A DNA stretch of 64,000 bases from Pseudomonas vanderleydeniana (GTDB lineage Bacteria; Pseudomonadota; Gammaproteobacteria; Pseudomonadales; Pseudomonadaceae): NCBI RefSeq assembly GCF_014268755.2, contig NZ_CP077093.1:1910001-1974000 (forward strand). Direction: 5' to 3'. Below are positions 1 to 64,000 of the stretch, piece by piece. The notes beneath the pieces were generated by a model. The model was given only the letters and a program-made list of their open reading frames with translations. It ran no database searches and was not told where the DNA came from. The translations under genes and the position numbers were made by a program. Each line of letters opens with the position of its first letter. Within the stretch, counting starts at the first letter, position 1.

Positions 1-87
1 CAGGTAGGGCAGGGCCAGGTTCACCGCCACCACCAGCAGAATCACGATTGCCAGCCCCCACAACGGCCAACTGTAACGACGTTTCAT
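1..87 (-). CDS. N-terminal fragment of a membrane-anchored protein (possibly DUF748)
   Basis: Only the first 29 codons lie in the window; the gene runs off the left edge. The visible residues begin [11 protein letters not shown] and continue as one hydrophobic helix of about 18 residues, so this is a positively charged N-terminus followed by a signal anchor or membrane segment. The start resembles what I remember of large Pseudomonas DUF748 (AsmA-like) envelope proteins, but too little is present to prove it. It is divergent from cysK, with 127 bp between the two starts. Confidence 0.5.
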
Positions 88-214
88 CGATATGCCCCGC
101 AGACTGTCCATAGGCGATGGACCCCTGGCAATGGGATACGTTCGCATGACTGGACGCCCGTCACCTCGGGGCATAACCTTGTGGGCTAATTCTCCATTGC
201 CCGAAGGATCCGTC

Positions 215-1189
215 ATGAGCCGTATTTTTGCCGACAACGCCCATTCCATCGGTAATACGCCCCTGGTCCAGATCAATCGCATCGCGCCCCGTGGCGTGAC
301 CATCCTGGCCAAGATCGAAGGGCGCAACCCGGGGTATTCGGTGAAGTGCCGGATCGGCGCGAACATGATCTGGGAGGCTGAAAGCAGCGGTCGTCTCAAG
401 CCGGGCATGACCATCGTCGAGCCGACCTCCGGCAACACCGGTATCGGCCTGGCGTTCGTCGCTGCTGCCCGTGGCTACAAGCTGCTGCTGACCATGCCGG
501 CGTCGATGAGCATCGAGCGGCGCAAGGTGCTCAAGGCCCTCGGTGCCGAGCTGGTGCTGACCGAGCCGGCCAAGGGCATGAAGGGCGCGATCGAGAAGGC
601 TGGCGAAATCGTCAACAGTGATCCGGCGCAGTATTTCATGCCTGCGCAGTTCGACAACCCGGCCAACCCGGCGATTCATGAAAAGACCACCGGCCCGGAA
701 ATCTGGAATGACACCGATGGCGCGGTCGACGTGCTGGTGGCCGGCGTCGGTACCGGCGGCACCATCAGCGGCGTTTCGCGCTACATCAAGCAGACCCAGG
801 GCAAGCCGATCCTCTCGGTGGCGGTGGAACCGGTGACTTCGCCGGTGATCACCCAGACCCTGGCCGGGCAGGAGGTCAAGCCGTCGCCACACAAGATCCA
901 GGGTATCGGTGCCGGCTTCGTGCCGAAGAACCTCGACCTGTCGCTGGTCGACCGCGTCGAGCTGGTCACCGACGAGGAGTCCAAGGCCATGGCCCTGCGC
1001 CTGATGCAGGAGGAGGGCATCCTCTGCGGCATTTCCTGCGGCGCGGCGATGGCGGTCGCCGTACGTCTGGCGGAAACCCCGGAGATGCAGGGCAAGACTA
1101 TCGTGGTGGTGCTGCCGGACTCCGGTGAGCGTTATCTGTCGAGCATGCTGTTCAGCGACCTGTTCACCGAGCAGGAAAACCAGCAGTAA
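215..1189 (+). CDS. cysK: Cysteine synthase A (O-acetylserine sulfhydrylase)
   Basis: PLP enzyme that makes L-cysteine from O-acetyl-L-serine and sulfide in the cytoplasm. The 324-residue product has normal family length. The lysine that binds PLP is in the SVKCRIG motif (K44). The substrate loop TSGNTG is at 71-76, the phosphate-binding GVGTGGT loop at 177-183, and the [15 protein letters not shown]-terminal motifs are intact. The frame is open upstream to 92, but ATG 215 is chosen because it follows a GAAGGATC ribosome-binding stretch and gives the canonical N-terminus [17 protein letters not shown]. The segment before K44 reads NPGYSVK where many CysK have NPSFSVK or NPAFSVK. No other sulfur gene is adjacent. 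CysK rather than CysM is favoured by length and by the overall C-terminus. Confidence 0.93.
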
Positions 1190-1447
1190 GGCGCGGGCCG
1201 CCCCCGGCGTTTTCCCTCGCAGGCCGGCTCCCACGGAGGCTGGCCTACGAGGCATCCTGCATTCAGCTGACCTGCATCAGTCAGCATTCAGGTGCTTTAT
1301 GCTAATTAACGCTTTGTTGCGCAGCTCTTAACACTGATTGTTGAGTCGCGCGGGTTTTTCCTGCGGCCGGTAATGTTTATCATGGCCGGCTGCCACGTCT
1401 CGTGGATTATTCCTACCCGGACGTTGCCCATTTTCGAGGAGTGTTGA

Positions 1448-2386
1448 ATGACCTTTTCCTTCGCCGCCAAGGCCGCCGTCTTGCTGCTGTTCGTAGGCAG
1501 TACGCTCTACGTGCATCTGCGGGGCAAGGCGCGTTTGCCGGTATTGCGCCAGTTCGTCAACCATTCGGCGCTGTTCGCTCCGTACAACGCCCTGATGTAC
1601 CTGTTTTCCGCCGTGCCGTCCAAGCCGTACCTGGACCGCAGCAAGTTCCCCGAGCTGGACGTGCTCAAGGACAACTGGCAGGTGATCCGCGAGGAAGCCA
1701 TGCACCTGTTCGACGAGGGCTACATCCGTGCCGCCGAGAAGAACAACGACGCCGGTTTCGGTTCGTTCTTCAAGAAAGGCTGGAAGCGTTTCTACCTGAA
1801 ATGGTACGACAAGCCACTGCCGTCGGCTGAAGCGCTCTGCCCGAAGACCGTCGAGCTGGTCAGCAGCATCCCCAACGTCAAGGGCGCGATGTTCGCCCTG
1901 TTGCCCGGCGGCAGCCACCTGAACCCGCACCGCGATCCGTTCGCCGGTTCGCTGCGCTACCACCTGGGCCTGTCGACACCGAACTCCGATGACTGCCGGA
2001 TTTTCGTCGATGGCCAGATCTACGCCTGGCGCGACGGTGAAGACGTGATGTTCGACGAGACCTACGTGCACTGGGTCAAGAACGAAACCGAGCAGACCCG
2101 GGTCATTCTGTTCTGCGACGTCGAGCGGCCGTTGAGCAACCGCCTGATGACCTCGATCAACCGCTCGGTCAGCGCTTTCCTGGGGCGTGCCACCGCGCCA
2201 CAGAACGTCGATGAGGAACGCGTCGGCGGGATCAACCAGGCCTATGCCTGGAGCAAGAAATTCAGCGACAGCTTCAGCAGCGTGGTCAAGCAGTGGAAGC
2301 GCAAGCATCCCAAGGCCTACCGGATCATGCGTCCAGTGCTGGCGGTCGTGGTGGCCTGGGCCCTGGGCTACTGGCTGTTCGGCTGA
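1448..2386 (+). CDS. lpxO: Lipid A 2-hydroxylase (aspartyl/asparaginyl beta-hydroxylase family)
   Basis: 312 residues of the Fe(II)/2-oxoglutarate-dependent LpxO family, which 2-hydroxylates the secondary lauroyl chain of lipid A at the inner membrane. One N-terminal membrane segment (about 5-22) and a second at the extreme C-terminus (about 293-311) flank the catalytic domain. The Fe-binding H-x-D is seen as H161 and D163 in the NPHRDPF motif, and the distal histidine is H208 in FDETYVHWVKNET. The R-D-G-E segment before it matches the double-stranded beta-helix core. The start has an acceptable GAGGAGTG ribosome-binding site. It stands alone downstream of cysK, 258 bp away, with no linked lipid A gene. 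Confidence 0.85.
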   Translation: MTFSFAAKAAVLLLFVGSTLYVHLRGKARLPVLRQFVNHSALFAPYNALMYLFSAVPSKPYLDRSKFPELDVLKDNWQVIREEAMHLFDEGYIRAAEKNNDAGFGSFFKKGWKRFYLKWYDKPLPSAEALCPKTVELVSSIPNVKGAMFALLPGGSHLNPHRDPFAGSLRYHLGLSTPNSDDCRIFVDGQIYAWRDGEDVMFDETYVHWVKNETEQTRVILFCDVERPLSNRLMTSINRSVSAFLGRATAPQNVDEERVGGINQAYAWSKKFSDSFSSVVKQWKRKHPKAYRIMRPVLAVVVAWALGYWLFG

Positions 2387-2476
2387 CCTGTTGCAATTGA
2401 TGTCGAGCGCTGGTTATAGTCGGCGCTCGGTGCATCGCCTGATCCACCGTTGTTTCCCTTCACAGAAGATCTGCCT

Positions 2477-2641
2477 ATGCCAGCTTCCTCCATCAACGCG
2501 GTCGTCGTTCCAGCGCTCAACGCTGGCGTAGTGCCGTGCGGGAGCCAGCAACCGGTGCAGATCAGTCATTACCCACCACCTGTCAGTAGCACGCCGGTGT
2601 ACGCCGTCGTATCACCGCCGGGCGTTGGCATCCAGGGCTGA
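2477..2641 (+). CDS. Small hypothetical Pro/Val-rich protein
   Basis: 54 codons starting MPASSINAVVVPALNAGVV and ending SPPGVGIQG. Composition is rich in valine, proline and serine, with one cysteine and no charged residues at all. No domain is recognisable and there is no signal peptide. The ribosome-binding site is weak (AGAAGA about 8 bp upstream). It lies between lpxO and an EamA exporter, 102 bp before the latter. It could be a leader-type ORF or non-coding; I keep it because the frame is open and fills the gap between two clear genes. Confidence 0.3.
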   Translation: MPASSINAVVVPALNAGVVPCGSQQPVQISHYPPPVSSTPVYAVVSPPGVGIQG

Positions 2642-2743
2642 TCAGCGAAGCTTGCTGCTCTCCTTCCTGCCCGCCTGAAAAAACCTACTGAATCTTCAGC
2701 TTCACAGCTGAGTTGGCATTTGCCTGAATCACAGGTGGTATCC

Positions 2744-3607
2744 ATGTTGGTCATTTCAAAGCAATCCGCGACTGCGGCGGCTTCGACGAGTCTGTTCGTG
2801 CTGCTCTGGAGCAGCGGGGCGATCTTCTCCAAGTGGGGCCTGGCGCATGCCTCGCCGTTCGCCTTTCTGCTGGTGCGTTTTTCCATAGCCCTGTTGGGCC
2901 TGTTGCTGCTGGGGCCGTTGCTCAAGTTCAAGTGGCCCAGGCGCGGCAAGCCGCTGCTCTATGCCGCGGCGACCGGGCTGGTGCTGCTTGGCGCCTACCA
3001 GATTTTCTATCTGCTGGCGCTGGACCTGAAGGTCACGCCGGGCGTCATGGCGACGATCATGGGCGTGCAGCCGATCCTCACGGCGGTGCTGATGGAGCGC
3101 CAGCGCTCCTGGAGCCGGATGTTCGGCCTGGGATTGGGCCTGGCCGGGCTGGTCCTGGTGGTCTACCAGGGGATCGGTCTGGCGGGCATGTCGCTGGCCG
3201 GGATGCTCTTCGGCCTGCTGGCGCTGGCGAGCATGACGTTCGGCTCGATCATGCAGAAGCGCATCACCGACAATCCGCTGGGCACGTTGCCGGTGCAGTA
3301 CCTGGTCGGCCTGTTGCTGTGCGGGGTGTTCGTGCCGTTCCAGCCGTTTCATGTCGAAACCGGTAGTGGCTTCATCATCCCGGTGCTGTGGATGGGGCTG
3401 GTGGTGTCGGTACTGGCGACGTTGCTGCTGTATCGGTTGATCGCCCGGGGCAACCTGGTGAACGTCACCAGCCTGTTCTACCTGGTGCCGGCGGTGACGG
3501 CGATCATGGACTATCTGATCTTCGGTAATCGCTTGGCGCTGCTGAGCATGCTGGGGATGGGGCTGATCATCGTCGGCCTGGTGTTCGTGTTCCGCAAGGC
3601 GGGCTGA
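2744..3607 (+). CDS. EamA/DMT-family exporter
   Basis: 287 residues made of about ten hydrophobic helices in two repeated five-helix halves, the pattern of the drug/metabolite transporter superfamily. The first EamA repeat begins at LFVLLWSSGAIFSKWGL and the second near the AGMLFGLLALASMTFG segment; conserved glycine/proline signatures such as KVTPGVMATIMGVQPI are present. ATG 2744 is chosen over the earlier in-frame start because AGGTGG lies about 7 bp upstream and the TM1 position fits. Substrate unknown; relatives export amino acids or small metabolites. It converges on another EamA gene across a REP element. Confidence 0.8.
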   Translation: MLVISKQSATAAASTSLFVLLWSSGAIFSKWGLAHASPFAFLLVRFSIALLGLLLLGPLLKFKWPRRGKPLLYAAATGLVLLGAYQIFYLLALDLKVTPGVMATIMGVQPILTAVLMERQRSWSRMFGLGLGLAGLVLVVYQGIGLAGMSLAGMLFGLLALASMTFGSIMQKRITDNPLGTLPVQYLVGLLLCGVFVPFQPFHVETGSGFIIPVLWMGLVVSVLATLLLYRLIARGNLVNVTSLFYLVPAVTAIMDYLIFGNRLALLSMLGMGLIIVGLVFVFRKAG

Positions 3608-3660
3608 CGCGTCCTTGAGGCGGGTGCAGCAGCGCAGTGCTGCTGTGCCTGTTCCGGCCT

Positions 3661-3751
3661 CTTCGCGGGCAAGCCCGCTCCCACAATGTCCGTGTCGGTC
3701 ACAGGACTTATGTTCGCCTTGGAACCTGTGGGAGCGGGCTTGCCCGCGAAG
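3661..3751. repeat. REP pair (BIME-like), 91 bp
   Basis: Two perfect 25-bp inverted arms, one beginning CTTCGCGGGCAAGCCCGCTC and its complement at the right end, separated by 41 bp. It lies between two convergent EamA genes, where it can fold as a bidirectional transcript end. The element at 13778-13868 has the same arms and the same 41-bp spacer length with a related spacer sequence. Confidence 0.85.
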
Positions 3752-3774
3752 AGGCCATCAGATTCCCTGCAAGG

Positions 3775-4683
3775 CTAGCGGTCCGCCACGGCGCTGGCCT
3801 TGACCACCGCCGGCTTGAGCACCAGCCACAACGCCACCGCAATCAACACCCCACCATACAGGTGCGCCATCGACAACGGCTCGTCGAGAAACAGCGCGCC
3901 CCACAGCACCCCGAACGCCGGGATCATGAAGGTCACGGTCATCGATTTCACCGGCCCGATATTGCTCAGCAGCTTGAAGTAGATGATGTAGGCGAACGCC
4001 GTGCAGATCAGGCCGAGCCCCAGCAGGGCGCCCCAGACTTCGAACCCGCCCCAGCTGGCTGGCGGTTGGGTGATGGCGCTGGTGGCAAAGAACGGCAGGA
4101 TCGCCAGGGTGGCCCCGCACATGCTGCCCAGGGCCGACAGCCGGGGATCGAGCCCACCCTGGTGATCGAGCCAGCGTCGGGTCAGGAATCCGGCGAAACC
4201 ATAGCTGGTGGTGGCCAGCAGGCAGGCCCCGGCGCCCATCAGCAGTTGCAGGTCGAAGGCCACCGGGCCGGCACGGGTCAGCACCGCGACACCGAACAGC
4301 CCGAGGAAAATGCCCAGCAGTTTGTTCAGGCTGAGTTTCTCATGGAAGAACAGGCCGCCAATCAGTACGCCCATCAGCGGCGTGGTGGCATTGAAAATCG
4401 ACGAATAGCCAGCCGGCAGCACCTTGGCCGCCACCGAGTACAGCGTCGCCGGCAGCCCGGAGTTGATCACCCCGAGCATCAGGCAGACCCGGAACTTGCC
4501 CTTGAAGTCCCACTTGACCCGCATCAGCGCGAGGATTGCGAGCAGGCCGACGGCCGCGATCGAGACGCGAAAGAACGCGGTGGGGAAGGCGCCCAGTACA
4601 GGGGCGATGATGCGCATGAACAGGAAACTGGCGCCCCAGACGGCGGCCAGGCTGAACATGCGGACGATATCGGCGGGATTCAC
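3775..4683 (-). CDS. EamA/DMT-family exporter
   Basis: 302 residues with about ten membrane helices in two EamA repeats. The first repeat starts at RMFSLAAVWGASFLFMRI, and the second covers the segment with the PVKSMTVTFMIPAFGVLWG signature, typical of the RhaT/YedA-like DMT branch. The frame is open further upstream, but the GTG at 4681-4683 is preferred: AAGGACG precedes it at the right distance and the resulting N-terminus VNPADIVRMFSL puts TM1 at the start as in relatives. Substrate not predictable. It converges with the EamA gene at 2744 across a REP pair, and the two proteins are clearly different lineages. Confidence 0.78.
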   Translation of the reverse strand: MNPADIVRMFSLAAVWGASFLFMRIIAPVLGAFPTAFFRVSIAAVGLLAILALMRVKWDFKGKFRVCLMLGVINSGLPATLYSVAAKVLPAGYSSIFNATTPLMGVLIGGLFFHEKLSLNKLLGIFLGLFGVAVLTRAGPVAFDLQLLMGAGACLLATTSYGFAGFLTRRWLDHQGGLDPRLSALGSMCGATLAILPFFATSAITQPPASWGGFEVWGALLGLGLICTAFAYIIYFKLLSNIGPVKSMTVTFMIPAFGVLWGALFLDEPLSMAHLYGGVLIAVALWLVLKPAVVKASAVADR

Positions 4684-4828
4684 GGTGGGACGTCCTTGGC
4701 AGGGGAAGGCGAGCAAGTGTGTCGGGATGTTACGTTCAGGGCAAGGTTGCACAACACGATGACTGGCTTCTAAGCTCAACGGGCTCGCGACCAGAACAAC
4801 GATCAAAAAATCCCGCAGAGGTTTGACT

Positions 4829-6550
4829 ATGCCGCAGCAATGGCCGGCCGCCGATATCGCCCGCATGATTCTTGATGGCTTCGATAACTATCGCGAGCAT
4901 TTTCGCCAGATCACCGACGGGGCCCGCGCCCGTTTCGAGGGGGCCCGCTGGCAGGAGGCGCAGGCGGCGTCGGCGGCCCGGATCAATCTCTACGAGGAAA
5001 AGGTCGCCGAGGTCAACGCCCGCCTGCGGGCCGCCTTCGATGAGGAGGCGTTGCTCGACGTCGGCATCTGGCCGCTGGTGAAAAGCGCCTACATCGGCCT
5101 GATCGATGTGCGCTTCGACGATGAGTTGGCGGAAACCTGGTACAACTCGGCCTTCTGCAGCCTGTTCAGCCACGACCTGATCAGCGACGGCTGCATGTTC
5201 ATCCACACCACCCGGCCGTCGCTGCGGCGCGCCCGGGGCGCGCAGACCCGGACCTATCGGCCGCAAGGCGAGTTGTCGGGGATGCTCGAACGGATCTTCA
5301 GCGACTACCGCTTCAGCGAGGACTACGCCGACCTGCCCGGTGATCTGCAGCGGATGGAAGCGCAACTGCGCGAGAACCTGCCGGACTGGGTGTGCAAGGA
5401 CCCGGAGCTGTGCGTCGAGCTGTTTTCCTCGGTGCTTTACCGCAACAAGGGCGCCTACCTGGTGGGGCGCATCTATACCCGCGACGAGCAATGGCCGCTG
5501 GTGATTCCGTTCCTGCACCAGGAGGGCCGCGGGATCCGCATCGATGCGTTGATCACCGACGAGGCCGAGGTGTCGATCATCTTCTCCTTCACCCGTTCCT
5601 ACTTCATGGTCGACATACCGGTGCCGGCCGAGTTCGTCGGCTTTCTCAAGCGCATCCTGCCGGGCAAGCACGTGGCCGAGCTGTACACCTCGATCGGCTT
5701 CTACAAGCACGGCAAGTCGGAGTTCTATCGCGCGCTGATCGACCACCTGGCCAGCACCGACGACCGTTTCATCATGGCCCCGGGCGTGCGCGGCATGGTC
5801 ATGAGCGTGTTCACCCTGCCGGGCTTCAACACGGTGTTCAAGATCATCAAGGACCGTTTCTCGCCGTCGAAGAACGTCGACCGCGCCACCGTGATCGAAA
5901 AGTACCGCCTGGTGAAAAGCGTCGACCGGGTCGGGCGCATGGCCGATACCCAGGAGTTCGCCGACTTCCGTTTCCCCCTGGGCAAGTTCGAGCCGGCCTG
6001 CCTTGAGGAATTGCTGGAGGTGGCGCCATCCACCGTGCAGGTCGAGGGCGAGACGGTACTGATCCGCCACTGCTGGACCGAGCGGCGCATGACCCCGCTC
6101 AACCTCTACCTCGACAATGCCAACGAAGCCCAGGTGCGCGAGGCCCTGGATGACTATGGCCTGGCGATCAAGCAACTGGCGGCGGCGAACATCTTCCCCG
6201 GCGACATGCTGCTGAAGAACTTCGGCGTCACGCGCCATGGCCGCGTGGTGTTCTACGACTACGACGAAATCTGCTTCCTGACCGAAGCCAACTTCCGGCA
6301 TATCCCGCCACCGCGTACCCCCGAGGATGAAATGGCGTCCGAGCCCTGGTACTCCATCGGTCCGCTGGATGTATTCCCCGAGGAGTTCCCGCCGTTTCTG
6401 TTCGCCGATATCGGCCAGCGCCGGCTGTTCGCCCAGTTGCACGGCGAGCTGTACGATGCCGACTACTGGAAGGGGCTGCAGGAGGCGATTCTCGCCGGCA
6501 AGGTCATCGATGTGTTCCCTTACCGGCGCCGGGCCCTGGACAACGACTGA
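4829..6550 (+). CDS. aceK: Isocitrate dehydrogenase kinase/phosphatase
   Basis: Bifunctional cytoplasmic enzyme that phosphorylates isocitrate dehydrogenase to divert carbon to the glyoxylate bypass on acetate and reverses it with its phosphatase activity. The 573 residues match the family length. The kinase catalytic loop is visible as [11 protein letters not shown] (D459, N464) and the metal-binding DFG-equivalent as FYDYDEI (D477, D479). ATG 4829 follows CAGAGG at a good distance; an in-frame TTG six bases upstream is less likely. In enterobacteria aceK sits in aceBAK; here it stands alone, as I recall is usual in Pseudomonas. A REP element follows immediately. Confidence 0.93.
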
Positions 6551-6557
6551 TACGCAG

Positions 6558-6708
6558 TTGTGGCGAGCGGGCTCGCCCGCGCTCGGCTGCACAGCAGCCG
6601 CAAATCCTGTCACCTCATTATTCCTGAGACAACGTGGCAGCAGGTTTCAGGGCTGCCCGGCAGCCCAGCGCGGCGGTGCGGCGATCCGACAAGCCCGCTC
6701 GCCACAAG
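6558..6708. repeat. REP pair with a 16-bp insert in the right arm
   Basis: Left arm TTGTGGCGAGCGGGCTCGCC at 6558, right arm GACAAGCCCGCTCGCCACAA ending at 6708, in the gap between aceK and hrpA. The right arm is interrupted at 6674-6689 by CGGTGCGGCGATCCGA, a 16-bp insert found at the equivalent place in the elements at 22381, 42267 and 59489. The rest of this 236-bp gap shows no gene. Confidence 0.75.
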
Positions 6709-6786
6709 CGGCCCCAGCTCGCCACAGAGCGGGGCAAATCTGCGACAATCCGCCCCCTGCCCAAATAGACGACCCTTGCCGACCCG

Positions 6787-9700
6787 ATGACCGACGAATC
6801 GCCCGCTATCGACCAACTGCTGAAAAACCTCGACCTTGCCATGATCGCCGACCGCCATCGCCTGCGGCGGCAACTGCTCGAGCTGCGCAAGAAACCCGAT
6901 GAAGCCAAGCTGGCCCAGTGGGTCGAGAGAATGCAGGCCTCCTGCGCCCTGGTCACGGCGCGGCGCCAGAGCGTGCCGACGATTCGCTACGACGACAGCC
7001 TGCCCATCGCCGCCAAGCGCGACGAGATCAAGGCGGCGCTGCTCAAGCACCAGGTGCTGGTCATCGCCGGCGAAACCGGGTCGGGCAAGACCACGCAGTT
7101 GCCGAAGATCTGCCTGGAAATCGGCCGCGGCCAACACGGCTTGATCGGTCATACCCAGCCACGCCGGATCGCGGCCCGCAGCGTCGCGAGCCGGGTCGCC
7201 GAGGAGCTGGCGACGCCGCTGGGCAGCCTGGTCGGCTACCAGGTGCGTTTCGAGGACCAGAGCGATGCCAATACCCTGGTCAAGCTGATGACCGACGGTA
7301 TCCTGCTGGCGGAAACCCAGAACGATCGCTACCTCGAACGCTACGACACGATCATCGTCGACGAGGCCCATGAGCGCAGCCTGAACATCGACTTCCTGCT
7401 CGGCTACCTCAAGACCCTGCTGCCGCGGCGCCCGGACCTGAAGGTGATCATCACCTCGGCGACCATCGACCTGGAGCGTTTTTCCAAGCACTTCAACGAT
7501 GCGCCGATCGTCGAGGTCTCGGGCCGTACCTTCCCGGTGGAAACCTGGTACCGGCCGATGACTTCCGAGCAGGACGAGGAGGGCAACCGCGTCGAGGACG
7601 ACCTCACCGTCGACCAGGCGATCCTCGCCACCCTCGACGAAATCGCCGCCCATGAGCGCAACGAGCGCAAGAGCCCGGGCGACGTGCTGGTGTTCCTGCC
7701 GGGTGAGCGCGAGATTCGCGATGCCGCCGAGATGCTGCGCAAGGCGCAGCTCAAGCACACCGAAATTCTTCCTTTATATGCGCGGCTGACACCGGCCGAG
7801 CAGCAGCGGATTTTCCAGTCACACGCGGGGCGGCGCGTGGTCCTGGCGACCAACGTCGCGGAAACCTCGCTGACCGTACCGGGCATCCGCTACGTGATCG
7901 ACAGCGGCACCGCGCGCATCAGCCGCTACAGCTATCGGGCCAAGGTCCAGCGGCTGCCCATCGAGGCGATTTCCCAGGCCAGTGCCAACCAGCGCAAGGG
8001 CCGCTGCGGGCGGGTCGAGCCGGGGATCTGCGTGCGGCTGTACAGCGAAGAGGATTTCAACGGTCGGCCGGAGTTCACCGACCCGGAGATCCTGCGTACC
8101 AACCTGGCGGCGGTGATCCTGCAGATGCTGCACCTGCGCCTGGGCGAAATCACCGCGTTCCCGTTCATCGAACCGCCGGATGGCAAGGCCATCAGCGACG
8201 GTTTCAACCTGCTGCAGGAACTCTCGGCGGTCACCCGCGAAAACCAGCTGACCCCGCTCGGCCGTCAGTTGGCGCGTTTGCCGGTGGACCCGCGCATGGG
8301 TCGCATGCTGCTTGAGGCGGCCAAGCTCGGCAGCCTGCAGGAAGTGCTGATCGTTGCCAGTGCCATGTCGGTGCAGGACCCGCGCGAGCGGCCGCCGGAA
8401 CGCCAGCAGGCCGCCGACCAGGCCCACGCGCAATGGAAGGACGCCGATTCGGACTTCGCCGGGCTGATCAACGTCTGGCGCGGTTTCGAGGAGCAGCGCC
8501 AGGCCCTGGGTGCCAGCGCCCTGCGCAACTGGTGCCGGAAGAACTTCCTCAACTACCTGCGCATGCGCGAGTGGCGCGATTCGCACCGCCAGCTCGGGCT
8601 GATCTGCCGCGACCTGCAGTTGAGCGTCAACAAGGACCCGGCGGACTATCCCAAGCTGCACAAGGCGGTGCTGTCCGGCCTGTTGAGCCAGATCGGCCAG
8701 AAGACCGAAGAGGGCGACTACCTCGGTGCGCGCCAGCGGCGTTTCTGGGTTCACCCGTCCTCGGGCCTGGGCCGCAAGCGCCCGCAGTGGCTGATGACCG
8801 CCGAACTGGTGGAAACCACCAAGCTCTACGCGCGCATGGTCGCCAAGATCGAGCCGGACTGGATCGAGCCGCTGGCCGGGCACCTGATCAAGAAGAACCA
8901 TTTCGAACCGCATTGGGAGAAGAAACGTGGCCAGGTGGTGGCCTTCGAGCAGATCACCCTGTTCGGCCTGATCGTGGTGGGCCGTCGTCCAGTGCATTTC
9001 GGTCCGGTCGATCCGGTGGTGTCGCGCGAGCTGTTCATCCGCGAGGCGCTGGTGCGGGGCGAGATCCAGTCCAAGGCCAAGTGCCTGGGGGCCAATACGC
9101 ACCTGCTCGAACAGCTCGACGAACTGGAGGCCAAGGCCCGTCGGCGTGACATCCTCGCCGACGAGGAAACCCTGTTCGCCTTCTACGACGCGCGCCTGCC
9201 GGCGGAGATCCACCAGACCGCGACCTTCGACAGTTGGTACCGCATCCACAGCCAGAAGAATCCGCAGCTGTTGATCATGCGCGAGGAAGACGTGCTGGCC
9301 CGCGAGGCCAGTGAAGTGACCGCCGCGCAGTACCCGGACACCCTGCACCTGGGTGACCTGACCCTGGCCCTGAGTTATCACTTCGAGCCCAATCATCCCC
9401 GCGACGGCGTGACCTTGCGCGTGCCGGCGCCATTGCTGCCGATGCTGCCCGCCGAACGGCTGGAGTGGCTGGTACCGGGGCTGATCGAGGCCAAGTGCAT
9501 TGCCCTGGTACGCAACCTGCCCAAGGCGCTGCGCAAGAACTTCGTGCCGGTGCCGGATTTCGTCAAGGCGGCACTGCAACGGATCGACTTCGCCGAGGGC
9601 TCGTTGCCGCAGTCACTCGGTCGCGAGCTTCTGCGCATGACTGGCGCACGGGTCAGCGACGACGCCTGGGCGGAAGCGGCTCAGCAGGTGGAAAGCCACC

Positions 9701-10698
9701 TGAAGATGAACCTCGAGGTGGTCGACGCCCAGGGCAAGTTCCTCGGTGAGGGCCGCGACCTGGCCGAGCTGACCGCACGCTTCGCCCAGGCCAGCCAGGC
9801 AGCCCTGGCCGTGCCGCAGACGGCCAAAAGCCAGCAGCCGGTGGAGGCCAAGGGCTTCGCCGCCGTGGCTGAAACCACCCAGCAGAAGATCGCCGGCCTG
9901 TCGATGACGGTCTACCCGGCGCTGGTGGAAGAGGGCGGCACGGTCAAGGAAGGTCGCTTCTCCACCCCGGCCGAAGCCGAGTACCAGCATCGCCGGGCGC
10001 TGCAGCGGTTGTTGCTGCAGCAACTGGCGGAGTCGGCGAAGTTCCTGCGCGGCAAGCTGCCGGGGCTGACCGAGCTGGGCCTGCTGTACCGTGAGCTGGG
10101 GCGGGTCGAGGCGCTGGTGGAAGACATCCTGCTGGCCAGCCTCGACAGCTGCATCCTCGAGGGTGAGGACCCGTTGCCGCGCGACGGTGCGGGCCTGGCA
10201 TCCCTGGCCGAGCGCAAGCGTGGCAGCTGGACCGAGCACGCCGAGCGCCTGGCGCGCCTGACCCTGGAGATCCTCAAGCTGTGGCACGGTTTGCAGAAGC
10301 GCTTCAAGGGCAAGATCGACCTGGCCCAGGCCGTGGCGCTCAACGACATCAAGCAGCAGCTGGGCCAGTTGGTGTATGCCGGGTTCGTCCGCGAAACGCC
10401 GGGGCTGTGGCTGAAGGAGTTGCCGCGCTATCTCAAGGCGATCGAGTTGCGCCTGGAGAAACTGCCGGCCCAGGTGCAGAAGGACCGCGTCTGGAGTACC
10501 GAGCTGGGTGGCCTGTGGAGCCAGTACCAGACCCGTGCGAACAAGCATGCCCAGGAAGGCAAGCGCGATCCGCAGCTGGAACTGTATCGCTGGTGGCTGG
10601 AAGAGTACCGGGTCTCGTTGTTCGCCCAGCAGTTGGGGACAAAGGCACCGATCTCGGACAAACGCCTGAACAAGCAGTGGAGCCAGGTCGAAGCCTAG
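6787..10698 (+). CDS. hrpA: ATP-dependent RNA helicase HrpA (DEAH box)
   Basis: 1303 residues, full length for HrpA, a cytoplasmic DEAH/RHA helicase implicated in mRNA processing and in rescue of stalled ribosomes. Motifs in order: Walker A GETGSGKTT (95-103), PRRIAA motif Ia, DEAH (192-195), SAT (224-226), and motif VI QRKGRCGR around residue 400. After these come the winged-helix/ratchet and OB-like region and the long HrpA-specific C-terminal domain. Start ATG 6787 has no close competitor. It stands alone; the next gene starts about 200 bp downstream behind a hairpin. Confidence 0.95.
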   Translation: MTDESPAIDQLLKNLDLAMIADRHRLRRQLLELRKKPDEAKLAQWVERMQASCALVTARRQSVPTIRYDDSLPIAAKRDEIKAALLKHQVLVIAGETGSGKTTQLPKICLEIGRGQHGLIGHTQPRRIAARSVASRVAEELATPLGSLVGYQVRFEDQSDANTLVKLMTDGILLAETQNDRYLERYDTIIVDEAHERSLNIDFLLGYLKTLLPRRPDLKVIITSATIDLERFSKHFNDAPIVEVSGRTFPVETWYRPMTSEQDEEGNRVEDDLTVDQAILATLDEIAAHERNERKSPGDVLVFLPGEREIRDAAEMLRKAQLKHTEILPLYARLTPAEQQRIFQSHAGRRVVLATNVAETSLTVPGIRYVIDSGTARISRYSYRAKVQRLPIEAISQASANQRKGRCGRVEPGICVRLYSEEDFNGRPEFTDPEILRTNLAAVILQMLHLRLGEITAFPFIEPPDGKAISDGFNLLQELSAVTRENQLTPLGRQLARLPVDPRMGRMLLEAAKLGSLQEVLIVASAMSVQDPRERPPERQQAADQAHAQWKDADSDFAGLINVWRGFEEQRQALGASALRNWCRKNFLNYLRMREWRDSHRQLGLICRDLQLSVNKDPADYPKLHKAVLSGLLSQIGQKTEEGDYLGARQRRFWVHPSSGLGRKRPQWLMTAELVETTKLYARMVAKIEPDWIEPLAGHLIKKNHFEPHWEKKRGQVVAFEQITLFGLIVVGRRPVHFGPVDPVVSRELFIREALVRGEIQSKAKCLGANTHLLEQLDELEAKARRRDILADEETLFAFYDARLPAEIHQTATFDSWYRIHSQKNPQLLIMREEDVLAREASEVTAAQYPDTLHLGDLTLALSYHFEPNHPRDGVTLRVPAPLLPMLPAERLEWLVPGLIEAKCIALVRNLPKALRKNFVPVPDFVKAALQRIDFAEGSLPQSLGRELLRMTGARVSDDAWAEAAQQVESHLKMNLEVVDAQGKFLGEGRDLAELTARFAQASQAALAVPQTAKSQQPVEAKGFAAVAETTQQKIAGLSMTVYPALVEEGGTVKEGRFSTPAEAEYQHRRALQRLLLQQLAESAKFLRGKLPGLTELGLLYRELGRVEALVEDILLASLDSCILEGEDPLPRDGAGLASLAERKRGSWTEHAERLARLTLEILKLWHGLQKRFKGKIDLAQAVALNDIKQQLGQLVYAGFVRETPGLWLKELPRYLKAIELRLEKLPAQVQKDRVWSTELGGLWSQYQTRANKHAQEGKRDPQLELYRWWLEEYRVSLFAQQLGTKAPISDKRLNKQWSQVEA

Positions 10699-10709
10699 CC
10701 ATATGGGCA

Positions 10710-10734
10710 GGCCCATTGATCTTCACAATGGGCC
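10710..10734. terminator. Palindromic hairpin downstream of hrpA
   Basis: GGCCCATTG and CAATGGGCC form a perfect 9-bp stem with a 7-nt loop 11 bp after the hrpA stop. No T-run follows, so it may be a transcript 3' end stabiliser rather than a textbook intrinsic terminator. Confidence 0.45.
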
Positions 10735-10808
10735 AAACTCCCGTGTTTATGGCACACTTCGCGGAATAAATGCCCGGTTCGGCGATTGAGCCGGAAGAAC
10801 ACCATCGG

Positions 10809-10839
10809 TGCCACCCCGTTTTCAGGGGTTGGCCTTTTT
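10809..10839 (+). terminator. Terminator- or attenuator-like hairpin before the KAS III gene
   Basis: CCACCCC and GGGGTTGG pair around a GTTTTCA loop (one G-T pair) and the stem is followed by GCC and five Ts. It lies between hrpA and the KAS III-like gene, ahead of the palindrome at 10845, so it either terminates hrpA read-through or attenuates the downstream gene. Confidence 0.45.
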
Positions 10840-10844
10840 ACATG

Positions 10845-10862
10845 TTGGTACGACTGTACCAA
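10845..10862. promoter_or_regulatory. 18-bp palindromic operator candidate
   Basis: TTGGTAC and GTACCAA form a perfect 7+7 inverted repeat with a 4-bp centre, ending 35 bp before the start of the KAS III-like gene. The size and symmetry suit a dimeric repressor of the TetR type. The binding protein is not encoded next to it and I cannot name it. Confidence 0.5.
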
Positions 10863-10897
10863 TGCCTTCTGCCTGAACAGAACATAGAGGAACGACC

Positions 10898-12019
10898 GTG
10901 CATAACGTCGTCATCAGCGGCACCGGCCTGTACACCCCGGCCAACAGCATTTCCAACGAAGAGCTGGTGCACTCTTTCAATACTTATGTACAGCAGTTCA
11001 ACGAGGAAAATGCGGCAGCCATCGAGCGCGGCGAGGTTCAGGCCTTGACCGAGTCCAGCGCCGCCTTCATCGAAAAGGCCTCGGGCATCAAGAGCCGTTT
11101 CGTCATGGACAAGGACGGCATTCTCGATCCGCAGCGGATGAAGCCGCGCCTGCCCGAGCGCAGCAATGACGAGTGGTCGATCCTTTGCCAGATGTCCGTG
11201 GCCGCCGCCGAGCAGGCCCTGCAACGGGCCGGCAAGACCGCCGCCGACATCGACGGGGTGATCGTCGCCTGCTCCAACCTGCAGCGGCCGTACCCGGCGG
11301 TGGCGATCGAGGTTCAGGAAGCGCTCGGTATCCAGGGTTTCGGCTTCGACATGAACGTCGCCTGTTCCTCGGCGACCTTCGGCATCCAGAACGCCTGCAA
11401 CAGCGTGCAACTGGGCCAGGCCCGGGCGATCCTGATGGTCAACCCGGAAATCTGCACCGGCCACCTGAACTTCCGCGATCGCGACAGCCATTTCATCTTC
11501 GGTGACGCGGCAACGGCGGTGATCATCGAGCGCGCGGACCTGGCGACCTCGCCCTACCAGTTCGACATCGTCAGCACCAAGCTGCTGACCAAGTTCTCCA
11601 ACAACATCCGCAACAACTTCGGTTTCCTCAACCGCGCGGGTGAAGAGGGCATCGATGCCCGCGACAAGCTGTTCGTCCAGGAAGGCCGCAAGGTGTTCCG
11701 CGACGTCTGCCCGATGGTGGCGGAGCTGATCGGCCAGCACCTGCAGGAGAACCAGCTGAACGTGGGTGACGTGAAGCGTTTCTGGCTGCACCAGGCCAAC
11801 CTCAGCATGAACCACCTGATCGTCAAGAAGCTGCTGGGGCGCGATGCGACCGAAGAGGAAGCGCCAGTGATCCTCGACACCTACGCCAACACCAGTTCGG
11901 CCGGTTCCGTGATTTCGTTCCACAAGAACCAGGACGACCTGGCGGCCGGCTCGCTGGCGGTGCTCAGCTCGTTTGGTGCCGGCTATTCGATCGGTAGCGT
12001 GATCCTGCGCAAGCGTTGA
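10898..12019 (+). CDS. Beta-ketoacyl-ACP synthase III-like enzyme (PA3286 type)
   Basis: 373-residue thiolase-fold condensing enzyme with the full KAS III triad: C156 in NVACSSATFG, H298 in FWLHQANLSM and N331 in DTYANTSSAGS. It is about 50 residues longer than E. coli FabH, mostly through an insert after the first strand (residues about 25-90). Length and sequence match what I recall of P. aeruginosa PA3286, which condenses octanoyl-CoA from beta-oxidation with malonyl-ACP; that specificity is carried over by inference. Start ATG 10898 follows an AGAGGAACG ribosome-binding site. Monocistronic, between a candidate operator and a strong terminator. Confidence 0.85.
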   Translation: MHNVVISGTGLYTPANSISNEELVHSFNTYVQQFNEENAAAIERGEVQALTESSAAFIEKASGIKSRFVMDKDGILDPQRMKPRLPERSNDEWSILCQMSVAAAEQALQRAGKTAADIDGVIVACSNLQRPYPAVAIEVQEALGIQGFGFDMNVACSSATFGIQNACNSVQLGQARAILMVNPEICTGHLNFRDRDSHFIFGDAATAVIIERADLATSPYQFDIVSTKLLTKFSNNIRNNFGFLNRAGEEGIDARDKLFVQEGRKVFRDVCPMVAELIGQHLQENQLNVGDVKRFWLHQANLSMNHLIVKKLLGRDATEEEAPVILDTYANTSSAGSVISFHKNQDDLAAGSLAVLSSFGAGYSIGSVILRKR

Positions 12020-12087
12020 TCGAGCGCTGCCTGTCTGGCGGCATGTGGAAAAAGACAGCGCCGCAATAATCTCAAAAAGCCATTACC

Positions 12088-12129
12088 TAAAGCGCAAAGC
12101 CCCGTAGATCGGGGCTTTGCGCTTTTTTC
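12088..12129. terminator. Strong Rho-independent terminator
   Basis: AGCGCAAAGCCCC pairs perfectly with GGGGCTTTGCGCT (13 bp, 7-nt loop), followed by six Ts. It ends the KAS III-like transcript. The A-rich left flank could also support termination from the other side. Confidence 0.9.
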
Positions 12130-12314
12130 TGCCTGCTCTAAAAAGTTCCGTTGTCATAAAAGCTTTATATAACGGCAACGGTCCTGAAATAACCCCACGC
12201 CAAGATTCCCTCCCAACAAAGCGGGTCAGTCCCCGGCAACAGCCGTGCCCCCGCACGATGACAGTGGACGTCGCAAAACAGACCCGAAGCGTTTGAATCC
12301 AGAGGAGCGAAACA

Positions 12315-13682
12315 ATGAACAAGTGCACCTTGGCCCTGGCAGTGGCCGTAGGGGTTTTGTCCCAACAGGCATTTGCCGAGAGCCAGGCTGACGCCAAAGG
12401 TTTTGTCGAAGGTGCTACGTCGACCCTGGGTCTGCGTAACTTCTACATCAACACCGATAACCGCAGTGGCAAGCCTGCCCAGAGCCTGGCCTCGGAGTGG
12501 GGTCAGGGCTTCGACCTGCGCTTCAACTCCGGCTACACCCAGGGCACCGTCGGCTTCGGTCTGGATGTGATCGCTCTGGAAGGTATTCGTCTGGACTCCG
12601 GCCGTGGCACCAACGGTGGTACCACCACTTCCTACGGCACCAGCATGTTCCCGGCTCAAGCCACCGATGGCAAGAATGCCAAGGCCGTCAATGATTTCGG
12701 CAGCCTGGGTGTGACCGGCAAGGTTCGCGTTTCGCAGACCGAGCTGAAGATCGGTACCCTGCTGCCGAACAACCCGGTCATCAAGTACAACGATGGTCGC
12801 CTGCTGCCACAGACCTTCACCGGTGGCGAGCTGAAGTCGAACGAAATCAAGGACCTGACCCTGGTCGCAGGTCAAGTTGAAGCGGCCAAGGGCCGTAACT
12901 CGAGCAACGACGAAGGCTTGTCCATCGCCGGTGCCAACAACCCGACCTCGACCGGCCGTCGCAGCAACAAGTTCTACTACGGTGGTGCCGACTACAAGAT
13001 CACCAAGGACCTGACCGCTTCGTTCTACCATGGCGAGCTGAAGGATTTCTACTCGCAGAACTTCCTCGGTCTGGTGCATAACTGGGCCATCGGTCCAGGC
13101 GTGCTGAAGAGCGACCTGCGTTACTACCGCAGCCGTGACAACGGTTCGAACGGTGATACCAGTGCCTACTTCACCTCTGGCTACTATGATGACAAGCCAG
13201 CCAACAGCCGTACCAAGGGCAAGGTCGACAACGACCTGTACAGCTACCTGGCCCTGTACTCGGTTGAAGGCCACACCTTTGGTGCCGGCTACCAGTACAC
13301 CCGTGGCGACAGTGACTTCCCTTGGCTGAACCAGGGTGACGGTTCGTCCAACAGCACCATCACCGACGCCCAGATCCAGAAGTTCGCCCGTGCCGGCGAG
13401 CGCACCTGGCAGGCTCGCTACGCCTACGACTTCGCCAAGGTTGGCGTACCTGGCCTGACCGCCGGCGTGACCTACCTGCACGGCGACAACATCCAGAACA
13501 CTGCTGGCGACCAGAGCGAGTGGGAACGCGACATCAGCCTGGCCTACGTGATTCCGCAGGGCACCTTCAAGAACCTGGGCTTTGCCTGGAAAAACGCCAT
13601 GTGGCGCACCAGCTCCGCCGTGGCTTCCAGCACCCAGGACGAAAACCGCCTGATCGTCAGCTACTCGATTCCACTGCTGTAA
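12315..13682 (+). CDS. OprD-family outer membrane porin
   Basis: 455 residues beginning with a signal peptide (MNKCTLALAVAVGVLSQQAFA, cleavage after residue 21). The mature part is an 18-strand-type OprD barrel: early GFVEGATSTLGLRNFY strand, the repeated aromatic-girdle strands, and a C-terminal strand ending in SYSIPLL. OprD-family channels take up amino acids, peptides or aromatic acids; the short OprE/OprQ-like forms have similar length, but the substrate cannot be read from sequence. It has an AGAGGAGCG ribosome-binding site and a terminator on each side, so it is expressed alone. The codon choice is the highly biased type of an abundant protein. Confidence 0.88.
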   Translation: MNKCTLALAVAVGVLSQQAFAESQADAKGFVEGATSTLGLRNFYINTDNRSGKPAQSLASEWGQGFDLRFNSGYTQGTVGFGLDVIALEGIRLDSGRGTNGGTTTSYGTSMFPAQATDGKNAKAVNDFGSLGVTGKVRVSQTELKIGTLLPNNPVIKYNDGRLLPQTFTGGELKSNEIKDLTLVAGQVEAAKGRNSSNDEGLSIAGANNPTSTGRRSNKFYYGGADYKITKDLTASFYHGELKDFYSQNFLGLVHNWAIGPGVLKSDLRYYRSRDNGSNGDTSAYFTSGYYDDKPANSRTKGKVDNDLYSYLALYSVEGHTFGAGYQYTRGDSDFPWLNQGDGSSNSTITDAQIQKFARAGERTWQARYAYDFAKVGVPGLTAGVTYLHGDNIQNTAGDQSEWERDISLAYVIPQGTFKNLGFAWKNAMWRTSSAVASSTQDENRLIVSYSIPLL

Positions 13683-13713
13683 GCGCTCTTCTGTAAGCTC
13701 TTTTTCACTTCAC

Positions 13714-13748
13714 GCCCTGCTCGGCGCAATGCCGACGGGGCGTTTTTT
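13714..13748 (+). terminator. Rho-independent terminator of the porin gene
   Basis: CGCCCTGCTCGGC and GCCGACGGGGCG form an imperfect stem with a GCAAT loop, directly followed by seven Ts. Confidence 0.85.
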
Positions 13749-13777
13749 TGCGTATTTTGCGGTGTGGCTGCTGACGT

Positions 13778-13868
13778 CTTCGCGGGCAAGCCCGCTCCCA
13801 CAATGTCCGCATCGTTCACAAGTTTCATGTGTGTCCCGGAGCCTGTGGGAGCGGGCTTGCCCGCGAAG
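13778..13868. repeat. REP pair (BIME-like), 91 bp
   Basis: Same 25-bp inverted arms as at 3661-3751 and the same 41-bp spacer length; the spacers align as diverged copies. It sits in the 367-bp gap between the porin and the GNAT gene. Apart from this element and the terminator I see nothing in that gap; positions 13869-14049 hold no recognisable signal other than the presumed promoter. Confidence 0.85.
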
Positions 13869-14049
13869 AGGCCCTAGAATTCGCTACAAATCCCGTTCAG
13901 CCCACCCTCCGGAAGTTGCCTTGCAATGCCTGTCCAGACCCGTGGCGACATGGTGTCCCCATACCTCTTCCCAGTCCAATGAAATAGTTTTTAATCTCCT
14001 CTCCCTGCGCGATACTGCGCCAGCGAATGCACCTGCCCTGGGGATATCG

Positions 14050-15174
14050 ATGCCGCTACAACGCCTGCAAAGCCTCCGTGAGATCGCGCCCGAGGATTGG
14101 GATGCGCTGGTGCCTCCAGGCCAACCCTTTCTGCGTCACGCCTTCCTCGGCGCCCTGGAGGACAGCGGCAGCCTCGGCGAGCGTACCGGCTGGCAGCCGG
14201 AGCATTTGCTGCACATCGAACAGGGACGGCTGATCGCCGCACTGCCCAGCTACCGCAAATGGCATTCCTACGGTGAGTACGTGTTCGACCACGGCTGGGC
14301 CGACGCCTGCCAGCGCGCCGGCATCGCCTACTACCCCAAGCTGCTCACTGCCGTGCCATTCAGCCCGGTGGGTGGCCCGCGCCTGCTGGCGGCCAGCGCC
14401 GAGGACGGTTTCGAGTTGCTGGCGGCACTGCCGGGCTACCTGGAGATCGAGGAACTGTCCAGCGCCCACATCAACTTCACCGATGCCCTGGCCGATGCCG
14501 CGCTGGCCGGGCAGCCTGGTTGGTTGCAGCGCCTGGGTTGCCAGTACCACTGGCAGAACCGCGGTTACCGTGACTTCCAGGACTTTCTTGATGCCTTGAG
14601 CTCGCGCAAGCGCAAGCAGATGCGCAAGGAGCGTGAGCAGGTCGCGGCCCAGGGTTTCGAGTTCGAGTGGCTGGAAGGCCGCGAACTGAGCGAGGCGCAG
14701 TGGGACTTCGTCTACGCCTGCTATGCCAACACCTACGCGGTACGCCGCCAGGCGCCGTACCTGACGCGAACGTTTTTCAGCCTGCTGGCCGAGCGCATGC
14801 CGGAGGCGATCCGCGTGGTCATGGCGCAGCAGGATGGCCGGCCGGTGGCGATGGCGTTCAGCCTGGTTGGTGGCGATAGCTTCTACGGGCGTTACTGGGG
14901 CTGCCTGGCCGAGTTCGACCGACTGCACTTCGAGACCTGCTTCTACCAGGGCATGGACTACGCCATCGCCCACGGCCTGAAGCGCTTCGACGCCGGCGCC
15001 CAGGGCGAGCACAAGCTGATTCGCGGCTTCGAACCGGTGATCACCCATTCCTGGCACTACCTGCGCCATCCCGGCCTCAAGGCGGCGGTGGCGGACTTCC
15101 TTGAACGCGAGCGGGTTGGCATCCTGGAGTATGCCGAAGAGGCGAGGGCGGCGCTGCCTTACCGGCAGCCCTGA
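14050..15174 (+). CDS. GNAT-fold acyltransferase, FemAB/DUF482-like
   Basis: 374 residues of the family often labelled peptidogalycan biosynthesis/recognition (DUF482), which carries two GNAT-like halves related to FemAB aminoacyltransferases. Family-typical stretches are visible: the early F-L-R-H-A-F-L-x-A-L-E segment, HSYGEYVFDHGWADA, SRKRKQMRKEREQ, GGDSFYGRYWGC and HFETCFYQGMDYAI followed by FDAGAQGEHKLIRGFEP. The open frame extends 320 bp upstream, but that extension runs through the REP element and is not coding; ATG 14050 gives the normal start MPLQRLQSLREI. The substrate is unknown. It is monocistronic, with repeats on both sides. Confidence 0.8.
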   Translation: MPLQRLQSLREIAPEDWDALVPPGQPFLRHAFLGALEDSGSLGERTGWQPEHLLHIEQGRLIAALPSYRKWHSYGEYVFDHGWADACQRAGIAYYPKLLTAVPFSPVGGPRLLAASAEDGFELLAALPGYLEIEELSSAHINFTDALADAALAGQPGWLQRLGCQYHWQNRGYRDFQDFLDALSSRKRKQMRKEREQVAAQGFEFEWLEGRELSEAQWDFVYACYANTYAVRRQAPYLTRTFFSLLAERMPEAIRVVMAQQDGRPVAMAFSLVGGDSFYGRYWGCLAEFDRLHFETCFYQGMDYAIAHGLKRFDAGAQGEHKLIRGFEPVITHSWHYLRHPGLKAAVADFLERERVGILEYAEEARAALPYRQP

Positions 15175-15250
15175 GGTTTTGGGCTGGTAGGCTTTCATGG
15201 CTGCCCTGCGTTTTTGGGACGGCTCTCTTTCCTGTAGCGAGCGGGCTTTT

Positions 15251-15383
15251 TGTGGCGAGCGGGCTTGCCCGCGCTGGGCTGCATGGCAGCCCCTGGACCA
15301 GCTACCTCGGTACATCAGGTAGAGCGGGGTGGTCGGTTTCAGGGCCGCTTCGCGCCCCAGCGCGGGCAAGCCCGCTCGCCACA
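15251..15383. repeat. REP pair
   Basis: TGTGGCGAGCGGGCTTGCCC (15251-15275 for the full 25-bp arm) and its exact complement ending at 15383. It lies between the GNAT gene and the convergent ABC exporter, in a 407-bp gap that is otherwise filled by the tandem array just to its right. Confidence 0.85.
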
Positions 15384-15543
15384 GGAGGTCTGTTCCCCCA
15401 AGACAGGAGGTCTGCTCCCCAAGACAGGAGGTCTGCTCCCCAAGACAAGAGGTCTACTCCCCAAGACAGGAGGTCTGCTTCCCGCAACAAGAGGTGTGCT
15501 CGCCACAAGAGGCCTGTTCGTTACAAGAGGTTCGCTCGCCGCA
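15381..15543. repeat. Degenerate 21/18-bp tandem array abutting a REP arm
   Basis: About eight head-to-tail units. The first five follow ACAGGAGGTCTGCTCCCCAAG with a period of 21-22 bp; the last three shorten to 18 bp (ACAAGAGGTGTGCTCGCC type). The array begins exactly at the ACAGG end of the REP arm. Units are multiples of three, so every frame stays open and gives repetitive peptides, but there is no start with a ribosome-binding site and I do not call it coding. Confidence 0.85.
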
Positions 15544-15581
15544 AGAAAACCTCTGGTCTCAAACCTCTGCCTGTACAGGCC

Positions 15582-17414
15582 TCAGTCAATGCCGACGAAG
15601 CCACCGGTCTGGTGTTGCCACAGACGCGCATACAGGCCGCCCCGTGCCAGCAGTTCGGCATGGCTGCCAGTCTCGGCGATCCGGCCATGCTCCAGCACCA
15701 CCAGGCGGTCCATGCGGGCGATGGTCGAAAGGCGGTGGGCGATGGCGATCACGGTCTTGCCTTCCATCAGCGTTTCCAGGCTTTCCTGGATCGCCGCCTC
15801 CACTTCCGAGTCCAGTGCCGAGGTCGCTTCGTCCATGATCAGGATCGGTGCGTTCTTGAGCAGCACGCGGGCAATGGCGATGCGCTGGCGCTGACCGCCG
15901 GAGAGTTTCACCCCGCGCTCACCGACATGCGCATCGAAGCCGGTGCGTCCCTCGGCGTCCGACAGCAGCGGGATGAACTCGTCGGCACGGGCCTTGAGCA
16001 CCGCCTCGTAGAGCTGCGCGTCGCTGGCATCGGGCTTGCCGTAGAGCAGGTTGTCGCGAATCGAGCGGTGCAGCAGCGAGGTGTCCTGGGTGATCATGCC
16101 GACGCTCTCGCGCAGGCTCTCCTGGGCGACCTGGGCGATGTCCTGGTCATCGACCAGGATCCGCCCGCCCTGCACGTCGTACAGGCGCAGCAGCAGGTTG
16201 ACCAGGGTCGACTTGCCGGCGCCGGAAGGGCCGATCAGGCCGATCTTCTCGCCCGGGCGAATGGTCAGGTTGAGGTCCGAGATCACCCCGCTGCGCTTGC
16301 CGTAGTGGAAGTCGACATGCTCGAAGCGTACCTCGCCACGACTCACCGCCAGGCGTGGCGCCTGTTCGCGGTCGGTGACAGTGATGGGCTGGGCGATGGT
16401 CTGCAGGCCGTCCTGGACCATGCCGATGTTCTCGAAGATGCCGTTGACCACCCACATGATCCAGCCGGACATGTTGACGATGCGGATCACCAGCCCGGTG
16501 GTCAGGGCGATGGCGCCGACCGATACCAGCGACTGTGTCCACAACCACAATGCCAGCCCGGTGGTGCTGACGATCAGCAGGCCGTTCATGCTGGTGATGG
16601 CGACGTCCATGCTGGTCACCACCCTTGACGCCAGCTGGGTCTTCTCGGTCTGCTCCACCAGCGCCTCGCGGGCGTACTGCTGCTCGAAATGGGTGTGGGC
16701 GAACAGCTTCAGGGTGGTGATGTTGGTATAGCCGTCGACGATCCGCCCCATCAGCTTGGAGCGCGCGTCGGAGGACTCCACCGAGCGCTGCTTGACCCGC
16801 GGCACGAAGTAGTAGAGCGCGCCGCAGTAGCCGGCGAGCCACAGCAGCAGTGGGATCATCAGGCGCCAGTCGGCCTCGACGAACAGCACCATGGCGCTGA
16901 TCACGTAGATCAGCACGTGCCACAGCGCGTCGACCGCCTGCACGGCGGAGTCGCGCAGCGAGTTGCCGGTCTGCATGATGCGCTGGGCGATGCGTCCGGC
17001 GAAGTCGTTCTGGAAGAAATTCAGGCTCTGGCGCAGCACGTAGCTGTGGTTCTGCCAGCGAATCAGGCTGGTCATGCCGGGGCTGATGGTCTGGTGTACC
17101 AGCAGGTCGTGCAGGCCGAAGAAGATCGGCCGCAGCACCAGCGCGACCACTGCCATCCACAACAGCTCGCCGCCATGCACCGAGAAGAATTGGGTATTGG
17201 GGGTGACCTGGGCGAGGTCGATGATCCGGCTCAGGTAGCTGAACAGCGCCACTTCGATCAAGGCGGCGAACAGCCCGACGATCAGCAGGGCGACGAAGCT
17301 CGGCCAGACCTGGCGCAGGTAATAAAGGTAGAAGGGCAGGACCTTGTTGGGAGGCGCGGCGGTGGGCGCGTCGCGGAAGATATCGATCAGTTGTTCAAAG
17401 CGACGATAGAGCAT
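15582..17414 (-). CDS. ABC exporter, fused permease and ATPase
   Basis: 610 residues with an N-terminal six-helix type I exporter domain (about 30-330) and a C-terminal nucleotide-binding domain. ATPase motifs are intact: Walker A GPSGAGKST, signature LSGGQRQR, Walker B ILIMDEATSALD and the switch histidine in IAHRLST. As a half-transporter it should act as a homodimer in the inner membrane. The start MLYRRFEQLIDIF at 17414 is preferred to the longer frame. I recall the same gene next to ppiA in P. aeruginosa. MsbA-like lipid flipping or drug export are both possible. It is the last gene of a four-gene minus-strand run. Confidence 0.85.
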   Translation of the reverse strand: MLYRRFEQLIDIFRDAPTAAPPNKVLPFYLYYLRQVWPSFVALLIVGLFAALIEVALFSYLSRIIDLAQVTPNTQFFSVHGGELLWMAVVALVLRPIFFGLHDLLVHQTISPGMTSLIRWQNHSYVLRQSLNFFQNDFAGRIAQRIMQTGNSLRDSAVQAVDALWHVLIYVISAMVLFVEADWRLMIPLLLWLAGYCGALYYFVPRVKQRSVESSDARSKLMGRIVDGYTNITTLKLFAHTHFEQQYAREALVEQTEKTQLASRVVTSMDVAITSMNGLLIVSTTGLALWLWTQSLVSVGAIALTTGLVIRIVNMSGWIMWVVNGIFENIGMVQDGLQTIAQPITVTDREQAPRLAVSRGEVRFEHVDFHYGKRSGVISDLNLTIRPGEKIGLIGPSGAGKSTLVNLLLRLYDVQGGRILVDDQDIAQVAQESLRESVGMITQDTSLLHRSIRDNLLYGKPDASDAQLYEAVLKARADEFIPLLSDAEGRTGFDAHVGERGVKLSGGQRQRIAIARVLLKNAPILIMDEATSALDSEVEAAIQESLETLMEGKTVIAIAHRLSTIARMDRLVVLEHGRIAETGSHAELLARGGLYARLWQHQTGGFVGID

Positions 17415-17498
17415 GGGATCTGGTGCCCGTCGATCGGGCTCTCCTTGAAGGTGACGCAGAGCCGGCCGAGGCTTCCTGCCCACGGCCGGCTGCCGCCG

Positions 17499-18065
17499 TT
17501 AGTCGATGCGCTTGGCCGACTTGATGTAGACCGGGTCCACGGGTACGTCCGACATGCCACCACGGTTGGTGGTCTGCGAGTTGACGATGATGTCGACCAC
17601 GTCCATGCCCTTGACCACCTTGCCGAACACCGCGTAGCCGGCATCGCGGCCCGGGTCGAGGAAGTCATTGTCCTTGACGTTGATGAAGAATTGGCTGGTG
17701 GCCGAGTTCGGGTCGGAGGTGCGGGCCATGGCCAGGGTGCCACGGACGTTGTGCAGGCCGTTGCTGGCTTCGTTCCTGATCGGGTCGTTGGTTGGCTTCT
17801 GGCTCATCTGCGCGGTAAAGCCGCCACCCTGGGCCATGAAGCCCGGGATCACCCGGTGGAAAATCGTGTTGTTGTAGAAACCGCTGTCAACGTAGGACAG
17901 GAAGTTCTTGGTACTGATCGGCGCCTTGACCGGGTCCAGTTCGATTTCGATGGTGCCGTTGGTGGTCACCAGTTGCACGTGAGGCGCCTTGGCTGCCTCG
18001 GTGGCGGCCATCAGGTTGGCGGCGAACAGGACGGAGCCGGTGAACAGGGCGATTTTTTTCAGCAT
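17499..18065 (-). CDS. ppiA: Periplasmic peptidyl-prolyl cis-trans isomerase A (cyclophilin)
   Basis: 188 residues with a cleavable signal peptide ([20 protein letters not shown]) and a complete cyclophilin domain: [14 protein letters not shown] holds the catalytic arginine and surrounding residues, followed by SQFFINV and [12 protein letters not shown]. It catalyses proline isomerisation in periplasmic proteins. It begins 3 bp after the end of the upstream hydrolase gene, so the two are surely co-transcribed, and the ABC exporter follows 84 bp later. Confidence 0.92.
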
Positions 18066-18068
18066 GGT

Positions 18069-18872
18069 TCAGTGATCCTGGGTGGTGGTTTCGACTGCGC
18101 TCAGAAACTCGAGCAGGGTCCGGTTGAAGACCTGGGGTTGGTCCAGTGGGGTAGCGTGACGGGAGTCGTTGATGACTACCAGTCGGGCATCGGGAATAAG
18201 TTTGACATAGCTTTGCTTGAGCGAGACCGGCGTGTAGTCGCGGTCGGCGCTGACGATCAGGGTTGGACAGGTGATCGCCGACAGTCGTTCCTGAACGCCC
18301 CAGTCGACGATGGCATCGAAGCTGGCGAGGTAGGCGCGCTTGTCGTTCCTGGCCCAGCGCTCGGTCATCTTGCGGCGCAATTCGGCCTGTTCCGGCTTGG
18401 GAAAGAGCATCGAGCCCAGGGCCTTGCCGATGCTGTTCAGGCTCAGCAGGCGCGCCAGGCTCCAGCGCTTGGCCCACTGCCAGTAATCGTTGGCGGTGCG
18501 GACCTTGACCTCAGGCGCGCTGTTGACCACGCACAGGCTGCGAAGCAGCCGGGGGCGGTCGACGGCCAGCTGGAAACCGATCATGCCGCCCATCGACAGG
18601 CCCACCAGGTGCGTGGGGCCCAGCTCCAGGTGTTCGATCAGGGCCACCACGTCGGCGGTGAAACCGGCGATGCTGTAGCGCTGGCGTGGCTTGTCGGAGC
18701 GGCCGTGGCCGCGGATGTCGACGACGATCACCCGATAGCGCTCGGCCAGGACCGGCACCTGCAGTTCCCAGTCCAGGCCACTGGAGCCCAGCCCGTGGAC
18801 CAGCAGAACCGGCGTGCCCTCGCCGTGTTCCTCGTAGTGCAGCCTGCAACCATCGTGTTCGAAATAGGCCAT
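18069..18872 (-). CDS. Alpha/beta-hydrolase
   Basis: 267 residues with the alpha/beta-hydrolase fold. The oxyanion region is LVHGLGSSGLDW, the nucleophile elbow is GLSMGG (S93), the acid is probably the aspartate in VSADRDYTP and the histidine is in DSRHATPLDQP near the C-terminus. Relatives are called hydrolases or 3-oxoadipate enol-lactonase-like esterases, but there is no catabolic context here, so the substrate is open. It lies between a LysR gene (14 bp) and ppiA (3 bp) in one operon. Confidence 0.82.
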   Translation of the reverse strand: MAYFEHDGCRLHYEEHGEGTPVLLVHGLGSSGLDWELQVPVLAERYRVIVVDIRGHGRSDKPRQRYSIAGFTADVVALIEHLELGPTHLVGLSMGGMIGFQLAVDRPRLLRSLCVVNSAPEVKVRTANDYWQWAKRWSLARLLSLNSIGKALGSMLFPKPEQAELRRKMTERWARNDKRAYLASFDAIVDWGVQERLSAITCPTLIVSADRDYTPVSLKQSYVKLIPDARLVVINDSRHATPLDQPQVFNRTLLEFLSAVETTTQDH

Positions 18873-18886
18873 CGGTCAACGTCCTG

Positions 18887-19810
18887 TCAGGCTTGCAGGG
18901 GAGCGGCAAACGGTGCATCCAGCGGTGCGGTGTCGAAGGTGCGCAGCAGTTCGACGAGAATCTGCGTGGCCGGCCCCAGGGGTTTGTCCTTGTTCGAGTA
19001 CAGGTAGAACGCCGGGTGGCGACTGCCGCCCTGGTCCAAGGGTAGTTGCTTGAGCAGGCCTTCGCGGATTTCCCGTTCGATCAGGTGGCGCGGCAGCCAG
19101 GCGAAGCCCAGGCCATTGCCGACGAAGCTGGCGGCGGTGGCCAGGCTGCCGACGGTCCAGCGCTGTTCGGCGCCGAGCCAGCCGACGTCCCGTGGCTGCT
19201 GGCGGCCGGAGTCGCGGATCACCACTTGCAACTGGCTCTCCAGGTCCTGGAAGGTCAGTTGTCGTTGCAGACGGTGCAGGGCGTGTTCCGGGTGGGCGAC
19301 GGCGACGAACTCTACCGTGCTCATTTCCGTACCCAGGTAGCCGCGAATATTGACGCTGCTGATAGCGAGGTCGGCGACGCCCTCGAGCAGTACCTCCTCG
19401 ACCCCGGACAGTACTTCTTCACGCAGGCGAACGCGGCAGCCGCGGCTCTGCGGCATGAACGCGGTCAGCGCGCGGACCAGCCGGGCGTTGGGGTAGGCGG
19501 CATCGACCACCAGCCGCACCTCGGCCTCCCAGCCTTGCTCCATGTGGTGCGCCAGGTCCTCGAGCTGGCTGGCCTGCTTGACCAGTTGCCGCGAGCGTCG
19601 CAACAGCACCTCGCCGGCTTCGGTCAGCACCGCCTTGCGCCCGTCGATACGCAGCAGCGGCACGCCGAGCTGATCCTGCATGCGGGCCACGGTATAGCTG
19701 ACGGACGACTGCGAGCGGTGCAGGGCTTCGGCCGCCTGGGCGAAGCCACCATGATCGACCACGGCCTGCAGCGTTCGCCATTGATCGAGGGTCACGCGGG
19801 GCGCTTTCAA
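18887..19810 (-). CDS. LysR-family transcriptional regulator
   Basis: 307 residues: N-terminal winged helix-turn-helix (about 5-64, with AEALHRSQSSVSYTVARMQDQ-type recognition helix) and a C-terminal periplasmic-binding-like effector domain. A TTG start at 19808-19810 is chosen because AGAGGAA lies 6 bp upstream; the open frame to 19846 has no better start. It heads the minus-strand run and is linked through a small secreted-protein gene to an azoreductase on the other side, the arrangement I recall at P. aeruginosa PA3223-PA3228. It may control the azoreductase or the operon. Confidence 0.82.
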   Translation of the reverse strand: MKAPRVTLDQWRTLQAVVDHGGFAQAAEALHRSQSSVSYTVARMQDQLGVPLLRIDGRKAVLTEAGEVLLRRSRQLVKQASQLEDLAHHMEQGWEAEVRLVVDAAYPNARLVRALTAFMPQSRGCRVRLREEVLSGVEEVLLEGVADLAISSVNIRGYLGTEMSTVEFVAVAHPEHALHRLQRQLTFQDLESQLQVVIRDSGRQQPRDVGWLGAEQRWTVGSLATAASFVGNGLGFAWLPRHLIEREIREGLLKQLPLDQGGSRHPAFYLYSNKDKPLGPATQILVELLRTFDTAPLDAPFAAPLQA

Positions 19811-19859
19811 GTTGGGTTCCTCTTGTCCTAAGCTGGCGGTCCACATTGGAGACCGCCGA

Positions 19860-20174
19860 ATGAGAAAGTTCTGTTGTGTGTTGCTGGCCTTGCTACCGCT
19901 CAGCGCCTTTGCCTACCCGATCGATGTCGAGAAACAGCTCAATGGCCTGAGCATCGACTACACGGCCCATGACACCGACCAGGACATCGGCTCCCTCCAG
20001 TTGAACAACTACGGCAAGACCGACGCGCTGTGCCGGGTAGTGTTCACCAATGGCCCCGAGGCGCCGAAGACCCGCCAGGTGGAGGTGCTGGCCGGTAAAA
20101 GCGTGAACGTCACCGCCAAGTTCAACCGCAAGATCATCCGGCTGCGGATGAACCTCAGTTGCACGGCGAAATGA
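19860..20174 (+). CDS. Small secreted hypothetical protein
   Basis: 104 residues with a clear signal peptide (MRKFCCVLLALLPLSAFA) and a short, probably beta-rich mature domain with two cysteines (CRVVF and the C-terminal SCTAK) that could form a disulfide. No catalytic motif is visible. I recall homologues being labelled 3-phosphoglycerate kinase in databases; the sequence has nothing of that enzyme. It starts 49 bp from the divergent LysR gene and precedes the azoreductase, so the LysR protein could control it. Confidence 0.75.
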   Translation: MRKFCCVLLALLPLSAFAYPIDVEKQLNGLSIDYTAHDTDQDIGSLQLNNYGKTDALCRVVFTNGPEAPKTRQVEVLAGKSVNVTAKFNRKIIRLRMNLSCTAK

Positions 20175-20321
20175 CACCACCGTTCCATTACCGATAAGCA
20201 TGCGCCTTCTATGAACAAATTTATAGATAGGTTGAAGCAGATTTTTCCGCTTTTTAATCGATATCGTCCTGTTTAATCTTTGCTCCATCGACTTAACGCA
20301 TTCACCGATGGAGCACTTCCC

Positions 20322-20921
20322 ATGTCCCGCGTACTGATCATCGAAAGCAGCGCCCGCCAGCAAGACTCGGTTTCCCGTCAGCTGACCCAGCAGTTCATCA
20401 GCCAATGGAAAGCCGCGCATCCCGCCGACGAGATCACTGTGCGTGACCTGGCGCAGAACCCGGTGCCACACCTGGACAGCAACCTGCTGGGCGGCTGGAT
20501 GAAACCGCAGGAACAACGCAGCGCGATCGAGCAGGCTTCCCTGGAACGTTCCAACGAGCTGACTGACGAACTGCTGGCGGCCGACGTGCTGGTGCTGGCC
20601 GCGCCGATGTACAACTTCGCCATCCCCAGCACCCTCAAGGCCTGGCTGGACCACGTGCTGCGTGCCGGCGTGACCTTCAAGTACACCGAAACCGGGCCGC
20701 AGGGCCTGCTGACCGGCAAGCAAGCCTACGTGCTGACCGCGCGTGGCGGGTTGTACGCCGGTGGCACCAACGACCACCAGGAACCCTACCTGCGCCAGGT
20801 GCTGGCCTTCATCGGCATCCATGACGTGGACTTCATCCATGCCGAAGGCCTGAACATGGGCGGCGACCTGCACGAGAAGGGCCTGAACCAGGCGAAAGCC
20901 CGCCTGGCCCAGATCGCCTGA
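20322..20921 (+). CDS. azoR: FMN-dependent NADH-azoreductase
   Basis: 199 residues of the AzoR/acyl-carrier-phosphodiesterase-like flavodoxin-fold family, which reduces quinones and azo bonds with NAD(P)H. Visible signatures: N-terminal ESSARQQDSVSR FMN-phosphate loop, APMYNFAIPSTLKAWLDHV FMN-binding segment, and TARGGLYAGG. The open frame begins earlier, but ATG 20322 follows GGAG and gives the normal N-terminus MSRVLIIESS. By neighbourhood it corresponds to azoR3 of P. aeruginosa. A terminator follows about 120 bp downstream. Confidence 0.9.
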   Translation: MSRVLIIESSARQQDSVSRQLTQQFISQWKAAHPADEITVRDLAQNPVPHLDSNLLGGWMKPQEQRSAIEQASLERSNELTDELLAADVLVLAAPMYNFAIPSTLKAWLDHVLRAGVTFKYTETGPQGLLTGKQAYVLTARGGLYAGGTNDHQEPYLRQVLAFIGIHDVDFIHAEGLNMGGDLHEKGLNQAKARLAQIA

Positions 20922-21038
20922 GGTCTTAATCTTCAGCTAATCGCGAAGGGGTTAACTGTCTGCAAGTTCTTCAAACAGCCCCTTCAAGTTGTTTGCGCAT
21001 CGAACCTCCCTTTGCACTGGTTGCTCCTGAGTGCATGT

Positions 21039-21077
21039 AACCCGATCCGGCCCCCGTGCCCGATCGGGTTTTTTTAT
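21039..21077 (+). terminator. Rho-independent terminator
   Basis: AACCCGATC and GATCGGGTT pair around a 12-nt GC-rich loop and are followed by a run of Ts. It is 118 bp after the azoR stop. Confidence 0.8.
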
Positions 21078-21158
21078 GGCCGCGCGCCGGAAAAGCCGTT
21101 AAGGTCGCCGCCATTCATTTTGTGCGAAATTCCTGATTCCCCTGGCTTGACACCACTC

Positions 21159-21389
21159 CTGTAGGAGCCGGGCTTGCCCGCGAATGGGCCCTCAAGGCCG
21201 CTAGGCTGTGTGTGAAATTGTTTGAAACGCGGGTTAGCAAGGCAAAAACCGGCGAGGAACGACCGGGGGCGCGCCCGACTTGACTGGTTGTCAATGAGCA
21301 TTCCGAGCCGGTTTTTAACGCCGCATAACCAAGTTTCAAGCGATTTCATACATAGCCTGAAAGCTTCGCGGGCAAGCCCGGCTCTCACA
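21159..21389. repeat. REP pair split by a miniature element
   Basis: Left arm TGTAGGAGCCGGGCTTGCCC at 21160 and right arm TTCGCGGGCAAGCCCGGCTC ending near 21389 are inverted copies, but they are about 180 bp apart instead of 40-90 bp because the element at 21203-21358 lies between them. With the terminator, these account for the 503-bp gap between azoR and the next exporter. Confidence 0.75.
21203..21358. mobile_element. MITE-like miniature inverted-repeat element, about 156 bp
   Basis: The ends AGGCTGTGTGTGAAATTGTT and AGGCTATGTATGAAATCGCT (second read on the other strand) are the outer parts of two imperfect inverted arms of about 60 bp each, which also share TTGAAAC, GGTTA and AAAAACCGGC. 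The centre is a GC-rich stretch with no room for a transposase. I see no clear target-site duplication. It resembles a non-autonomous transposon remnant. Confidence 0.65.
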
Positions 21390-21424
21390 GAGGTTGTGTT
21401 CGGCCACAACATCTACGAGGCCTC

Positions 21425-22294
21425 ATGGGTTACCTGCTTATCGTCACGCTGATCCAGGCGTTTTCCTTCAACCTGATCGGCGAATACCTGGCCGGTCACG
21501 TCGACAGCTATTTCGCGGTACTGGTCCGGGTGGTACTGGCCGGGTTGATCTTCATCCCGCTGACCCGCTGGCGCCAGGTGCCACCGGCGTTCATGCGCGG
21601 CATGCTGCTGATCGGCGCTCTGCAGTTCGGCGTCACCTACGTTTGCCTGTACCTGAGCTTTCGCGTGCTGACGGTGCCGGAAGTCCTGTTGTTCACCATC
21701 CTCACGCCGTTGCACGTGACCCTGATCGAAGATGCCCTCAACCGGCGTTTCAACCCGTGGGCGCTGGTCGCGGCCCTGGTGGCGGTCAGTGGTGCGGCGG
21801 TGATCCGCTATGACCGGATCAACCCGGACTTCTTCATGGGCTTCCTGCTGCTGCAACTGGCCAACTTCACCTACGCTGCGGGCCAGGTCATGTACAAGCA
21901 CCTGGTCGCACGCCATCCGAGCGACCAGCCGCACTACCGGCATTTCGGCTACTTCTTCCTCGGGGCGTTGGCGGTGGCGTTGCCGGCCTTCCTGCTGTTC
22001 GGCAAGGCCCATTACCTGCCGGATGGCACTGCGCAGTGGCTGGTGCTGGTGTTCCTCGGCCTGGTCGCCACGGCGTTGGGCATGTACTGGTGGAACAAGG
22101 GGGCGTGCCTGGTCAACGGTGGCACCCTGGCGGTGATGAACAACCTGCACGTTCCGGTTGGGCTGTTGATGAATCTGCTGATCTGGAACCTGCACGAAGA
22201 TCTGCTGCGCCTGTTCGTGGGCGGTGGTGTCATCCTGGCTGCGGTCTGGATCAGCCGCTTGGGCGTGCGCCGATCTGACACTCATTGTGCATAA
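21425..22294 (+). CDS. EamA/DMT-family transporter
   Basis: 289 residues with about ten hydrophobic helices in two EamA halves. The sequence type (IQAFSFNLIGEYLAGHVDSYFAV start, ALGMYWWNKGACLVNGGTLAVMNNLHVPVG near the end) is the branch annotated as carboxylate/amino acid/amine transporter. Substrate not determinable. It is alone, flanked by repeats on both sides, and its upstream region is occupied by the MITE and REP arms, so its promoter must lie within or very near them. Confidence 0.8.
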   Translation: MGYLLIVTLIQAFSFNLIGEYLAGHVDSYFAVLVRVVLAGLIFIPLTRWRQVPPAFMRGMLLIGALQFGVTYVCLYLSFRVLTVPEVLLFTILTPLHVTLIEDALNRRFNPWALVAALVAVSGAAVIRYDRINPDFFMGFLLLQLANFTYAAGQVMYKHLVARHPSDQPHYRHFGYFFLGALAVALPAFLLFGKAHYLPDGTAQWLVLVFLGLVATALGMYWWNKGACLVNGGTLAVMNNLHVPVGLLMNLLIWNLHEDLLRLFVGGGVILAAVWISRLGVRRSDTHCA

Positions 22295-22314
22295 GCGCAC
22301 TGTCCCCTGTAGGC

Positions 22315-22345
22315 GTGCTCGTTCCCACGCTCCGCGTCACTAGTG
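22315..22345. repeat. Fragment of the GTTCCCACGC repeat family
   Basis: CTCGTTCCCACGCTCCGCGT is the left end of the palindrome seen complete at 22541-22647. It stops abruptly at CACTAGTGTCCGGTAAAA, which looks like a foreign junction; the latter string could be an insertion-sequence end, but no element body follows. Confidence 0.5.
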
Positions 22346-22380
22346 TCCGGTAAAAACCGAAAGGGGCACGCCGCAGCCTT

Positions 22381-22513
22381 TGTGGCGAGCGGGCTTGTCG
22401 GGACGTTGCACCGCCGCGCTCGGCTGCAAAGCAGCCGTAACCCCGCTGATGCATCGCGTTGACCGGATCTGGGGGCGCTCCGCGCCCCAGCGCAGGCAAG
22501 CCTGCTCGCCACA
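22381..22513. repeat. REP pair with the 16-bp insert in the left arm
   Basis: Left arm TGTGGCGAGCGGGCTTG is interrupted at 22398-22413 by TCGGGACGTTGCACCG, the complement of the insert seen at 6674, 42381 and 59500. The right arm ends GCAAGCCTGCTCGCCACA at 22513. It belongs to the 412-bp repeat-filled gap between the exporter and the convergent small periplasmic gene. Confidence 0.75.
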
Positions 22514-22540
22514 TTGGTCCGTGGTGCAACTAGGTGATTT

Positions 22541-22647
22541 GATCGTTCCCACGCTCCGCGTGGGAATGCAGCCCGTGACGCTCTGCGTCACAAGAGCGGA
22601 CGCCGAGCGTCCAGAGAGGCATTTCCACGCAGTACGTGGGAACGATC
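22541..22647. repeat. 107-bp palindromic repeat of a second family
   Basis: Starts GATCGTTCCCACGCTCCGCG and ends in the complement CGTGGGAACGATC, with nested hairpins (GTGACGCTCTGCGTCAC, and GGACGCCGAGCGTCC). It is unrelated in sequence to the REP arms and represents a different dispersed palindrome family. Confidence 0.75.
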
Positions 22648-22706
22648 GGCGGTAGTCTGCTGCGGGCGGCGCTTCAGGGAGATTTGCAGTGCAGGCCCTG
22701 AATCGA

Positions 22707-23153
22707 TCACGCCGGGTGGATCATGACGTTGATCCGCCGCCGCTCGATGACCTTGAGCGCGCCGGCGCCGCCGGTGAGCTTGTCGAAGGTGACGGTCACA
22801 TCCGCGTTTTTCGCCGGGCTGGGCTCGACCTTGATGACCTGGTAGGTCTTGCCATCCACGACTTCGGTCGCGGCAGCGTCCTGGAACTTGATCGTTGCGG
22901 CATCCGACGTGCTGGCGACCCAGGTTTCACCCTGCTTGACCATCAGTTTTGCACGGTAGGCATCGCCGGCGACGCTGTGGAAAGTGCAGCCATCGAAGGC
23001 TTCAGTCTGCGTCTCGCAGTACGGTGCCTTGGCTCCCGGGCGCAGCGGATTCTCGATCGCATAGGCAACGTCTTCGGCTTTGCCGGGTGGGTTGGCGAAG
23101 GCGTAGCTGCAGGCCAGGGCGCTGATGAGACTGATGGAAAGTTTGCTGATCAT
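22707..23153 (-). CDS. Hypothetical periplasmic protein
   Basis: 148 residues with a signal peptide (MISKLSISLISALACSYAFA, cleavage before NPPGKAED). Two cysteines (YCETQ and GCTFH) could form a disulfide. The middle shows KLMVKQGETWVAS and a later VTVTFDKL segment, suggesting a small beta-rich domain. No family recognised. ATG 23153 is preferred over the upstream in-frame ATG because GAGG precedes it. It is 90 bp downstream of the FAD oxidoreductase on the same strand and may be its periplasmic partner. Confidence 0.65.
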   Translation of the reverse strand: MISKLSISLISALACSYAFANPPGKAEDVAYAIENPLRPGAKAPYCETQTEAFDGCTFHSVAGDAYRAKLMVKQGETWVASTSDAATIKFQDAAATEVVDGKTYQVIKVEPSPAKNADVTVTFDKLTGGAGALKVIERRRINVMIHPA

Positions 23154-23243
23154 TGCAGGCATCCTCAAGTGATCGACACTTGAACCCGCGCACGGCTGGC
23201 CGACGCGGGTTCGACTGTCTCTTCAATAAAACCCCTCGGGGTC

Positions 23244-24680
23244 TCAGGCTTCGAGCCCGGCGCGGGCCTGGCCGGTACGCAGCGTGAAATTCACGCCGAT
23301 CGACAGCGCTGGTTCCGGCGGATTCCAGTTCGGCTTCGGTGCCGCCAGCAGGAACTCGGTCAGGCTCTCGTTCTTGCCTGCCAGCATGTTGGCCAGCAAC
23401 GTGCCGGTAGCGGTGCCACGGACGGTGCCCAGGCCGTTGCAACCCAACGCGCCGTAGACGTTCTCGCGCAGTTGGCCGAAGAAGCCCTGGCCGTTGCGGG
23501 TCATGGCCAGGCCGCCACCCCAGGTGTGTTCGAACTCGACATTGGTCAACGTCGGGAAGCGCCGTTCGAAGGACAACCGGTGGGACTGGCGAACCTTGTC
23601 GGTGTAGCCCGGCTTGTGGCGACCATCAGGGTTGAAGCTGAAGCTGTTGCGCACCAGGATCCGGTTGTCGTGAGTGCGGCGCAGGGTGCTGCCGAACGGA
23701 TCGGCCGGGATCACGCCCCAGAAGTCCTTGCCGCCGATGCTGGCCTGCTCGGCCGCGGTCAGTGGGCGGGTCAGGCTGCCGTAGGTGAAGATCGGCAGCA
23801 TGCGGCCCTGCAGGAAGCCGAAATACTGGCCGAAGGCGTTGTTGGCGAGGATCAGCTTGTCGGCGATGATCCGGCCGGTCGGGTGGTGCAGGGTGGTTTT
23901 CTGACCGTAATCGACCGCGGTGATCGGCGTGTCTTCGTACAGCTTGACGTTCTCCGGCAGGCTGTCGGCCAGGCCTTTGACCAGCGCCGATGGCTGGACC
24001 AGCATGGTGCCCGGGGTGAACAGTGCCTTGCGGTAGAACGAGGTGCCGATGTGCTCCTTCAGCTCGTCGCCCTCGATGAGCTGCACCTTCTCGCCGAGTT
24101 TCTCCAGGCCGCCACGGTAGGCGTTGAGCACCGCGATGCCCTTGTCCTCGATGGCCGCCTGGTACTTGCCGGAGTGGCGCAACTGGGCGTCGACGATGTT
24201 GTGCTGCTCCACCAGGTCACGAAGGATGTGCTGGCCGCGCTGGTTCAGCGCCAGGATGTTCTTGGCGTTGGCCTGGTCACCGATGTAGTCCGGTGCGCCG
24301 ATGTCGTGGGGCACGTCGATGAGGAAGCCGGCGTTGCGCCCCGACGTGCCGAAACCGACCTGCTGGGCCTCGACGAGGATGACCGTGTCATTGGGGAAGT
24401 TCAGCGCCAATTGGCGGGCTGCCGCCAGGCCGGTGAAGCCACCACCGATCACCACCCAGGGAGCCTGGGCATCGCCAATCAGTGGCGGGCGCGGCTGACG
24501 CAGGCGGCTGGTGTGGAACCAGCCGGGGGAGGAGTCGTCGCTGGGCAGCGAACCGATGCGCTGCAGGCTGTCCGGATCGCTTGGCAAACCATCGGACAGC
24601 AGCGACGCCGCGCCCCCGGCTGCCACGATACCGGCACCTACGCCAGCGCCAATCAGTAGATTTCTTCGTGAGACGGTCAT
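23244..24680 (-). CDS. Tat-exported FAD-dependent oxidoreductase (DAO/PuuB-like)
   Basis: 478 residues. The N-terminus MTVSRRNLLIGAGVGAG carries a twin-arginine motif and a hydrophobic stretch, so the folded flavoprotein is probably exported or anchored. A DAO-type FAD-binding fold starts at VVIGGGFTGLAAARQLA (GGGFTG at 79-84), followed by a GFGTSGRNAGF segment as in amine and gamma-glutamylputrescine oxidases, and the C-terminal ALGCNGLGTVRGTATG flavin motif. The probable reaction is oxidation of an amine or amino acid. A signal peptide is unusual for the PuuB branch. The 305-bp divergent gap upstream holds a palindrome at 24792. Confidence 0.8.
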   Translation of the reverse strand: MTVSRRNLLIGAGVGAGIVAAGGAASLLSDGLPSDPDSLQRIGSLPSDDSSPGWFHTSRLRQPRPPLIGDAQAPWVVIGGGFTGLAAARQLALNFPNDTVILVEAQQVGFGTSGRNAGFLIDVPHDIGAPDYIGDQANAKNILALNQRGQHILRDLVEQHNIVDAQLRHSGKYQAAIEDKGIAVLNAYRGGLEKLGEKVQLIEGDELKEHIGTSFYRKALFTPGTMLVQPSALVKGLADSLPENVKLYEDTPITAVDYGQKTTLHHPTGRIIADKLILANNAFGQYFGFLQGRMLPIFTYGSLTRPLTAAEQASIGGKDFWGVIPADPFGSTLRRTHDNRILVRNSFSFNPDGRHKPGYTDKVRQSHRLSFERRFPTLTNVEFEHTWGGGLAMTRNGQGFFGQLRENVYGALGCNGLGTVRGTATGTLLANMLAGKNESLTEFLLAAPKPNWNPPEPALSIGVNFTLRTGQARAGLEA

Positions 24681-24791
24681 TTCAGGTTAACTCTGAGAGG
24701 AGGGAAAACTTTTCAAACGTCGCCAGGCACACGGTTTCTGGCGATGCGCCGCGCTCTGGGCAGCTGAATGTGTTGATGTGGATCAATGAAT

Positions 24792-24821
24792 TCACAATGT
24801 ATACATAATGTATAATTGTGA
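24792..24821. promoter_or_regulatory. Palindromic GntR-like operator candidate
   Basis: TCACAATGTATACAT and ATGTATAATTGTGA form an AT-rich inverted repeat around a perfect ATGTATACAT core, in an otherwise GC-rich genome. TGTATACA-type cores are typical of GntR-family operators. It lies about 110 bp upstream of the FAD oxidoreductase start and 165 bp before the next plus-strand gene. No GntR gene is in the window. The rest of the 305-bp gap shows nothing else. Confidence 0.5.
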
Positions 24822-24985
24822 GTTGGCACAGTCAAACCTTTGCTGGCGTGCCCGGGCTTGAGCGGTTTTGGCCTTCGCTGTCGGTGTCGGTTTGGTGATG
24901 TCGGAGGGTGGGCAGTCTGTCCGGAACGGAGCCTGCAGCGGTTTTGCCCTGTCGATATTGGAAAGGGTAGAGAGGGGGAGCATCC

Positions 24986-25321
24986 ATGTGGTATCCACAG
25001 ACTCCAGACGGTCGATACTTCGTGGTCAAGGACCGGCTTTGGCGGTGTTCCAATCCCGCGCTGCCGGAATCGCTGCGCCAGCAGCATGTGAACGAACTGA
25101 TGCAGGCGCGGCGAGACGTGAAGCAGGCGATGGGCAACGACGATGCCCATGCGCTGAAGGTTGCCAGGGCACGGGTCGATGCGGCGAAGGTGGCGCTAGG
25201 CGAACGCGGCGCGCCCTGGTGGACCGATGGGAGCCCGGACTACAACCGGCACAACGTCATGCGAACGCCCTATGCGCAGTGGTACCGGTCGTTGAGTGCA
25301 GCGGCGGATGGCAGTTCGTAG
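24986..25321 (+). CDS. Conserved hypothetical protein (MWYPQTPDGRYFVV family)
   Basis: 111 residues, hydrophilic, without signal peptide or membrane segment. It starts MWYPQTPDGRYFVV, has LWRCSNPALPE, a helical charged middle (RRDVKQAMG) and ends with a GERGAPWWTDGSPDYNR motif and TPYAQWYR. I recognise this as a widespread but uncharacterised family in Proteobacteria. The start follows an AGAGGGGGAGC ribosome-binding stretch. It stands alone after the GntR-like palindrome; function not predictable. Confidence 0.72.
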   Translation: MWYPQTPDGRYFVVKDRLWRCSNPALPESLRQQHVNELMQARRDVKQAMGNDDAHALKVARARVDAAKVALGERGAPWWTDGSPDYNRHNVMRTPYAQWYRSLSAAADGSS

Positions 25322-25399
25322 TGTGCGAAGGCGTAGCCGGCCGTTTGGGGATTCATCGTTTCCTGTGGCAGGTTCGGGGTGACCTTGAACATGGCAAAT

Positions 25400-25419
25400 C
25401 TCCAACCCGGTGGTTGGAG
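25400..25419. terminator. Hairpin in the gap between a hypothetical gene and the acetyltransferase
   Basis: CTCCAACC and GGTTGGAG form a perfect 8-bp stem with a CGGT loop between two convergent genes. There is no T-run, so it is at most a weak bidirectional terminator. Confidence 0.35.
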
Positions 25420-25513
25420 CCGTCACTCCATCCCTCCAGATACGATTCCCGACTCCAGAATGAGGGAGCCTCAAACTGTTTCGAGAGTGGGAATGCTTTC
25501 CGGTATTGAGAGC

Positions 25514-26167
25514 TTAAAACCTGAAAAAATCTTCGATGATGTTTCGCTTCAGTGGCTTGCAGACAACCGATTCTCTTCCGGAGAAAACCATGCAGCGGCC
25601 CGGTATATCGTTGTTCACTACGCTCACGCCTTGGGCGATGATCGAGTGGTCGGCAATGTTGCAGCCGCCAATGATCGCTGAGTTTGGGTACATGATGACC
25701 CCTTCTCCCAGTGAAGGCGCCGCACCGTGGTTTTTGCCTACTGTTGAATTCTGATAGATGACCAGGTAGTTACTGTAGTTTGCCTTCGCCAGAACAATAC
25801 CTGTCGAGTGCCCGATGAAGAAGATGTCCGGCATGGCTATCTCGTAAAACATGTCGATGCCATTCAACAGCTTGTTCAGCAGGAAAAGCTTTGTAGGAAC
25901 TTCAATTTCTCGAGTGTTGCGCCAGATGGTGTTGGCCAGGAAATAAAGGTAGGTACAGTACTGGGAAGAATGCAGGTAGTTGAAACTGTCCTGCTCCCAG
26001 GTTTTCACCGCGTTGATGCAGTGTCGCAATCTCGCCAGGGCCTCATCGATATGTTGTTCGATAACGCCTTTGATAGGGGCGCTTCTTCCGTCTGGAAAAA
26101 AGACAGTCAGTTGTCCGGTAGTAAAATCAATCAGCTCACGGCGACTGCTATTAACGAGATTCATCAT
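25514..26167 (-). CDS. CysE-like hexapeptide-repeat acetyltransferase
   Basis: 217 residues. The N-terminal half is helical; the C-terminal half is a left-handed beta-helix of the serine-acetyltransferase type. The catalytic histidine is in FIGHSTGIVLA, followed by the coil TVGKNHGAAPSLGEGVIMYPNSAIIGGCNIADHSIIAQG and the closing loop FSGRES. It is shorter than housekeeping CysE and has a different N-terminal domain, so an O-acetyltransferase acting on a sugar, amino acid or secondary-metabolite substrate is more likely. Base composition is visibly lower in GC than all neighbours, with TTT, ATA and AAT codons common, pointing to recent acquisition. No linked biosynthetic gene is present. Confidence 0.72.
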   Translation of the reverse strand: MMNLVNSSRRELIDFTTGQLTVFFPDGRSAPIKGVIEQHIDEALARLRHCINAVKTWEQDSFNYLHSSQYCTYLYFLANTIWRNTREIEVPTKLFLLNKLLNGIDMFYEIAMPDIFFIGHSTGIVLAKANYSNYLVIYQNSTVGKNHGAAPSLGEGVIMYPNSAIIGGCNIADHSIIAQGVSVVNNDIPGRCMVFSGRESVVCKPLKRNIIEDFFRF

Positions 26168-26432
26168 ATTCTTCAGCTATGGTGTTGCCTGCCAACAGGG
26201 CATTCATCTTTATCCGTGTCCTGTTGGAAAGCAAGTGGCCTGCTCCGCGTCAAGGCATGCTCTTGATCTGGCTGCTAGGTTGGGCGAGAGGTCGGATCGC
26301 GTTTTCGGCGAAGCTGCAAGCGGGCAAGCAGGTCGCTTCCGGCCGTCATCCAATCGACATCTTGAACCATTACGCTCGGACGAGGCTCTTTCAATAGACG
26401 TCAGTCCGGCCACTGATTTCGAGATGACCCCC

Positions 26433-26822
26433 ATGAAGGCAATGGACACTGCTACAGCCAAAAGGAAAGGTATCAAGCTCCGGGCGACGGTGATCTACCG
26501 CAAGGACGGGGAGGTGCTTTTCGTACGCAAGCGCAATTCCAAGTGGAACCTGCCCGGCGGCACCGTCGAACACGATGAAACGCCCTTGCAGGCCGCGCAT
26601 CGGGAGATGGCCGAGGAGACGGGCCTGGCATTCGACGAGCTGCGCTACATCTCCGAATTCCGCGAGGCCAAGGTCATCCACTACCTGTTCGAGGCCCGCA
26701 AGACCGCTTCGAAACCTCGCCCTTGCAACGAAATCGAGGCGTGCCGCTGGATCAGCGCCCGGCAGGTTTCCAAGCGCCGGGTGCGGCGCCCGATCAAGAC
26801 CCTCCTCAAGCGCTGCGCCTGA
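26433..26822 (+). CDS. Nudix hydrolase
   Basis: 129 residues with a perfect Nudix box: G43-x5-E49-x7-R57-E58-x2-E61-E62-x-G64, seen as GGTVEHDETPLQ followed by REMAEETGL. It hydrolyses a nucleoside diphosphate linked to another moiety in the cytoplasm; substrate unknown. The C-terminus is strongly basic (SKRRVRRPIKTLLKRC). Three in-frame ATGs (26424, 26433, 26442) are possible; 26433 is chosen by the weak GAG at 26421. The 265 bp before it, up to the acetyltransferase, contain no supported gene. Confidence 0.82.
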   Translation: MKAMDTATAKRKGIKLRATVIYRKDGEVLFVRKRNSKWNLPGGTVEHDETPLQAAHREMAEETGLAFDELRYISEFREAKVIHYLFEARKTASKPRPCNEIEACRWISARQVSKRRVRRPIKTLLKRCA

Positions 26823-26861
26823 GCAGGACAGGCGAGGCCTCCGGGCCTCGCCGCCGTGCCG

Positions 26862-28160
26862 CTACAGCGCCCGGCTCTGCGGCTCCGGAATATGGCTGGC
26901 CCCCAGCAACGCCGGCAACATCCCCGCGCGCAGGTCGCCGCCACTCGGCTGCTGGTAGAGGCTCAGGCCGAACTCCGGCAACACCGCCAGCAGGTAATCG
27001 AAGATATCTCCCTGGATGCGCTCGTAGTCGGCCCACACCGTGGTGCGGGTGAAACAGTAGATTTCCAGCGGCACGCCCTGGGCGGTGGTCTGCATCTGGC
27101 GGACCATGCAGGTCATGCCCTGCTGGATTTCCGGATGGTTCTTGATGTACGCCAGGGCATAGGCGCGGAAGGTGCCAAGGTTGGTCATGCGCCGGCGGTT
27201 GGCCGACATCGCGGCGACGTTGCCCTGGGCCTCGTTCCAGGTTTTCAACTCGGCCTGCTTGCGCCCTATGTAGTCGGTGAGCAGGCGTACCTGAGTCAGG
27301 CGCTGTTCCTCGTCGTCATGCAGGAAGCGGATGCCGCTGGCGTCGATGAACAGGCTGCGCTTGATCCGCCGTCCACCGGACTGCTGCATGCCGCGCCAGT
27401 TGCGGAACGACTCGGACATCAGGCGCCAGGTCGGGATCGAGACGATGGTCTTGTCGAAGTTCTGCACCTTGACCGTGTGCAGGGTGATGTCCACCACGTC
27501 GCCGTCGGCGCCGACCTGCGGCATCTCGATCCAGTCGCCGACCCGCAGCATGTCGTTGCTGGTCAACTGCACGCTGGCGACGAACGACAGCAGGGTGTCC
27601 TTGTAGACCAGCAGGATCACTGCCGACATGGCGCCCAGACCGGACAGCAGCAACAGCGGCGAGCGATCGATCAGGGTGGCGACGATGACGATGGCGCCGA
27701 GCACGAACAGCACCATCTTCGCCAGTTGCACGTAGCCCTTGATCGAGCGTGTGCGGGCATGTTCGGTGCGTGCGTAGATATCCAGCAGGGCGTTGAGCAG
27801 GGCGCTCAGCACCAGCATCTGGAACAGGATGGTCACCGCCAGCGCGGCGTTGCCGAGGAACAGCAGGCCGGTCTTGCCCAGGTTCGGCACCAGGTACAGG
27901 CCGAACTGGATCACCAGTGACGGGGTCATCTGCGCCAGGCGGTGGAACACCTTGTTCTGGCGCAGGTCGTTGAGCCAGTGCATCGCCGGTTGCCGGCCCA
28001 GCAGGCGGGTGGCGTGCAGGATCAGGTAGCGCGCCAGCCGGCCGAGCAGCAGCGCGACGACCAGCAGCAGGGCCAGCGCCAGCCCGGTATGCAGCAGGGG
28101 ATGTTGGTCGAGGGCGCCCCAGAGGTCCTGGGCGCCGATCCAGAGCTTTTTGATTTCCAT
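26862..28160 (-). CDS. MscS-family mechanosensitive channel (YbdG type)
   Basis: 432 residues. The N-terminal half has about five membrane helices; the pore helix and beta domain follow (LLLLSGLGAMSAVILLVYKDTLLSF, then the NDMLRVGDWIEMP and NVD-type VQNFDKTIVSIPTW segments). The long soluble C-terminal domain, without the cage-ending pattern of MscS itself, matches the YbdG branch, which responds to mild osmotic downshock. Inner-membrane homo-oligomer expected. Divergent from the DEAD-box helicase across 195 bp. Confidence 0.85.
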   Translation of the reverse strand: MEIKKLWIGAQDLWGALDQHPLLHTGLALALLLVVALLLGRLARYLILHATRLLGRQPAMHWLNDLRQNKVFHRLAQMTPSLVIQFGLYLVPNLGKTGLLFLGNAALAVTILFQMLVLSALLNALLDIYARTEHARTRSIKGYVQLAKMVLFVLGAIVIVATLIDRSPLLLLSGLGAMSAVILLVYKDTLLSFVASVQLTSNDMLRVGDWIEMPQVGADGDVVDITLHTVKVQNFDKTIVSIPTWRLMSESFRNWRGMQQSGGRRIKRSLFIDASGIRFLHDDEEQRLTQVRLLTDYIGRKQAELKTWNEAQGNVAAMSANRRRMTNLGTFRAYALAYIKNHPEIQQGMTCMVRQMQTTAQGVPLEIYCFTRTTVWADYERIQGDIFDYLLAVLPEFGLSLYQQPSGGDLRAGMLPALLGASHIPEPQSRAL

Positions 28161-28355
28161 GGGGATAAGGATTCTTCTGCAGGAAATGGCGGGGAGGGAT
28201 TAGAGCATTTAACCGGGTGAAGATGACCGTTGAAGACACGTGCGTTCACAAAAACGTCACTGTTTATCGGCGGTTGTGCAAAGAAACTCGGCCTCGGCGC
28301 CGGAAACCGTTAACCTATGCAGCTGATATTTTGCATTTCTTCGAGGTCAGCCCCC

Positions 28356-29702
28356 GTGTTTTCCCAATTCGCCCTGCACGAACGCCTGCTCAAAGCCGTG
28401 GCCGAGCTTAACTTTGTCGAGCCCACCCCGGTGCAGGCAGCGGCCATTCCGCTCGCGCTCGAAGGGCGTGACCTGCGGGTGACGGCGCAGACCGGCAGTG
28501 GCAAGACCGCCGCGTTCGTCCTGCCGATCCTGCACCGCCTGATCGGCCCGGCGAAGATCCGCGTCAGCATCAAGACCCTGATCCTGCTGCCGACCCGCGA
28601 GCTGGCCCAACAGACGCTGAAGGAAGTCGAGCGCTTCTCGCAGTTCACCTTCATCAAGTCCGGCCTGATCACCGGCGGTGAGGATTTCAAGGTGCAGGCC
28701 GCGATGCTGCGCAAGGTGCCGGACATCCTGATCGGCACCCCGGGCCGCCTGATCGAGCACCTGAACGCCGGCAACCTGGACCTCAAGGAAGTTGAAGTGC
28801 TGGTGCTCGACGAAGCCGACCGCATGCTCGACATGGGCTTTGCCGACGACGTGCAGCGCCTGGTCGACGAGTGCGCCAAGCGCCAGCAGACCCTGCTGTT
28901 CTCCGCCACGACCGGCGGTTCCGGCCTGCGCGAGATGATCGCCAAGGTGCTGAACAACCCCGAGCACCTGCAGCTCAACGCCGTCAGCCAACTGGCCGAG
29001 AACACCCGCCAGCAGATCATCACGGCCGACCACGACCAGCACAAGGAACAGATCATCAACTGGCTGCTGGCCAACGAGACCTACGAGAAGGCGATCATCT
29101 TCACCAACACCCGGGTCATGGCCGACCGGATCTACGGCCGCCTGGTCGCCCAGCACTACAAGGCGTTCGTGCTGCACGGCGAGAAGGACCAGAAGGACCG
29201 CAAGCTGGCCATCGACCGTCTCAAGCAGGGCGCGGTGAAGATCCTCGTCGCCACCGACGTCGCCGCTCGCGGCCTGGATGTGGATGGCCTGGACCTGGTG
29301 ATCAACTTCGACATGCCGCGTAGCGGCGACGAGTACGTACACCGAGTCGGCCGTACCGGTCGCGCCGGCAACGACGGCCTGGCGATCTCGCTGATCTGCC
29401 ATGGCGACTGGAACCTGATGTCGAGCATCGAGCGTTACCTCAAGCAGAGCTTCGAGCGCCGCACCATCAAGGAGGTCAAGGGCACCTACAGCGGGCCGAA
29501 GAAGGTCAAGGCGTCGGGCAAGGCTGCCGGTACCAAGAAGAAAAAGACCGATGCCAAGGGCGACAAGAAGAAGTCGGCGGCCAAGACGCCAACCAAGCGC
29601 AAGACCGCCAACCGGCCGAAGAGCGATGCGCCGAAGCTGGTCAGCCAGGATGGCATGGCGCCGCTCAAGCGGCGCAAGCCACAGGCCTCGGCCGGCGAGT
29701 AA
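28356..29702 (+). CDS. DEAD-box RNA helicase (RhlE/RhlB-like)
   Basis: 448 residues. Motifs in order: Q motif region PTPVQAAAIP, motif I AQTGSGKT (44-51), PTRELA, TPGR, DEAD (152-155), SAT (183-185), and HRVGRTGRAG near 340. The tail from about 375 on is rich in lysine, alanine and threonine, an RNA-binding extension. GTG 28356 is the start: GAGG is 9 bp upstream and the N-terminus VFSQFALHERLLKAV fits the family; the frame to 28317 is an artefact. Role is RNA remodelling, possibly in the cold. Followed by a terminator. Confidence 0.9.
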   Translation: MFSQFALHERLLKAVAELNFVEPTPVQAAAIPLALEGRDLRVTAQTGSGKTAAFVLPILHRLIGPAKIRVSIKTLILLPTRELAQQTLKEVERFSQFTFIKSGLITGGEDFKVQAAMLRKVPDILIGTPGRLIEHLNAGNLDLKEVEVLVLDEADRMLDMGFADDVQRLVDECAKRQQTLLFSATTGGSGLREMIAKVLNNPEHLQLNAVSQLAENTRQQIITADHDQHKEQIINWLLANETYEKAIIFTNTRVMADRIYGRLVAQHYKAFVLHGEKDQKDRKLAIDRLKQGAVKILVATDVAARGLDVDGLDLVINFDMPRSGDEYVHRVGRTGRAGNDGLAISLICHGDWNLMSSIERYLKQSFERRTIKEVKGTYSGPKKVKASGKAAGTKKKKTDAKGDKKKSAAKTPTKRKTANRPKSDAPKLVSQDGMAPLKRRKPQASAGE

Positions 29703-29736
29703 CCGCCAGTCGGCCGGTTGAAACCGATGCACCCAC

Positions 29737-29768
29737 CAATGCCCCGCCTGCCGGGGCATTGGCGTTTC
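29737..29768 (+). terminator. Intrinsic terminator after the helicase
   Basis: CCAATGCCCCG and CGGGGCATTGG form an 11-bp perfect stem with a 5-nt loop, followed by CGTTTCAT, a short U-rich tail. Confidence 0.7.
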
Positions 29769-29911
29769 ATGGGGTTCGCTCAGGCGCTAGTAGCATTTTG
29801 CTAAAAGATCGGCGCGGACAGTGGCGCTGGGGTTATCGCGCTCTGTAGTATTTCCCGCTCACGTCAGCAGGATGATGGAGCCCTGGACGGCTCCACATAG
29901 GGAATATGCTC

Positions 29912-31036
29912 ATGAACTACCTCGAACGCTCCATGTCCGCCTTGCGCTCCATCGGCATTACCTTTCCTGACCAGAATGCCCCGGTGCTGGCGCTGCTGGA
30001 CCAGGTTGCGGTGTATGACAGCACGCGCGTCACCAATATCGCGGCCACCCTGCAACAGTCCACGGTGTTCAACGCCGCGATCCGCGACAAACTGCAGGGC
30101 ATGGACATCAGCACCCGCTACGCCGATATCGCCAGCAGCTTCGACTCGATCCAGAGCGATGCGCGGCAGATGCTTGAGTGGATGGCCGACGGCAAGCTGC
30201 AGTTCTCCGAACGTATCCAACTGGCCTGGTTGAACATGCGCCGTGGCTCGATCCCGGACCGTTTCGAGAAGATCCGCACCACCTACCTCGATGTGGCCAA
30301 GTCGGCCAACGAGCAGATTCGCCTGGAAACGCTGATCCTGGATTCCTACCAGGACTATCGCCTGGCGATGAAGACCGCCGAGGTCGATGCCAGCGAAGTG
30401 CAGAAGATCGCCCAGGGCAGGATGGATGCCCGGCGCCAGGCCCTGGCCGACGCCACTGCCGCTCTGGAAGGCGAGCTGGAAGCCCCGGAGCGTTCCAAGC
30501 GCGAGCTGGCGCGGGACGTGGCCTTGCGTGATTTGCAGGACGAGGACAAGCGTTTCCAGATCATCACCGACATCGCCGACCAGCTCAAGGCCGGCTACAA
30601 CGCCGCGGAGCTGGTATTCGCCCGCCTGAGCCAGTATCACTCGGTCAAGGAGCGGCTGTACCAGCGCGCGGTGAGTTTCTTCGCCACCAACGAGATCGTG
30701 TTCACCGGCCTGGCGGCGGGTTTTACCGCATCCGGCGGGTTGGCCGAGGTGACCAACACCCTCAATGCGATGAACGATGGCATCAACACCAGCCTCGAGG
30801 TCCAGGCCAAGGTCGGTGGCGACCAGCTCAATGCCGCGCTCAAGGCCGGCTATGGCACCACCCTGAAAGTCAGCTCGGTCAGGGCCCTGGCCGATGCCGT
30901 GGTCGACTTCCAGGCCAGCAGCCTGAATCTGATCCAGGAGCTGCGCAAGGAGTCCACCGCCGCCTCCGCCGAGATCGAATCGATCACCGAGGACAGCAAG
31001 CGTCGGTTCACCGCGCTGCTGCAGAAGGGGCTCTGA
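29912..31036 (+). CDS. TelA-like toxic-anion-resistance family protein, divergent
   Basis: 374 residues, almost entirely helical, no signal peptide. Two stretches resemble the TelA/KlaA family pattern: 115-170 (RFEKIRTTYLDVAKSANEQI, then a run of leucine/charge helices) and 210-345 (QIITDIADQLKAGYN, later MNDGINTSLE, ALKAGY, and a final segment ending in SLNLIQELRKES). The usual TelA glutamine/proline signature in the middle is degenerate, so this is a distant member at best. A mild hydrophobic stretch lies at 254-278. ATG 29912 is chosen over 29906 because AGGGA is 8 bp upstream of it. It opens a tight cluster: the next gene starts 1 bp after its stop. The assignment is from pattern memory, not a search. 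Confidence 0.6.
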   Translation: MNYLERSMSALRSIGITFPDQNAPVLALLDQVAVYDSTRVTNIAATLQQSTVFNAAIRDKLQGMDISTRYADIASSFDSIQSDARQMLEWMADGKLQFSERIQLAWLNMRRGSIPDRFEKIRTTYLDVAKSANEQIRLETLILDSYQDYRLAMKTAEVDASEVQKIAQGRMDARRQALADATAALEGELEAPERSKRELARDVALRDLQDEDKRFQIITDIADQLKAGYNAAELVFARLSQYHSVKERLYQRAVSFFATNEIVFTGLAAGFTASGGLAEVTNTLNAMNDGINTSLEVQAKVGGDQLNAALKAGYGTTLKVSSVRALADAVVDFQASSLNLIQELRKESTAASAEIESITEDSKRRFTALLQKGL

Positions 31037-31037
31037 C

Positions 31038-31361
31038 GTGAGCGGCGTCCCTCTCTCCGAGATGATGGGGGCGATGGCCCTTGTCGATGAGTTGCGCTAC
31101 AGCAAGGCCGAGCTGCAGAAGCATCTCGACCTGCCGCTGCAGCGCCAGCAGATTGCCGAGCGGATTCGCGAGTACTACCGTGCCCGCAACATGGAGGTCG
31201 ATGACGCCGTGGTCGACGAAGGCGTGCGCAGTTTCTTCGTCAACCGCCTGACCTACCAGCCGCCTTCGATCGGGCCGTTGTCCCGGCGGCTGGCACAGGC
31301 CTATATCAACCTGGGGCGCCGCCTGCGGCTGGTGCCCACGGCCCACCAGGAGGACCGATGA
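31038..31361 (+). CDS. DUF6384-like small protein
   Basis: 107 residues, helical and charged. The N-terminus GVPLSEMMGAMALVDELRYSK and the segment LPLQRQQIAERIREYYRARN, then VDDAVVDEGVRSFFVNRLTY, match what I recall of the DUF6384 family. Relatives are often longer with a C-terminal membrane helix; this one ends soon after PLSRRLAQAYINLG, so only the N-terminal domain is present. A GTG start at 31038 sits 1 bp after the stop of the TelA-like gene, and its own stop overlaps the next start by 4 bp (ATGA), so the three genes are translationally coupled. Function unknown. Confidence 0.65.
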   Translation: MSGVPLSEMMGAMALVDELRYSKAELQKHLDLPLQRQQIAERIREYYRARNMEVDDAVVDEGVRSFFVNRLTYQPPSIGPLSRRLAQAYINLGRRLRLVPTAHQEDR

Positions 31362-32647
31362 ACGCGAGCAGCATACTGGCATCGCTGAACGAGAACTCCC
31401 GGCGATACGAATACGAACTGCGCAAGTTCCAGTTGGAGCTGTCCAATGCCCACGATCAGGAGCTGCGCCTGCAGCAGGAGATCGGCAGGATCTTCCCGCA
31501 ACTGGCCGGGCACCAGTTGGCCGGTGGTGCGACGATCTCTGGCGAGGTGCAGCTTGTGCTCGACCAGCGTACCCAGGACGAGGCCGGGTTGCGTCAGCAA
31601 CTGGTGCAGGTCGAGCAGGGTATCGCCGCCCAGGCCGAGGCGCTGGCCCGCATGGTCGAGGAGCTCGAAGAGGCGGCCACCTCGCTCGAGCGCAAGCTGG
31701 AACAGGACCCACGTTACCTGCAGCAGCTTGCCTTGCATGAGCAGGCGGTGGCGCAGTGCAGCGATGCGGCGCGTTCCTACAAGGAGCTGCGTGCCGAGTG
31801 CAGCCGCAAGCTGCCGGCGTTTCAGACCGATCCGTTCTATCTCTATCTCAAGGCCCGTGGTTTCGGGACTGACGGCTATTCCAGCTGGGCCTTGTGGCGC
31901 ACGCTTGACCGCTGGCTGGCCAAACTGTGCAATTTCAGCGAGAACCATGCCTCGGAGCGTACGCTGCTGGCCATGCAGGAGGCCAATGAGGCGGCCAGTT
32001 GGCAGCGCGATACCAACCGCGGCATACAGGAGGCCGAACTGGCACGCCTGCAGCAGGAGATACTGGCGACGGTCGACCTGACGACGTTGCAGAAGCGTCG
32101 CCAGCAGGCGCAGAAGGAACTCGATGCCGGCAAGGCCGGGGCCAATGTCCTGCACGGGCGCCTCGACCAGTTCGTCAATCGCCGGGATCCGTACTTCGCC
32201 AAGGCCTCGGAGCTGCTGGCCAGGCAATTGGCCGAGATGAGCAACGTGACCTTGGAACGCCTGGCCGGGCAGACCACCGGCACCGCGGATGATCGGTTGG
32301 TGCTGCACCTGCGTGACCTGCGTACCGAACTGGACGAGTTGCGCGTGCGCATCCCGCTGCTGGAGATGCGTTGTCGGGATGCCACCAGCGACTACGAGCG
32401 GGCCAAGCAGCTCGAGCGCGACATGCAGGCGGATGAGCATGTCAGCAATCAGTACAGCTACTCCGAGGAGATCGATCTGCCAAAGCTGATGTCCGGTTTC
32501 ATGCGGGGCGGTATCTCCCTGGACCAGGTGCAGCAGCAGGTGGAGCGGCATCGCAAGGCCGCCAAGGTGGTGTCCGGCGAGACGACCACCCGCAGTTTCA
32601 GCTTCAGTTTCACGTCGAGCAGTTCCTCTGGCTCCAAGCGCAAGTAG
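31358..32647 (+). CDS. Coiled-coil protein of the TelA-like cluster
   Basis: 429 residues dominated by long coiled coils: RRYEYELRKFQLELSNAHD near the start, an Arg/Gln/Glu-rich helix around 70-150, and another around 230-370. A globular interruption (about 160-195) carries DPFYLYLKARGFGTDGYSSW and WRTLDRWLAKLCNF. The end is a low-complexity serine tail (SFSFTSSSSSGSKRK). No transmembrane segment or signal. It could be a scaffold or membrane-remodelling partner of the PspA/TelA kind, but I do not recognise the family. Its start overlaps the DUF6384-like stop (ATGA). Confidence 0.65.
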   Translation: MNASSILASLNENSRRYEYELRKFQLELSNAHDQELRLQQEIGRIFPQLAGHQLAGGATISGEVQLVLDQRTQDEAGLRQQLVQVEQGIAAQAEALARMVEELEEAATSLERKLEQDPRYLQQLALHEQAVAQCSDAARSYKELRAECSRKLPAFQTDPFYLYLKARGFGTDGYSSWALWRTLDRWLAKLCNFSENHASERTLLAMQEANEAASWQRDTNRGIQEAELARLQQEILATVDLTTLQKRRQQAQKELDAGKAGANVLHGRLDQFVNRRDPYFAKASELLARQLAEMSNVTLERLAGQTTGTADDRLVLHLRDLRTELDELRVRIPLLEMRCRDATSDYERAKQLERDMQADEHVSNQYSYSEEIDLPKLMSGFMRGGISLDQVQQQVERHRKAAKVVSGETTTRSFSFSFTSSSSSGSKRK

Positions 32648-32814
32648 CGGCTGGCTGGCATGTCCGGGTGCAGACGGGGGGCAGCTTGGGCTGCCCCCTG
32701 TCGTTTCCGCCCGACGGTCGTCGCGCTGGGGGAATCCGGCTGAACGGCGCTGGTTGTTGCCTGTCACTAGTGGGAAGGGAGACTTTTCCTATCACAGTGG
32801 GAGGTTGTATCAGG

Positions 32815-33207
32815 ATGACGACTTATAACTGGGAACTGATCGAACGTCTGCTCCACGAGGTGCAGAACAGCGCCGGCCACAACTTCGCCCCGCGGGCCTA
32901 TGCCGAGCAGCATGCCACGGCCCAGGCAGCGGCGGGCGAGCCACCGGGCAATCTCGATGCCCTCAAGGCCCTGGCCGCCGATTACGAGCGCCTGCTGCTC
33001 AAGAACGGCTTCATTGCGCCGCGCCCGGAAGAGGAAGGCGGCAATGGCGAGAACTTCGTGCTGACGCCGCGCGGTTCCAGCCTGCTGAGCCTGATCGACA
33101 GCAGTATTCCCGGCAATGACCACCCTCGGTTGGTGCTGGATGACCAGCAGGATGCGCTGGATCCGCAGGTGTTCGATGAGGTGGCGTCCAAGGCGCAGAT
33201 CGCCTGA
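32815..33207 (+). CDS. Small DUF2513-like (winged-helix-like) protein
   Basis: 130 residues. NWELIERLLHEVQN opens the chain, then a helix LKALAADYERLLLKNGFI, and a VLTPRGSSLLSLID segment; this order recalls the DUF2513 winged-helix family, where the LT-x-x-G motif is in the wing. A conserved-looking acidic C-terminal part follows (DDQQDALDPQVFDEVASKAQIA). ATG 32815 is preceded by GGGAGG about 10 bp upstream. It follows the coiled-coil gene after 167 bp on the same strand, so it may be a regulator of the cluster or an independent gene. Confidence 0.6.
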   Translation: MTTYNWELIERLLHEVQNSAGHNFAPRAYAEQHATAQAAAGEPPGNLDALKALAADYERLLLKNGFIAPRPEEEGGNGENFVLTPRGSSLLSLIDSSIPGNDHPRLVLDDQQDALDPQVFDEVASKAQIA

Positions 33208-33267
33208 GGCTTCAGCGGATTTGTCGTCTGGGGGGCTCATTCGCGAATGGGCCGTCCAGCCATGCAC

Positions 33268-34128
33268 CTAACCGTCCTTCAGGCATTTCAACTCGCTGAA
33301 ATCGCGCCGCAGATCGGTAATCCGCTTCAGCAGCAACGCTCGCTGGGTCGGGCTGCTTTCGGCCACCAGATCGACTATCAGGCTGCGGGTTGCCCGTTCG
33401 GTATGGGCGTAGGCCTGTCGATACTCGGCGGTCCAAAAACTGTCCTGGTGTTGCAGCAACTGCGCGATCCGCTGCTCGAAGTCGGCATTCTGGCGCTCGG
33501 CGACCGCCTCGCTCAGTTGCGTCTGCCAATAGGCCCGGTTGGCGATCCACAGGCGGTTCTGTTCACCCAGGGTCGTCGACCAGGCGATCACCCGCTGCTG
33601 CTGGCTCAGGCTCAGCGGGCCGATCCAGGCCTTCAGGCGCTTGCTCATCCGTTCGCCGCGATCACGGATCTGCTCGTCCAGCGGCGGCGCGACATACTCG
33701 GCCTGGCGTTCGCGCTGTTCCTTGGCGAAGGTTTCGTTCATTTCCGCCACCTGCCGGTCGTCCAGGCCCTTGAGCAGTTCGATGGCTGACGGGGTGATTT
33801 CCCGGGCGACCTGGGCAATCGCGGCCCGGGCTTCGGCGGTACGCGCCTGCAAGTGGGCGTCATCGACCTGGCCGTTCTCGACCATGGCCTGCACGCGGTC
33901 CAGCCACTGCAGGTAGCCGGGCAATTGCGTGGTGCAGTGCCATTGCAGGTGTTCCTTGAGGCGCTCGTTGAGCCAGCCTTTCTGCTCGCGATGCATGTCG
34001 ATGTAGTCGCCGAGGGTCCAGGGGATGATCACATCGAGGTTGCGATAGGCCAGGCCGATCCGGGTACAGGCGGCGATCGCCAGGCTCAGGGCCAGGCAGC
34101 AGAGCAGTAGGGCGCGTCGGCACGGCAT
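33268..34128 (-). CDS. DUF6279-family lipoprotein
   Basis: 286 residues with a lipoprotein signal peptide: hydrophobic stretch then lipobox LAIAAC with the acylated cysteine at 21. The mature part is helical, with repeated Trp/Arg-rich segments (YRNLDVIIPWTLGDYIDMHREQ, WLNERLKEHLQWH) typical of the DUF6279 family. Localisation to the periplasmic side of a membrane is likely; no function is known to me. It is convergent with the small winged-helix-like gene and divergent from the CvfB-like gene. Confidence 0.8.
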   Translation of the reverse strand: MPCRRALLLCCLALSLAIAACTRIGLAYRNLDVIIPWTLGDYIDMHREQKGWLNERLKEHLQWHCTTQLPGYLQWLDRVQAMVENGQVDDAHLQARTAEARAAIAQVAREITPSAIELLKGLDDRQVAEMNETFAKEQRERQAEYVAPPLDEQIRDRGERMSKRLKAWIGPLSLSQQQRVIAWSTTLGEQNRLWIANRAYWQTQLSEAVAERQNADFEQRIAQLLQHQDSFWTAEYRQAYAHTERATRSLIVDLVAESSPTQRALLLKRITDLRRDFSELKCLKDG

Positions 34129-34274
34129 GAGCGGATCCTTGCTGGGGCGTTATCCCCATAGAACACCGTATGGGCTGGCGGTTCAATGCAAAGATGGCGG
34201 CTTTGGCCCGGCGCGGCTGAAACAGCCCGGCCAAACTCGGGTAGAATGGCGGCCACGCAATGAGGGTATCGGAA

Positions 34275-35111
34275 ATGGCTTTAGTCGGGCGCTTCAACAG
34301 CTTGCAAGTGGTCAAGCACACTCACTTCGGTTTGTACCTGGATGGTGCGCAGGATGGCGAGATTCTTCTGCCCAATCGCTATATCCCCAAGGATGTTCCC
34401 AGCGAGGACGAGGACTGGCTGAACGTCTTCATCTACCTGGACAGCGACGACAAGCTGATCGCCACCACCGAGACCCCGAAGGTCCAGGTCGGCGAGTTCG
34501 CCAGCCTCAAGGTCAAGGAGGTCAACAGCATCGGCGTGTTCCTCGACTGGGGCCTGTCCAAGGACCTGCTGCTGCCGTACTCCGAGGAAAAGCGCCAGCT
34601 CAATGCCGGCGACTACTGCGTGGTGCATGTCTATCTCGACAAGCACACCCGTCGTATCACCGCCACCGCGCGGCTGGATCGCTACCTGGACAAGACCCCG
34701 GCCAACTACAAGGTCGGCCAGGAAGTCGACCTGCTGGTGGTCGAAACCACCGACATGGGCTACAAGGCCATTATCAACAACAAGCACTGGGGCCTGATCC
34801 ACAAGAACGAGGTGTTCAAGTTCCTGCGCTCCGGCAAGCAGGAAAAGGGCTACATCAAGCAGATCCGTGCCGACGGCAAGATCAGCCTGAGCCTGCAGCC
34901 GGTCGGTGAAGAGGCCGCCGGTAGCCTGAGCGCGAAGATTCTCGCCAAGCTGCGCGAAAGCAACGGCGTGCTGGCGGTCAGCGACAAGAGCGACCCTGCG
35001 CTGATCAGTGATCTGTTCGGAGTCAGCAAGGGCAACTTCAAGAAAGCCATCGGTGCACTCTACAAACAGGGCCAGATCGTCATCCATGCCGATCGCATCG
35101 AACTGAGCTGA
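34275..35111 (+). CDS. S1-type RNA-binding protein, CvfB/YitL family
   Basis: 278 residues made of repeated S1-like OB folds and a C-terminal winged helix. First S1-like unit: VGRFNSLQVVKHTHFGLYLD with ILLPNRYIP; second: GEFASLKVKEVNSIGVFLDWG with KDLLLPYSEE; third: GQEVDLLVVETTDMGYKAI with GLIHKNEVF. The wHTH begins near SDLFGVSKGNFKKAIGALYKQG. CvfB proteins bind RNA, and in Gram-positives influence virulence gene expression. ATG 34275 follows GAGGG at 8 bp; an in-frame ATG at 34260 would add five residues. Confidence 0.85.
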   Translation: MALVGRFNSLQVVKHTHFGLYLDGAQDGEILLPNRYIPKDVPSEDEDWLNVFIYLDSDDKLIATTETPKVQVGEFASLKVKEVNSIGVFLDWGLSKDLLLPYSEEKRQLNAGDYCVVHVYLDKHTRRITATARLDRYLDKTPANYKVGQEVDLLVVETTDMGYKAIINNKHWGLIHKNEVFKFLRSGKQEKGYIKQIRADGKISLSLQPVGEEAAGSLSAKILAKLRESNGVLAVSDKSDPALISDLFGVSKGNFKKAIGALYKQGQIVIHADRIELS

Positions 35112-35395
35112 CCCCCATCGCCAAGGCTCCGGCATTGTCCCCGGCGCCTTGGCGCTCATGCGCAATCCCGCCGGTTTCGGGCCGATAAACCTCGTGTCCA
35201 CTCTCTTTCGGCAAGTTTTCCCGAACTCAGCTATGTTTTTCCTTACTACGCCTGAACGGTTCGGGCCGGTGACGGGTGGCTGTCGGTTTTTCGAGCAATC
35301 TGCGGCGCCGGCTTGCCGGCGACGAATGGTCTCAGCGATTGCTCGAATGTACCGATAGTCTTGGAATAGCGGGGCAAAAAGGGATTCTTGCAGTC

Positions 35396-36709
35396 ATGTT
35401 CAATTCTCATCTGAAGAAGATACTTGAGAGCAAAGAAGAAGAGCTTTTCGAGCTGAAGCAGTTGTTCCACGGCATGACCGCTGAAATGATCTCGGTAGTG
35501 CTCGATCCGCAGTTTCGTGTCATCGACTTCAATCAGCGTTTTCTCGACCTGCTGGGCTACAAGGCCGAGCAGATGAGGGATCGCCCGCTGGATAATTTCG
35601 TTCCGGCCTACGTCAAGAACCTGCCCTGTTTCCACAACCTGCAAGCCGCCGTGGCCAAGGGCGTATCGGTCAGTGACAACTACCGGTTCCTGCGCGCCGA
35701 TGGCAGCCTGGCCTGGTTGCACGGCAGTTGGCAGCCAGTGAAGAGCGAGAAGGGCGATCTGCTGCATATCCAGTGTTTTGCCCGTGATGTCACCCATACG
35801 GTCGAAACCATGAAGGAGAACGAGGCCTTCATCCAGGCGTTGCTGCGTTCGACGGCCGTGATCGAATTCACCCTCGGTGGCGAAGTGATCACGGCCAATG
35901 ACCAGTTCCTGCGGGCCATGGGCTATTCGTTGCCGCAGATCGTCGGCAAGCACCACCGCATGTTCTGCTCGACCGAGGAGGCCAACTCCAGCCAGTACCA
36001 GGCGTTCTGGGGCCGGCTCAACCGCGGGGAGTATGTCGCCGATCGCTTCATGCGCCTTGACAGCCAAGGTCGGGAGGTCTGGCTGGAAGCAACCTACAAT
36101 CCGGTGCATGACGCCCAGGGCCAGTTGTACAAGGTGGTCAAGTTCGCCAACGTGGTGACCGACCAGGTGGTGCGTGAGAAAGAGGTCGGCGAGGCGGCAG
36201 TCATCGCCTACGGTATTTCGCAGCAGACTGACACCACGGCGCAGCGCGGTGCTTCGGTGGTGAAGAACACGGTGGCGACCATGCAGGAAATCTCCGAGGA
36301 GATGCAGTCGGCCTCGGAAGGTATCGAGGCGCTGGGCAAGCAGTCGATGTTGATCACCTCGATGGTCCAGACCATTGGCAGTATCGCCGCACAGACCAAC
36401 CTGCTGGCGCTGAACGCGGCGATCGAGGCCGCCAGGGCCGGCGAGCAAGGGCGCGGTTTCGCGGTAGTGGCCGACGAGGTCCGGCAACTGGCCGGGCGCA
36501 CCAGCGCCGCCACCGAGGAAATCGTCACGGTGGTTCAGCAGAACCAGAAGCTGGTGGACGAGGCGGTACGGGACATGTCCACCAGCCGCGTCAAGGCCGA
36601 GCAGGGCTTGTCCCTGGCCAACCAGGCCGGTGAGGTGATCGTCGAGATCCAGGACGGCGCCAAGCAGGTGGTGGGTGCGGTAGGGCGTTTCGCCAACCAG
36701 CTGAAGTGA
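35396..36709 (+). CDS. bdlA: Soluble PAS-PAS chemotaxis transducer, BdlA-like
   Basis: 437 residues, no membrane helix. Two PAS domains (about 20-130, with [21 protein letters not shown], and 140-255, with [12 protein letters not shown] and a PAC segment FANVVTDQV) precede an MCP signalling domain whose hairpin tip reads [26 protein letters not shown]. The receptor ends shortly after the return helix, as in P. aeruginosa BdlA (about 417 residues), a cytosolic sensor that mediates biofilm dispersion. Its proximity to gbuA/gbuR agrees with PAO1, where I recall bdlA being PA1423 next to gbuR. The frame to 35276 is rejected; ATG 35396 gives the family N-terminus MFNSHLKK. Confidence 0.85.
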
Positions 36710-36885
36710 CTGCCCGACTACGCCGTTGGGCAGGAAAACCGGGGCTTCTGGCCGGGTTTGTAGCTTTTTGCCATGATTTAGCGTAATGAAGGTTGTGCAA
36801 AGGAAGCATTGAACAGGACTTGGAGCTATGATCTGTTTGAGGCGGCTAAGAACCACGTCGCTCGCATTACCCTGAAGGGGGCTTT

Positions 36886-37017
36886 ATGAAAGACAAACTG
36901 CAAACCTGGCTCCATGACCTCGGTGTCGCCCTCGGCCTGATCGAGCCCCCGCTGCAACCGGTGCCGATCCGCACTGACGACGACCGCCGTCGTCGGTCCC
37001 AGCCGCCACGCCGCTAG
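36886..37017 (+). CDS. PA1414-family microprotein
   Basis: 43 codons, too short for standard ORF cut-offs: MKDKLQTWLHDLGVALGLIE, then PPLQPVPIRTDDD and a basic arginine-rich tail RRRRSQPPRR. Homologues I know as PA1414 lie in the same neighbourhood in P. aeruginosa, are strongly induced under oxygen limitation, and the locus also yields the small RNA SicX. The ribosome-binding site is AAGGGGG about 4 bp upstream. I could not see a convincing Anr box (TTGAT-N4-ATCAA) upstream, so the same control here is only presumed. Confidence 0.7.
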   Translation: MKDKLQTWLHDLGVALGLIEPPLQPVPIRTDDDRRRRSQPPRR

Positions 37018-37078
37018 GCGCTTTCAGGCTCACGACCTCCTCCTGAACCGGGTAACGGGTACCGTTCGCGGTGCGAGG

Positions 37079-37104
37079 CAGGGTACGACGCGGGTCGTAC
37101 CCTG
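37079..37104 (+). ncRNA. 3'-UTR hairpin, possible SicX-like sRNA end
   Basis: CAGGGTACGAC and GTCGTACCCTG form a perfect 11-bp stem with a 4-nt loop 62 bp after the PA1414-like stop. It is followed by TTGCG, not a full T-run. By position it would be the 3' end of the microprotein transcript or of an sRNA cut from it. Sequence homology to SicX is not established. Confidence 0.35.
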
Positions 37105-37146
37105 TTGCGAAACCGCGAGGATCCGCGTTGGCCCGGGGCCCGATCC

Positions 37147-37386
37147 TCAGGCAGCTCGGGTTTTCGCGTAGATAAAACGACTCAAGTCTTCGATCGTGTT
37201 GATACCGCGCAGGTCTCGCTTGATATCCAGTTGCACGTGGAATTGGGCTTCCAGTTCATGGAACAGGGCGGCGATATCGAGGGAATAGCTGTGTTCTTCA
37301 GCGTGGGAGGGATCTTGCAGCCATTTCATCGACAATTGCTGTTCAATGGAGTGGCAGATCTGTTGATGGATCTCGGACCTGTTCAT
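37147..37386 (-). CDS. Stand-alone acyl-carrier-protein-like protein
   Basis: 79 residues aligning along their whole length with acyl carrier proteins: MNRSEIHQQICHSIEQQLS as helix I, YSLDIAALFHELEAQFHVQL as helix II, and INTIEDLSRFIYAK as helix III. The serine that would carry phosphopantetheine is present (S35), but the usual DSL motif is YSL. It has a GAGG ribosome-binding site. No synthase, ligase or transferase gene is adjacent; neighbours are the PA1414-like gene (convergent) and a sodium-solute symporter upstream on the same strand. It may be a pantetheinylated carrier for an unlinked enzyme or a carrier fold that no longer holds the prosthetic group. Confidence 0.6.
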   Translation of the reverse strand: MNRSEIHQQICHSIEQQLSMKWLQDPSHAEEHSYSLDIAALFHELEAQFHVQLDIKRDLRGINTIEDLSRFIYAKTRAA

Positions 37387-37568
37387 GATGGCCTCGCAGG
37401 AAAGGATAGGGTTGTGGCTCCCTTTCCCAGGGCATTGCGATGGCTGTCATGAGCATGACACCAGCGATCCTTGTACCTTTGGACTAATGCCTAAGGCAGT
37501 CGCTAAGTGCCAGTACAGCACAGGTTGGTCAAAAAGCATCCAACCATTGGTCGGAGAGTGGCGACCGG

Positions 37569-37602
37569 CAAAAAAACGGATGCGACAACCGACGTCGCAC
37601 CC
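37569..37602 (-). terminator. Rho-independent terminator of the symporter gene
   Basis: On the minus strand GGGTGCGAC pairs with GTCGCATCC (one mismatch-type G-T pair), followed by G and seven Ts. It lies directly downstream of the symporter stop at 37621. Confidence 0.85.
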
Positions 37603-37620
37603 GCTGAAGTAAACGCAGTA

Positions 37621-39000
37621 TCAGATAGCGCTGGCCACGGTCGCCGGGCGACGCGACATCAGGCTGATGACGATAAAGCTGACCAGGCCGACGGCCAGGC
37701 TGTAGTAGATCGGCGTGTTGGCATCCAGGCCGTCCTTGAACATGAACACCAGCGCGGTGACGAAGCCCAGGGCCATGCTGCCGATGGCGCCGGCCGTGGT
37801 GGCGCGTTTCCAGTAGATGGCACCGATCAGTGGGATCAGCATGCCGCCGACCAAGAGGTTGTAGGCCAGGGTCAGGGCGCTGATCACATCGTTCACCACC
37901 AGGGCGATCGCCAGTACCACCAGGCCGGTCAGGCAGGTGAACAGACGGTTCAGGCCCAGGCTCGATGGCTTGCCGCCGCGCAGCTTGGGCAGCAGGTCTT
38001 CGGTCAGCACGGTGGAGGCGGCCAGCAGGCCGGCGCTGGCGGTGGACATCATCGCCGCCAGGGCGGCGGCAATCACCAGGCCACGGATGCCATCCGGCAG
38101 CGACAGCTTGACGATGGCGGCGAAGGCGTTGTTCACGTTGTCCAGGTTCGGGATCAGTACGTGGGCGGCCATGCCGATCAGCGCACAGGCCAGGCCGTAG
38201 GCGATGCAATAGACCCCGGCGACGCTGCCGGCGTACTTCGCGACCTTCTCGTCCTTGGCGGTGAACACCCGTTGCCAGATGTCCTGGCCGATCAGGATGC
38301 CGAAGAAGTAGATCATGAAGTAGGTGATGATGGTGTCCCAGCCGATGGTGGTGAAGCTGAAGCTGGCGGCGGGCAGCTTGCTCACCAGCTCATCCCAGCC
38401 GCCGACGCGGTATAGGCAGATTGGCAGCAGGATGAACATCAGGCCGACGGTCTTGATGATGAACTGGACGATGTCGGTCAGGGTCAGCGACCACATGCCG
38501 CCAATGGTCGAGTAGACCACCACCACGCCACCACCGAGCAGTACCGAGACCCAGAACGGCAGGCCGAACAGCACTTGCAGCACGGTGCCGATGGCCAGGG
38601 TCGAGGTCACGCCGATCATCAGCGCATAGGCGAGCATGATCACCGCACTGGCCTGGCGGGCCAGGGGGGTGTAGCGCTTTTCCAGCACCTGGGTGACGGT
38701 GTAGATCTTCAGCTTGAGCAGCGGTTTGGCGAGGAACAGGTTCAGCGCGATGATGCCGAAGCCCAGCGCCGCACACAGCCAGAAACCGGAAATGCCGTGG
38801 ACATAGCCCAGGCGCACGGTACCGACGGTGGACGCACCACCCAGCACGGTGGCGGCCATGGTGCCCATGTACAGGGTCGGGCCGAGGTTGCGGCCGGCTA
38901 CCAGGTAGTCTTCGTTGGTCTTGGCCCTGCGCATTCCGTAGTAACCGAGCAGGAGCATGCCAGCGGCATAAATGAGTACAACCAATAAATCAAGGGCCAT
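37621..39000 (-). CDS. Sodium:solute symporter (SSS family)
   Basis: 459 residues with about 13 membrane helices. SSS-family signatures: GRNLGPTLYMGTMAATVLGGASTVG in the TM2 region, and the later GLVIAAALAAMMSTASAGLLAASTVLTEDL, which contains the Na+-site serines. Family members import sugars, amino acids, nucleosides or guanidino compounds coupled to Na+. Its place downstream of gbuA and an NCS1-type permease matches PA1418 in PAO1 and suggests uptake of 4-guanidinobutyrate or a related guanidino compound; this is inference from neighbours. Its own terminator follows at 37602. Confidence 0.85.
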   Translation of the reverse strand: MALDLLVVLIYAAGMLLLGYYGMRRAKTNEDYLVAGRNLGPTLYMGTMAATVLGGASTVGTVRLGYVHGISGFWLCAALGFGIIALNLFLAKPLLKLKIYTVTQVLEKRYTPLARQASAVIMLAYALMIGVTSTLAIGTVLQVLFGLPFWVSVLLGGGVVVVYSTIGGMWSLTLTDIVQFIIKTVGLMFILLPICLYRVGGWDELVSKLPAASFSFTTIGWDTIITYFMIYFFGILIGQDIWQRVFTAKDEKVAKYAGSVAGVYCIAYGLACALIGMAAHVLIPNLDNVNNAFAAIVKLSLPDGIRGLVIAAALAAMMSTASAGLLAASTVLTEDLLPKLRGGKPSSLGLNRLFTCLTGLVVLAIALVVNDVISALTLAYNLLVGGMLIPLIGAIYWKRATTAGAIGSMALGFVTALVFMFKDGLDANTPIYYSLAVGLVSFIVISLMSRRPATVASAI

Positions 39001-39054
39001 GACGGCGTGTCTCCGATTGTAGTTTTTATGGTGAAACAGTAGTGGGGTGGCTGT

Positions 39055-39144
39055 TGTGGGAGCCGGCTTGCTGGCGATCGCCAGCGGTCAGCGGACATCT
39101 TCGTTGACTGACACACCGCTATCGCCAGCAAGCCGGCTCCTACA
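39055..39144. repeat. REP pair of a different arm type
   Basis: Arms TGTGGGAGCCGGCTTGCTGG and its complement, separated by a short GC-rich spacer, in the gap between the two transporter genes. The arm core (GCCGGCTTGCTGGCGATCGCC) differs from the GCGGGCTTGCCCGC core of the other elements here. Confidence 0.8.
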
Positions 39145-39148
39145 AAGG

Positions 39149-40648
39149 TCAGGCCGTTTGCTGTGCCGCCGGGCTCGCCCCCTGGCTGCGCGGATCGTTC
39201 GGCCCGTAGACCGCTGGCGATTCCGGGAACAGGCTCAGCAGTAGCAGGTACATCAGTGCCGACAGCCCCAGGGTGATCGGCAGGCTGATGTCGATGCCAT
39301 CGGCCAGGTTGCCCAGTGGGCCCACGAACTGCCCCGGCAGGTTGACGAAGCACAGGCCGACCAGCGCGCTGGGGATCCAGGCGCCGAGGCCGCGCCAGTT
39401 CCAGCCGTGGTTGAACCAGTAGCGACCACCGGTCTCGCCTCGGGTGAAGACTTGCAGGTCATCCGGGCAGTAGTAGCCGCGACGGACCAGCAGGCCGATC
39501 AGCATGATCACCATCCACGGGGTGGTGCAGGTGATGATCAGCACGGCGAAGGTCGACACGCTCTGTACCAGGTTCGCCGCGAAGCGTCCGATGAAGATGA
39601 AGGCGATCGACATGATCCCGATCAGCAGGGTCGCCTTGACCCGCGACAGCACCTTGGGGAACACGCTGGACATGTCCAGGCCAGTGCCATACAGCGAGGT
39701 GGTACCGGTGGACATGCCGCCGATCACCGCGATCAGGCACACCGGCAGGAAGAACCAGCTCGGCGATACGGCCAGCAGGCCACCGACATAGTTGTTCGCC
39801 GCGATGTAGTCCGGAGCCTTGACCGCGACGATGGTGGCGGTGGCGAGGCCGAACAGGAACGGGATCAGGGTGGCGAGCTGCGCGGCGACCACCGCCAGCA
39901 GGATCTGCCCCTTTGGCGTTTCGCGCGGGATGTAGCGTGACCAGTCGCCGAGGAACGCACCGAAGGAAATCGGGTTGCTCATCGCCACCAGTGCCGAGCC
40001 GATGAAGGCGGCCCAGAACCCGGCCTGGCCGAGGGCCACGGTGCCGGCGAAATGGCTGTCGAAGGCTGGAGCGAAGGCGAAGATGCCCAGTAGGAACAGC
40101 AGGCTGGCCGCCCACACGGCGATGCGGTTGACCCACAGCATGAAGCGGAAGCCGTAGATGCATACCGTCAGCACCAGGATCGCGAACAGGCCGTAGGCCA
40201 GGCCCAGGGTCAGGTCGGTTTCCGGCAGGTCGATCAGTCGCTTGGCGCCACCGATCAGGGCGTCGCCCGAACTCCAGACCGACAGCGAGAAGAACGCGAT
40301 GGCGGTCAACAACGACAGGAACGAGCCGACGATCCGCCCGTGGACACCGAAGTGTGCGCCGGAGGACACCGCGTTGTTGGTGCCGTTGATCGGTCCGAAC
40401 AGGCCCATGGGGGCGAGGATCAGTGCGCCGACCACCACGCCCAGGACGATGGCCCAGACGCCCGCCTGGAAGGACAGGCCGAACAGCACCGGAAAACTGC
40501 CGAGCACGGCGGTGGCAAAGGTATTGGCGCCGCCGAAGATCAGGCGAAACAGGTCACCGGGCCGGGCGTCGCGTTCGTTGTCGGGGATCTGTTCGACCCC
40601 GTTGGTTTCAATGCTGCTAAGGCTTTTGTCGTTGTTGTTGTTATTCAT
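39149..40648 (-). CDS. NCS1-family permease (cytosine/purine permease type)
   Basis: 499 residues with about 12 membrane helices. The N-terminal cytosolic segment NERDARPGDLFRLIFGGANTF is followed by TM1 and by GPINGTNNAVSSGAHFGVHG, the NCS1 substrate/sodium-site helix; SNPISFGAFLGDWSRYIP is the second signature. It should import a nucleobase-like or guanidino compound with Na+ or H+. ATG 40648 gives MNNNNNDKSL after GGAGCG; the extra five residues of the open frame are not needed. Same strand as gbuA, with a SnoaL-like gene between them; this is the PA1419 position. Confidence 0.85.
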   Translation of the reverse strand: MNNNNNDKSLSSIETNGVEQIPDNERDARPGDLFRLIFGGANTFATAVLGSFPVLFGLSFQAGVWAIVLGVVVGALILAPMGLFGPINGTNNAVSSGAHFGVHGRIVGSFLSLLTAIAFFSLSVWSSGDALIGGAKRLIDLPETDLTLGLAYGLFAILVLTVCIYGFRFMLWVNRIAVWAASLLFLLGIFAFAPAFDSHFAGTVALGQAGFWAAFIGSALVAMSNPISFGAFLGDWSRYIPRETPKGQILLAVVAAQLATLIPFLFGLATATIVAVKAPDYIAANNYVGGLLAVSPSWFFLPVCLIAVIGGMSTGTTSLYGTGLDMSSVFPKVLSRVKATLLIGIMSIAFIFIGRFAANLVQSVSTFAVLIITCTTPWMVIMLIGLLVRRGYYCPDDLQVFTRGETGGRYWFNHGWNWRGLGAWIPSALVGLCFVNLPGQFVGPLGNLADGIDISLPITLGLSALMYLLLLSLFPESPAVYGPNDPRSQGASPAAQQTA

Positions 40649-40702
40649 GATCGCTCCGATCACTGCGGCGCCCCCGTCTTGTGCGGGGGCTGCCGATGTT
40701 GG

Positions 40703-41113
40703 CTAAGGGGAGGGCAGTCCTTGGGGTGTCGCTGACAAATGTTCATGGCAGGCCAGCCAGTGGCCCTGTTCTTGTTGTTTGCGAAACACGATGGTTTCGC
40801 GTTCCTGGCTGAAGAGATGCTCCCCTTGCAGACGCAGCTCGGTGGCCACGTCATGGATGAAAATCGCCACGTCGCCCTGCAGGCTGACGAAGGCGTTGCT
40901 TGAGGTGCACGAGAGCACTTCGAAGCCATCCTTGGCACGCCACTCATCCCACAATGCCCGGTAGGCATCGCGCGACAGCAGCGGTTGTTCGAGCGTATGG
41001 AAGACGAAGCTGGCGTCGGCGCTGAAAGCGCCAAAGTAGGCTTCGCGATCGTTGGCGGCAAAGGCGGCTACCAGTTCGGCAGCGGCCTTCAGAACCTGGT
41101 CATGGTCGTTCAT
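40703..41113 (-). CDS. SnoaL/NTF2-like protein
   Basis: 136 residues with the NTF2-fold pattern: an N-terminal amphipathic helix (AAAELVAAFAANDREAYFGAFSADASF), a strand-rich middle and a C-terminal WLACHEHLS strand, as in DUF3225/DUF4440 and SnoaL-like proteins. No catalytic residue is assignable. It starts 9 bp after the end of gbuA and precedes the NCS1 permease by 54 bp, so it is co-transcribed with both and is probably part of the guanidinobutyrate module (PA1420 position). Confidence 0.75.
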   Translation of the reverse strand: MNDHDQVLKAAAELVAAFAANDREAYFGAFSADASFVFHTLEQPLLSRDAYRALWDEWRAKDGFEVLSCTSSNAFVSLQGDVAIFIHDVATELRLQGEHLFSQERETIVFRKQQEQGHWLACHEHLSATPQGLPSP

Positions 41114-41122
41114 GGTAACGCC

Positions 41123-42073
41123 TCAGCGGTGGGCCACGCCTGGAAGTGCACAGAGCATTTCGTACAGCAGGTTGGCGCCCAGCAGCGAGGTGTTGCCGGT
41201 GGTGTCGTAGGGTGGCGAGACTTCCACCAGGTCGCAACCGACCAGGTCGAGGCCCTGGCAGCCACGGACGATTTCCAGGGCCTGGATGGTGGTCAGGCCG
41301 CCGATTTCCGGAGTGCCGGTGCCGGGGGCCCAGGCCGGGTCGATACCGTCGATGTCGAAGCTCAGGTAGACCGGGCCGTTGCCGACCTTCTCGCGGACTT
41401 CGGCCATCAGTGGCTCGAGGGACTTATGCCAGCACTCCTCGGCCTGGACCACGCGGAAACCCTGCTTGCGGCTCCAGTTGAAGTCTTCGGCGGTGTAGCC
41501 CTGGGCACGCAGGCCGATCTGTACCACGCGGTCGCAGTCCAGCAGGCCTTCCTCGACGGCGCGGCGGAAGGTGGTGCCGTGGGCGATTTTCTCGCCGAAC
41601 ATGTGATCGTTGACATCGGCGTGGGCGTCGATGTGCACCAGGCCGACCTTGCCGTGCTTCTTGTGGATTGCGCGCAGGATCGGCAGGGTGATGGTGTGGT
41701 CGCCGCCCAGGGTCAGCGGAATGACGTTGTGTTCGAGAATGGCATCGTAGGCCTCCTCGATGATGCGCACGGCTTCGAGCAGGTTGAAGGTGTTGATCGC
41801 CACGTCACCGATATCGGCGACCGACAGCGAGTCGAACGGGGCGGCGCCGGTGGCCATGTTGTAGGGGCGGATCATCACCGACTCGGCACGGATTTCCCGT
41901 GGGCCGAAGCGGGTCCCGGAGCGCAGCGAGGTGCCGATGTCCAGCGGCACGCCGACGAACGCGGCGTCGAGGCCGGCGGGTGACTGCAGGTGGGGGAGGC
42001 GCATCATGGTGGCGATGCCGCCGAAACGCGGCATTTCGTTACCGCCCAGTGGTTGGTGAAGAATCTTGTCCAC
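41123..42073 (-). CDS. gbuA: Guanidinobutyrase (ureohydrolase)
   Basis: 316 residues of the arginase/agmatinase fold; hydrolyses 4-guanidinobutyrate to 4-aminobutyrate and urea. All Mn ligands are present: H126 (GGDHTITLP), D149, H151 and D153 (IDAHADVND), D240 and D242 (FDIDGIDPAWAPGTG). GTG at 42071-42073 follows GAGG at 7 bp. The gene order with a divergent LysR gene and two downstream transporters is the gbuR-gbuA arrangement of P. aeruginosa, which favours guanidinobutyrase over agmatinase (SpeB). The product GABA would feed central metabolism through genes not in this window. Confidence 0.88.
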   Translation of the reverse strand: MDKILHQPLGGNEMPRFGGIATMMRLPHLQSPAGLDAAFVGVPLDIGTSLRSGTRFGPREIRAESVMIRPYNMATGAAPFDSLSVADIGDVAINTFNLLEAVRIIEEAYDAILEHNVIPLTLGGDHTITLPILRAIHKKHGKVGLVHIDAHADVNDHMFGEKIAHGTTFRRAVEEGLLDCDRVVQIGLRAQGYTAEDFNWSRKQGFRVVQAEECWHKSLEPLMAEVREKVGNGPVYLSFDIDGIDPAWAPGTGTPEIGGLTTIQALEIVRGCQGLDLVGCDLVEVSPPYDTTGNTSLLGANLLYEMLCALPGVAHR

Positions 42074-42266
42074 GGGTAAGCCTCATCGTTTGTTCTGGTT
42101 ATCAGGGGACCGATTCTGCGAAAGACGCCGGGCGGGAAAAATCGCTGCCGGCAAATACTTAGTTCAGATTTTTCTAAACTAATGGGACGCCTGGCATTAG
42201 ACTGTCCCTGTTGTGAATACCGTCGGTCTGGTGTGCAACCGACTGACGTGGTGTCCCACTGGGCTG

Positions 42267-42413
42267 TGTGGTGAGCGGGCTTGCCCGCGCTGGAGCGCAA
42301 AGCGCTCCCAGTCCTGCAATCGCGGTGCATCAGTAGGATCCGGATGGCTGGCTTTACGGCTGCTGTGCAGCCGAGAGCGGTGGTGCGGCGTCCCGACAAG
42401 CCCGCTCGCCACA
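42267..42413. repeat. REP pair with the 16-bp insert in the right arm
   Basis: Left arm TGTGGTGAGCGGGCTTGCCC at 42267; the right arm ends GACAAGCCCGCTCGCCACA at 42413 and is interrupted at 42381-42396 by TGGTGCGGCGTCCCGA. It lies in the 456-bp divergent gap between gbuA and gbuR. Confidence 0.8.
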
Positions 42414-42416
42414 ACG

Positions 42417-42488
42417 GGGGCATCGCAGCCAGAGGGCGGTGTATCCACAAGAGGGGCATCACAGCCAGGGGGCGGCGTATCACCAGCC
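42417..42488. repeat. 36-bp imperfect tandem duplication next to a REP arm
   Basis: Two units beginning GGGGCATCGCAGCCAGAGGG and GGGGCATCACAGCCAGGGGG, about 80 percent alike, starting 4 bp beyond the REP arm, between gbuA and gbuR. The gbuR promoter must lie in or just after this duplication. Positions 42074-42266 contain the gbuA promoter region and no other clear signal. Confidence 0.7.
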
Positions 42489-42529
42489 AGGGAACGGCGG
42501 ACTCTCATGCTCATGACTCCGGAGTGCCA

Positions 42530-43423
42530 ATGGCCAACGCTTTACCCGACCTGAAACTATTGCGCATCTTCGTCAGCGTGGTGCGCCACCAGGGCTTCGC
42601 CAACGCCCAGCAGGAACTCAACCTCTCGACGTCGGCCATCAGTACCTACATGAGTCAGTTGGAGTCGAGCCTGGGGCTGGTTCTGTGTCATCGTGGCCGT
42701 GGCGGTTTCAGCCTGACCAGCAAGGGTGAGCTGTTCCACCAGGAAACCCTGCGCCTGCTCGGTGAACTCGAAGGCTTCGAACAGTACGCCGCCGCCCTCA
42801 AGGGCGAGTTGCGTGGCACGCTGAACCTCGGGGTGATCGACTCGACCGTCAGCGAGCCGGCCTTGCCCCTGGCCGAAGCCATCGGGGCCTACAGCCAGGA
42901 ACATCCCGGCGTGCACCTGCACCTGTCGGTGCTGAGCCCCTACGAGTTGCAGCTCGGTGTGCAGGACAATCGCCTGGACTTGGCCATCGGGGCTTTTTCC
43001 ACACGCATGAGCGGGCTGGTCTACCAACCGTTGTATCGCGAGCAGCACTGGCTGTATTGCAGCAACCGCCACCCGCTGTACCACGAGCGGCGCATTCCCG
43101 AGCAGGTCATCACCCAGCAGCGCATGGTCGGGCGTGGCTACTGGAGCCAGGCGGAGCTGGCCCGGCATGGCTTCAAGCACAGCGCGGCGACCGTGGAGAG
43201 CATGGAGGCGCAACTGATCCTGGTGCTGTCCGGTGCCTACATCGGCTACCTGCCGGAGCACTATGCCCAGCCGTGGGCAGACAAGGGCGACCTGCGTGTG
43301 CTGCTGCCGGCGACCTTCGGCTACCAGGCACCCTTTTCGATGATCCTGCGCCGTGGCCGTAGCCGCGAGCCGTTGATCCAGACTTTCCGCGACCTGCTCA
43401 AGGCGCAGCTCAACCAGCCCTGA
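42530..43423 (+). CDS. gbuR: LysR-family regulator, GbuR
   Basis: 297 residues. The winged HTH occupies about 5-62 (FVSVVRHQGFANAQQELNLS, TSAISTYMSQLESSLGLVL), followed by an effector domain from about 90. In P. aeruginosa GbuR activates gbuA in response to 4-guanidinobutyrate; the divergent position here supports the name. ATG 42530 follows GGAG; the longer open frame runs through the REP and duplication and is rejected. Confidence 0.82.
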   Translation: MANALPDLKLLRIFVSVVRHQGFANAQQELNLSTSAISTYMSQLESSLGLVLCHRGRGGFSLTSKGELFHQETLRLLGELEGFEQYAAALKGELRGTLNLGVIDSTVSEPALPLAEAIGAYSQEHPGVHLHLSVLSPYELQLGVQDNRLDLAIGAFSTRMSGLVYQPLYREQHWLYCSNRHPLYHERRIPEQVITQQRMVGRGYWSQAELARHGFKHSAATVESMEAQLILVLSGAYIGYLPEHYAQPWADKGDLRVLLPATFGYQAPFSMILRRGRSREPLIQTFRDLLKAQLNQP

Positions 43424-43437
43424 CCGGAGCGACCCAG

Positions 43438-44037
43438 ATGTCCAGAGCCTGTTGTGAACGCTGCCAGCGTCCCCAGAGCCACTGCCTTTGCGCGCTGATC
43501 CCACAGCTCGACAGCCGTACCCGCGTGCTGGTGTTGCAGCACTCGAGCGAAGTCGGCCACGCCTTGAATACCGCACGCTTGGCGACCCTCGGCCTGACCA
43601 ATGCCGAGCTGCGCGTGGGTGAGGTATTCGATGACCTGCCGGCGTTGCTCGAGCAGCCCGGCTACCGGGCCCGGCTGCTGTTCCCAGCGGACGATGCGCA
43701 GTTGCTTCAGCCTTATACGGCCGAGACAGACGAGCGGCCACTGTTGCTGGTGGTCCCCGACGGCACCTGGCGCAAGGCGCGCAAGCTGTTGTACCTCAAC
43801 CCATTGCTGGCCGGTTTGCCGCGGGTCAGCCTGGAACCGGGTGCGGTATCGCGCTATCGCCTGCGCAAGGCACCTGGGCCGGGGGCCCTGTCGACGGTGG
43901 AAGCGATTGCCCGGGCGCTGGAAACCCTGGAGCAGCCGGTGTCGTTCGACGCGCTGCTCAAGCCCTTCGAAGCGTTGATCGAGGGACAGATCCAGGCCAT
44001 GGGGCGCGAGACCTACCAGCGTAACCATGGCGATTGA
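43438..44037 (+). CDS. tapT: DTW-domain tRNA aminocarboxypropyltransferase-like protein
   Basis: 199 residues with a DTW domain: N-terminal cysteine cluster (C5, C6, C9, C16, C18) that binds metal, and the signature VVPDGTWRKARKL (D108, T110, W111). The TapT/YfiP branch transfers the 3-amino-3-carboxypropyl group of SAM to U47 of tRNAs (acp3U). It starts 14 bp after gbuR on the same strand, probably co-transcribed, but the biochemical link is not obvious. Converges with the DUF454 gene. Confidence 0.85.
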   Translation: MSRACCERCQRPQSHCLCALIPQLDSRTRVLVLQHSSEVGHALNTARLATLGLTNAELRVGEVFDDLPALLEQPGYRARLLFPADDAQLLQPYTAETDERPLLLVVPDGTWRKARKLLYLNPLLAGLPRVSLEPGAVSRYRLRKAPGPGALSTVEAIARALETLEQPVSFDALLKPFEALIEGQIQAMGRETYQRNHGD

Positions 44038-44046
44038 GCGCCTGGG

Positions 44047-44442
44047 TTATCGCCGTGGTTCCAGGGTTTTCTGCCGCAGGATATAGAGACTGACCAGCAC
44101 CGCGCTGGTCAGCATGAACAGGCGTGCCCAGAACAGTGGCACCAGGTAGCAGGAAAGGCCGATGCTCAGCCACATCAGGCCAATGGCGTAGACCTTGCCT
44201 TTGAGCGGGATGCCGTTTCCGTCCAGGTAGTCGCGGATCCACGGCCCCAGGCGCGGGTGCTGGACCAGCCAGTGGTAGAACCGTGGCGAGCTGCGGGCGA
44301 AGCAGGCGGCAGCCAGCAGCAGGAAAGGAGTGGTCGGCAGGACCGGCAGGAATATGCCGAGTACGCCCAGCGCCACGCTCAGCCAGCCAATGGCCAGCAG
44401 CGCGTAGCGCAGGAGCGGCGAGCGATTGCCCGTGGGGCGCAT
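44047..44442 (-). CDS. DUF454 (YbaN-type) small membrane protein
   Basis: 131 residues with about four membrane helices. The family hallmark is LGVLGIFLPVLPTTPFLLLAAACFARSSPRFYHWL, followed by the HPRLGPWIRDY segment. Function unknown; inner membrane. ATG 44442 is chosen because the longer frame would overlap the upstream YecA-family gene. It follows that gene by 16 bp on the same strand. Confidence 0.85.
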   Translation of the reverse strand: MRPTGNRSPLLRYALLAIGWLSVALGVLGIFLPVLPTTPFLLLAAACFARSSPRFYHWLVQHPRLGPWIRDYLDGNGIPLKGKVYAIGLMWLSIGLSCYLVPLFWARLFMLTSAVLVSLYILRQKTLEPRR

Positions 44443-44458
44443 CGCCACCGGATGTGAC

Positions 44459-45046
44459 TCAGTGATGGCGGGGCTTGAGGATCGCCGGCTTCTCGTCGGG
44501 CGCATTGCACAGCAGGTAGAGGGCAGTCAGCGCTTCCGGGATCTGTACGATCATGTCGTCCATCAGGTTCGCATCGGCGGCGATGTCGGCGAATTCCGGC
44601 TGCTCGTCGAACAGGCCCGAACCGACCATGATCGGCAGGAGCATTTCGCTGACTTCTTCCTCGGCGGTTTCGAACCAGGCTTCCTCGCGCAGGAACACCC
44701 CCTCCATGAAACCGATGCACCAGCCGCGCAGTTCGGAATCGTCCGGGTCGTCGCCCAGGTCGAGGTCGCACGGCAGTTCGAACTCCTCGTCGGAGGCCAG
44801 CTGACGGGAGATGTGCGCCTTGAGCTGGATCAGCGTGGCTTCGATTTCCTCGCGCTGGGCGGCATCCTTGTAGTGCGGCTCTTCGGCGAACAGCGCGTCG
44901 ATCCATTCACGATCGGGCACCACGTCGGAGCAGATCGACAGCGCAGTCAGGTAGCCGTGGGCGGCCACGTAGTCCAGCGCTTCTTCGTGCAGCTCGTCGG
45001 CGTCGAGGAAGGCTTGCAGGCGGGTGAGTTGCTCAGCGAAGGACAT
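44459..45046 (-). CDS. YecA/YgfB-family protein (UPF0149)
   Basis: 195 acidic residues of the UPF0149 family: N-terminal LTRLQAFLDADELHEEALDYVAAHGYLTAL and the ELRGWCIGFMEGVFLREEAWF segment. No zinc-binding SEC-C tail is present. Members are small cytosolic proteins of uncertain role. It precedes the DUF454 gene by 16 bp and is divergent from recQ across 282 bp. Confidence 0.85.
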   Translation of the reverse strand: MSFAEQLTRLQAFLDADELHEEALDYVAAHGYLTALSICSDVVPDREWIDALFAEEPHYKDAAQREEIEATLIQLKAHISRQLASDEEFELPCDLDLGDDPDDSELRGWCIGFMEGVFLREEAWFETAEEEVSEMLLPIMVGSGLFDEQPEFADIAADANLMDDMIVQIPEALTALYLLCNAPDEKPAILKPRHH

Positions 45047-45328
45047 GAGGGGCTACCTTGGGAATAAACGATGCTGAATTCTAGGCGTTCTTGAGCTCGC
45101 AGGCCAGCAAACACATAGATTTGCGCGGTTTCACTCCTCAATAAGGATAGTCGTTGATCGACCGGCAGGGCCCTCTGCCGGATAACGCTCGGGTATACTG
45201 CCGCGTTTTGTGATGCCCCATTGCAGATTGCAACGGCCGGAGAAACGCCCGCTTACGGTTTTTTCCGTCAAGGCAGCGGCTTTTCGACCAGCCTTTGCAG
45301 GGGTGTTTCGGTGATTTTTGGAGTGGCT

Positions 45329-47458
45329 ATGCTCGAACAGGCTCAACGCGTCCTCAAGGACATCTTCGGTTACGACAGCTTTCGCGGTCGCCAGGGTGCC
45401 ATTATTGAGCGCGTGGCCAGCGGCGGCGATGCCCTGGTGCTGATGCCGACCGGGGGTGGCAAGTCGCTGTGCTACCAGGTTCCGGCCTTGCTGCGCGACG
45501 GCCTGGCGGTGGTGGTTTCGCCGTTGATCGCGCTGATGGACGACCAGGTCGCGACGCTGGAAGAACTCGGCGTGGCCGCCGCGGCACTGAACTCGACACT
45601 CAGCGCCGAACAGCAGCGCGACCTGGCTGCGCGGATTCGTCGCGGCGAAGTGAAGATGCTCTACCTGGCGCCCGAGCGCCTGGTACAGCCACGCATGCTG
45701 GCGTTCCTGCAGAATCTCGACATTGCCCTGTTCGCCATCGACGAGGCCCACTGCGTTTCGCAATGGGGCCACGACTTCCGTCCGGAATACCTGCAACTGG
45801 GCCAGTTGGCCGAGATGTTCCCCAATGTCCCGCGCATCGCCCTGACCGCGACCGCCGACAAGCGTACCCGCGAAGAGATCGTCAATCGCCTGCACCTGGA
45901 GAATGCCGAGCGCTTTCTCTCCAGCTTCGACCGGCCGAACATCTTCTATCGCATCGTGCCCAAGGAGCAGCCACGCAAGCAGTTGCTGGCGTTCCTTTCG
46001 CAGCGCCGGGCCGACTCCGGGATCGTCTACTGCCTGTCGCGCAAGAAAGTCGACGAAGTCGCCGCGCTGCTTTGCGAGCAGGGGTTCCCGGCGTTGCCGT
46101 ACCACGCCGGGCTGCCCTCCGAAACCCGGGCCGACAACCAGAAGCGCTTCCTCAACGAGGAAGGCCTGATCATGGTCGCGACCATCGCCTTCGGCATGGG
46201 TATCGACAAGTCCAACGTGCGTTACGTCGCTCACCTCGACCTGCCCAAGTCGCTGGAGGCCTACTACCAGGAAACCGGCCGCGCCGGACGTGACGGCCTG
46301 CCGGCGGATGCCTGGATGGCCTACGGCCTGCAGGACGTGGTGATGCTCAAGCAGATGCTGCAGAACTCCGAAGGCGACGAGCGCCACAAGCGCCTGGAGC
46401 ACCACAAGCTCGACGCGATGCTGGCGCTGTGCGAGGAGACGCGTTGCCGTCGCCAGACGCTGCTGGCCTATTTCGACGAGGACCTGCCGCAGCCCTGCGG
46501 CCACTGCGACAACTGTGTCGATGGCGTGCAGACCTGGGATGCCACCGAGCCGGCGCGCCAGGCGCTGTCGGCGATCTACCGCACCGGCCAGCGCTATGGC
46601 GTGGGCCACCTGGTGGATGTGCTGCTGGGCAAGGAGAATGACAAGGTCCGCAGCTTCGGCCACCAGCACCTGGCGGTATTCGGTGTCGGCAAGGCGCTCA
46701 GCGAGGGCGAGTGGCGCTCGTTGTACCGGCAACTGGTGGCTCGCGGCCTGGCCGACATCGACATCGAGGGCTATGGCGGCCTGCGCCTGACCGACAGCTG
46801 CCGGCCTCTGCTGCGTGGCGAGGTCACCCTGGAGTTGCGCCGCGACCTCAAGCCGCAGGTCGCCGCCAAGAGCGTCTCCGCCAGCCCGGCCAGCCAGCTG
46901 GTGCGTGGCGAGGAGCGCGAGCAGTGGGAAGCCCTGCGGGCCCTGCGGCGCAAGTTGGCGCAGGAGCATGCGGTGCCACCCTACGTCATCTTCCCCGACT
47001 CGACGTTGCTGGAAATGCTGCGCAGCCAGCCGACGACCATGGCCGAGATGGCCCGGGTCAGCGGCGTGGGTGCCCGCAAGCTGGAGCGTTATGGCGAGGC
47101 CTTCCTCGAGGTGCTGGGCGGCGAAGCCGAGACACCCAAGGCGGTCGTCGATATTCGTCACGAACTGATCAGCCTGGCCCGTGCCGGCATGACCCCGCTG
47201 CAGATCGCCGGCCAGTTGCAGTGCTCGGAGAAGAACGTCTACACACTGCTGGCCGAAGCCATCGGCCACCAGCAGTTGTCGTTGGAGCAGGCCCTGGACC
47301 TGCCTGAGGACCTGCTGGGGGAAATCCAGGACAGCTTCCTCGACGGCGAGGGCGAATTGCCCGCCGTGAGCGAGGTCGCCGAACTGTTCGCCGGGCGGGT
47401 GCCCGAAGGTGTCCTGTACTGCGTAAGGGCTGCCCTGCAAGCCGAATTCGAACTATGA
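45329..47458 (+). CDS. recQ: ATP-dependent DNA helicase RecQ
   Basis: 709 residues, 3'-5' helicase of the RecF-type recombination and repair pathway. Motifs: Walker [12 protein letters not shown] (GGGKS at 42-46), DEAH (138-141), RQC zinc cysteines in CEETRCRRQ and CGHCDNC, an HRDC domain near 530-610 and a C-terminal HTH_40-like extension ([21 protein letters not shown]) beyond the E. coli length. ATG 45329 has GGAG upstream; the earlier open frame is rejected. Downstream genes match the PA3344 neighbourhood. Confidence 0.95.
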
Positions 47459-47563
47459 GGAGAGGGAAATGGAATATTCCCGGCCTATCTCTGTGTTATT
47501 TGCGACAAGTCATGTTTGCACACAGCAGAGGCCTTGCCTCCAGCCAGGCTCCATGCTTAGCTG

Positions 47564-47576
47564 ACTAATAATTAGT
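47564..47576. promoter_or_regulatory. Putative MarR autoregulatory operator
   Basis: ACTAAT-A-ATTAGT is a perfect 6+6 inverted repeat in an AT-rich stretch, 33 bp upstream of the MarR gene start. MarR-family proteins bind palindromes of this kind in their own promoters. Confidence 0.45.
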
Positions 47577-47609
47577 TTTATCTACTTTAAGTCTGACCAT
47601 GAGTTTTTT

Positions 47610-48044
47610 ATGTCGTTGACCGATGAACACCGTTTTGGCATGCAACTGGCGCAAATGTCCCGCGGCTGGCGTGCCGAGCTGGATCGCCGCCTGGCCGGCC
47701 TGGGATTGTCCCAGGCCCGTTGGCTGGTGTTGCTGCACCTGGCACGTTTTTCCGAGGCGCCGACCCAGCGTGAGCTGGCCCAGAGCGTCGGAGTGGAAGG
47801 CCCGACCCTGGCGCGTCTGCTCGACAGCCTGGAGACCCAGGGGCTGGTCCAGCGTCACTCGGTCGTCGAGGACCGCCGGGCCAAGAAGATCGTGCTGTGC
47901 GCGCCGGCCCGGCCGTTGATCGAGCAGATCGAAACCATTGCCACCGCCTTGCGCCACGAACTGTTCGAAGGCGTCGACGAGGAAGAGCTGCGAATCAGCA
48001 TGCGGGTCCATAGCCGCATCCTGGCGAACCTGGAAAAGTCCTGA
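47610..48044 (+). CDS. MarR/SlyA-family transcriptional regulator
   Basis: 144 residues with a MarR winged helix: SQARWLVLLHLARF, PTQRELAQSVGVEGPTLARLLDSLE as the recognition helix region and the DRRAKKIVL wing. Dimerisation helices at both ends. Ligand unknown. It sits between recQ and the LysM-FimV-like gene as in PA3341; the palindrome at 47564 is a plausible autoregulatory site. Confidence 0.88.
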   Translation: MSLTDEHRFGMQLAQMSRGWRAELDRRLAGLGLSQARWLVLLHLARFSEAPTQRELAQSVGVEGPTLARLLDSLETQGLVQRHSVVEDRRAKKIVLCAPARPLIEQIETIATALRHELFEGVDEEELRISMRVHSRILANLEKS

Positions 48045-48175
48045 GCCATTGCCAGCGGTGCCGGACTTGGAGAATCCCCGGCCGGCAGACTATAAGATTT
48101 ACTGATTCTGTGTATTGTGTTGGCATTTCTTCCCCGCTCGCCGCGGGGTTGATGTCGGGCCTTTAAGGGATACTC

Positions 48176-50377
48176 ATGCTCGAGAGTTCGCAGTCCGCGT
48201 TGCAGTGTTCCACTGAAAAGTCCCTGGTGACCCAGGTTCGACGGCGCTGGATGGCCGTGGCGGCGTTGTCGTTGCTGCAGCCCTCGCTGGCTTCGGCCGT
48301 GGGGCTGGGAGACATCACCCTGCATTCGGCACTCAGTCAGCCGCTCAATGCGGAAATCGCCCTGGTCGATCCCGGTGATCTGGCCGAAGGCGAACTGTCG
48401 GTGAGCCTGGCGACGCCTGACGAATTCTCCCGGGCCGGTGTCGAGCGCCTGTTCTTTCTCAATGACCTGCGTTTTACGCCGGTCCTGCAAGGTAATCGCA
48501 GTTTCATCCGGGTGCAGTCGAACAAGCCGGTGAGCGAGCCCTTCCTGAGTTTCCTGGTCCAGCTCAACCAGCCCAACGGCCACCTGCTGCGTGAGTACAC
48601 GGTGTTGCTCGATCCCCCGGGCAGTGGCACCTACAGCCCGCCGACGCGCAGCGGCTCGTCCGAGCCGTCGACGCCTGCCGCCACGGTGGCACCGCCACCG
48701 GCCACCCAGGGCAAGCGCTACACCGTGGCCAAGGGCGATAGCCTCTGGAGCATCGCCAAGCGCCTGAATGAAGCGGGCAGCAAGGCCAGTGTCAATGAAC
48801 TGTCCGAAGGCATCCGGGCGCTCAATCCCGGTAGCGCACGCCTCAACGTTGGGCAGAGCCTGTTGCTGCCGGATGTTGCCGTGGTACCGGGTAGCGCTGC
48901 GGCTACGGCTTCGGTGCCTGCTGGCGCGCAGGTCGAAGCGGCGCAAAATGCCCTGCAGGGCGCCGAACAACTCGCGGCGGCAACACTGGAGAACCAGCAG
49001 TTGCAGAAAACCGTCGAGGAGTTGCAGGCTCGCCTGAAAACCCAGGACGAGCAGATCGCCAATGACCAGAAGCAGCTGGGCGAACTGCAGGCACAACTGA
49101 CGGCGCTCAAGGCCAAGGCTGCGGCACCTGTCGCCGCACCGGCCCCGGTGGCTCCTCCCGTGGTGCCGGCGCCGGTGGCCGCCGAACCGTCCGACGGGCC
49201 CAACCTGCTGCTCCTGGCGGCGCTGGTCGTGTTGCTCCTGTCGCTGGTCGCCGCCCTGATCGTGCGGCGTCGGCGCGCTTCGGCAGAGCGCGGGGTCGAG
49301 CCCACGCCTGTGCTGCAGGATCCGCCGTTGGTCAGTCGCGTGGTGCCGGCTGCCGCACCCAGTGCCCCGGCACCCGGGGTCGAGCCGGAGGATGAACCCC
49401 TGGCGGTGACGGCGCGACGCGAGACCAGCGAAGTCCCGGATGCCCTGGAAGGCGTGAGCATCTATATCGCCTACGGCCGCTTCAAGGAGGCAGCGGGTAT
49501 TCTGCGCGAGGCCATTCTCAAGGAGCCCCAGCGTACCGACTTGCGCCTGCGCCTGTTGGACGTGCTGGCCCAGCAGGGTGACAACGACGCCTACACGATC
49601 GAAGAGCAGCATCTGCTGGACACGGGGTTCAGCGAGTCGACCTTGCGCGACCTGCGGGCCAAGCATCCGAAATTGCAGGCGGCTCCCGCGCCACAGGCGG
49701 CACCGGTTCTGCCAGCGGGTGGCGCGGCGCCAGCTCCTGCGCCAGCACCCGTCAGTGCCCCGGCTGTTGCGGCTGCCACCGCGACACTGGCCGCCCCGAT
49801 ACTGGCGGCCGAGTGGATGGAGAAGGAAACGAAGGCCGAACCTGTGGCCGAGGCCGCGCCATTGGATGACGAGTTCCAGCTCAACCTCGACGACCTGTCG
49901 ATGGATTCGGACTGGGACCTGGTCAGCCCGTTCGACAATGCCCTGGCGCAACGGGGCAAGGCCGCCGAACAGGCGCCGACGTTGTCCGGAGCCGATCCGG
50001 ATTTCGCCAGCAACCTCAACGAGCTGCCACATGTCTTCGAAATGCCCGACGAGCAGTTCCTCAGCGATTTTGCCGAGCCGGAACCCGAGCAGCCGGAGGA
50101 AGCCGAACTGAGCCTGCCCCTGGTCGACGATACGTTGGACGATGGCTTCCTCGACAGTTTCCTGAGCGATGAACAGCCCCTGGACATCGAACCGCTGGAG
50201 GTGGACTTCGACAGCCTGGAGCGTGAGCAGGCTTCGGCCAGCAAACTGGAACAGGCTCAGACCTTCATCAACGTCGGTGACCTTGACCATGCCAGCCAAC
50301 TGCTGCACGAACTGCTCAGGGAAGGCGACGAGCCGCTGAAGCAGAGCGCTCGCACGCTACTGGCCAGCATTCGCTAG
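48176..50377 (+). CDS. FimV-like LysM protein (PA3340 type)
   Basis: 733 residues. A signal peptide ends near residue 40 (LASA-VGLGD). The N-terminal periplasmic part has a FimV-type domain with LGDITLHSALSQPLNAEI, then a LysM domain from about 179 (KRYTVAKGDSLWSIAKRLN) for peptidoglycan, a coiled coil near 255-315, one membrane helix (LLLLAALVVLLLSLVAALIV, about 342-361), and a cytoplasmic acidic/proline-alanine part with a TPR-like unit and the FimV C-terminal domain (QTFINVGDLDHASQLLHELL). It is a paralogue of FimV, not the pilus-locus one; a polar assembly role is inferred. Confidence 0.85.
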   Translation: MLESSQSALQCSTEKSLVTQVRRRWMAVAALSLLQPSLASAVGLGDITLHSALSQPLNAEIALVDPGDLAEGELSVSLATPDEFSRAGVERLFFLNDLRFTPVLQGNRSFIRVQSNKPVSEPFLSFLVQLNQPNGHLLREYTVLLDPPGSGTYSPPTRSGSSEPSTPAATVAPPPATQGKRYTVAKGDSLWSIAKRLNEAGSKASVNELSEGIRALNPGSARLNVGQSLLLPDVAVVPGSAAATASVPAGAQVEAAQNALQGAEQLAAATLENQQLQKTVEELQARLKTQDEQIANDQKQLGELQAQLTALKAKAAAPVAAPAPVAPPVVPAPVAAEPSDGPNLLLLAALVVLLLSLVAALIVRRRRASAERGVEPTPVLQDPPLVSRVVPAAAPSAPAPGVEPEDEPLAVTARRETSEVPDALEGVSIYIAYGRFKEAAGILREAILKEPQRTDLRLRLLDVLAQQGDNDAYTIEEQHLLDTGFSESTLRDLRAKHPKLQAAPAPQAAPVLPAGGAAPAPAPAPVSAPAVAAATATLAAPILAAEWMEKETKAEPVAEAAPLDDEFQLNLDDLSMDSDWDLVSPFDNALAQRGKAAEQAPTLSGADPDFASNLNELPHVFEMPDEQFLSDFAEPEPEQPEEAELSLPLVDDTLDDGFLDSFLSDEQPLDIEPLEVDFDSLEREQASASKLEQAQTFINVGDLDHASQLLHELLREGDEPLKQSARTLLASIR

Positions 50378-50386
50378 GAGCCCGTC

Positions 50387-50671
50387 ATGAGTGCAACCAG
50401 GCCGGAAATCGTCATTACCTACTGCACCCAGTGCCAATGGCTGCTGCGGGCTGCCTGGCTGGCCCAGGAGCTGCTCAGTACCTTCTCCGACGATCTGGGC
50501 AAGGTTTCCCTGGAACCGGGCACCGGTGGAGTGTTTCGCATCACCTGCGATGCGGTGCAGATCTGGGAACGCAAGGCCGACGGTGGTTTCCCCGAGGCCA
50601 AGGTGCTCAAGCAGCGGGTTCGCGACCAGATCGACCCGCAGCGAGACCTGGGCCACAACGAGGCGCGTTGA
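50387..50671 (+). CDS. SelT/SelW/SelH-family protein
   Basis: 94 residues with the thioredoxin-like Rdx fold: ITYCTQCQWLLRAAWLAQELL carries the redox CxxC (C13, C16), where animal SelW has selenocysteine, and VFRITCDAVQIWERKADGGFPEAKVLKQRVRD completes the domain. Predicted small cytosolic thiol-redox protein. It begins 9 bp after the FimV-like stop, so it is in the same transcript. A hairpin ends the unit. Confidence 0.88.
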   Translation: MSATRPEIVITYCTQCQWLLRAAWLAQELLSTFSDDLGKVSLEPGTGGVFRITCDAVQIWERKADGGFPEAKVLKQRVRDQIDPQRDLGHNEAR

Positions 50672-50679
50672 GAGATGAT

Positions 50680-50707
50680 GACGTCATTGCCAGGTAGCAA
50701 TGACGTC
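50680..50707. terminator. Bidirectional hairpin terminator
   Basis: GACGTCATTGC and GCAATGACGTC form a perfect 11-bp stem around CAGGTA between convergent genes. T-runs are short on both sides. Confidence 0.6.
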
Positions 50708-50720
50708 GTTCCGGTCAGGC

Positions 50721-51017
50721 CTACTCTGAACGGCTGAGCTTGGCCTTGATGAATCCGGCGACCAGGCTCAGCACGGCGCCGCCGACCCCGCCGCTGGCGA
50801 TACCACTGGCAATCGAACTCAAGTCGAGATTACCGACCTCGCCGCCGAGGCTGCCGTTGGTGATGGCCGAAAGCACCTGGCTGAGTACCACGCCGCCGAC
50901 TCCCCCCGCCAGCGTATTGAACCAGGGACCGAGGCTGTACTTGTCGGCCGCGGCGCCGGCAATGTTGCCGCACACCGCACCACTGACCAGTTGGATCAGG
51001 AGACTGATGAATTCCAT
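50721..51017 (-). CDS. Small glycine-rich membrane protein
   Basis: 98 residues. Two or three hydrophobic, glycine- and serine-rich helices (FISLLIQLVSGAVCGNIAG, and SGIASGGVGGAVLSLVAGFIKAKL) with small-residue packing motifs. ATG 51017 follows GGAGG at 7 bp, better than an upstream GTG. No family recognised. It converges with the SelT/W/H gene across the hairpin at 50680 and is alone otherwise. Confidence 0.7.
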   Translation of the reverse strand: MEFISLLIQLVSGAVCGNIAGAAADKYSLGPWFNTLAGGVGGVVLSQVLSAITNGSLGGEVGNLDLSSIASGIASGGVGGAVLSLVAGFIKAKLSRSE

Positions 51018-51162
51018 GGATGAACCCTCCACAGTTTGAGTTGGAGGGCAACTGGCATCGAGCTACTGCTGGATCACTGCCGCTGTCGCCGAGCAGCCCT
51101 GCTATCCGGGGAACGACGGCTGGCTGTTGCGGATGTTGCAAGTATAGGACAGCCGCCGAAAA

Positions 51163-52053
51163 TCACGGGGCGGCTGCAACTTCCAGGTTCTTTCGGCGGG
51201 GCGCGCCGCTCAGCAGGCTCGACAGCACGATTGCAACGATGATCAATACTCCGCCGAGCAGCATGCGCGCACTGGGACTTTCACCGAACAGCAGCCAGGC
51301 GGCGGTGATCCCGTAGACCGGTTCCATGGCGAAGACCACGGCGGCGGTGCGGGCCTTGATCACCGCCAGGCTGGCCACGAACAGACTATGCGCGACCGCC
51401 GTGCAGAACACCCCGAGCAGCGCCAGCCACAGCCAGTCCAGTGCGCGAACCTCGCCAAGGCCGGGGCCGGCCCAGGGCAGCAGGCACGCCGCGACCACCA
51501 GGTTCTGGCACAACGCCGCCTGAACCGCGCTGATTCGACCGGAACCGGCCCGGTTGTTCAGCGACAGCAGCGAGAACAGCAGCCCGGACAGCACGGCCCA
51601 GAGCAAACCGGTGGTGGCCTGGCTGGCGAGATCGAATTCGGGGGTGACCAGCACCAGGCCGATGCTGACCAGCAGCACCAGGAGCATTTCATTCAGGCGG
51701 ATGCGTTCGCGGAAAATCACCCCTTCGAGAATCACGGTGAACGCCGGAAAACTGGCAAACCCCAGGGTGGCGACGGCAACACCGCCGACCTTCACCGCGA
51801 GGAAGAAACTGACCCAGTGTCCGGCCAGCAACAGGCCGCTGCCCAGCAGGCGGCGCCAGTCCTGCGCCTGCAGGCGCTGCCAGCGGTTATTGCGCGAGAG
51901 ACTGGCGAACACCACGAGGGCGAGCACGGCAAAGCTTGCGCGTCCGAAGACGATGATGGCGGGAGCGGCGACGGCGAGTTTGCCGAACACGCCGGTCAGG
52001 CCGAACATCAATGCACCGATGTGCAAGGCGCCGAGGGCGGAGCGGGGCGTCAT
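51163..52053 (-). CDS. EamA/DMT-family exporter
   Basis: 296 residues with about ten membrane helices in two EamA repeats (GALMFGLTGVFGKLAV start; AVVFAMEPVYGITAAWLLFGE near the end of the second repeat). Substrate unknown. An AraC-type regulator lies 78 bp upstream on the same strand, a common pairing for regulated export of an effector-like metabolite. Confidence 0.8.
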   Translation of the reverse strand: MTPRSALGALHIGALMFGLTGVFGKLAVAAPAIIVFGRASFAVLALVVFASLSRNNRWQRLQAQDWRRLLGSGLLLAGHWVSFFLAVKVGGVAVATLGFASFPAFTVILEGVIFRERIRLNEMLLVLLVSIGLVLVTPEFDLASQATTGLLWAVLSGLLFSLLSLNNRAGSGRISAVQAALCQNLVVAACLLPWAGPGLGEVRALDWLWLALLGVFCTAVAHSLFVASLAVIKARTAAVVFAMEPVYGITAAWLLFGESPSARMLLGGVLIIVAIVLSSLLSGAPRRKNLEVAAAP

Positions 52054-52131
52054 GTTGATCCTTGGAAGCGGTTATGCACGAGCAGGCAGTCTAGGGCGCA
52101 AGGCGTATCGCTGTCTGTCGCGGGACTCGCG

Positions 52132-52884
52132 TCAATTGTCGCCAGACTCGCGGCGCAAGGCGGTCGGCGAGGCGCCGAATTCGCGCAGGATGGCGGCGCA
52201 GAAGGCGCTCTGCGAGCTGTAGCCGACGCGCTCGGCGATCTCGCCGACCGGCAGTACGGACTCGCGCAGCAGGCCGAGGGCAAGTCGTAGTCGTCGGCTG
52301 CGGATATAGTCCATCGGCGTCTGCCCGCACTCGGCCATGAACCGTGCATGCAGCCGGGCGTTGGACAGCCCGGCGATGCGAGCCAGGTCGGCCACCTGCA
52401 GCGGGCGGGCGGCGTAGCGATCGATATGCGCGTCCAGGGCGGCCAGTGGCAGGCGCCTGCCATCGATGACGGGCGCGGTGTTCAGGCTGGCCAGCAGCAA
52501 CACCGCGCCCTGGCGGGCGATGAGCGGGTCCTGCACCGGGCTGTTGGCCAGCCAGTCGACCAGGCGGCCCTGGCTGGCGTTGAGGGTCAGTGACCCGGCC
52601 CGGTCGATCAGGCGTCGGCTGGCGTCGGCATGGTCGCCCAGGGACTGTACCAACCAGTGTTCGTCCGGCACGTCCAGCACCAGGCAACGGCTGCCGTCGG
52701 GGCTGCCGCAGGTGTGATGGGCGTCGTAGGGCACGACCGCGACGCTCTGCTGCACCACCCGGCTGCCGTGGCCCTCGATTTCGAAGTCGAGCCGGCCCGA
52801 CAGCCCGAACACCAACTGGGCGTGGGCGTGGCTGTGGACAATCAGTTCTTCGCTGTACTGGCGCAGGGTCAGGAACGGGCCCAT
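52132..52884 (-). CDS. AraC-family transcriptional regulator
   Basis: 250 residues: an N-terminal cupin-like sensor (HSHAHAQLVFGLSGRLDFEI) and two C-terminal helix-turn-helix units (VADLARIAGLSNARLHARF and VGEIAERVGYSSQSAFCAAI). Adjacent to and co-directional with an EamA exporter, which it probably controls. Divergent from the LpxH-like gene across 131 bp. Confidence 0.85.
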   Translation of the reverse strand: MGPFLTLRQYSEELIVHSHAHAQLVFGLSGRLDFEIEGHGSRVVQQSVAVVPYDAHHTCGSPDGSRCLVLDVPDEHWLVQSLGDHADASRRLIDRAGSLTLNASQGRLVDWLANSPVQDPLIARQGAVLLLASLNTAPVIDGRRLPLAALDAHIDRYAARPLQVADLARIAGLSNARLHARFMAECGQTPMDYIRSRRLRLALGLLRESVLPVGEIAERVGYSSQSAFCAAILREFGASPTALRRESGDN

Positions 52885-53015
52885 GGCGGTCTCCTCGGCA
52901 GAGTGTCAGTCTACACCGGTTGCGGCGGCTCGGCGGCTGTCACAGCACTGTCGTCTGGTTGTCATGGTCAATTCACTGCCCCCGTGCAAGCTCAGGAAAA
53001 ATCCGGAGAATGCCC

Positions 53016-53837
53016 ATGACCCGTGCGGAGCTCGCCAAACCCAGTCGCAAGCAGCGTGTGCGAACCCTGTGGATTTCCGATGTGCACCTCGGCACCCGGG
53101 ATTGCCAGGCGGAGCATCTGTCGCAGTTTCTCAAGGGCTATCATGCCGATCGTATCTATCTGGTCGGCGACATCATCGATGGCTGGAAAATGCGTGGCGG
53201 GATGTTCTGGCCCCAGGCGCACACCAACGTGATCCGGCGCCTGCTGACCATGAGCAAGCGCGGTACCGAGGTGATCTACGTCACCGGCAACCACGATGAA
53301 TTCCTGCGGCGCTACTCGAAGCTGATCCTGGGCAACATCCAACTGGTGGACGAGGCCGTGCATGTCACCGCCGATGGTCGCAAGTTGCTGGTGATCCATG
53401 GCGACCAGTTCGATGTCATCACCCGCTACCACCGCTGGCTGGCGTTCCTCGGCGATTCGGCCTACGAGTTCACCCTGACGCTCAATCGCTGGCTGAACCA
53501 TTGGCGGGCTCGCTACGGTTATGGCTACTGGTCGCTGTCGGCCTACCTCAAGCACAAGGTCAAGACGGCGGTGAATTTCATCAGCGATTTCGAGGAAGCC
53601 ATCGCCCACGAATGCGTGAAGCGTGGGCTCGATGGCGTGGTGTGCGGGCATATCCACCACGCCGAGATCCGTCAGGTCGGCGAGGTGGAATACCTGAACT
53701 GTGGCGACTGGGTCGAATCCTGCACCGCACTGATCGAGCATTGGGATGGGACCATCGAACTGTATCGACTGGCCGATGCCCAGGCCAGGGAGGCCCAGCT
53801 CAAGCTGGACTTGCAGAAGGTCACGCAGCCCGGCTGA
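53016..53837 (+). CDS. LpxH-like UDP-2,3-diacylglucosamine diphosphatase family protein
   Basis: 273-residue calcineurin-type metallophosphoesterase. Metal ligands: D22 and H24 (SDVHLG), D52 (GDIIDGW), N92-H93-D94 (GNHDEF), a histidine in VIHGDQFD and GHIHHAE. It is longer than E. coli LpxH and has an extra helix region (about 150-195), as in LpxH2-like proteins of Pseudomonas whose role in lipid A synthesis is uncertain. ATG 53016 is preferred to ATG 53010 by the GGAG spacing. Monocistronic. Confidence 0.8.
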   Translation: MTRAELAKPSRKQRVRTLWISDVHLGTRDCQAEHLSQFLKGYHADRIYLVGDIIDGWKMRGGMFWPQAHTNVIRRLLTMSKRGTEVIYVTGNHDEFLRRYSKLILGNIQLVDEAVHVTADGRKLLVIHGDQFDVITRYHRWLAFLGDSAYEFTLTLNRWLNHWRARYGYGYWSLSAYLKHKVKTAVNFISDFEEAIAHECVKRGLDGVVCGHIHHAEIRQVGEVEYLNCGDWVESCTALIEHWDGTIELYRLADAQAREAQLKLDLQKVTQPG

Positions 53838-53862
53838 GCTTGACCGCTTCCTCCAACCCTTC

Positions 53863-54174
53863 CTAGAAGGGCACCCGCCCCAGCAGCATGTCGCGGTACA
53901 TGACGAAATCGCCCAGCAAGCTGTAGAAAGGATGCTGAAAGGTTGCCGGGCGATTCTTCTCGTAGAAAAAGTGCCCCACCCAGGCGAACCCGTAGCCGGC
54001 CAACGGCAGCAGCGGTAACAGTCCCCAGGCCCCACGGCCGATGATCAGGGCAAGAATGAAGATGACCAGCGTGGTGCCGACGAAATGCAGGCGGCGGCAG
54101 GTGCTATCGGCATGTTCATTTAGATAAAACGGGTAAAACTCACTAAAGCTGTTGAATTTCCTGACGTTTTCCAT
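53863..54174 (-). CDS. DUF962/Mpo1-like membrane protein
   Basis: 103 residues with the Mpo1 (YGL010w) pattern: an N-terminal FYPFYLNEHADSTCRRLHFVGT, two membrane helices and a second conserved HFFYEKNRPATFQHPFYSLLGD. Yeast Mpo1 is a dioxygenase acting on 2-hydroxy fatty acids using the conserved histidines, which are kept here; bacterial role not established. Convergent with the LpxH-like gene, 25 bp apart. Confidence 0.85.
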   Translation of the reverse strand: MENVRKFNSFSEFYPFYLNEHADSTCRRLHFVGTTLVIFILALIIGRGAWGLLPLLPLAGYGFAWVGHFFYEKNRPATFQHPFYSLLGDFVMYRDMLLGRVPF

Positions 54175-54335
54175 GGAGTACTCTCCGTACTTCTTATGTG
54201 GGGAGGTGGGCTGTTTTGCGGGGAGCCTATTTCAGTCTAGATTCAGTCGCTGCGACGGCCAGTGACAATAGGCGCCACTTTAGTATCCTTAGGCCATCAG
54301 TCGTAGTATGCGGCATACCATGTAAAGAACAGGCC

Positions 54336-55397
54336 ATGAGCGAGAGAACCACTTCTGCAAGCTGGGCGATGGGCATTGTCAAGGCGTTGGAGATGGACGG
54401 CCTGGACTGCCGGGCGCTTTTCCAGCAGCTCGGGCTCGATTACACCGCGCTGGACGATCCCGATGCACGTTTCCCCCAGGACTCGATGACCCGCCTCTGG
54501 CAGCGCGCCGTCGAGCTTTCCGGCAACCCGGCGATCGGCCTGAACATGGGCAAGGTGGTGCGCCCGGCGTCCTTCCATGTGGCCGGTTATGCGCTGATGT
54601 CCAGCCGGACCCTGGCCGAAGGGTTCATGCGCCTGGTGCGCTACCAGCGGATCATCGCCGAGAGTGCCGACCTGAGTTTCCGCCTGCTGCCCGAAGGCTA
54701 TGCATTGATCCTGACCGTCCATGGCGACCTTCTGCCGCCGACCCGGCAGAGTGCCGAGGCGTCGCTGGCCTGTGCCCTGGCGTTATGCGGCTGGCTGACC
54801 GGACGCACCCTGCAGCCGCGCAAGGTGCTGGTCCAGGGCTCGCGACCGGAGGATATCGGTCCCTACCAGCAGGCGTTCCATGCGCCGCTGGTATTCGATG
54901 CGCCCTATGACGCGCTGATTTTCGAGAAAGCCGACATGGAGGCGCCGTTGCCGACGGCCAACGAGGCCATGGCCCAGTTGCACGACCGTTTCGCCGGCGA
55001 GTACCTGGCACGTTTCTCCGAGAGCCGGGTGACCCACAAGGCGCGGCAGGTGCTGTGTAGGCTGCTGCCGCAGGGCGAGCCCAAGCGCGAGATTGTCGCG
55101 CAGACCCTGCACCTGTCCCAGCGCACCCTGCAGCGGCGCCTGCAGGAGGAGGGCACGAGTTTCCAGGCCCTGCTCGACGACACCCGTCGTGAGCTGGCCG
55201 AGCAGTACCTGGCGCAGCCGCGCATGACCCTGCTGGAAATCGCCTACCTGCTGGGATTTGCCGACCCGAGCAATTTCTTCCGGGCCTTCCGTCGCTGGTT
55301 CGAGGTGACGCCCGGCGAATACCGGGCGCGGTTGCAGGGTTCGGTCGTCGCGATCAATGACGCCAGAATGCCGGAATACACAGCACGAACACTGTGA
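54336..55397 (+). CDS. AraC-family regulator with arabinose-binding-like domain
   Basis: 353 residues: an N-terminal DUF-type 'Arabinose_bd' sensor region (LGLDYTALDDPDARFPQDSM, SFHVAGYALMSSRTLAEG) and the C-terminal AraC helix pair (IVAQTLHLSQRTLQRRLQEEG and LLEIAYLLGFADPSNFFRAF). Start ATG 54336 gives MSERTTSASW; the ribosome-binding site is weak. Its last 44 bp overlap the 3' end of trkH on the other strand. Target unknown. Confidence 0.82.
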   Translation: MSERTTSASWAMGIVKALEMDGLDCRALFQQLGLDYTALDDPDARFPQDSMTRLWQRAVELSGNPAIGLNMGKVVRPASFHVAGYALMSSRTLAEGFMRLVRYQRIIAESADLSFRLLPEGYALILTVHGDLLPPTRQSAEASLACALALCGWLTGRTLQPRKVLVQGSRPEDIGPYQQAFHAPLVFDAPYDALIFEKADMEAPLPTANEAMAQLHDRFAGEYLARFSESRVTHKARQVLCRLLPQGEPKREIVAQTLHLSQRTLQRRLQEEGTSFQALLDDTRRELAEQYLAQPRMTLLEIAYLLGFADPSNFFRAFRRWFEVTPGEYRARLQGSVVAINDARMPEYTARTL

Positions 55398-56808
55398 TGA
55401 TCTCCAGGCGGCCCAACAGCATGCCCACCGACAGGATCCACTTGGCGCCATCGGGCAGGCTGGAGAAGTTGCCGGACGGGCCGATCACTTCACCCAGGCC
55501 CGGGCCGACGCCGGACACCGTGCTCGCCGCGCCGGTCAGCGCGGTCATCCAGTCCAGGCCGATCAGCGACAGTGCCAGGGCGATGGCGCAGATGGTGATG
55601 GCGAAGAAGAAGGAAAAGGTCAGGATCGAACGGACGATTTCCTCGTCGAGGCGGTGACCGTTGTATTTCTGCTTGATCACCGCCCGCGGGTGGATCAGTT
55701 GGTTGAGGCTGGCCTTGAGCAGGATGTAGGCGACCTGGAACCGGAAGATCTTGATCCCGCCCGCCGTCGAGCCCGAGCAGCCGCCGATGAAGCCCAGGTA
55801 GAAGAACAGCATCAGCGAGAAATTGCCCCACAGGCTGTAGTCGCCCAGGGCGAAGCCGGTGGTGGTGACCACTGACGTTACGTTCAGCGCCACGTGGCGC
55901 AGGGCGTCGAGCCAGTGCAGGTCGGTGGTCCACCAGTACCAGGTGCCGAGCACCAGCCAGGTGACCAGCAGCAGGGCCAGCAGCCCCTGCACCTGCTGGT
56001 CCTTGATCAAGGCCTTGCGATGGCCGCGCAGGGTCGCGACGTACAGCGTGAACGGCAGGCTGCCGAGAATCATCACCACCACCGCGACCCAGTGCACCGC
56101 CGGCTGGTGCCACTTGGCCAGCGACTGGTCGGAGGTCGAGAACCCCCCGGTGGAAATCGCCGACATCGAGTGATTGATCGCGTCGAACGGGCTCATGCCG
56201 GCCCACCAGAAGGCCAGGCTGCCGAGGATGGTGATGCCGACGTAGGCGGTGACGATCAGCCGGGCGACCATGTGCGAGCGTGGCATGACCTTCTGCGAAC
56301 GGTCGGAGGACTCGGTCTGGAACAGGCGCATGCCGCCGATGCGCAGTAGTGGCAGGATCGCCACCGCCATGCCGATGAAGCCGATGCCGCCGAGCCAGTG
56401 CAGCAGCGAGCGCCAGATCAGGATGCCCGGGGACATGTCGTCCAGGCCGCTGAGCACCGTCGAACCGGTGGCGGTGATGCCCGACATGCTTTCGAAGAAG
56501 GCGTCGGCGACGCTGGTGCGCAGGGTCAGCAGGAACGGCAGGGCGGCGAAGATGCACACGACCACCCAGCTCGAAACGGTCAGCAGGTACATGTCCCGCG
56601 GGCGCAAGTGGACCTGCTCGGGACGGCCCGGGATCACCAGGGCCAGGCCGGCGATAAAGGTGATGGTACTGGCCCAGAGGAAGGAATGCAGGTCGCCGGT
56701 GCGGTCGAAAATCACCAGGGTCAGCATGGGGATGGCCATGCTGATGGCGAGGGTGATCAGGAATATGCCGATGATGAAACCGATGATGCGCAGGGTCGGC
56801 AACGCCAT
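55354..56808 (-). CDS. trkH: Trk potassium uptake protein TrkH
   Basis: 484 residues with the four M1-P-M2 repeats of Trk/Ktr channels; selectivity-filter glycines are visible in GITATGSTVL, SAISTGGFS, VVTTTGFALGD and TVSGVGPGLGE. It imports K+ in the inner membrane together with cytosolic TrkA, which is not in the window. Divergent from the nitroreductase gene across 119 bp; its C-terminal codons overlap the convergent AraC gene. Confidence 0.92.
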   Translation of the reverse strand: MALPTLRIIGFIIGIFLITLAISMAIPMLTLVIFDRTGDLHSFLWASTITFIAGLALVIPGRPEQVHLRPRDMYLLTVSSWVVVCIFAALPFLLTLRTSVADAFFESMSGITATGSTVLSGLDDMSPGILIWRSLLHWLGGIGFIGMAVAILPLLRIGGMRLFQTESSDRSQKVMPRSHMVARLIVTAYVGITILGSLAFWWAGMSPFDAINHSMSAISTGGFSTSDQSLAKWHQPAVHWVAVVVMILGSLPFTLYVATLRGHRKALIKDQQVQGLLALLLVTWLVLGTWYWWTTDLHWLDALRHVALNVTSVVTTTGFALGDYSLWGNFSLMLFFYLGFIGGCSGSTAGGIKIFRFQVAYILLKASLNQLIHPRAVIKQKYNGHRLDEEIVRSILTFSFFFAITICAIALALSLIGLDWMTALTGAASTVSGVGPGLGEVIGPSGNFSSLPDGAKWILSVGMLLGRLEIITVFVLCIPAFWRH

Positions 56809-56927
56809 GAAATGAGCTCTGGGCAGGGAAAGGCGGACATTCTACCTGCGGCCCTGTCCATGTAAACCGCCAGCGGCCGCGTGTATGAGGCTAGAATAGC
56901 CGCACATTTTTCCTCAGGAGGTAGCCC

Positions 56928-57488
56928 ATGGAGGCTCTCGACAATTTGCTCAACCGTGTTTCCGCACCGCGCCTGCTGGATCCGGCTCCGACCGCGGCCC
57001 AGCGCGAAGTGCTGTTCCAGGCGGCCATGCGGGCCCCGGACCACGGCCAGTTGCAGCCGTGGCGCTTCCTGACCGTGGAAGGGGCGGCGCGCGAGCAGTT
57101 GGGCCAGTTGCTGGCCGAAGCGGTACGGCACCAGGGCGGTGAAGTGACCCAGGCCGCGCTCGACAAGGCGCATGCGATGCCGCTGCGGGCACCGCTGGTG
57201 GTGGTCGTGGTCGCACGCCTGCAGGAGCATTTCAAGGTGCCGAAGTCCGAGCAGCTGCTGGCCGCCGGCTGTGCGGCGCATGGCATCCTGCTGGCGGCGC
57301 ATGCCCAGGGTATCGGCGCGGTCTGGCGCACCGGCGAGTTGTCCTACTCGCGGCACGTGGCCAAGGGCCTGGGCCTGGGCGATGACGAGGAAGTGATCGC
57401 GTTCCTCTACCTGGGCACGCCGCAGAACGAACTGCGCGCGGCACCCAAGGTCGACCTGGCGCAATTCGTCAGCGCCTGGTCGGCCTGA
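56928..57488 (+). CDS. Nitroreductase family protein, YdjA-like
   Basis: 186 residues of the FMN-dependent nitroreductase fold, short YdjA type: RVSAPRLLDPAPTAAQREVLFQAAMRAPDHGQLQPWRF at the FMN site and GIGAVWRTGELSYS with VIAFLYLGTP later. Probably a homodimeric NAD(P)H oxidoreductase of unknown substrate. Has an AGGAGG ribosome-binding site. Converges with cpxA across 10 bp. Confidence 0.88.
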   Translation: MEALDNLLNRVSAPRLLDPAPTAAQREVLFQAAMRAPDHGQLQPWRFLTVEGAAREQLGQLLAEAVRHQGGEVTQAALDKAHAMPLRAPLVVVVVARLQEHFKVPKSEQLLAAGCAAHGILLAAHAQGIGAVWRTGELSYSRHVAKGLGLGDDEEVIAFLYLGTPQNELRAAPKVDLAQFVSAWSA

Positions 57489-57498
57489 TTCCCGCCGG

Positions 57499-58833
57499 TC
57501 AGCCGGTCACCCCTGGCGTCAGGGGCAGATCCAGGGTCGCAATGAAGCCGCCCTGCGGATGATTGGCCAGGGTCAGGCTGCCACCGTGGCGTTCCGCGGC
57601 CCGCCGGGCGATCGCCAGGCCCAGGCCATGGCCCGGGGCGGACTGGCCCGGGGCGCGGAAGAAGGGTTCACCCAACTGCGCCAGGTGCTCGGCTTCAACG
57701 CCGGGGCCATGGTCGCGCACACTGATCTGGATCCGCTCGCCCTGGCGTCGCGCCTGCACTTCGATGGGCTGGCCTTCGGGGTTGAAGCGCTGGGCGTTGC
57801 GCAACAGGTTGTCCACCGCGCGTTCGATCATGGTCGGCCAGCCGCGCAGGCTCAGTGCCTGCTCGGCATCGAGTTGTACCGGCTGCTGCGGGTAGCCGAG
57901 CACGGTTTCCCGCTGCAGTTCCTGCAGCAGTTGGTTGAGGTCCACCTCTTCGGCGCTGGCCTGGTCGGCATCGACCCGGGCCAGGGCGAGGATTTCGCTG
58001 ATCAGGGCTTCCAGGCGGTCGCATTCGCGAGTCAGGCGTGGCCACAGGCGTTCACGCTCTTCGGGCGCCGAACGTTCCGCCAGGGCCAGGGCGATCTTCA
58101 GGCGTGCCAGTGGCGAGCGCAGCTCATGGGACACATCGCGCAGCAATTGCCGCTGGCTGCCGATCAGGCTCTGCAGGCGTGCGCCCATCAGGTTGAAGTC
58201 CTTGGCCAGCACGCCGAACTCGTCGCGCCGCGAGGCCAGCTTGGCCAGGCTGTTCTGCTGGTAGGTGGTCTGGCCCAGGTCGTGCACCGCACCACGCAGG
58301 CGGCTGAGCGGGCGGGTGATCGACAGGGTCACCAACAGGCTGAACAGGGTCAGCACCACCAGGGCGATACCCAGCGCACTGAGGGGCCAGAGCAGGCTGC
58401 CGCGATGCCAGGCATCGAGCTCCGGGTGGGGGATGCGGTAGATCAGCAGGTAGGTGTCGCCGCTTTTCGGGCTGGTGTACTCGACCGTCAACCGGCGCCA
58501 GGGCAGGCGACGATCATCGTTGTGCTGCCGGGCCTCGAAGGCCGCCGCACGGCGTGGGAAGGTACCGCGTACCACCGGGTCGCCGCTTTCGTTGAGCACC
58601 TGGACATCGATGTGGTACTGCTTCTTGCGTTGTTCGAGGATGTCCTGTGCAGCTTCCTCACCCTGTTCCTCGTAGGTCTGGGTCCAGTCCTCGGCCAGGG
58701 TGGCCAGGCCCGGGTGGCGGCTGAGGATCCAGGCGTCCTGGTTGAGCATGTGCCCGAGCAGAATCGACAACCCCGCGACAAGGGCAATGGCCAGCCAGAA
58801 GCTGGCCAGGATGCGCCAGAACAGTGATCGCAC
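57499..58833 (-). CDS. cpxA: Envelope-stress sensor histidine kinase, CpxA-like
   Basis: 444 residues. Two membrane helices (about 9-28 and 148-170) bracket a periplasmic domain of about 115 residues; a HAMP linker (SITRPLSRLRGAVHDL) leads to the H box RDVSHELRSPL (H236), N box VDNLLRNAQRF, and G boxes DHGPGV and GHGLGLAI. GTG start at 58831-58833. It is the third gene after the response regulator and a CpxP-like protein, the order I recall for PA3204-PA3206. A hairpin at 58869 separates it from the CpxP-like gene. Confidence 0.85.
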   Translation of the reverse strand: MRSLFWRILASFWLAIALVAGLSILLGHMLNQDAWILSRHPGLATLAEDWTQTYEEQGEEAAQDILEQRKKQYHIDVQVLNESGDPVVRGTFPRRAAAFEARQHNDDRRLPWRRLTVEYTSPKSGDTYLLIYRIPHPELDAWHRGSLLWPLSALGIALVVLTLFSLLVTLSITRPLSRLRGAVHDLGQTTYQQNSLAKLASRRDEFGVLAKDFNLMGARLQSLIGSQRQLLRDVSHELRSPLARLKIALALAERSAPEERERLWPRLTRECDRLEALISEILALARVDADQASAEEVDLNQLLQELQRETVLGYPQQPVQLDAEQALSLRGWPTMIERAVDNLLRNAQRFNPEGQPIEVQARRQGERIQISVRDHGPGVEAEHLAQLGEPFFRAPGQSAPGHGLGLAIARRAAERHGGSLTLANHPQGGFIATLDLPLTPGVTG

Positions 58834-58868
58834 AGCAAGTCCTCAAATCAATCCGATGGAAACAGGAA

Positions 58869-58896
58869 GAGCCCGACGGCGTTTGCCGTCGGGCTC
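58869..58896 (-). terminator. Intercistronic hairpin between cpxP-like gene and cpxA
   Basis: GAGCCCGACGGC and GCCGTCGGGCTC form a perfect 12-bp stem with a 4-nt loop. Downstream on the minus strand comes TTCCTGTTTCC instead of a clean T-run, so it probably attenuates rather than fully terminates, lowering cpxA relative to the genes before it. Confidence 0.65.
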
Positions 58897-58911
58897 GATG
58901 CAATGCGCGGA

Positions 58912-59346
58912 TTATTGCGCCTTTTGCGCGTGCTGTGCTTTCCAGGCCTTGAATTCTGCCCATTCGGCGCGGCGTTCGGCGCGTTTTTTCTGCATCTCGT
59001 CGAAAGTCTTCTGCTGGTCAGGCTTGAGCAGGGCGCGGATTTCCCCGTCGGTTTTCTGGCGGGAAGCGTCCAGCTCGCTCTTGAAGGCCGCCTGGTCGGC
59101 TGGCGAGAGCTTGGCCAGGTACTTCTCGGCGAGCTCCTTGCGGGCGTGCATCTGTTCGCCCATCAGCTTGCCGATGGCGTGACGCTGTTCGCGGCTCAGG
59201 TCCAGCTGGCTGTAGGGGGCTTTCCAGTGATGCTCGCCGCCGTGAGGGCCACCAGGGCCGCCCATCGGGCCACCGCCTTCGGGCATGGCCATGGCAACGG
59301 TCGGCAGGGCGGCAGCGAACATCAGGGCGATAAGGGTCTTGCGCAT
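58912..59346 (-). CDS. Spy/CpxP-like periplasmic protein
   Basis: 144 residues with a signal peptide (MRKTLIALMFAAALPTVAMA), a glycine/proline/histidine-rich linker (MPEGGGPMGGPGGPHGGEHHW, possible metal site) and a helical Spy/CpxP domain, with LDLSREQRHAIGKLMGEQMHA and a degenerate second LTxxQ (LSPADQ, LKPDQQ) repeat. Expected to sense or buffer misfolded periplasmic protein and inhibit CpxA. It lies between cpxR and cpxA. Confidence 0.85.
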   Translation of the reverse strand: MRKTLIALMFAAALPTVAMAMPEGGGPMGGPGGPHGGEHHWKAPYSQLDLSREQRHAIGKLMGEQMHARKELAEKYLAKLSPADQAAFKSELDASRQKTDGEIRALLKPDQQKTFDEMQKKRAERRAEWAEFKAWKAQHAQKAQ

Positions 59347-59488
59347 GGTGTATCTCCTTGTCTCGGTTCCGGTCGGTCCGGGTGAGTACAGATTACGGAG
59401 ATCAAGGTCAGCGGCGGTCAGCAGTGGGTAAAGCTTGGGTAAAGACGTTCAGGCGGGGAGCTGACATTGGTGTTGGATGGCCGCTTAC

Positions 59489-59600
59489 GCGGTTCGCGGC
59501 GGTGCGACGTCCCGACAAGCCACGCTCCTACAGCTTTATGTCGTGTGCTCGAAATACGTTCATCCGCGAACCTGTAGGAGCGGGCTTGCCCGCGAACCGC
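59489..59600. repeat. REP pair with the 16-bp insert in the left arm
   Basis: Left arm GCGGTTCGCGG, then insert CGGTGCGACGTCCCGA (59500-59515), then CAAGCCACGCTCCTACA; right arm TGTAGGAGCGGGCTTGCCCG ending at 59600. It sits inside the cpx locus, between the regulator stop and the CpxP-like start, so it is probably transcribed as part of the operon mRNA. Confidence 0.8.
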
Positions 59601-59621
59601 CAAAGGCGGCCATCCACCGCG

Positions 59622-60299
59622 CTAGGGGGCGTAGTAGTACCCGCGACTACGCAGCGCCACGATTCGCGGCCGGCCATCCGGGTGCGGGCCGATCTTCTTG
59701 CGCAGGTTGCTGACGTGCATGTCCAGGCTGCGATCGTAGAGGGTCAGCTTGCGTCCCAGGGCGATCTGCGCCAGTTCCTGCTTGTCCAGTGGCTCGCCCG
59801 GCTGTTGCAGCAGCGCTTCGAGCAGGCGGCTTTCGGAGACGGTGAGGGTGAAGTCCTGCTGGTCGATGGTGACCACGCCACGCACCGGGCTGAAGCACAG
59901 GTCGCCCAGTTCCAGCTGGCTCGGCGTCGCGGTCGGGTGGCTGCGGCGCAGTACGGCGCGCAGGCGGGCGGTCAGCTCCCGGGGATCGCAGGGCTTGGCC
60001 AGGTAGTCGTCGGCGCCCAGCTCCAGGCCGAGGATCCGGTCCAGTGGCTCGCCACGGGCCGACAGCATCACCACCGGCAGCTCCGGATGGTCGCTGCGCA
60101 ATTGCTTGAGCAGTTCCAGGCCGCTGCCGTCAGGCAGCATCACGTCCAGCACCACCGCCGCCGGGGCGCTGTCGGCCAGGGCCTTGCGGGCGCTGAGGCC
60201 GTCATGGCAGGCCCGTACCTGGAAGCCTTCCTGGCTCAGCCAACTGCTCAGGAGCTCACACAGCTCCTGGTCATCGTCAATCAGTAACAGGTCGCTCAT
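59622..60299 (-). CDS. cpxR: OmpR-family response regulator, CpxR-like
   Basis: 225 residues: receiver domain with acidic pair near D9-D10, phosphoacceptor D52 (VVLDVMLPDGSG) and K in LAKPCDPRE, and a C-terminal winged helix (SESRLLEALLQQPGEPLDKQ, RSLDMHVSNLRKKIG, RGYYY). It heads the operon with the CpxP-like gene and cpxA; in P. aeruginosa CpxR activates mexAB-oprM and envelope functions. The 275-bp gap to the CpxP-like gene holds a REP pair. Confidence 0.87.
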   Translation of the reverse strand: MSDLLLIDDDQELCELLSSWLSQEGFQVRACHDGLSARKALADSAPAAVVLDVMLPDGSGLELLKQLRSDHPELPVVMLSARGEPLDRILGLELGADDYLAKPCDPRELTARLRAVLRRSHPTATPSQLELGDLCFSPVRGVVTIDQQDFTLTVSESRLLEALLQQPGEPLDKQELAQIALGRKLTLYDRSLDMHVSNLRKKIGPHPDGRPRIVALRSRGYYYAP

Positions 60300-60333
60300 G
60301 TAGTTCTCGATAACCGATCGCCCTGGGGCGCTC

Positions 60334-60741
60334 TCAATTCAACCATTGCCGACGCTGTCGGCGTCCGCCACTGGCGAAGATACCGCAGAGCAGGGCCAGG
60401 AGTGCAACTCCGCCGCCGGTGATGAACCATTGTTGCTGGTCGGTCAGCAGGCGGCTTCCGGGGCTGGCCAGTGCCTCCTTGAGCTGCAGCTTGAGGCGTT
60501 GGTTCTCCTGGCGCAAGCGGCTCAGTTGGGGACTTTCGCGCTGGGCGTCGGTGCTGGCCAGCTGCTTGCCCAGCTCTTCGCGCTGCCGCTCGCTTTCCTT
60601 CAGGCGTTGCTGCAGATCGTTGATCTGGCTCGCGGCACTCAGCGACAGCGGCACGGCGTTGCCCGCGGCGTCTTCCTCGGCCTGGGCGGCGGTACCCAGC
60701 GATAACGTGATCAACAGCAGGCACAATGGACCTTTACGCAT
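60334..60741 (-). CDS. Hypothetical coiled-coil membrane protein
   Basis: 135 residues: signal peptide (MRKGPLCLLLITLSLGTAAQA), a coiled coil (about 38-95, INDLQQRLKESERQREELGK) and a C-terminal membrane helix (WFITGGGVALLALLCGIFASG) with a basic end. This is the layout of the C-terminal half of SH3-domain YgiM-type proteins, but no SH3 domain is present. It lies 34 bp upstream of cpxR on the same strand and may belong to the cpx transcript. Function unknown. Confidence 0.75.
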   Translation of the reverse strand: MRKGPLCLLLITLSLGTAAQAEEDAAGNAVPLSLSAASQINDLQQRLKESERQREELGKQLASTDAQRESPQLSRLRQENQRLKLQLKEALASPGSRLLTDQQQWFITGGGVALLALLCGIFASGGRRQRRQWLN

Positions 60742-60809
60742 CGGAAACTCCTGATTCCAATCGGTATTCAGGATGTTGTCGGCTGTTGGGCAGGAATAAT
60801 GAGCGACAG

Positions 60810-60844
60810 CCTGCGCGACACCCCGTCAGTGGGCGTCGCGCAGG
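60810..60844 (-). terminator. Hairpin after yciI
   Basis: CCTGCGCGAC and GTCGCGCAGG form a perfect 10-bp stem with a 15-nt loop just downstream of the yciI stop. No T-run, so termination is uncertain. Confidence 0.45.
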
Positions 60845-60850
60845 ACAGTA

Positions 60851-61150
60851 TCAAGGCAGGGTCTTGCGAAAGGGCTTGACCACGACCTTGTCGTAGACGC
60901 CGGCGGCGACGAATGGATCGGCTTCGGCCCAGGCCTGGGCTGCTGCCAGGGAGTCGAACTCGGCGACGATCAGGCTGCCGGTGAAGCCGGCGGCGCCCGG
61001 GTCGTTGCTGTCGATGGCCGGGTGCGGGCCGGCCAGGATCACGCGGCCTTCGGCGTTGAGCTGCTGCAGGCGCTCAAGGTGCGCCGGGCGTGCCGCCAGG
61101 CGTTTTTCCAGGGAATTCTCGACGTCTGTGGCAATGATCGCGTAGAGCAT
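60851..61150 (-). CDS. yciI: YciI-family protein
   Basis: 99 residues of the YCII ferredoxin-like fold: [21 protein letters not shown] start, [21 protein letters not shown] and a conserved [17 protein letters not shown]. The catalytic-type histidine and aspartate are present ([12 protein letters not shown]). No reaction is known for this branch. It begins 1 bp after the yciB stop, so they form an operon. Confidence 0.9.
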
Positions 61151-61151
61151 G

Positions 61152-61748
61152 TCAGTCCTCGGTTTTTGGCGTAGTCGAATCGGCGTCGTGCAGGTGGCGG
61201 GACAGGTAGATGCCCTGGCCGACCAGGAACAGCAGGGTCATGCCCAGGCTGCCGAATACCTTGAAGTCGACCCAGTACTGCTGGAAGGTGAAGGCGACGA
61301 ACAGGTTGGCGGCGCCGCAGAACACGAAGAACACGATCCAGGCCACGTTCAGGCGCGTCCAGATCGGCTCCGGCAGGCTCAGGGCGTGGCCCATGATGCG
61401 CTTGATCAGCAGGCGGTCGCCGATGAAATGACTGCCGGCGAAGGCCAGGGCGAACAGCCAGTTGACCACCGGGGCCTTCCACTTGAGGAAGGTTTCGCTG
61501 TGGAAGGCCAGGGTCAGGCTGCCGAAGACCAGGCAGGCGATCAGCGTCAGCCACTGGCTTTTTTCCAGCTTGCGCTGCTTGATGAACAGGGCGCCGTAGA
61601 CCACCAGCGAACTGACGATCAGCACCGCCGTGGCGCTGTAGATACCCCCGACCGTCACGCTTTGGCCGGCGATATCGAGGAGGCGGGGTTCGATTTTGTA
61701 GACGATGAAGAACAGGAACAGCGGGATGAAATCGATGAATTGTTTCAC
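61152..61748 (-). CDS. yciB: Inner membrane septation-type protein YciB
   Basis: 198 residues with five or six membrane helices. Family signatures: [18 protein letters not shown] start, [22 protein letters not shown] and a later [17 protein letters not shown]. YciB (IspZ) is linked to cell envelope synthesis and cell length. The GTG at 61746-61748 is chosen because relatives begin with MKQFIDFIP; the longer frame is rejected. Divergent from the PHP gene across 84 bp. Confidence 0.92.
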
Positions 61749-61832
61749 AGTGGCAGCCAGAAGCAGGATGTAGCGGCATAATAACAAACATACTTGTCAG
61801 CGAAAGCGCCACCCAGAGGTTATTCAGTTCCC

Positions 61833-62699
61833 GTGGAAATCGACCTGCACTGCCACAGCACGGCCTCCGACGGCGCCCTGGCGCCAGCGGCCCTGGTTGC
61901 CCGTGCGCACGACAGAGGCGTGCGAGTCCTGGCCCTGACCGACCATGACACCCTCGAAGGCCTGGCCGAGGCCCGCGAGGCCGCGCAGGCGCTGGGCATG
62001 CAACTGGTCAACGGGGTCGAGCTGTCCTGCACCTGGGGTGGCGCGACCATCCATGTGCTGGGCTATGGTTTCGATGTGACCGCGACGCCGCTGGTCGAGG
62101 CGATTGCCCGCCTGCATGAAGGCCGCTGGCTGCGTTCCGAGGAAATCGCCCGCAAGCTGGCGCTCAAGGGCATGCCCGGTGCACTGGAAGGCGCGCGGGC
62201 GATCCAGCAGGAGCTGGGCGATAGCGGCAATGCTCCGGCACGCCCGCATTTCGCCGATTTCCTTGTGCGCGCGGGGTTCGTCAAGGATCGCGCCGAAGCC
62301 TTTCGCAAGTGGCTGGGGGCCGGCAAGCTGGGCGACGTCAAGCTGCACTGGCCGTCCCTCGAGGACACGGTGGGCACCCTGCGGGCCGCCGGGGCCTGGG
62401 TCAGCCTGGCGCATCCCTGGCATTACGATTTCACCCGCAGCAAGCGCCGCAAGCTGATTGCCGACTATATTCAAGCAGGCGGCCAGGCAATCGAGGTGGT
62501 CAACGGGTACCAGCCGGCCGAGCAGGTCGGCAGCCTGGCGATCCTGGCCCGTGAATTCGGGCTGCTGGTCAGTGCCGGCAGCGATTTTCATGGCCCTGGA
62601 GGCTGGTCCGAGATCGGTGAGTACCGCCCGGTTCCCGACGATCTGCCGCCACTCTGGTGTCGGTTCAAACATGACCAGCCATCAACCGCACGCGTCTGA
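61833..62699 (+). CDS. PHP-domain metal-dependent phosphoesterase (YciV/RnmAM type)
   Basis: 288 residues with the PHP motifs DLHCHSTASDG, TDHDT, NGVELSC, SLAHPWHY and SAGSDFHGPG, giving a trinuclear metal site. The E. coli relative YciV (RnmAM) is a 3',5'-nucleotidase/5'-3' exonuclease that also trims 5S rRNA. GTG 61833 gives the typical start VEIDLHCH. It is followed by yciO 13 bp later and scpA, one operon. Confidence 0.88.
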   Translation: MEIDLHCHSTASDGALAPAALVARAHDRGVRVLALTDHDTLEGLAEAREAAQALGMQLVNGVELSCTWGGATIHVLGYGFDVTATPLVEAIARLHEGRWLRSEEIARKLALKGMPGALEGARAIQQELGDSGNAPARPHFADFLVRAGFVKDRAEAFRKWLGAGKLGDVKLHWPSLEDTVGTLRAAGAWVSLAHPWHYDFTRSKRRKLIADYIQAGGQAIEVVNGYQPAEQVGSLAILAREFGLLVSAGSDFHGPGGWSEIGEYRPVPDDLPPLWCRFKHDQPSTARV

Positions 62700-62712
62700 A
62701 CAGGAAGACAAC

Positions 62713-63342
62713 GTGAGTCAATTTTTCCAGATACATCCGGAAAATCCCCAGGCGCGCCTGATCAAGCAGGCGGTGGAAATCATCCGCAAGGGTGGGGTGG
62801 TGATCTACCCCACTGATTCGTCCTATGCGATTGGTTGCCAGATCGGCGACAAGAATGCGGTCGAACGGGTACGGCGCCTGCGGCAACTGGACGACAAGCA
62901 CAATTTTGCGTTGATCTGCGCCGATCTTTCGCAACTCGGCCTGTTCGCCAAGGTCGATACCGGGCTGTTCCGCCTGCTCAAGGCACACACGCCGGGGCCC
63001 TACACGTTCATCCTGAACGCCACCCGGGAAGTACCCCGGCTGCTGCTGCACCCGAAAAAGCGCACCATCGGCCTGCGTATCCCCAGCCATCCGATCGCCC
63101 TGGCGTTGCTGGCCGAACTGGGCGAGCCGCTGATGAGCGTGAGCCTGATCCTGCCGGACGAAAGCGAGCCGATGGTCGATCCCTACGAAATCCGCCAGCT
63201 GCTCGAGCATCAGGTCGACCTGATCATTGATGGCGGCTTTGGCGGGCTCAAGGCGTCCACCGTGATCAACCTGGCCGACGGTGACCCGGAAGTGGTGCGG
63301 GTCGGTTGTGGCGACCCGGCACCCTTCATGGTCGAGGCCTGA
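62713..63342 (+). CDS. yciO: Sua5/YciO/YrdC-family protein YciO
   Basis: 209 residues of the YrdC-like fold: RKGGVVIYPTDSSYAIGCQ, the KRTIGLRIPSHPIAL segment and the VDLIIDGG-x-GG-x-x-STVINLADG C-terminus. YciO proteins resemble threonylcarbamoyl-AMP synthase but have weak or no such activity in E. coli. GTG start at 62713 after AGGAAG. Its stop is immediately followed by the scpA start. Confidence 0.88.
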   Translation: MSQFFQIHPENPQARLIKQAVEIIRKGGVVIYPTDSSYAIGCQIGDKNAVERVRRLRQLDDKHNFALICADLSQLGLFAKVDTGLFRLLKAHTPGPYTFILNATREVPRLLLHPKKRTIGLRIPSHPIALALLAELGEPLMSVSLILPDESEPMVDPYEIRQLLEHQVDLIIDGGFGGLKASTVINLADGDPEVVRVGCGDPAPFMVEA

Positions 63343-64000
63343 ATGTCTGCCGTTGAAACTGTCGACAGTCAGGCCGGAGCCCAGCAGGAACTGCCCTTCG
63401 CCATGGTCTATGGCCAGGCGGTCATGGAAATGCCGGTGGACCTGTACATCCCGCCGGACGCCCTGGAAGTCTTCCTCGAAGCCTTCGAAGGCCCGCTCGA
63501 CCTGCTGCTGTACCTGATCCGCAAGCAGAACATCGATATCCTCGACATCCCGGTGGCGGAAATCACCCGCCAGTACATGGGTTATGTCGAGCTGATGCAA
63601 TCGGTGCGCCTGGAGCTGGCCGCCGAGTACCTGGTGATGGCGGCCATGCTCGCCGAGATCAAGTCGCGCATGCTGCTGCCGCGTTCGGCCGAGGTCGAGG
63701 AGGAGGAAGACGACCCGCGCGCCGAGCTGATTCGCCGTCTGCAGGAGTACGAACGCTTCAAGACCGCCGCCGAAGGCATCGATGGCCTGAGTCGGGTCGG
63801 TCGCGAGATCATCGTGCCGCAACTGGATGCCCCCGAGGCCCGGGCACGCAAGCTGCTGCCGGATGTCGCCCTGCAAGAGGTGCTGATGTCGATGGCCGAG
63901 GTGCTGCGCCGTGGCGACATGTTCGAGAGTCACCAGGTCACGCGCGAGCAACTGTCGACCCGCGAGCGCATGAGCGATGTCCTCGAACGCCTCAAGGGCG
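63343..64000 (+). CDS. scpA: Segregation and condensation protein A, N-terminal part
   Basis: 219 codons before the window edge; the gene continues to the right. The kleisin N-terminal domain is clear: FEGPLDLLLYLIRKQNIDILDIPVAEITRQYM, LELAAEYLVMAAMLAEIKSRMLLPR and the acidic EVEEEEDDPRAELIRRLQEYE linker. ScpA bridges SMC dimers with ScpB for chromosome condensation. It begins directly after the yciO stop (TGA-ATG), suggesting translational coupling. A leader of about 35 residues before the domain is longer than in many ScpA. Confidence 0.92.
   Translation, partial: MSAVETVDSQAGAQQELPFAMVYGQAVMEMPVDLYIPPDALEVFLEAFEGPLDLLLYLIRKQNIDILDIPVAEITRQYMGYVELMQSVRLELAAEYLVMAAMLAEIKSRMLLPRSAEVEEEEDDPRAELIRRLQEYERFKTAAEGIDGLSRVGREIIVPQLDAPEARARKLLPDVALQEVLMSMAEVLRRGDMFESHQVTREQLSTRERMSDVLERLKG

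Follow-up and report, generated by a model that had tools for sequence, protein, structure and literature searches.

What do three tightly packed genes in Pseudomonas vanderleydeniana do, and to which known system, if any, do they belong? An earlier note on this DNA had described them as a TelA-like protein, a short DUF6384-like protein and a coiled-coil protein with a Ser-rich tail, followed by a DUF2513-like gene, and had suggested a membrane-stress or phage-defence-like scaffold. We examined these genes (g1, the DUF6384 gene and g3; together, the trio) within the window, the whole 64,000-nucleotide stretch analysed (contig NZ_CP077093.1, positions 1,910,001 to 1,974,000), and in their relatives elsewhere.

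Three coupled genes beside a resident neighbour

The coupling of the three plus-strand genes was verified in the open reading frames: one base pair separates the end of g1 (31036) from the GTG start of the DUF6384 gene (31038), whose stop overlaps the start of g3 in ATGA (31358–31361). Read by eye, an AGGGA motif 5′ of g1 is spaced to suit an ATG at 29912 better than one at 29906, and a pattern scan of 29680–33300 returned no promoter or terminator. Pfam and domain searches matched no hydrolase, nuclease or transporter family in the trio proteins, in agreement with the absence noted earlier. The short gene was correctly named, as it matches PF19911 (DUF6384, a family of no assigned function) at E 1.8e-17 (63.9 bits versus a gathering cut-off of 25), but only over profile positions 6–95 of 308. 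g3 is coiled-coil-like and has the Ser-rich end ascribed to it; it matches no Pfam family (best E 0.026), and neither a membrane helix (hydropathy) nor a signal peptide (by eye) was seen.

Table 1 Features of the trio and its flank in the window
Feature	Coordinates	Strand	Description and basis
g1	29912..31036	+	374 aa, predicted all-helical soluble protein; ORF list
DUF6384 gene, N-domain alone	31038..31361	+	107 aa, GTG start; PF19911 match
Junction without relatives' membrane helix and C-domain	31308..31357	+	blastn to L046 stops at 31307, resumes at 31358
g3	31358..32647	+	429 aa, coiled-coil-like, Ser-rich end; without the GGFxTxxF/L-type tail (alignments, tails)
Non-aligning stretch at g3 end, tail missing	32576..32704	+	blastn to L046 stops at 32575, resumes at 32705
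Resident flanking gene, not a trio member	32815..33207	+	Weak winged-helix resemblance (HTH_45, E 0.24)

The fourth gene has no DUF2513 match at E ≤ 1, HTH_45 being its sole match, and it stands in all ten fetched relatives that lack the trio; both its family label and its place in the cluster were therefore dropped, and we treat it as a neighbour. Its distance from a DEAD-box helicase gene varies too: among the same ten relatives the interval is at most ~260 bp in four and 2.8–3.5 kb with other genes in five, and in one the DEAD-box gene falls outside the fetched stretch.

The trio travels together on chromosomes, megaplasmids and a giant phage

g1 is the most conserved member: of 7,999 sequences scored, 320 are homologous at E ≤ 1e-3, and a profile search (also 7,999 scored) raises this to 3,627 at E ≤ 0.01; its relatives are frequently annotated 'merozoite surface protein 3b'. 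A co-occurrence survey upheld the view that the three genes form a set. All three families are present at 41/41 g1 loci compared (a g3 fragment without g1, L059, was left out), DUF6384 and g3 are found on all 11 megaplasmids carrying g1, and the order g1–DUF6384–g3 with short gaps or overlaps is kept at 20 of the 25 g1 loci listed. The trio occurs in 29/398 genomes of the genus and 14/274 of the class (its own genome counted in both), at insertion sites that differ among loci, and some loci carry repeated DUF6384/g3 copies. A DNA-level search gave no match to the trio in E. coli.

The jumbo Yersinia phage phiR1-37 carries the trio in the same order as g190-g191-g192. Its g190 is homologous to g1 (41.6% identical over 99%), g191 has both the N- and C-domains of DUF6384 and a Trp end, and g192 has a C-terminal GGGGGFSSSDSF tail; the g192 body is barely matched by the g3 profile, and we count it as g3 because of gene order and tail. 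The phage set thus resembles that of the window in composition and differs in being complete and phage-borne. The same search recovered cyanophage Dfl-JY45, where a C-domain and a g3 with its tail occur with no N-domain match and no g1. In PHROGs, neither g1 nor the full-length DUF6384 protein of locus L046 had a match, and the g192 tail matched one weak unknown family. The genes g190–g192 are unnamed in the main text of the phiR1-37 RNA-seq paper (PMC4848604) and likewise in the accessible part of PMC13030884. Among viral contigs, four relatives lie close to contig ends.

The window copy lacks the predicted membrane-bridging part

In full DUF6384 proteins (~300–480 aa) the N-domain is followed by a single putative membrane helix and by a C-domain that is predicted to lie in the periplasm and mostly has Trp as its last residue; their PF19911 matches take in either the two ends of the model or its entire length. 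Their one hydrophobic segment carries more positive charge on its N-side in 27 of 29 proteins, with ties in the other two; this segment and its charge bias fit the membrane half of the scaffold proposed earlier, and its defence half is left with no convincing PADLOC match. The window protein shares the N-domain with its family and differs in having no hydrophobic segment and no match to the C-terminal beta domain; its gene is 921 bp shorter than the L046 counterpart. Relatives carry the same short form at identities of 92% and 84%; it is present in P. fuscovaginae as well as on a further contig. A structure model of the full-length L046 protein, rather than of the window copy, reached pLDDT 85.2; Foldseek matched it to nothing at E ≤ 0.001 and pointed to no consistent family. 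In relatives, g3 ends in a conserved Ser/Gly tail of GGFxTxxF/L type with a terminal aromatic residue or Leu; the window g3 has a Ser-rich end, yet this tail is missing. By alignment with close full-length relatives, the window trio thus seems to be a reduced copy in which both DUF6384 and g3 are truncated.

The two losses go together. A tailed g3 is present in 32/33 loci with a Trp-ended DUF6384 versus 0/8 without (Fisher's P = 9e-8, a value that ignores relatedness). On the g1 tree, each trait requires five changes, and four supported independent pairs gave three in the same direction, none in the opposite and one with no difference (sign test P = 0.25, on too small a sample). Among the 11 plasmid copies, three (L181, L182 and L185) combine a near-Trp-ended C-domain with a g3 end unlike the tail; a further three differ by a residue. 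With no membrane helix or signal peptide seen in g3, a meeting of its tail with a periplasmic domain would be hard to account for, and the coupling may be indirect.

Is the remainder simply idle after losing its membrane part and tail, and about to disappear? Decay of this copy, a reading compatible with all others considered here, seems to us somewhat unlikely: truncation of two of the three proteins and the fragments at other Pseudomonas loci (L054, L059 and L160) speak for it, but the three frames are open, the ATGA coupling is retained, and the short DUF6384 is conserved in P. fuscovaginae and on the other contig. Pairwise dN/dS between the window and L046, which does not separate out the time after truncation, is likewise below 0.35 throughout (g1 0.12, DUF6384 N-domain 0.33, g3 0.25). 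The putatively cytosol-only version still looks maintained.

Candidate kinships with known systems

The proposed likeness of g1 to TelA did not survive comparison. PF05816 matches neither g1 at E ≤ 1 (hmmscan) nor any other protein of the genome at E ≤ 0.001, and is not among the 25 families listed, of 57, for 39 relatives; the probability is 1.7% against 23 TelA sequences (hhalign) and 0.1% against three (profile comparison). g3 scores higher, 11.3%, against the TelA profile, which points to coiled-coil bias. With sequence and profile similarity not above noise, we rejected g1 as a TelA member at the sequence level (Pfam, hmmscan and profile comparisons with reversed controls). Evidence for kinship by fold is weak: both are all-helical and of similar length, and 4 of the 50 best g1 matches listed from a viral fold library are named for tellurite or toxic-anion resistance, one of them as TelA, at E-values of only 0.11–0.23 (TM 0.32–0.37, 330–365 columns, similar length). 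A TelA/Ter-type module for toxic-anion or envelope-stress resistance, with g1 as a very distant homologue of TelA, is in our view unlikely, even though the g1–TelA profile score exceeds its reversed controls (24.6 versus 18.3 and 17.7) and two related megaplasmids have a StiP gene upstream of the trio. In two TelA loci examined, the neighbouring genes are unlike those of the trio.

In structure comparisons the g1 model (pLDDT 73.7, uncertain at 273–319) came closest to the alpha-pore-forming toxins ClyA, XaxA and AhlB, with scores within the range that helical bundles may reach. We considered a secreted toxin operon because of these matches and did not prefer it because the partner is membrane-anchored and the hydropathy modest. 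ClyA-type toxins enter the membrane by way of a hydrophobic segment (PMC6162564). g1 seems to have no strongly hydrophobic insertion segment (highest 19-residue hydropathy 1.37 for the window copy and ≤1.45 at the same site in relatives), and it differs from these toxins in its partner genes and in having no sequence match to them in Pfam or among solved structures. We regard it as very improbable that g1 is a ClyA/XaxA-type helical bundle inserting into the cell's own or a target membrane. Sequence searches of solved structures with g1 alone and with profiles of g1, DUF6384 and g3 gave weak matches only (best E 0.0052, for the DUF6384 profile to a stretch of yeast VTA1), taken as chance or coiled-coil bias.

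Carriage by phiR1-37 and megaplasmids, patchy distribution, varied insertion sites, the lesser conservation of g3 and the repeated DUF6384/g3 copies would all suit a membrane device for anti-phage defence or superinfection exclusion whose carriers range from chromosomes and megaplasmids to a giant phage. We nevertheless hold this to be quite unlikely, as no known effector domain, nuclease or otherwise, is present in the trio and PADLOC matches are weak and confined to helical stretches. In the window these are methyltransferase models (E 0.0039 and 0.0077); of 39 relatives, 15 match MTase_II (best 0.0022) and three ZorA1 (best 0.00011). Nor did any defence or mobile-element family appear among ten neighbours from seven loci (nine with a Pfam family), a small sample.

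A tentative model of the full module and its meaning

By the tests run, no known kind can provisionally be assigned to the trio. The reading that we put forward, tentatively, takes the window trio to be a shortened version of a module that spreads horizontally and whose full form would bridge the inner membrane as an envelope-associated scaffold. According to its predicted topology, full DUF6384 would be a single-pass inner-membrane bridge. We infer that g1, a putative soluble helical bundle, cooperates with the N-domain on the cytosolic side, and that the periplasmic C-domain takes part in a step requiring the Ser/Gly tail of g3. Our guess, for a trio with no enzyme, is that the whole protects or remodels the inner membrane at the envelope. 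The window lineage would then have lost the membrane helix, C-domain and g3 tail to leave a cytosol-only version.

A bolder version, to which we give noticeably less credence than to the scaffold itself, is an undescribed two-compartment envelope machine: g1 would dock on the N-domain in the cytosol, the g3 tail would act with the periplasmic C-domain, and the halves could be inherited separately, the cytosolic one in the window lineage and the other in Dfl-JY45, with a giant phage and megaplasmids carrying the machine to alter the host inner membrane. Should g1 prove to be a relative of TelA or ClyA, the trio would be a variant of that kind.

Searches of open-access papers returned nothing on DUF6384, PF19911 or 'merozoite surface protein 3b' with Pseudomonas. 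A gene set with thousands of g1 relatives and no assigned function found is common to chromosomes, megaplasmids and a giant phage. Its natural half-modules indicate which piece should bind which, and the design is therefore directly testable.

A reduced copy of the module in the window

The earlier note described three plus-strand open reading frames locked together by a 1-bp gap and an ATGA overlap, a layout that holds on the complete 7.03-Mb chromosome of this Pseudomonas, where the window spans positions 1,910,001–1,974,000. The sole Pfam family found in the trio was DUF6384 (PF19911), in the second gene, at positions 6–95 of 308. Searches of Pfam, NCBIfam and PADLOC gave no convincing family match for the first gene, predicted to be all-helical (g1), or the third, coiled-coil-like gene (g3); g1 shares 96% identity with a P. 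fuscovaginae UPB0736 protein.

We compared the window with L046, the nearest locus compared and one that encodes a full-length DUF6384 protein. The window DUF6384 gene is 921 bp shorter, a multiple of three, but its start is retained and so is its ATGA overlap with g3; the alignment breaks after 31307 and restarts at 31358. Window g3 lacks the tail seen elsewhere and closes with SSSSSGSKRK. Pairwise dN/dS was 0.12 for g1 (374 codons), 0.33 for DUF6384 (92 codons) and 0.25 for g3 (380 codons). A sequencing slip as the source of the short DUF6384 gene was ruled out by short homologues elsewhere, of 106 amino acids (92% identity, annotated in P. fuscovaginae UPB0736) and 107 amino acids (84% identity); a further short variant has 83. 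Judged by these alignments, the window copy is a reduced version of the full module, and the earlier observation, although sound, was based on a stripped copy.

Full DUF6384 proteins of relatives have about 300–480 amino acids and a single hydrophobic segment, mostly near residue 100. The charge around this segment was more positive on the N-side in 27 of the 29 family members that have it and tied in the other 2, so the C-domain should be periplasmic by predicted topology. In a model of the full-length L046 protein, helices and a stretch resembling a coiled coil are accompanied by a beta domain at the C-terminus. In most loci, g3 carries a Ser/Gly-rich tail with a final GGFxTxxF/L or GGGFxTGGGF.

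Features of the trio, its flanks and related loci
Feature	Locus	Coordinates	Strand	Remark
g1	window	29912–31036	+	
DUF6384 gene	window	31038–31361	+	
g3	window	31358–32647	+	
Small winged-helix-like gene	window	32815–33207	+	
Site between DEAD-box and winged-helix-like genes	window	29703–32814		other cargo in relatives
DUF6279 gene	window	33268–34128		near trio region
DUF6279 gene	L070, gammaproteobacterium of another family	4311–5237		near trio region
phiR1-37 g190–g192	L165	8959–12790		all three annotated hypothetical proteins
Dfl-JY45 C-domain protein and tailed g3	L174	5978–8709		
StiP gene	L168, megaplasmid	5468–6538		Pfam scan
StiP gene	L184, megaplasmid	1576–2643		record annotation
csf2 (type IV CRISPR)	L166, P. 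aeruginosa plasmid	17785–18831		trio ~5 kb away

Occurrence, integrity and coupled loss

Counting the window's own genome, g1 was present in 29 of 398 genus genomes and 14 of 274 class genomes, and the Pfam DUF6384 model matched in 2 of 299 phylum genomes. A smaller genus sample of 149 genomes held g1 in 14 and g3 in 15, the extra genome (G037) having a g3 fragment without g1. The comparison covered 41 loci with g1 (that of the window, 13 and 15 other genus loci, 11 from the class and 1 from the phylum), leaving out partial class matches in G186 and G301 and a g3 fragment without g1 (L059). DUF6384 and g3 family members were both found in all 41. The order g1-DUF6384-g3 held in 20 of the 25 loci examined for order; the remaining five (L054–L058, all Pseudomonas) have one g1 amid additional or rearranged copies of DUF6384 and g3, an arrangement that recurs in some loci beyond the 25. 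The Pseudomonas loci L054, L055, L057, L058, L157, L158, L160 and L162 combine one g1 with two or three copies of the DUF6384 gene and with surplus or broken g3 genes. This multiplicity beside a single g1 looks as if those parts were being exchanged.

A Trp-ended C-domain occurs in 33 of the 41 loci, and g3 is tailed in 32 of these, the exception being L157, where a g3 fragment adjoins the Trp-ended DUF6384. None of the other eight loci has a tailed g3; their C-domain is undetected in six and present but Phe-ended in two (L056 and L163). On the g1 tree, each trait requires five changes, and among the four independent pairs with support, three are concordant, none is discordant and one shows no difference. 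Because the sign test gives 0.25, joint loss of the Trp end and the g3 tail is suggestive, not conclusive.

Plasmid, chromosomal and phage copies

Of 72,556 plasmid records, 11 carry g1, every one at least 323 kb, and all 11 also carry the DUF6384 C-domain and g3. Each plasmid C-domain has a Trp at its end or within ~10 residues of it. By eye, the g3 tail fits the pattern in five (L166, L179, L180, L183 and L186), is one residue off in three (L167, L168 and L184) and ends otherwise in three (L181, L182 and L185), making the plasmids a mixed check on the coupling. Upstream of the trio, two related Pseudomonas megaplasmids (L168 and L184) carry genes for StiP (in Pfam, tellurite-like stress resistance) and peptidyl-tRNA hydrolase; L167 and L168 have a dCTP deaminase gene on the downstream side.

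The window trio, like that of four of five close relatives (L046–L049), sits between an upstream DEAD-box helicase gene and the small winged-helix-like gene downstream, with further genes intervening in L049. In the Pseudomonas locus L051, its neighbours are instead a 2-isopropylmalate-synthase-like gene on one side and the genes for KDPG aldolase and glucose-6-phosphate dehydrogenase on the other, and the same clusters border the trio in several more loci. By these flanks and its plasmid and phage copies, the trio moves. The small gene is kept in all ten relatives examined that lack the trio, and by this comparison is therefore resident at the site. It lies within ~260 bp of the DEAD-box gene in four and is separated from it by other genes in five; the tenth fetched stretch did not include the DEAD-box gene. 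Five relatives (L100, L102, L103, L104 and L108) have a conserved 243–245-amino-acid gene at this site, accompanied in four by a small NWCWAA-containing protein; L102 also has an outer-membrane-transporter-like gene there, judged by eye.

Among 50,697 phage records, g1 was found only in the giant phage phiR1-37 (two records), whose g190-g191-g192 make up the whole module; within the stretch retrieved, the label 'phage structural protein' belongs to other genes. In Dolichospermum phage Dfl-JY45, a tailed g3 (108 bits) follows the gene for a Trp-ended C-domain protein (107 bits). No DUF6384 N-domain match was found in that protein, and no g1 in the 209 kb searched at E ≤ 1, a search that matched phiR1-37. 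The C-domain and tail can thus persist without g1 and the N-domain, and in gene content Dfl-JY45 mirrors the window copy, where g1 and the N-domain persist without the C-domain and tail. Four viral-collection contigs (L169–L172) have g1 at 55–56% identity near a contig end and may represent prophages together with flanking chromosomal DNA.

Proposed working of the module

The comparisons show the module's integrity, spread, truncation and coupled loss. The trio proteins have predicted helical folds, and DUF6384 is predicted to have one membrane helix with N-in topology; its N-domain would work with g1 and its C-domain with the g3 tail, and we guess that the module may be an envelope-associated scaffold. 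The chief difficulty is that g3 has no evident export signal, yet its tail would act with a domain predicted to be periplasmic; the coupling is possibly indirect. The module, with its naturally occurring halves, is of more interest than the window copy itself.
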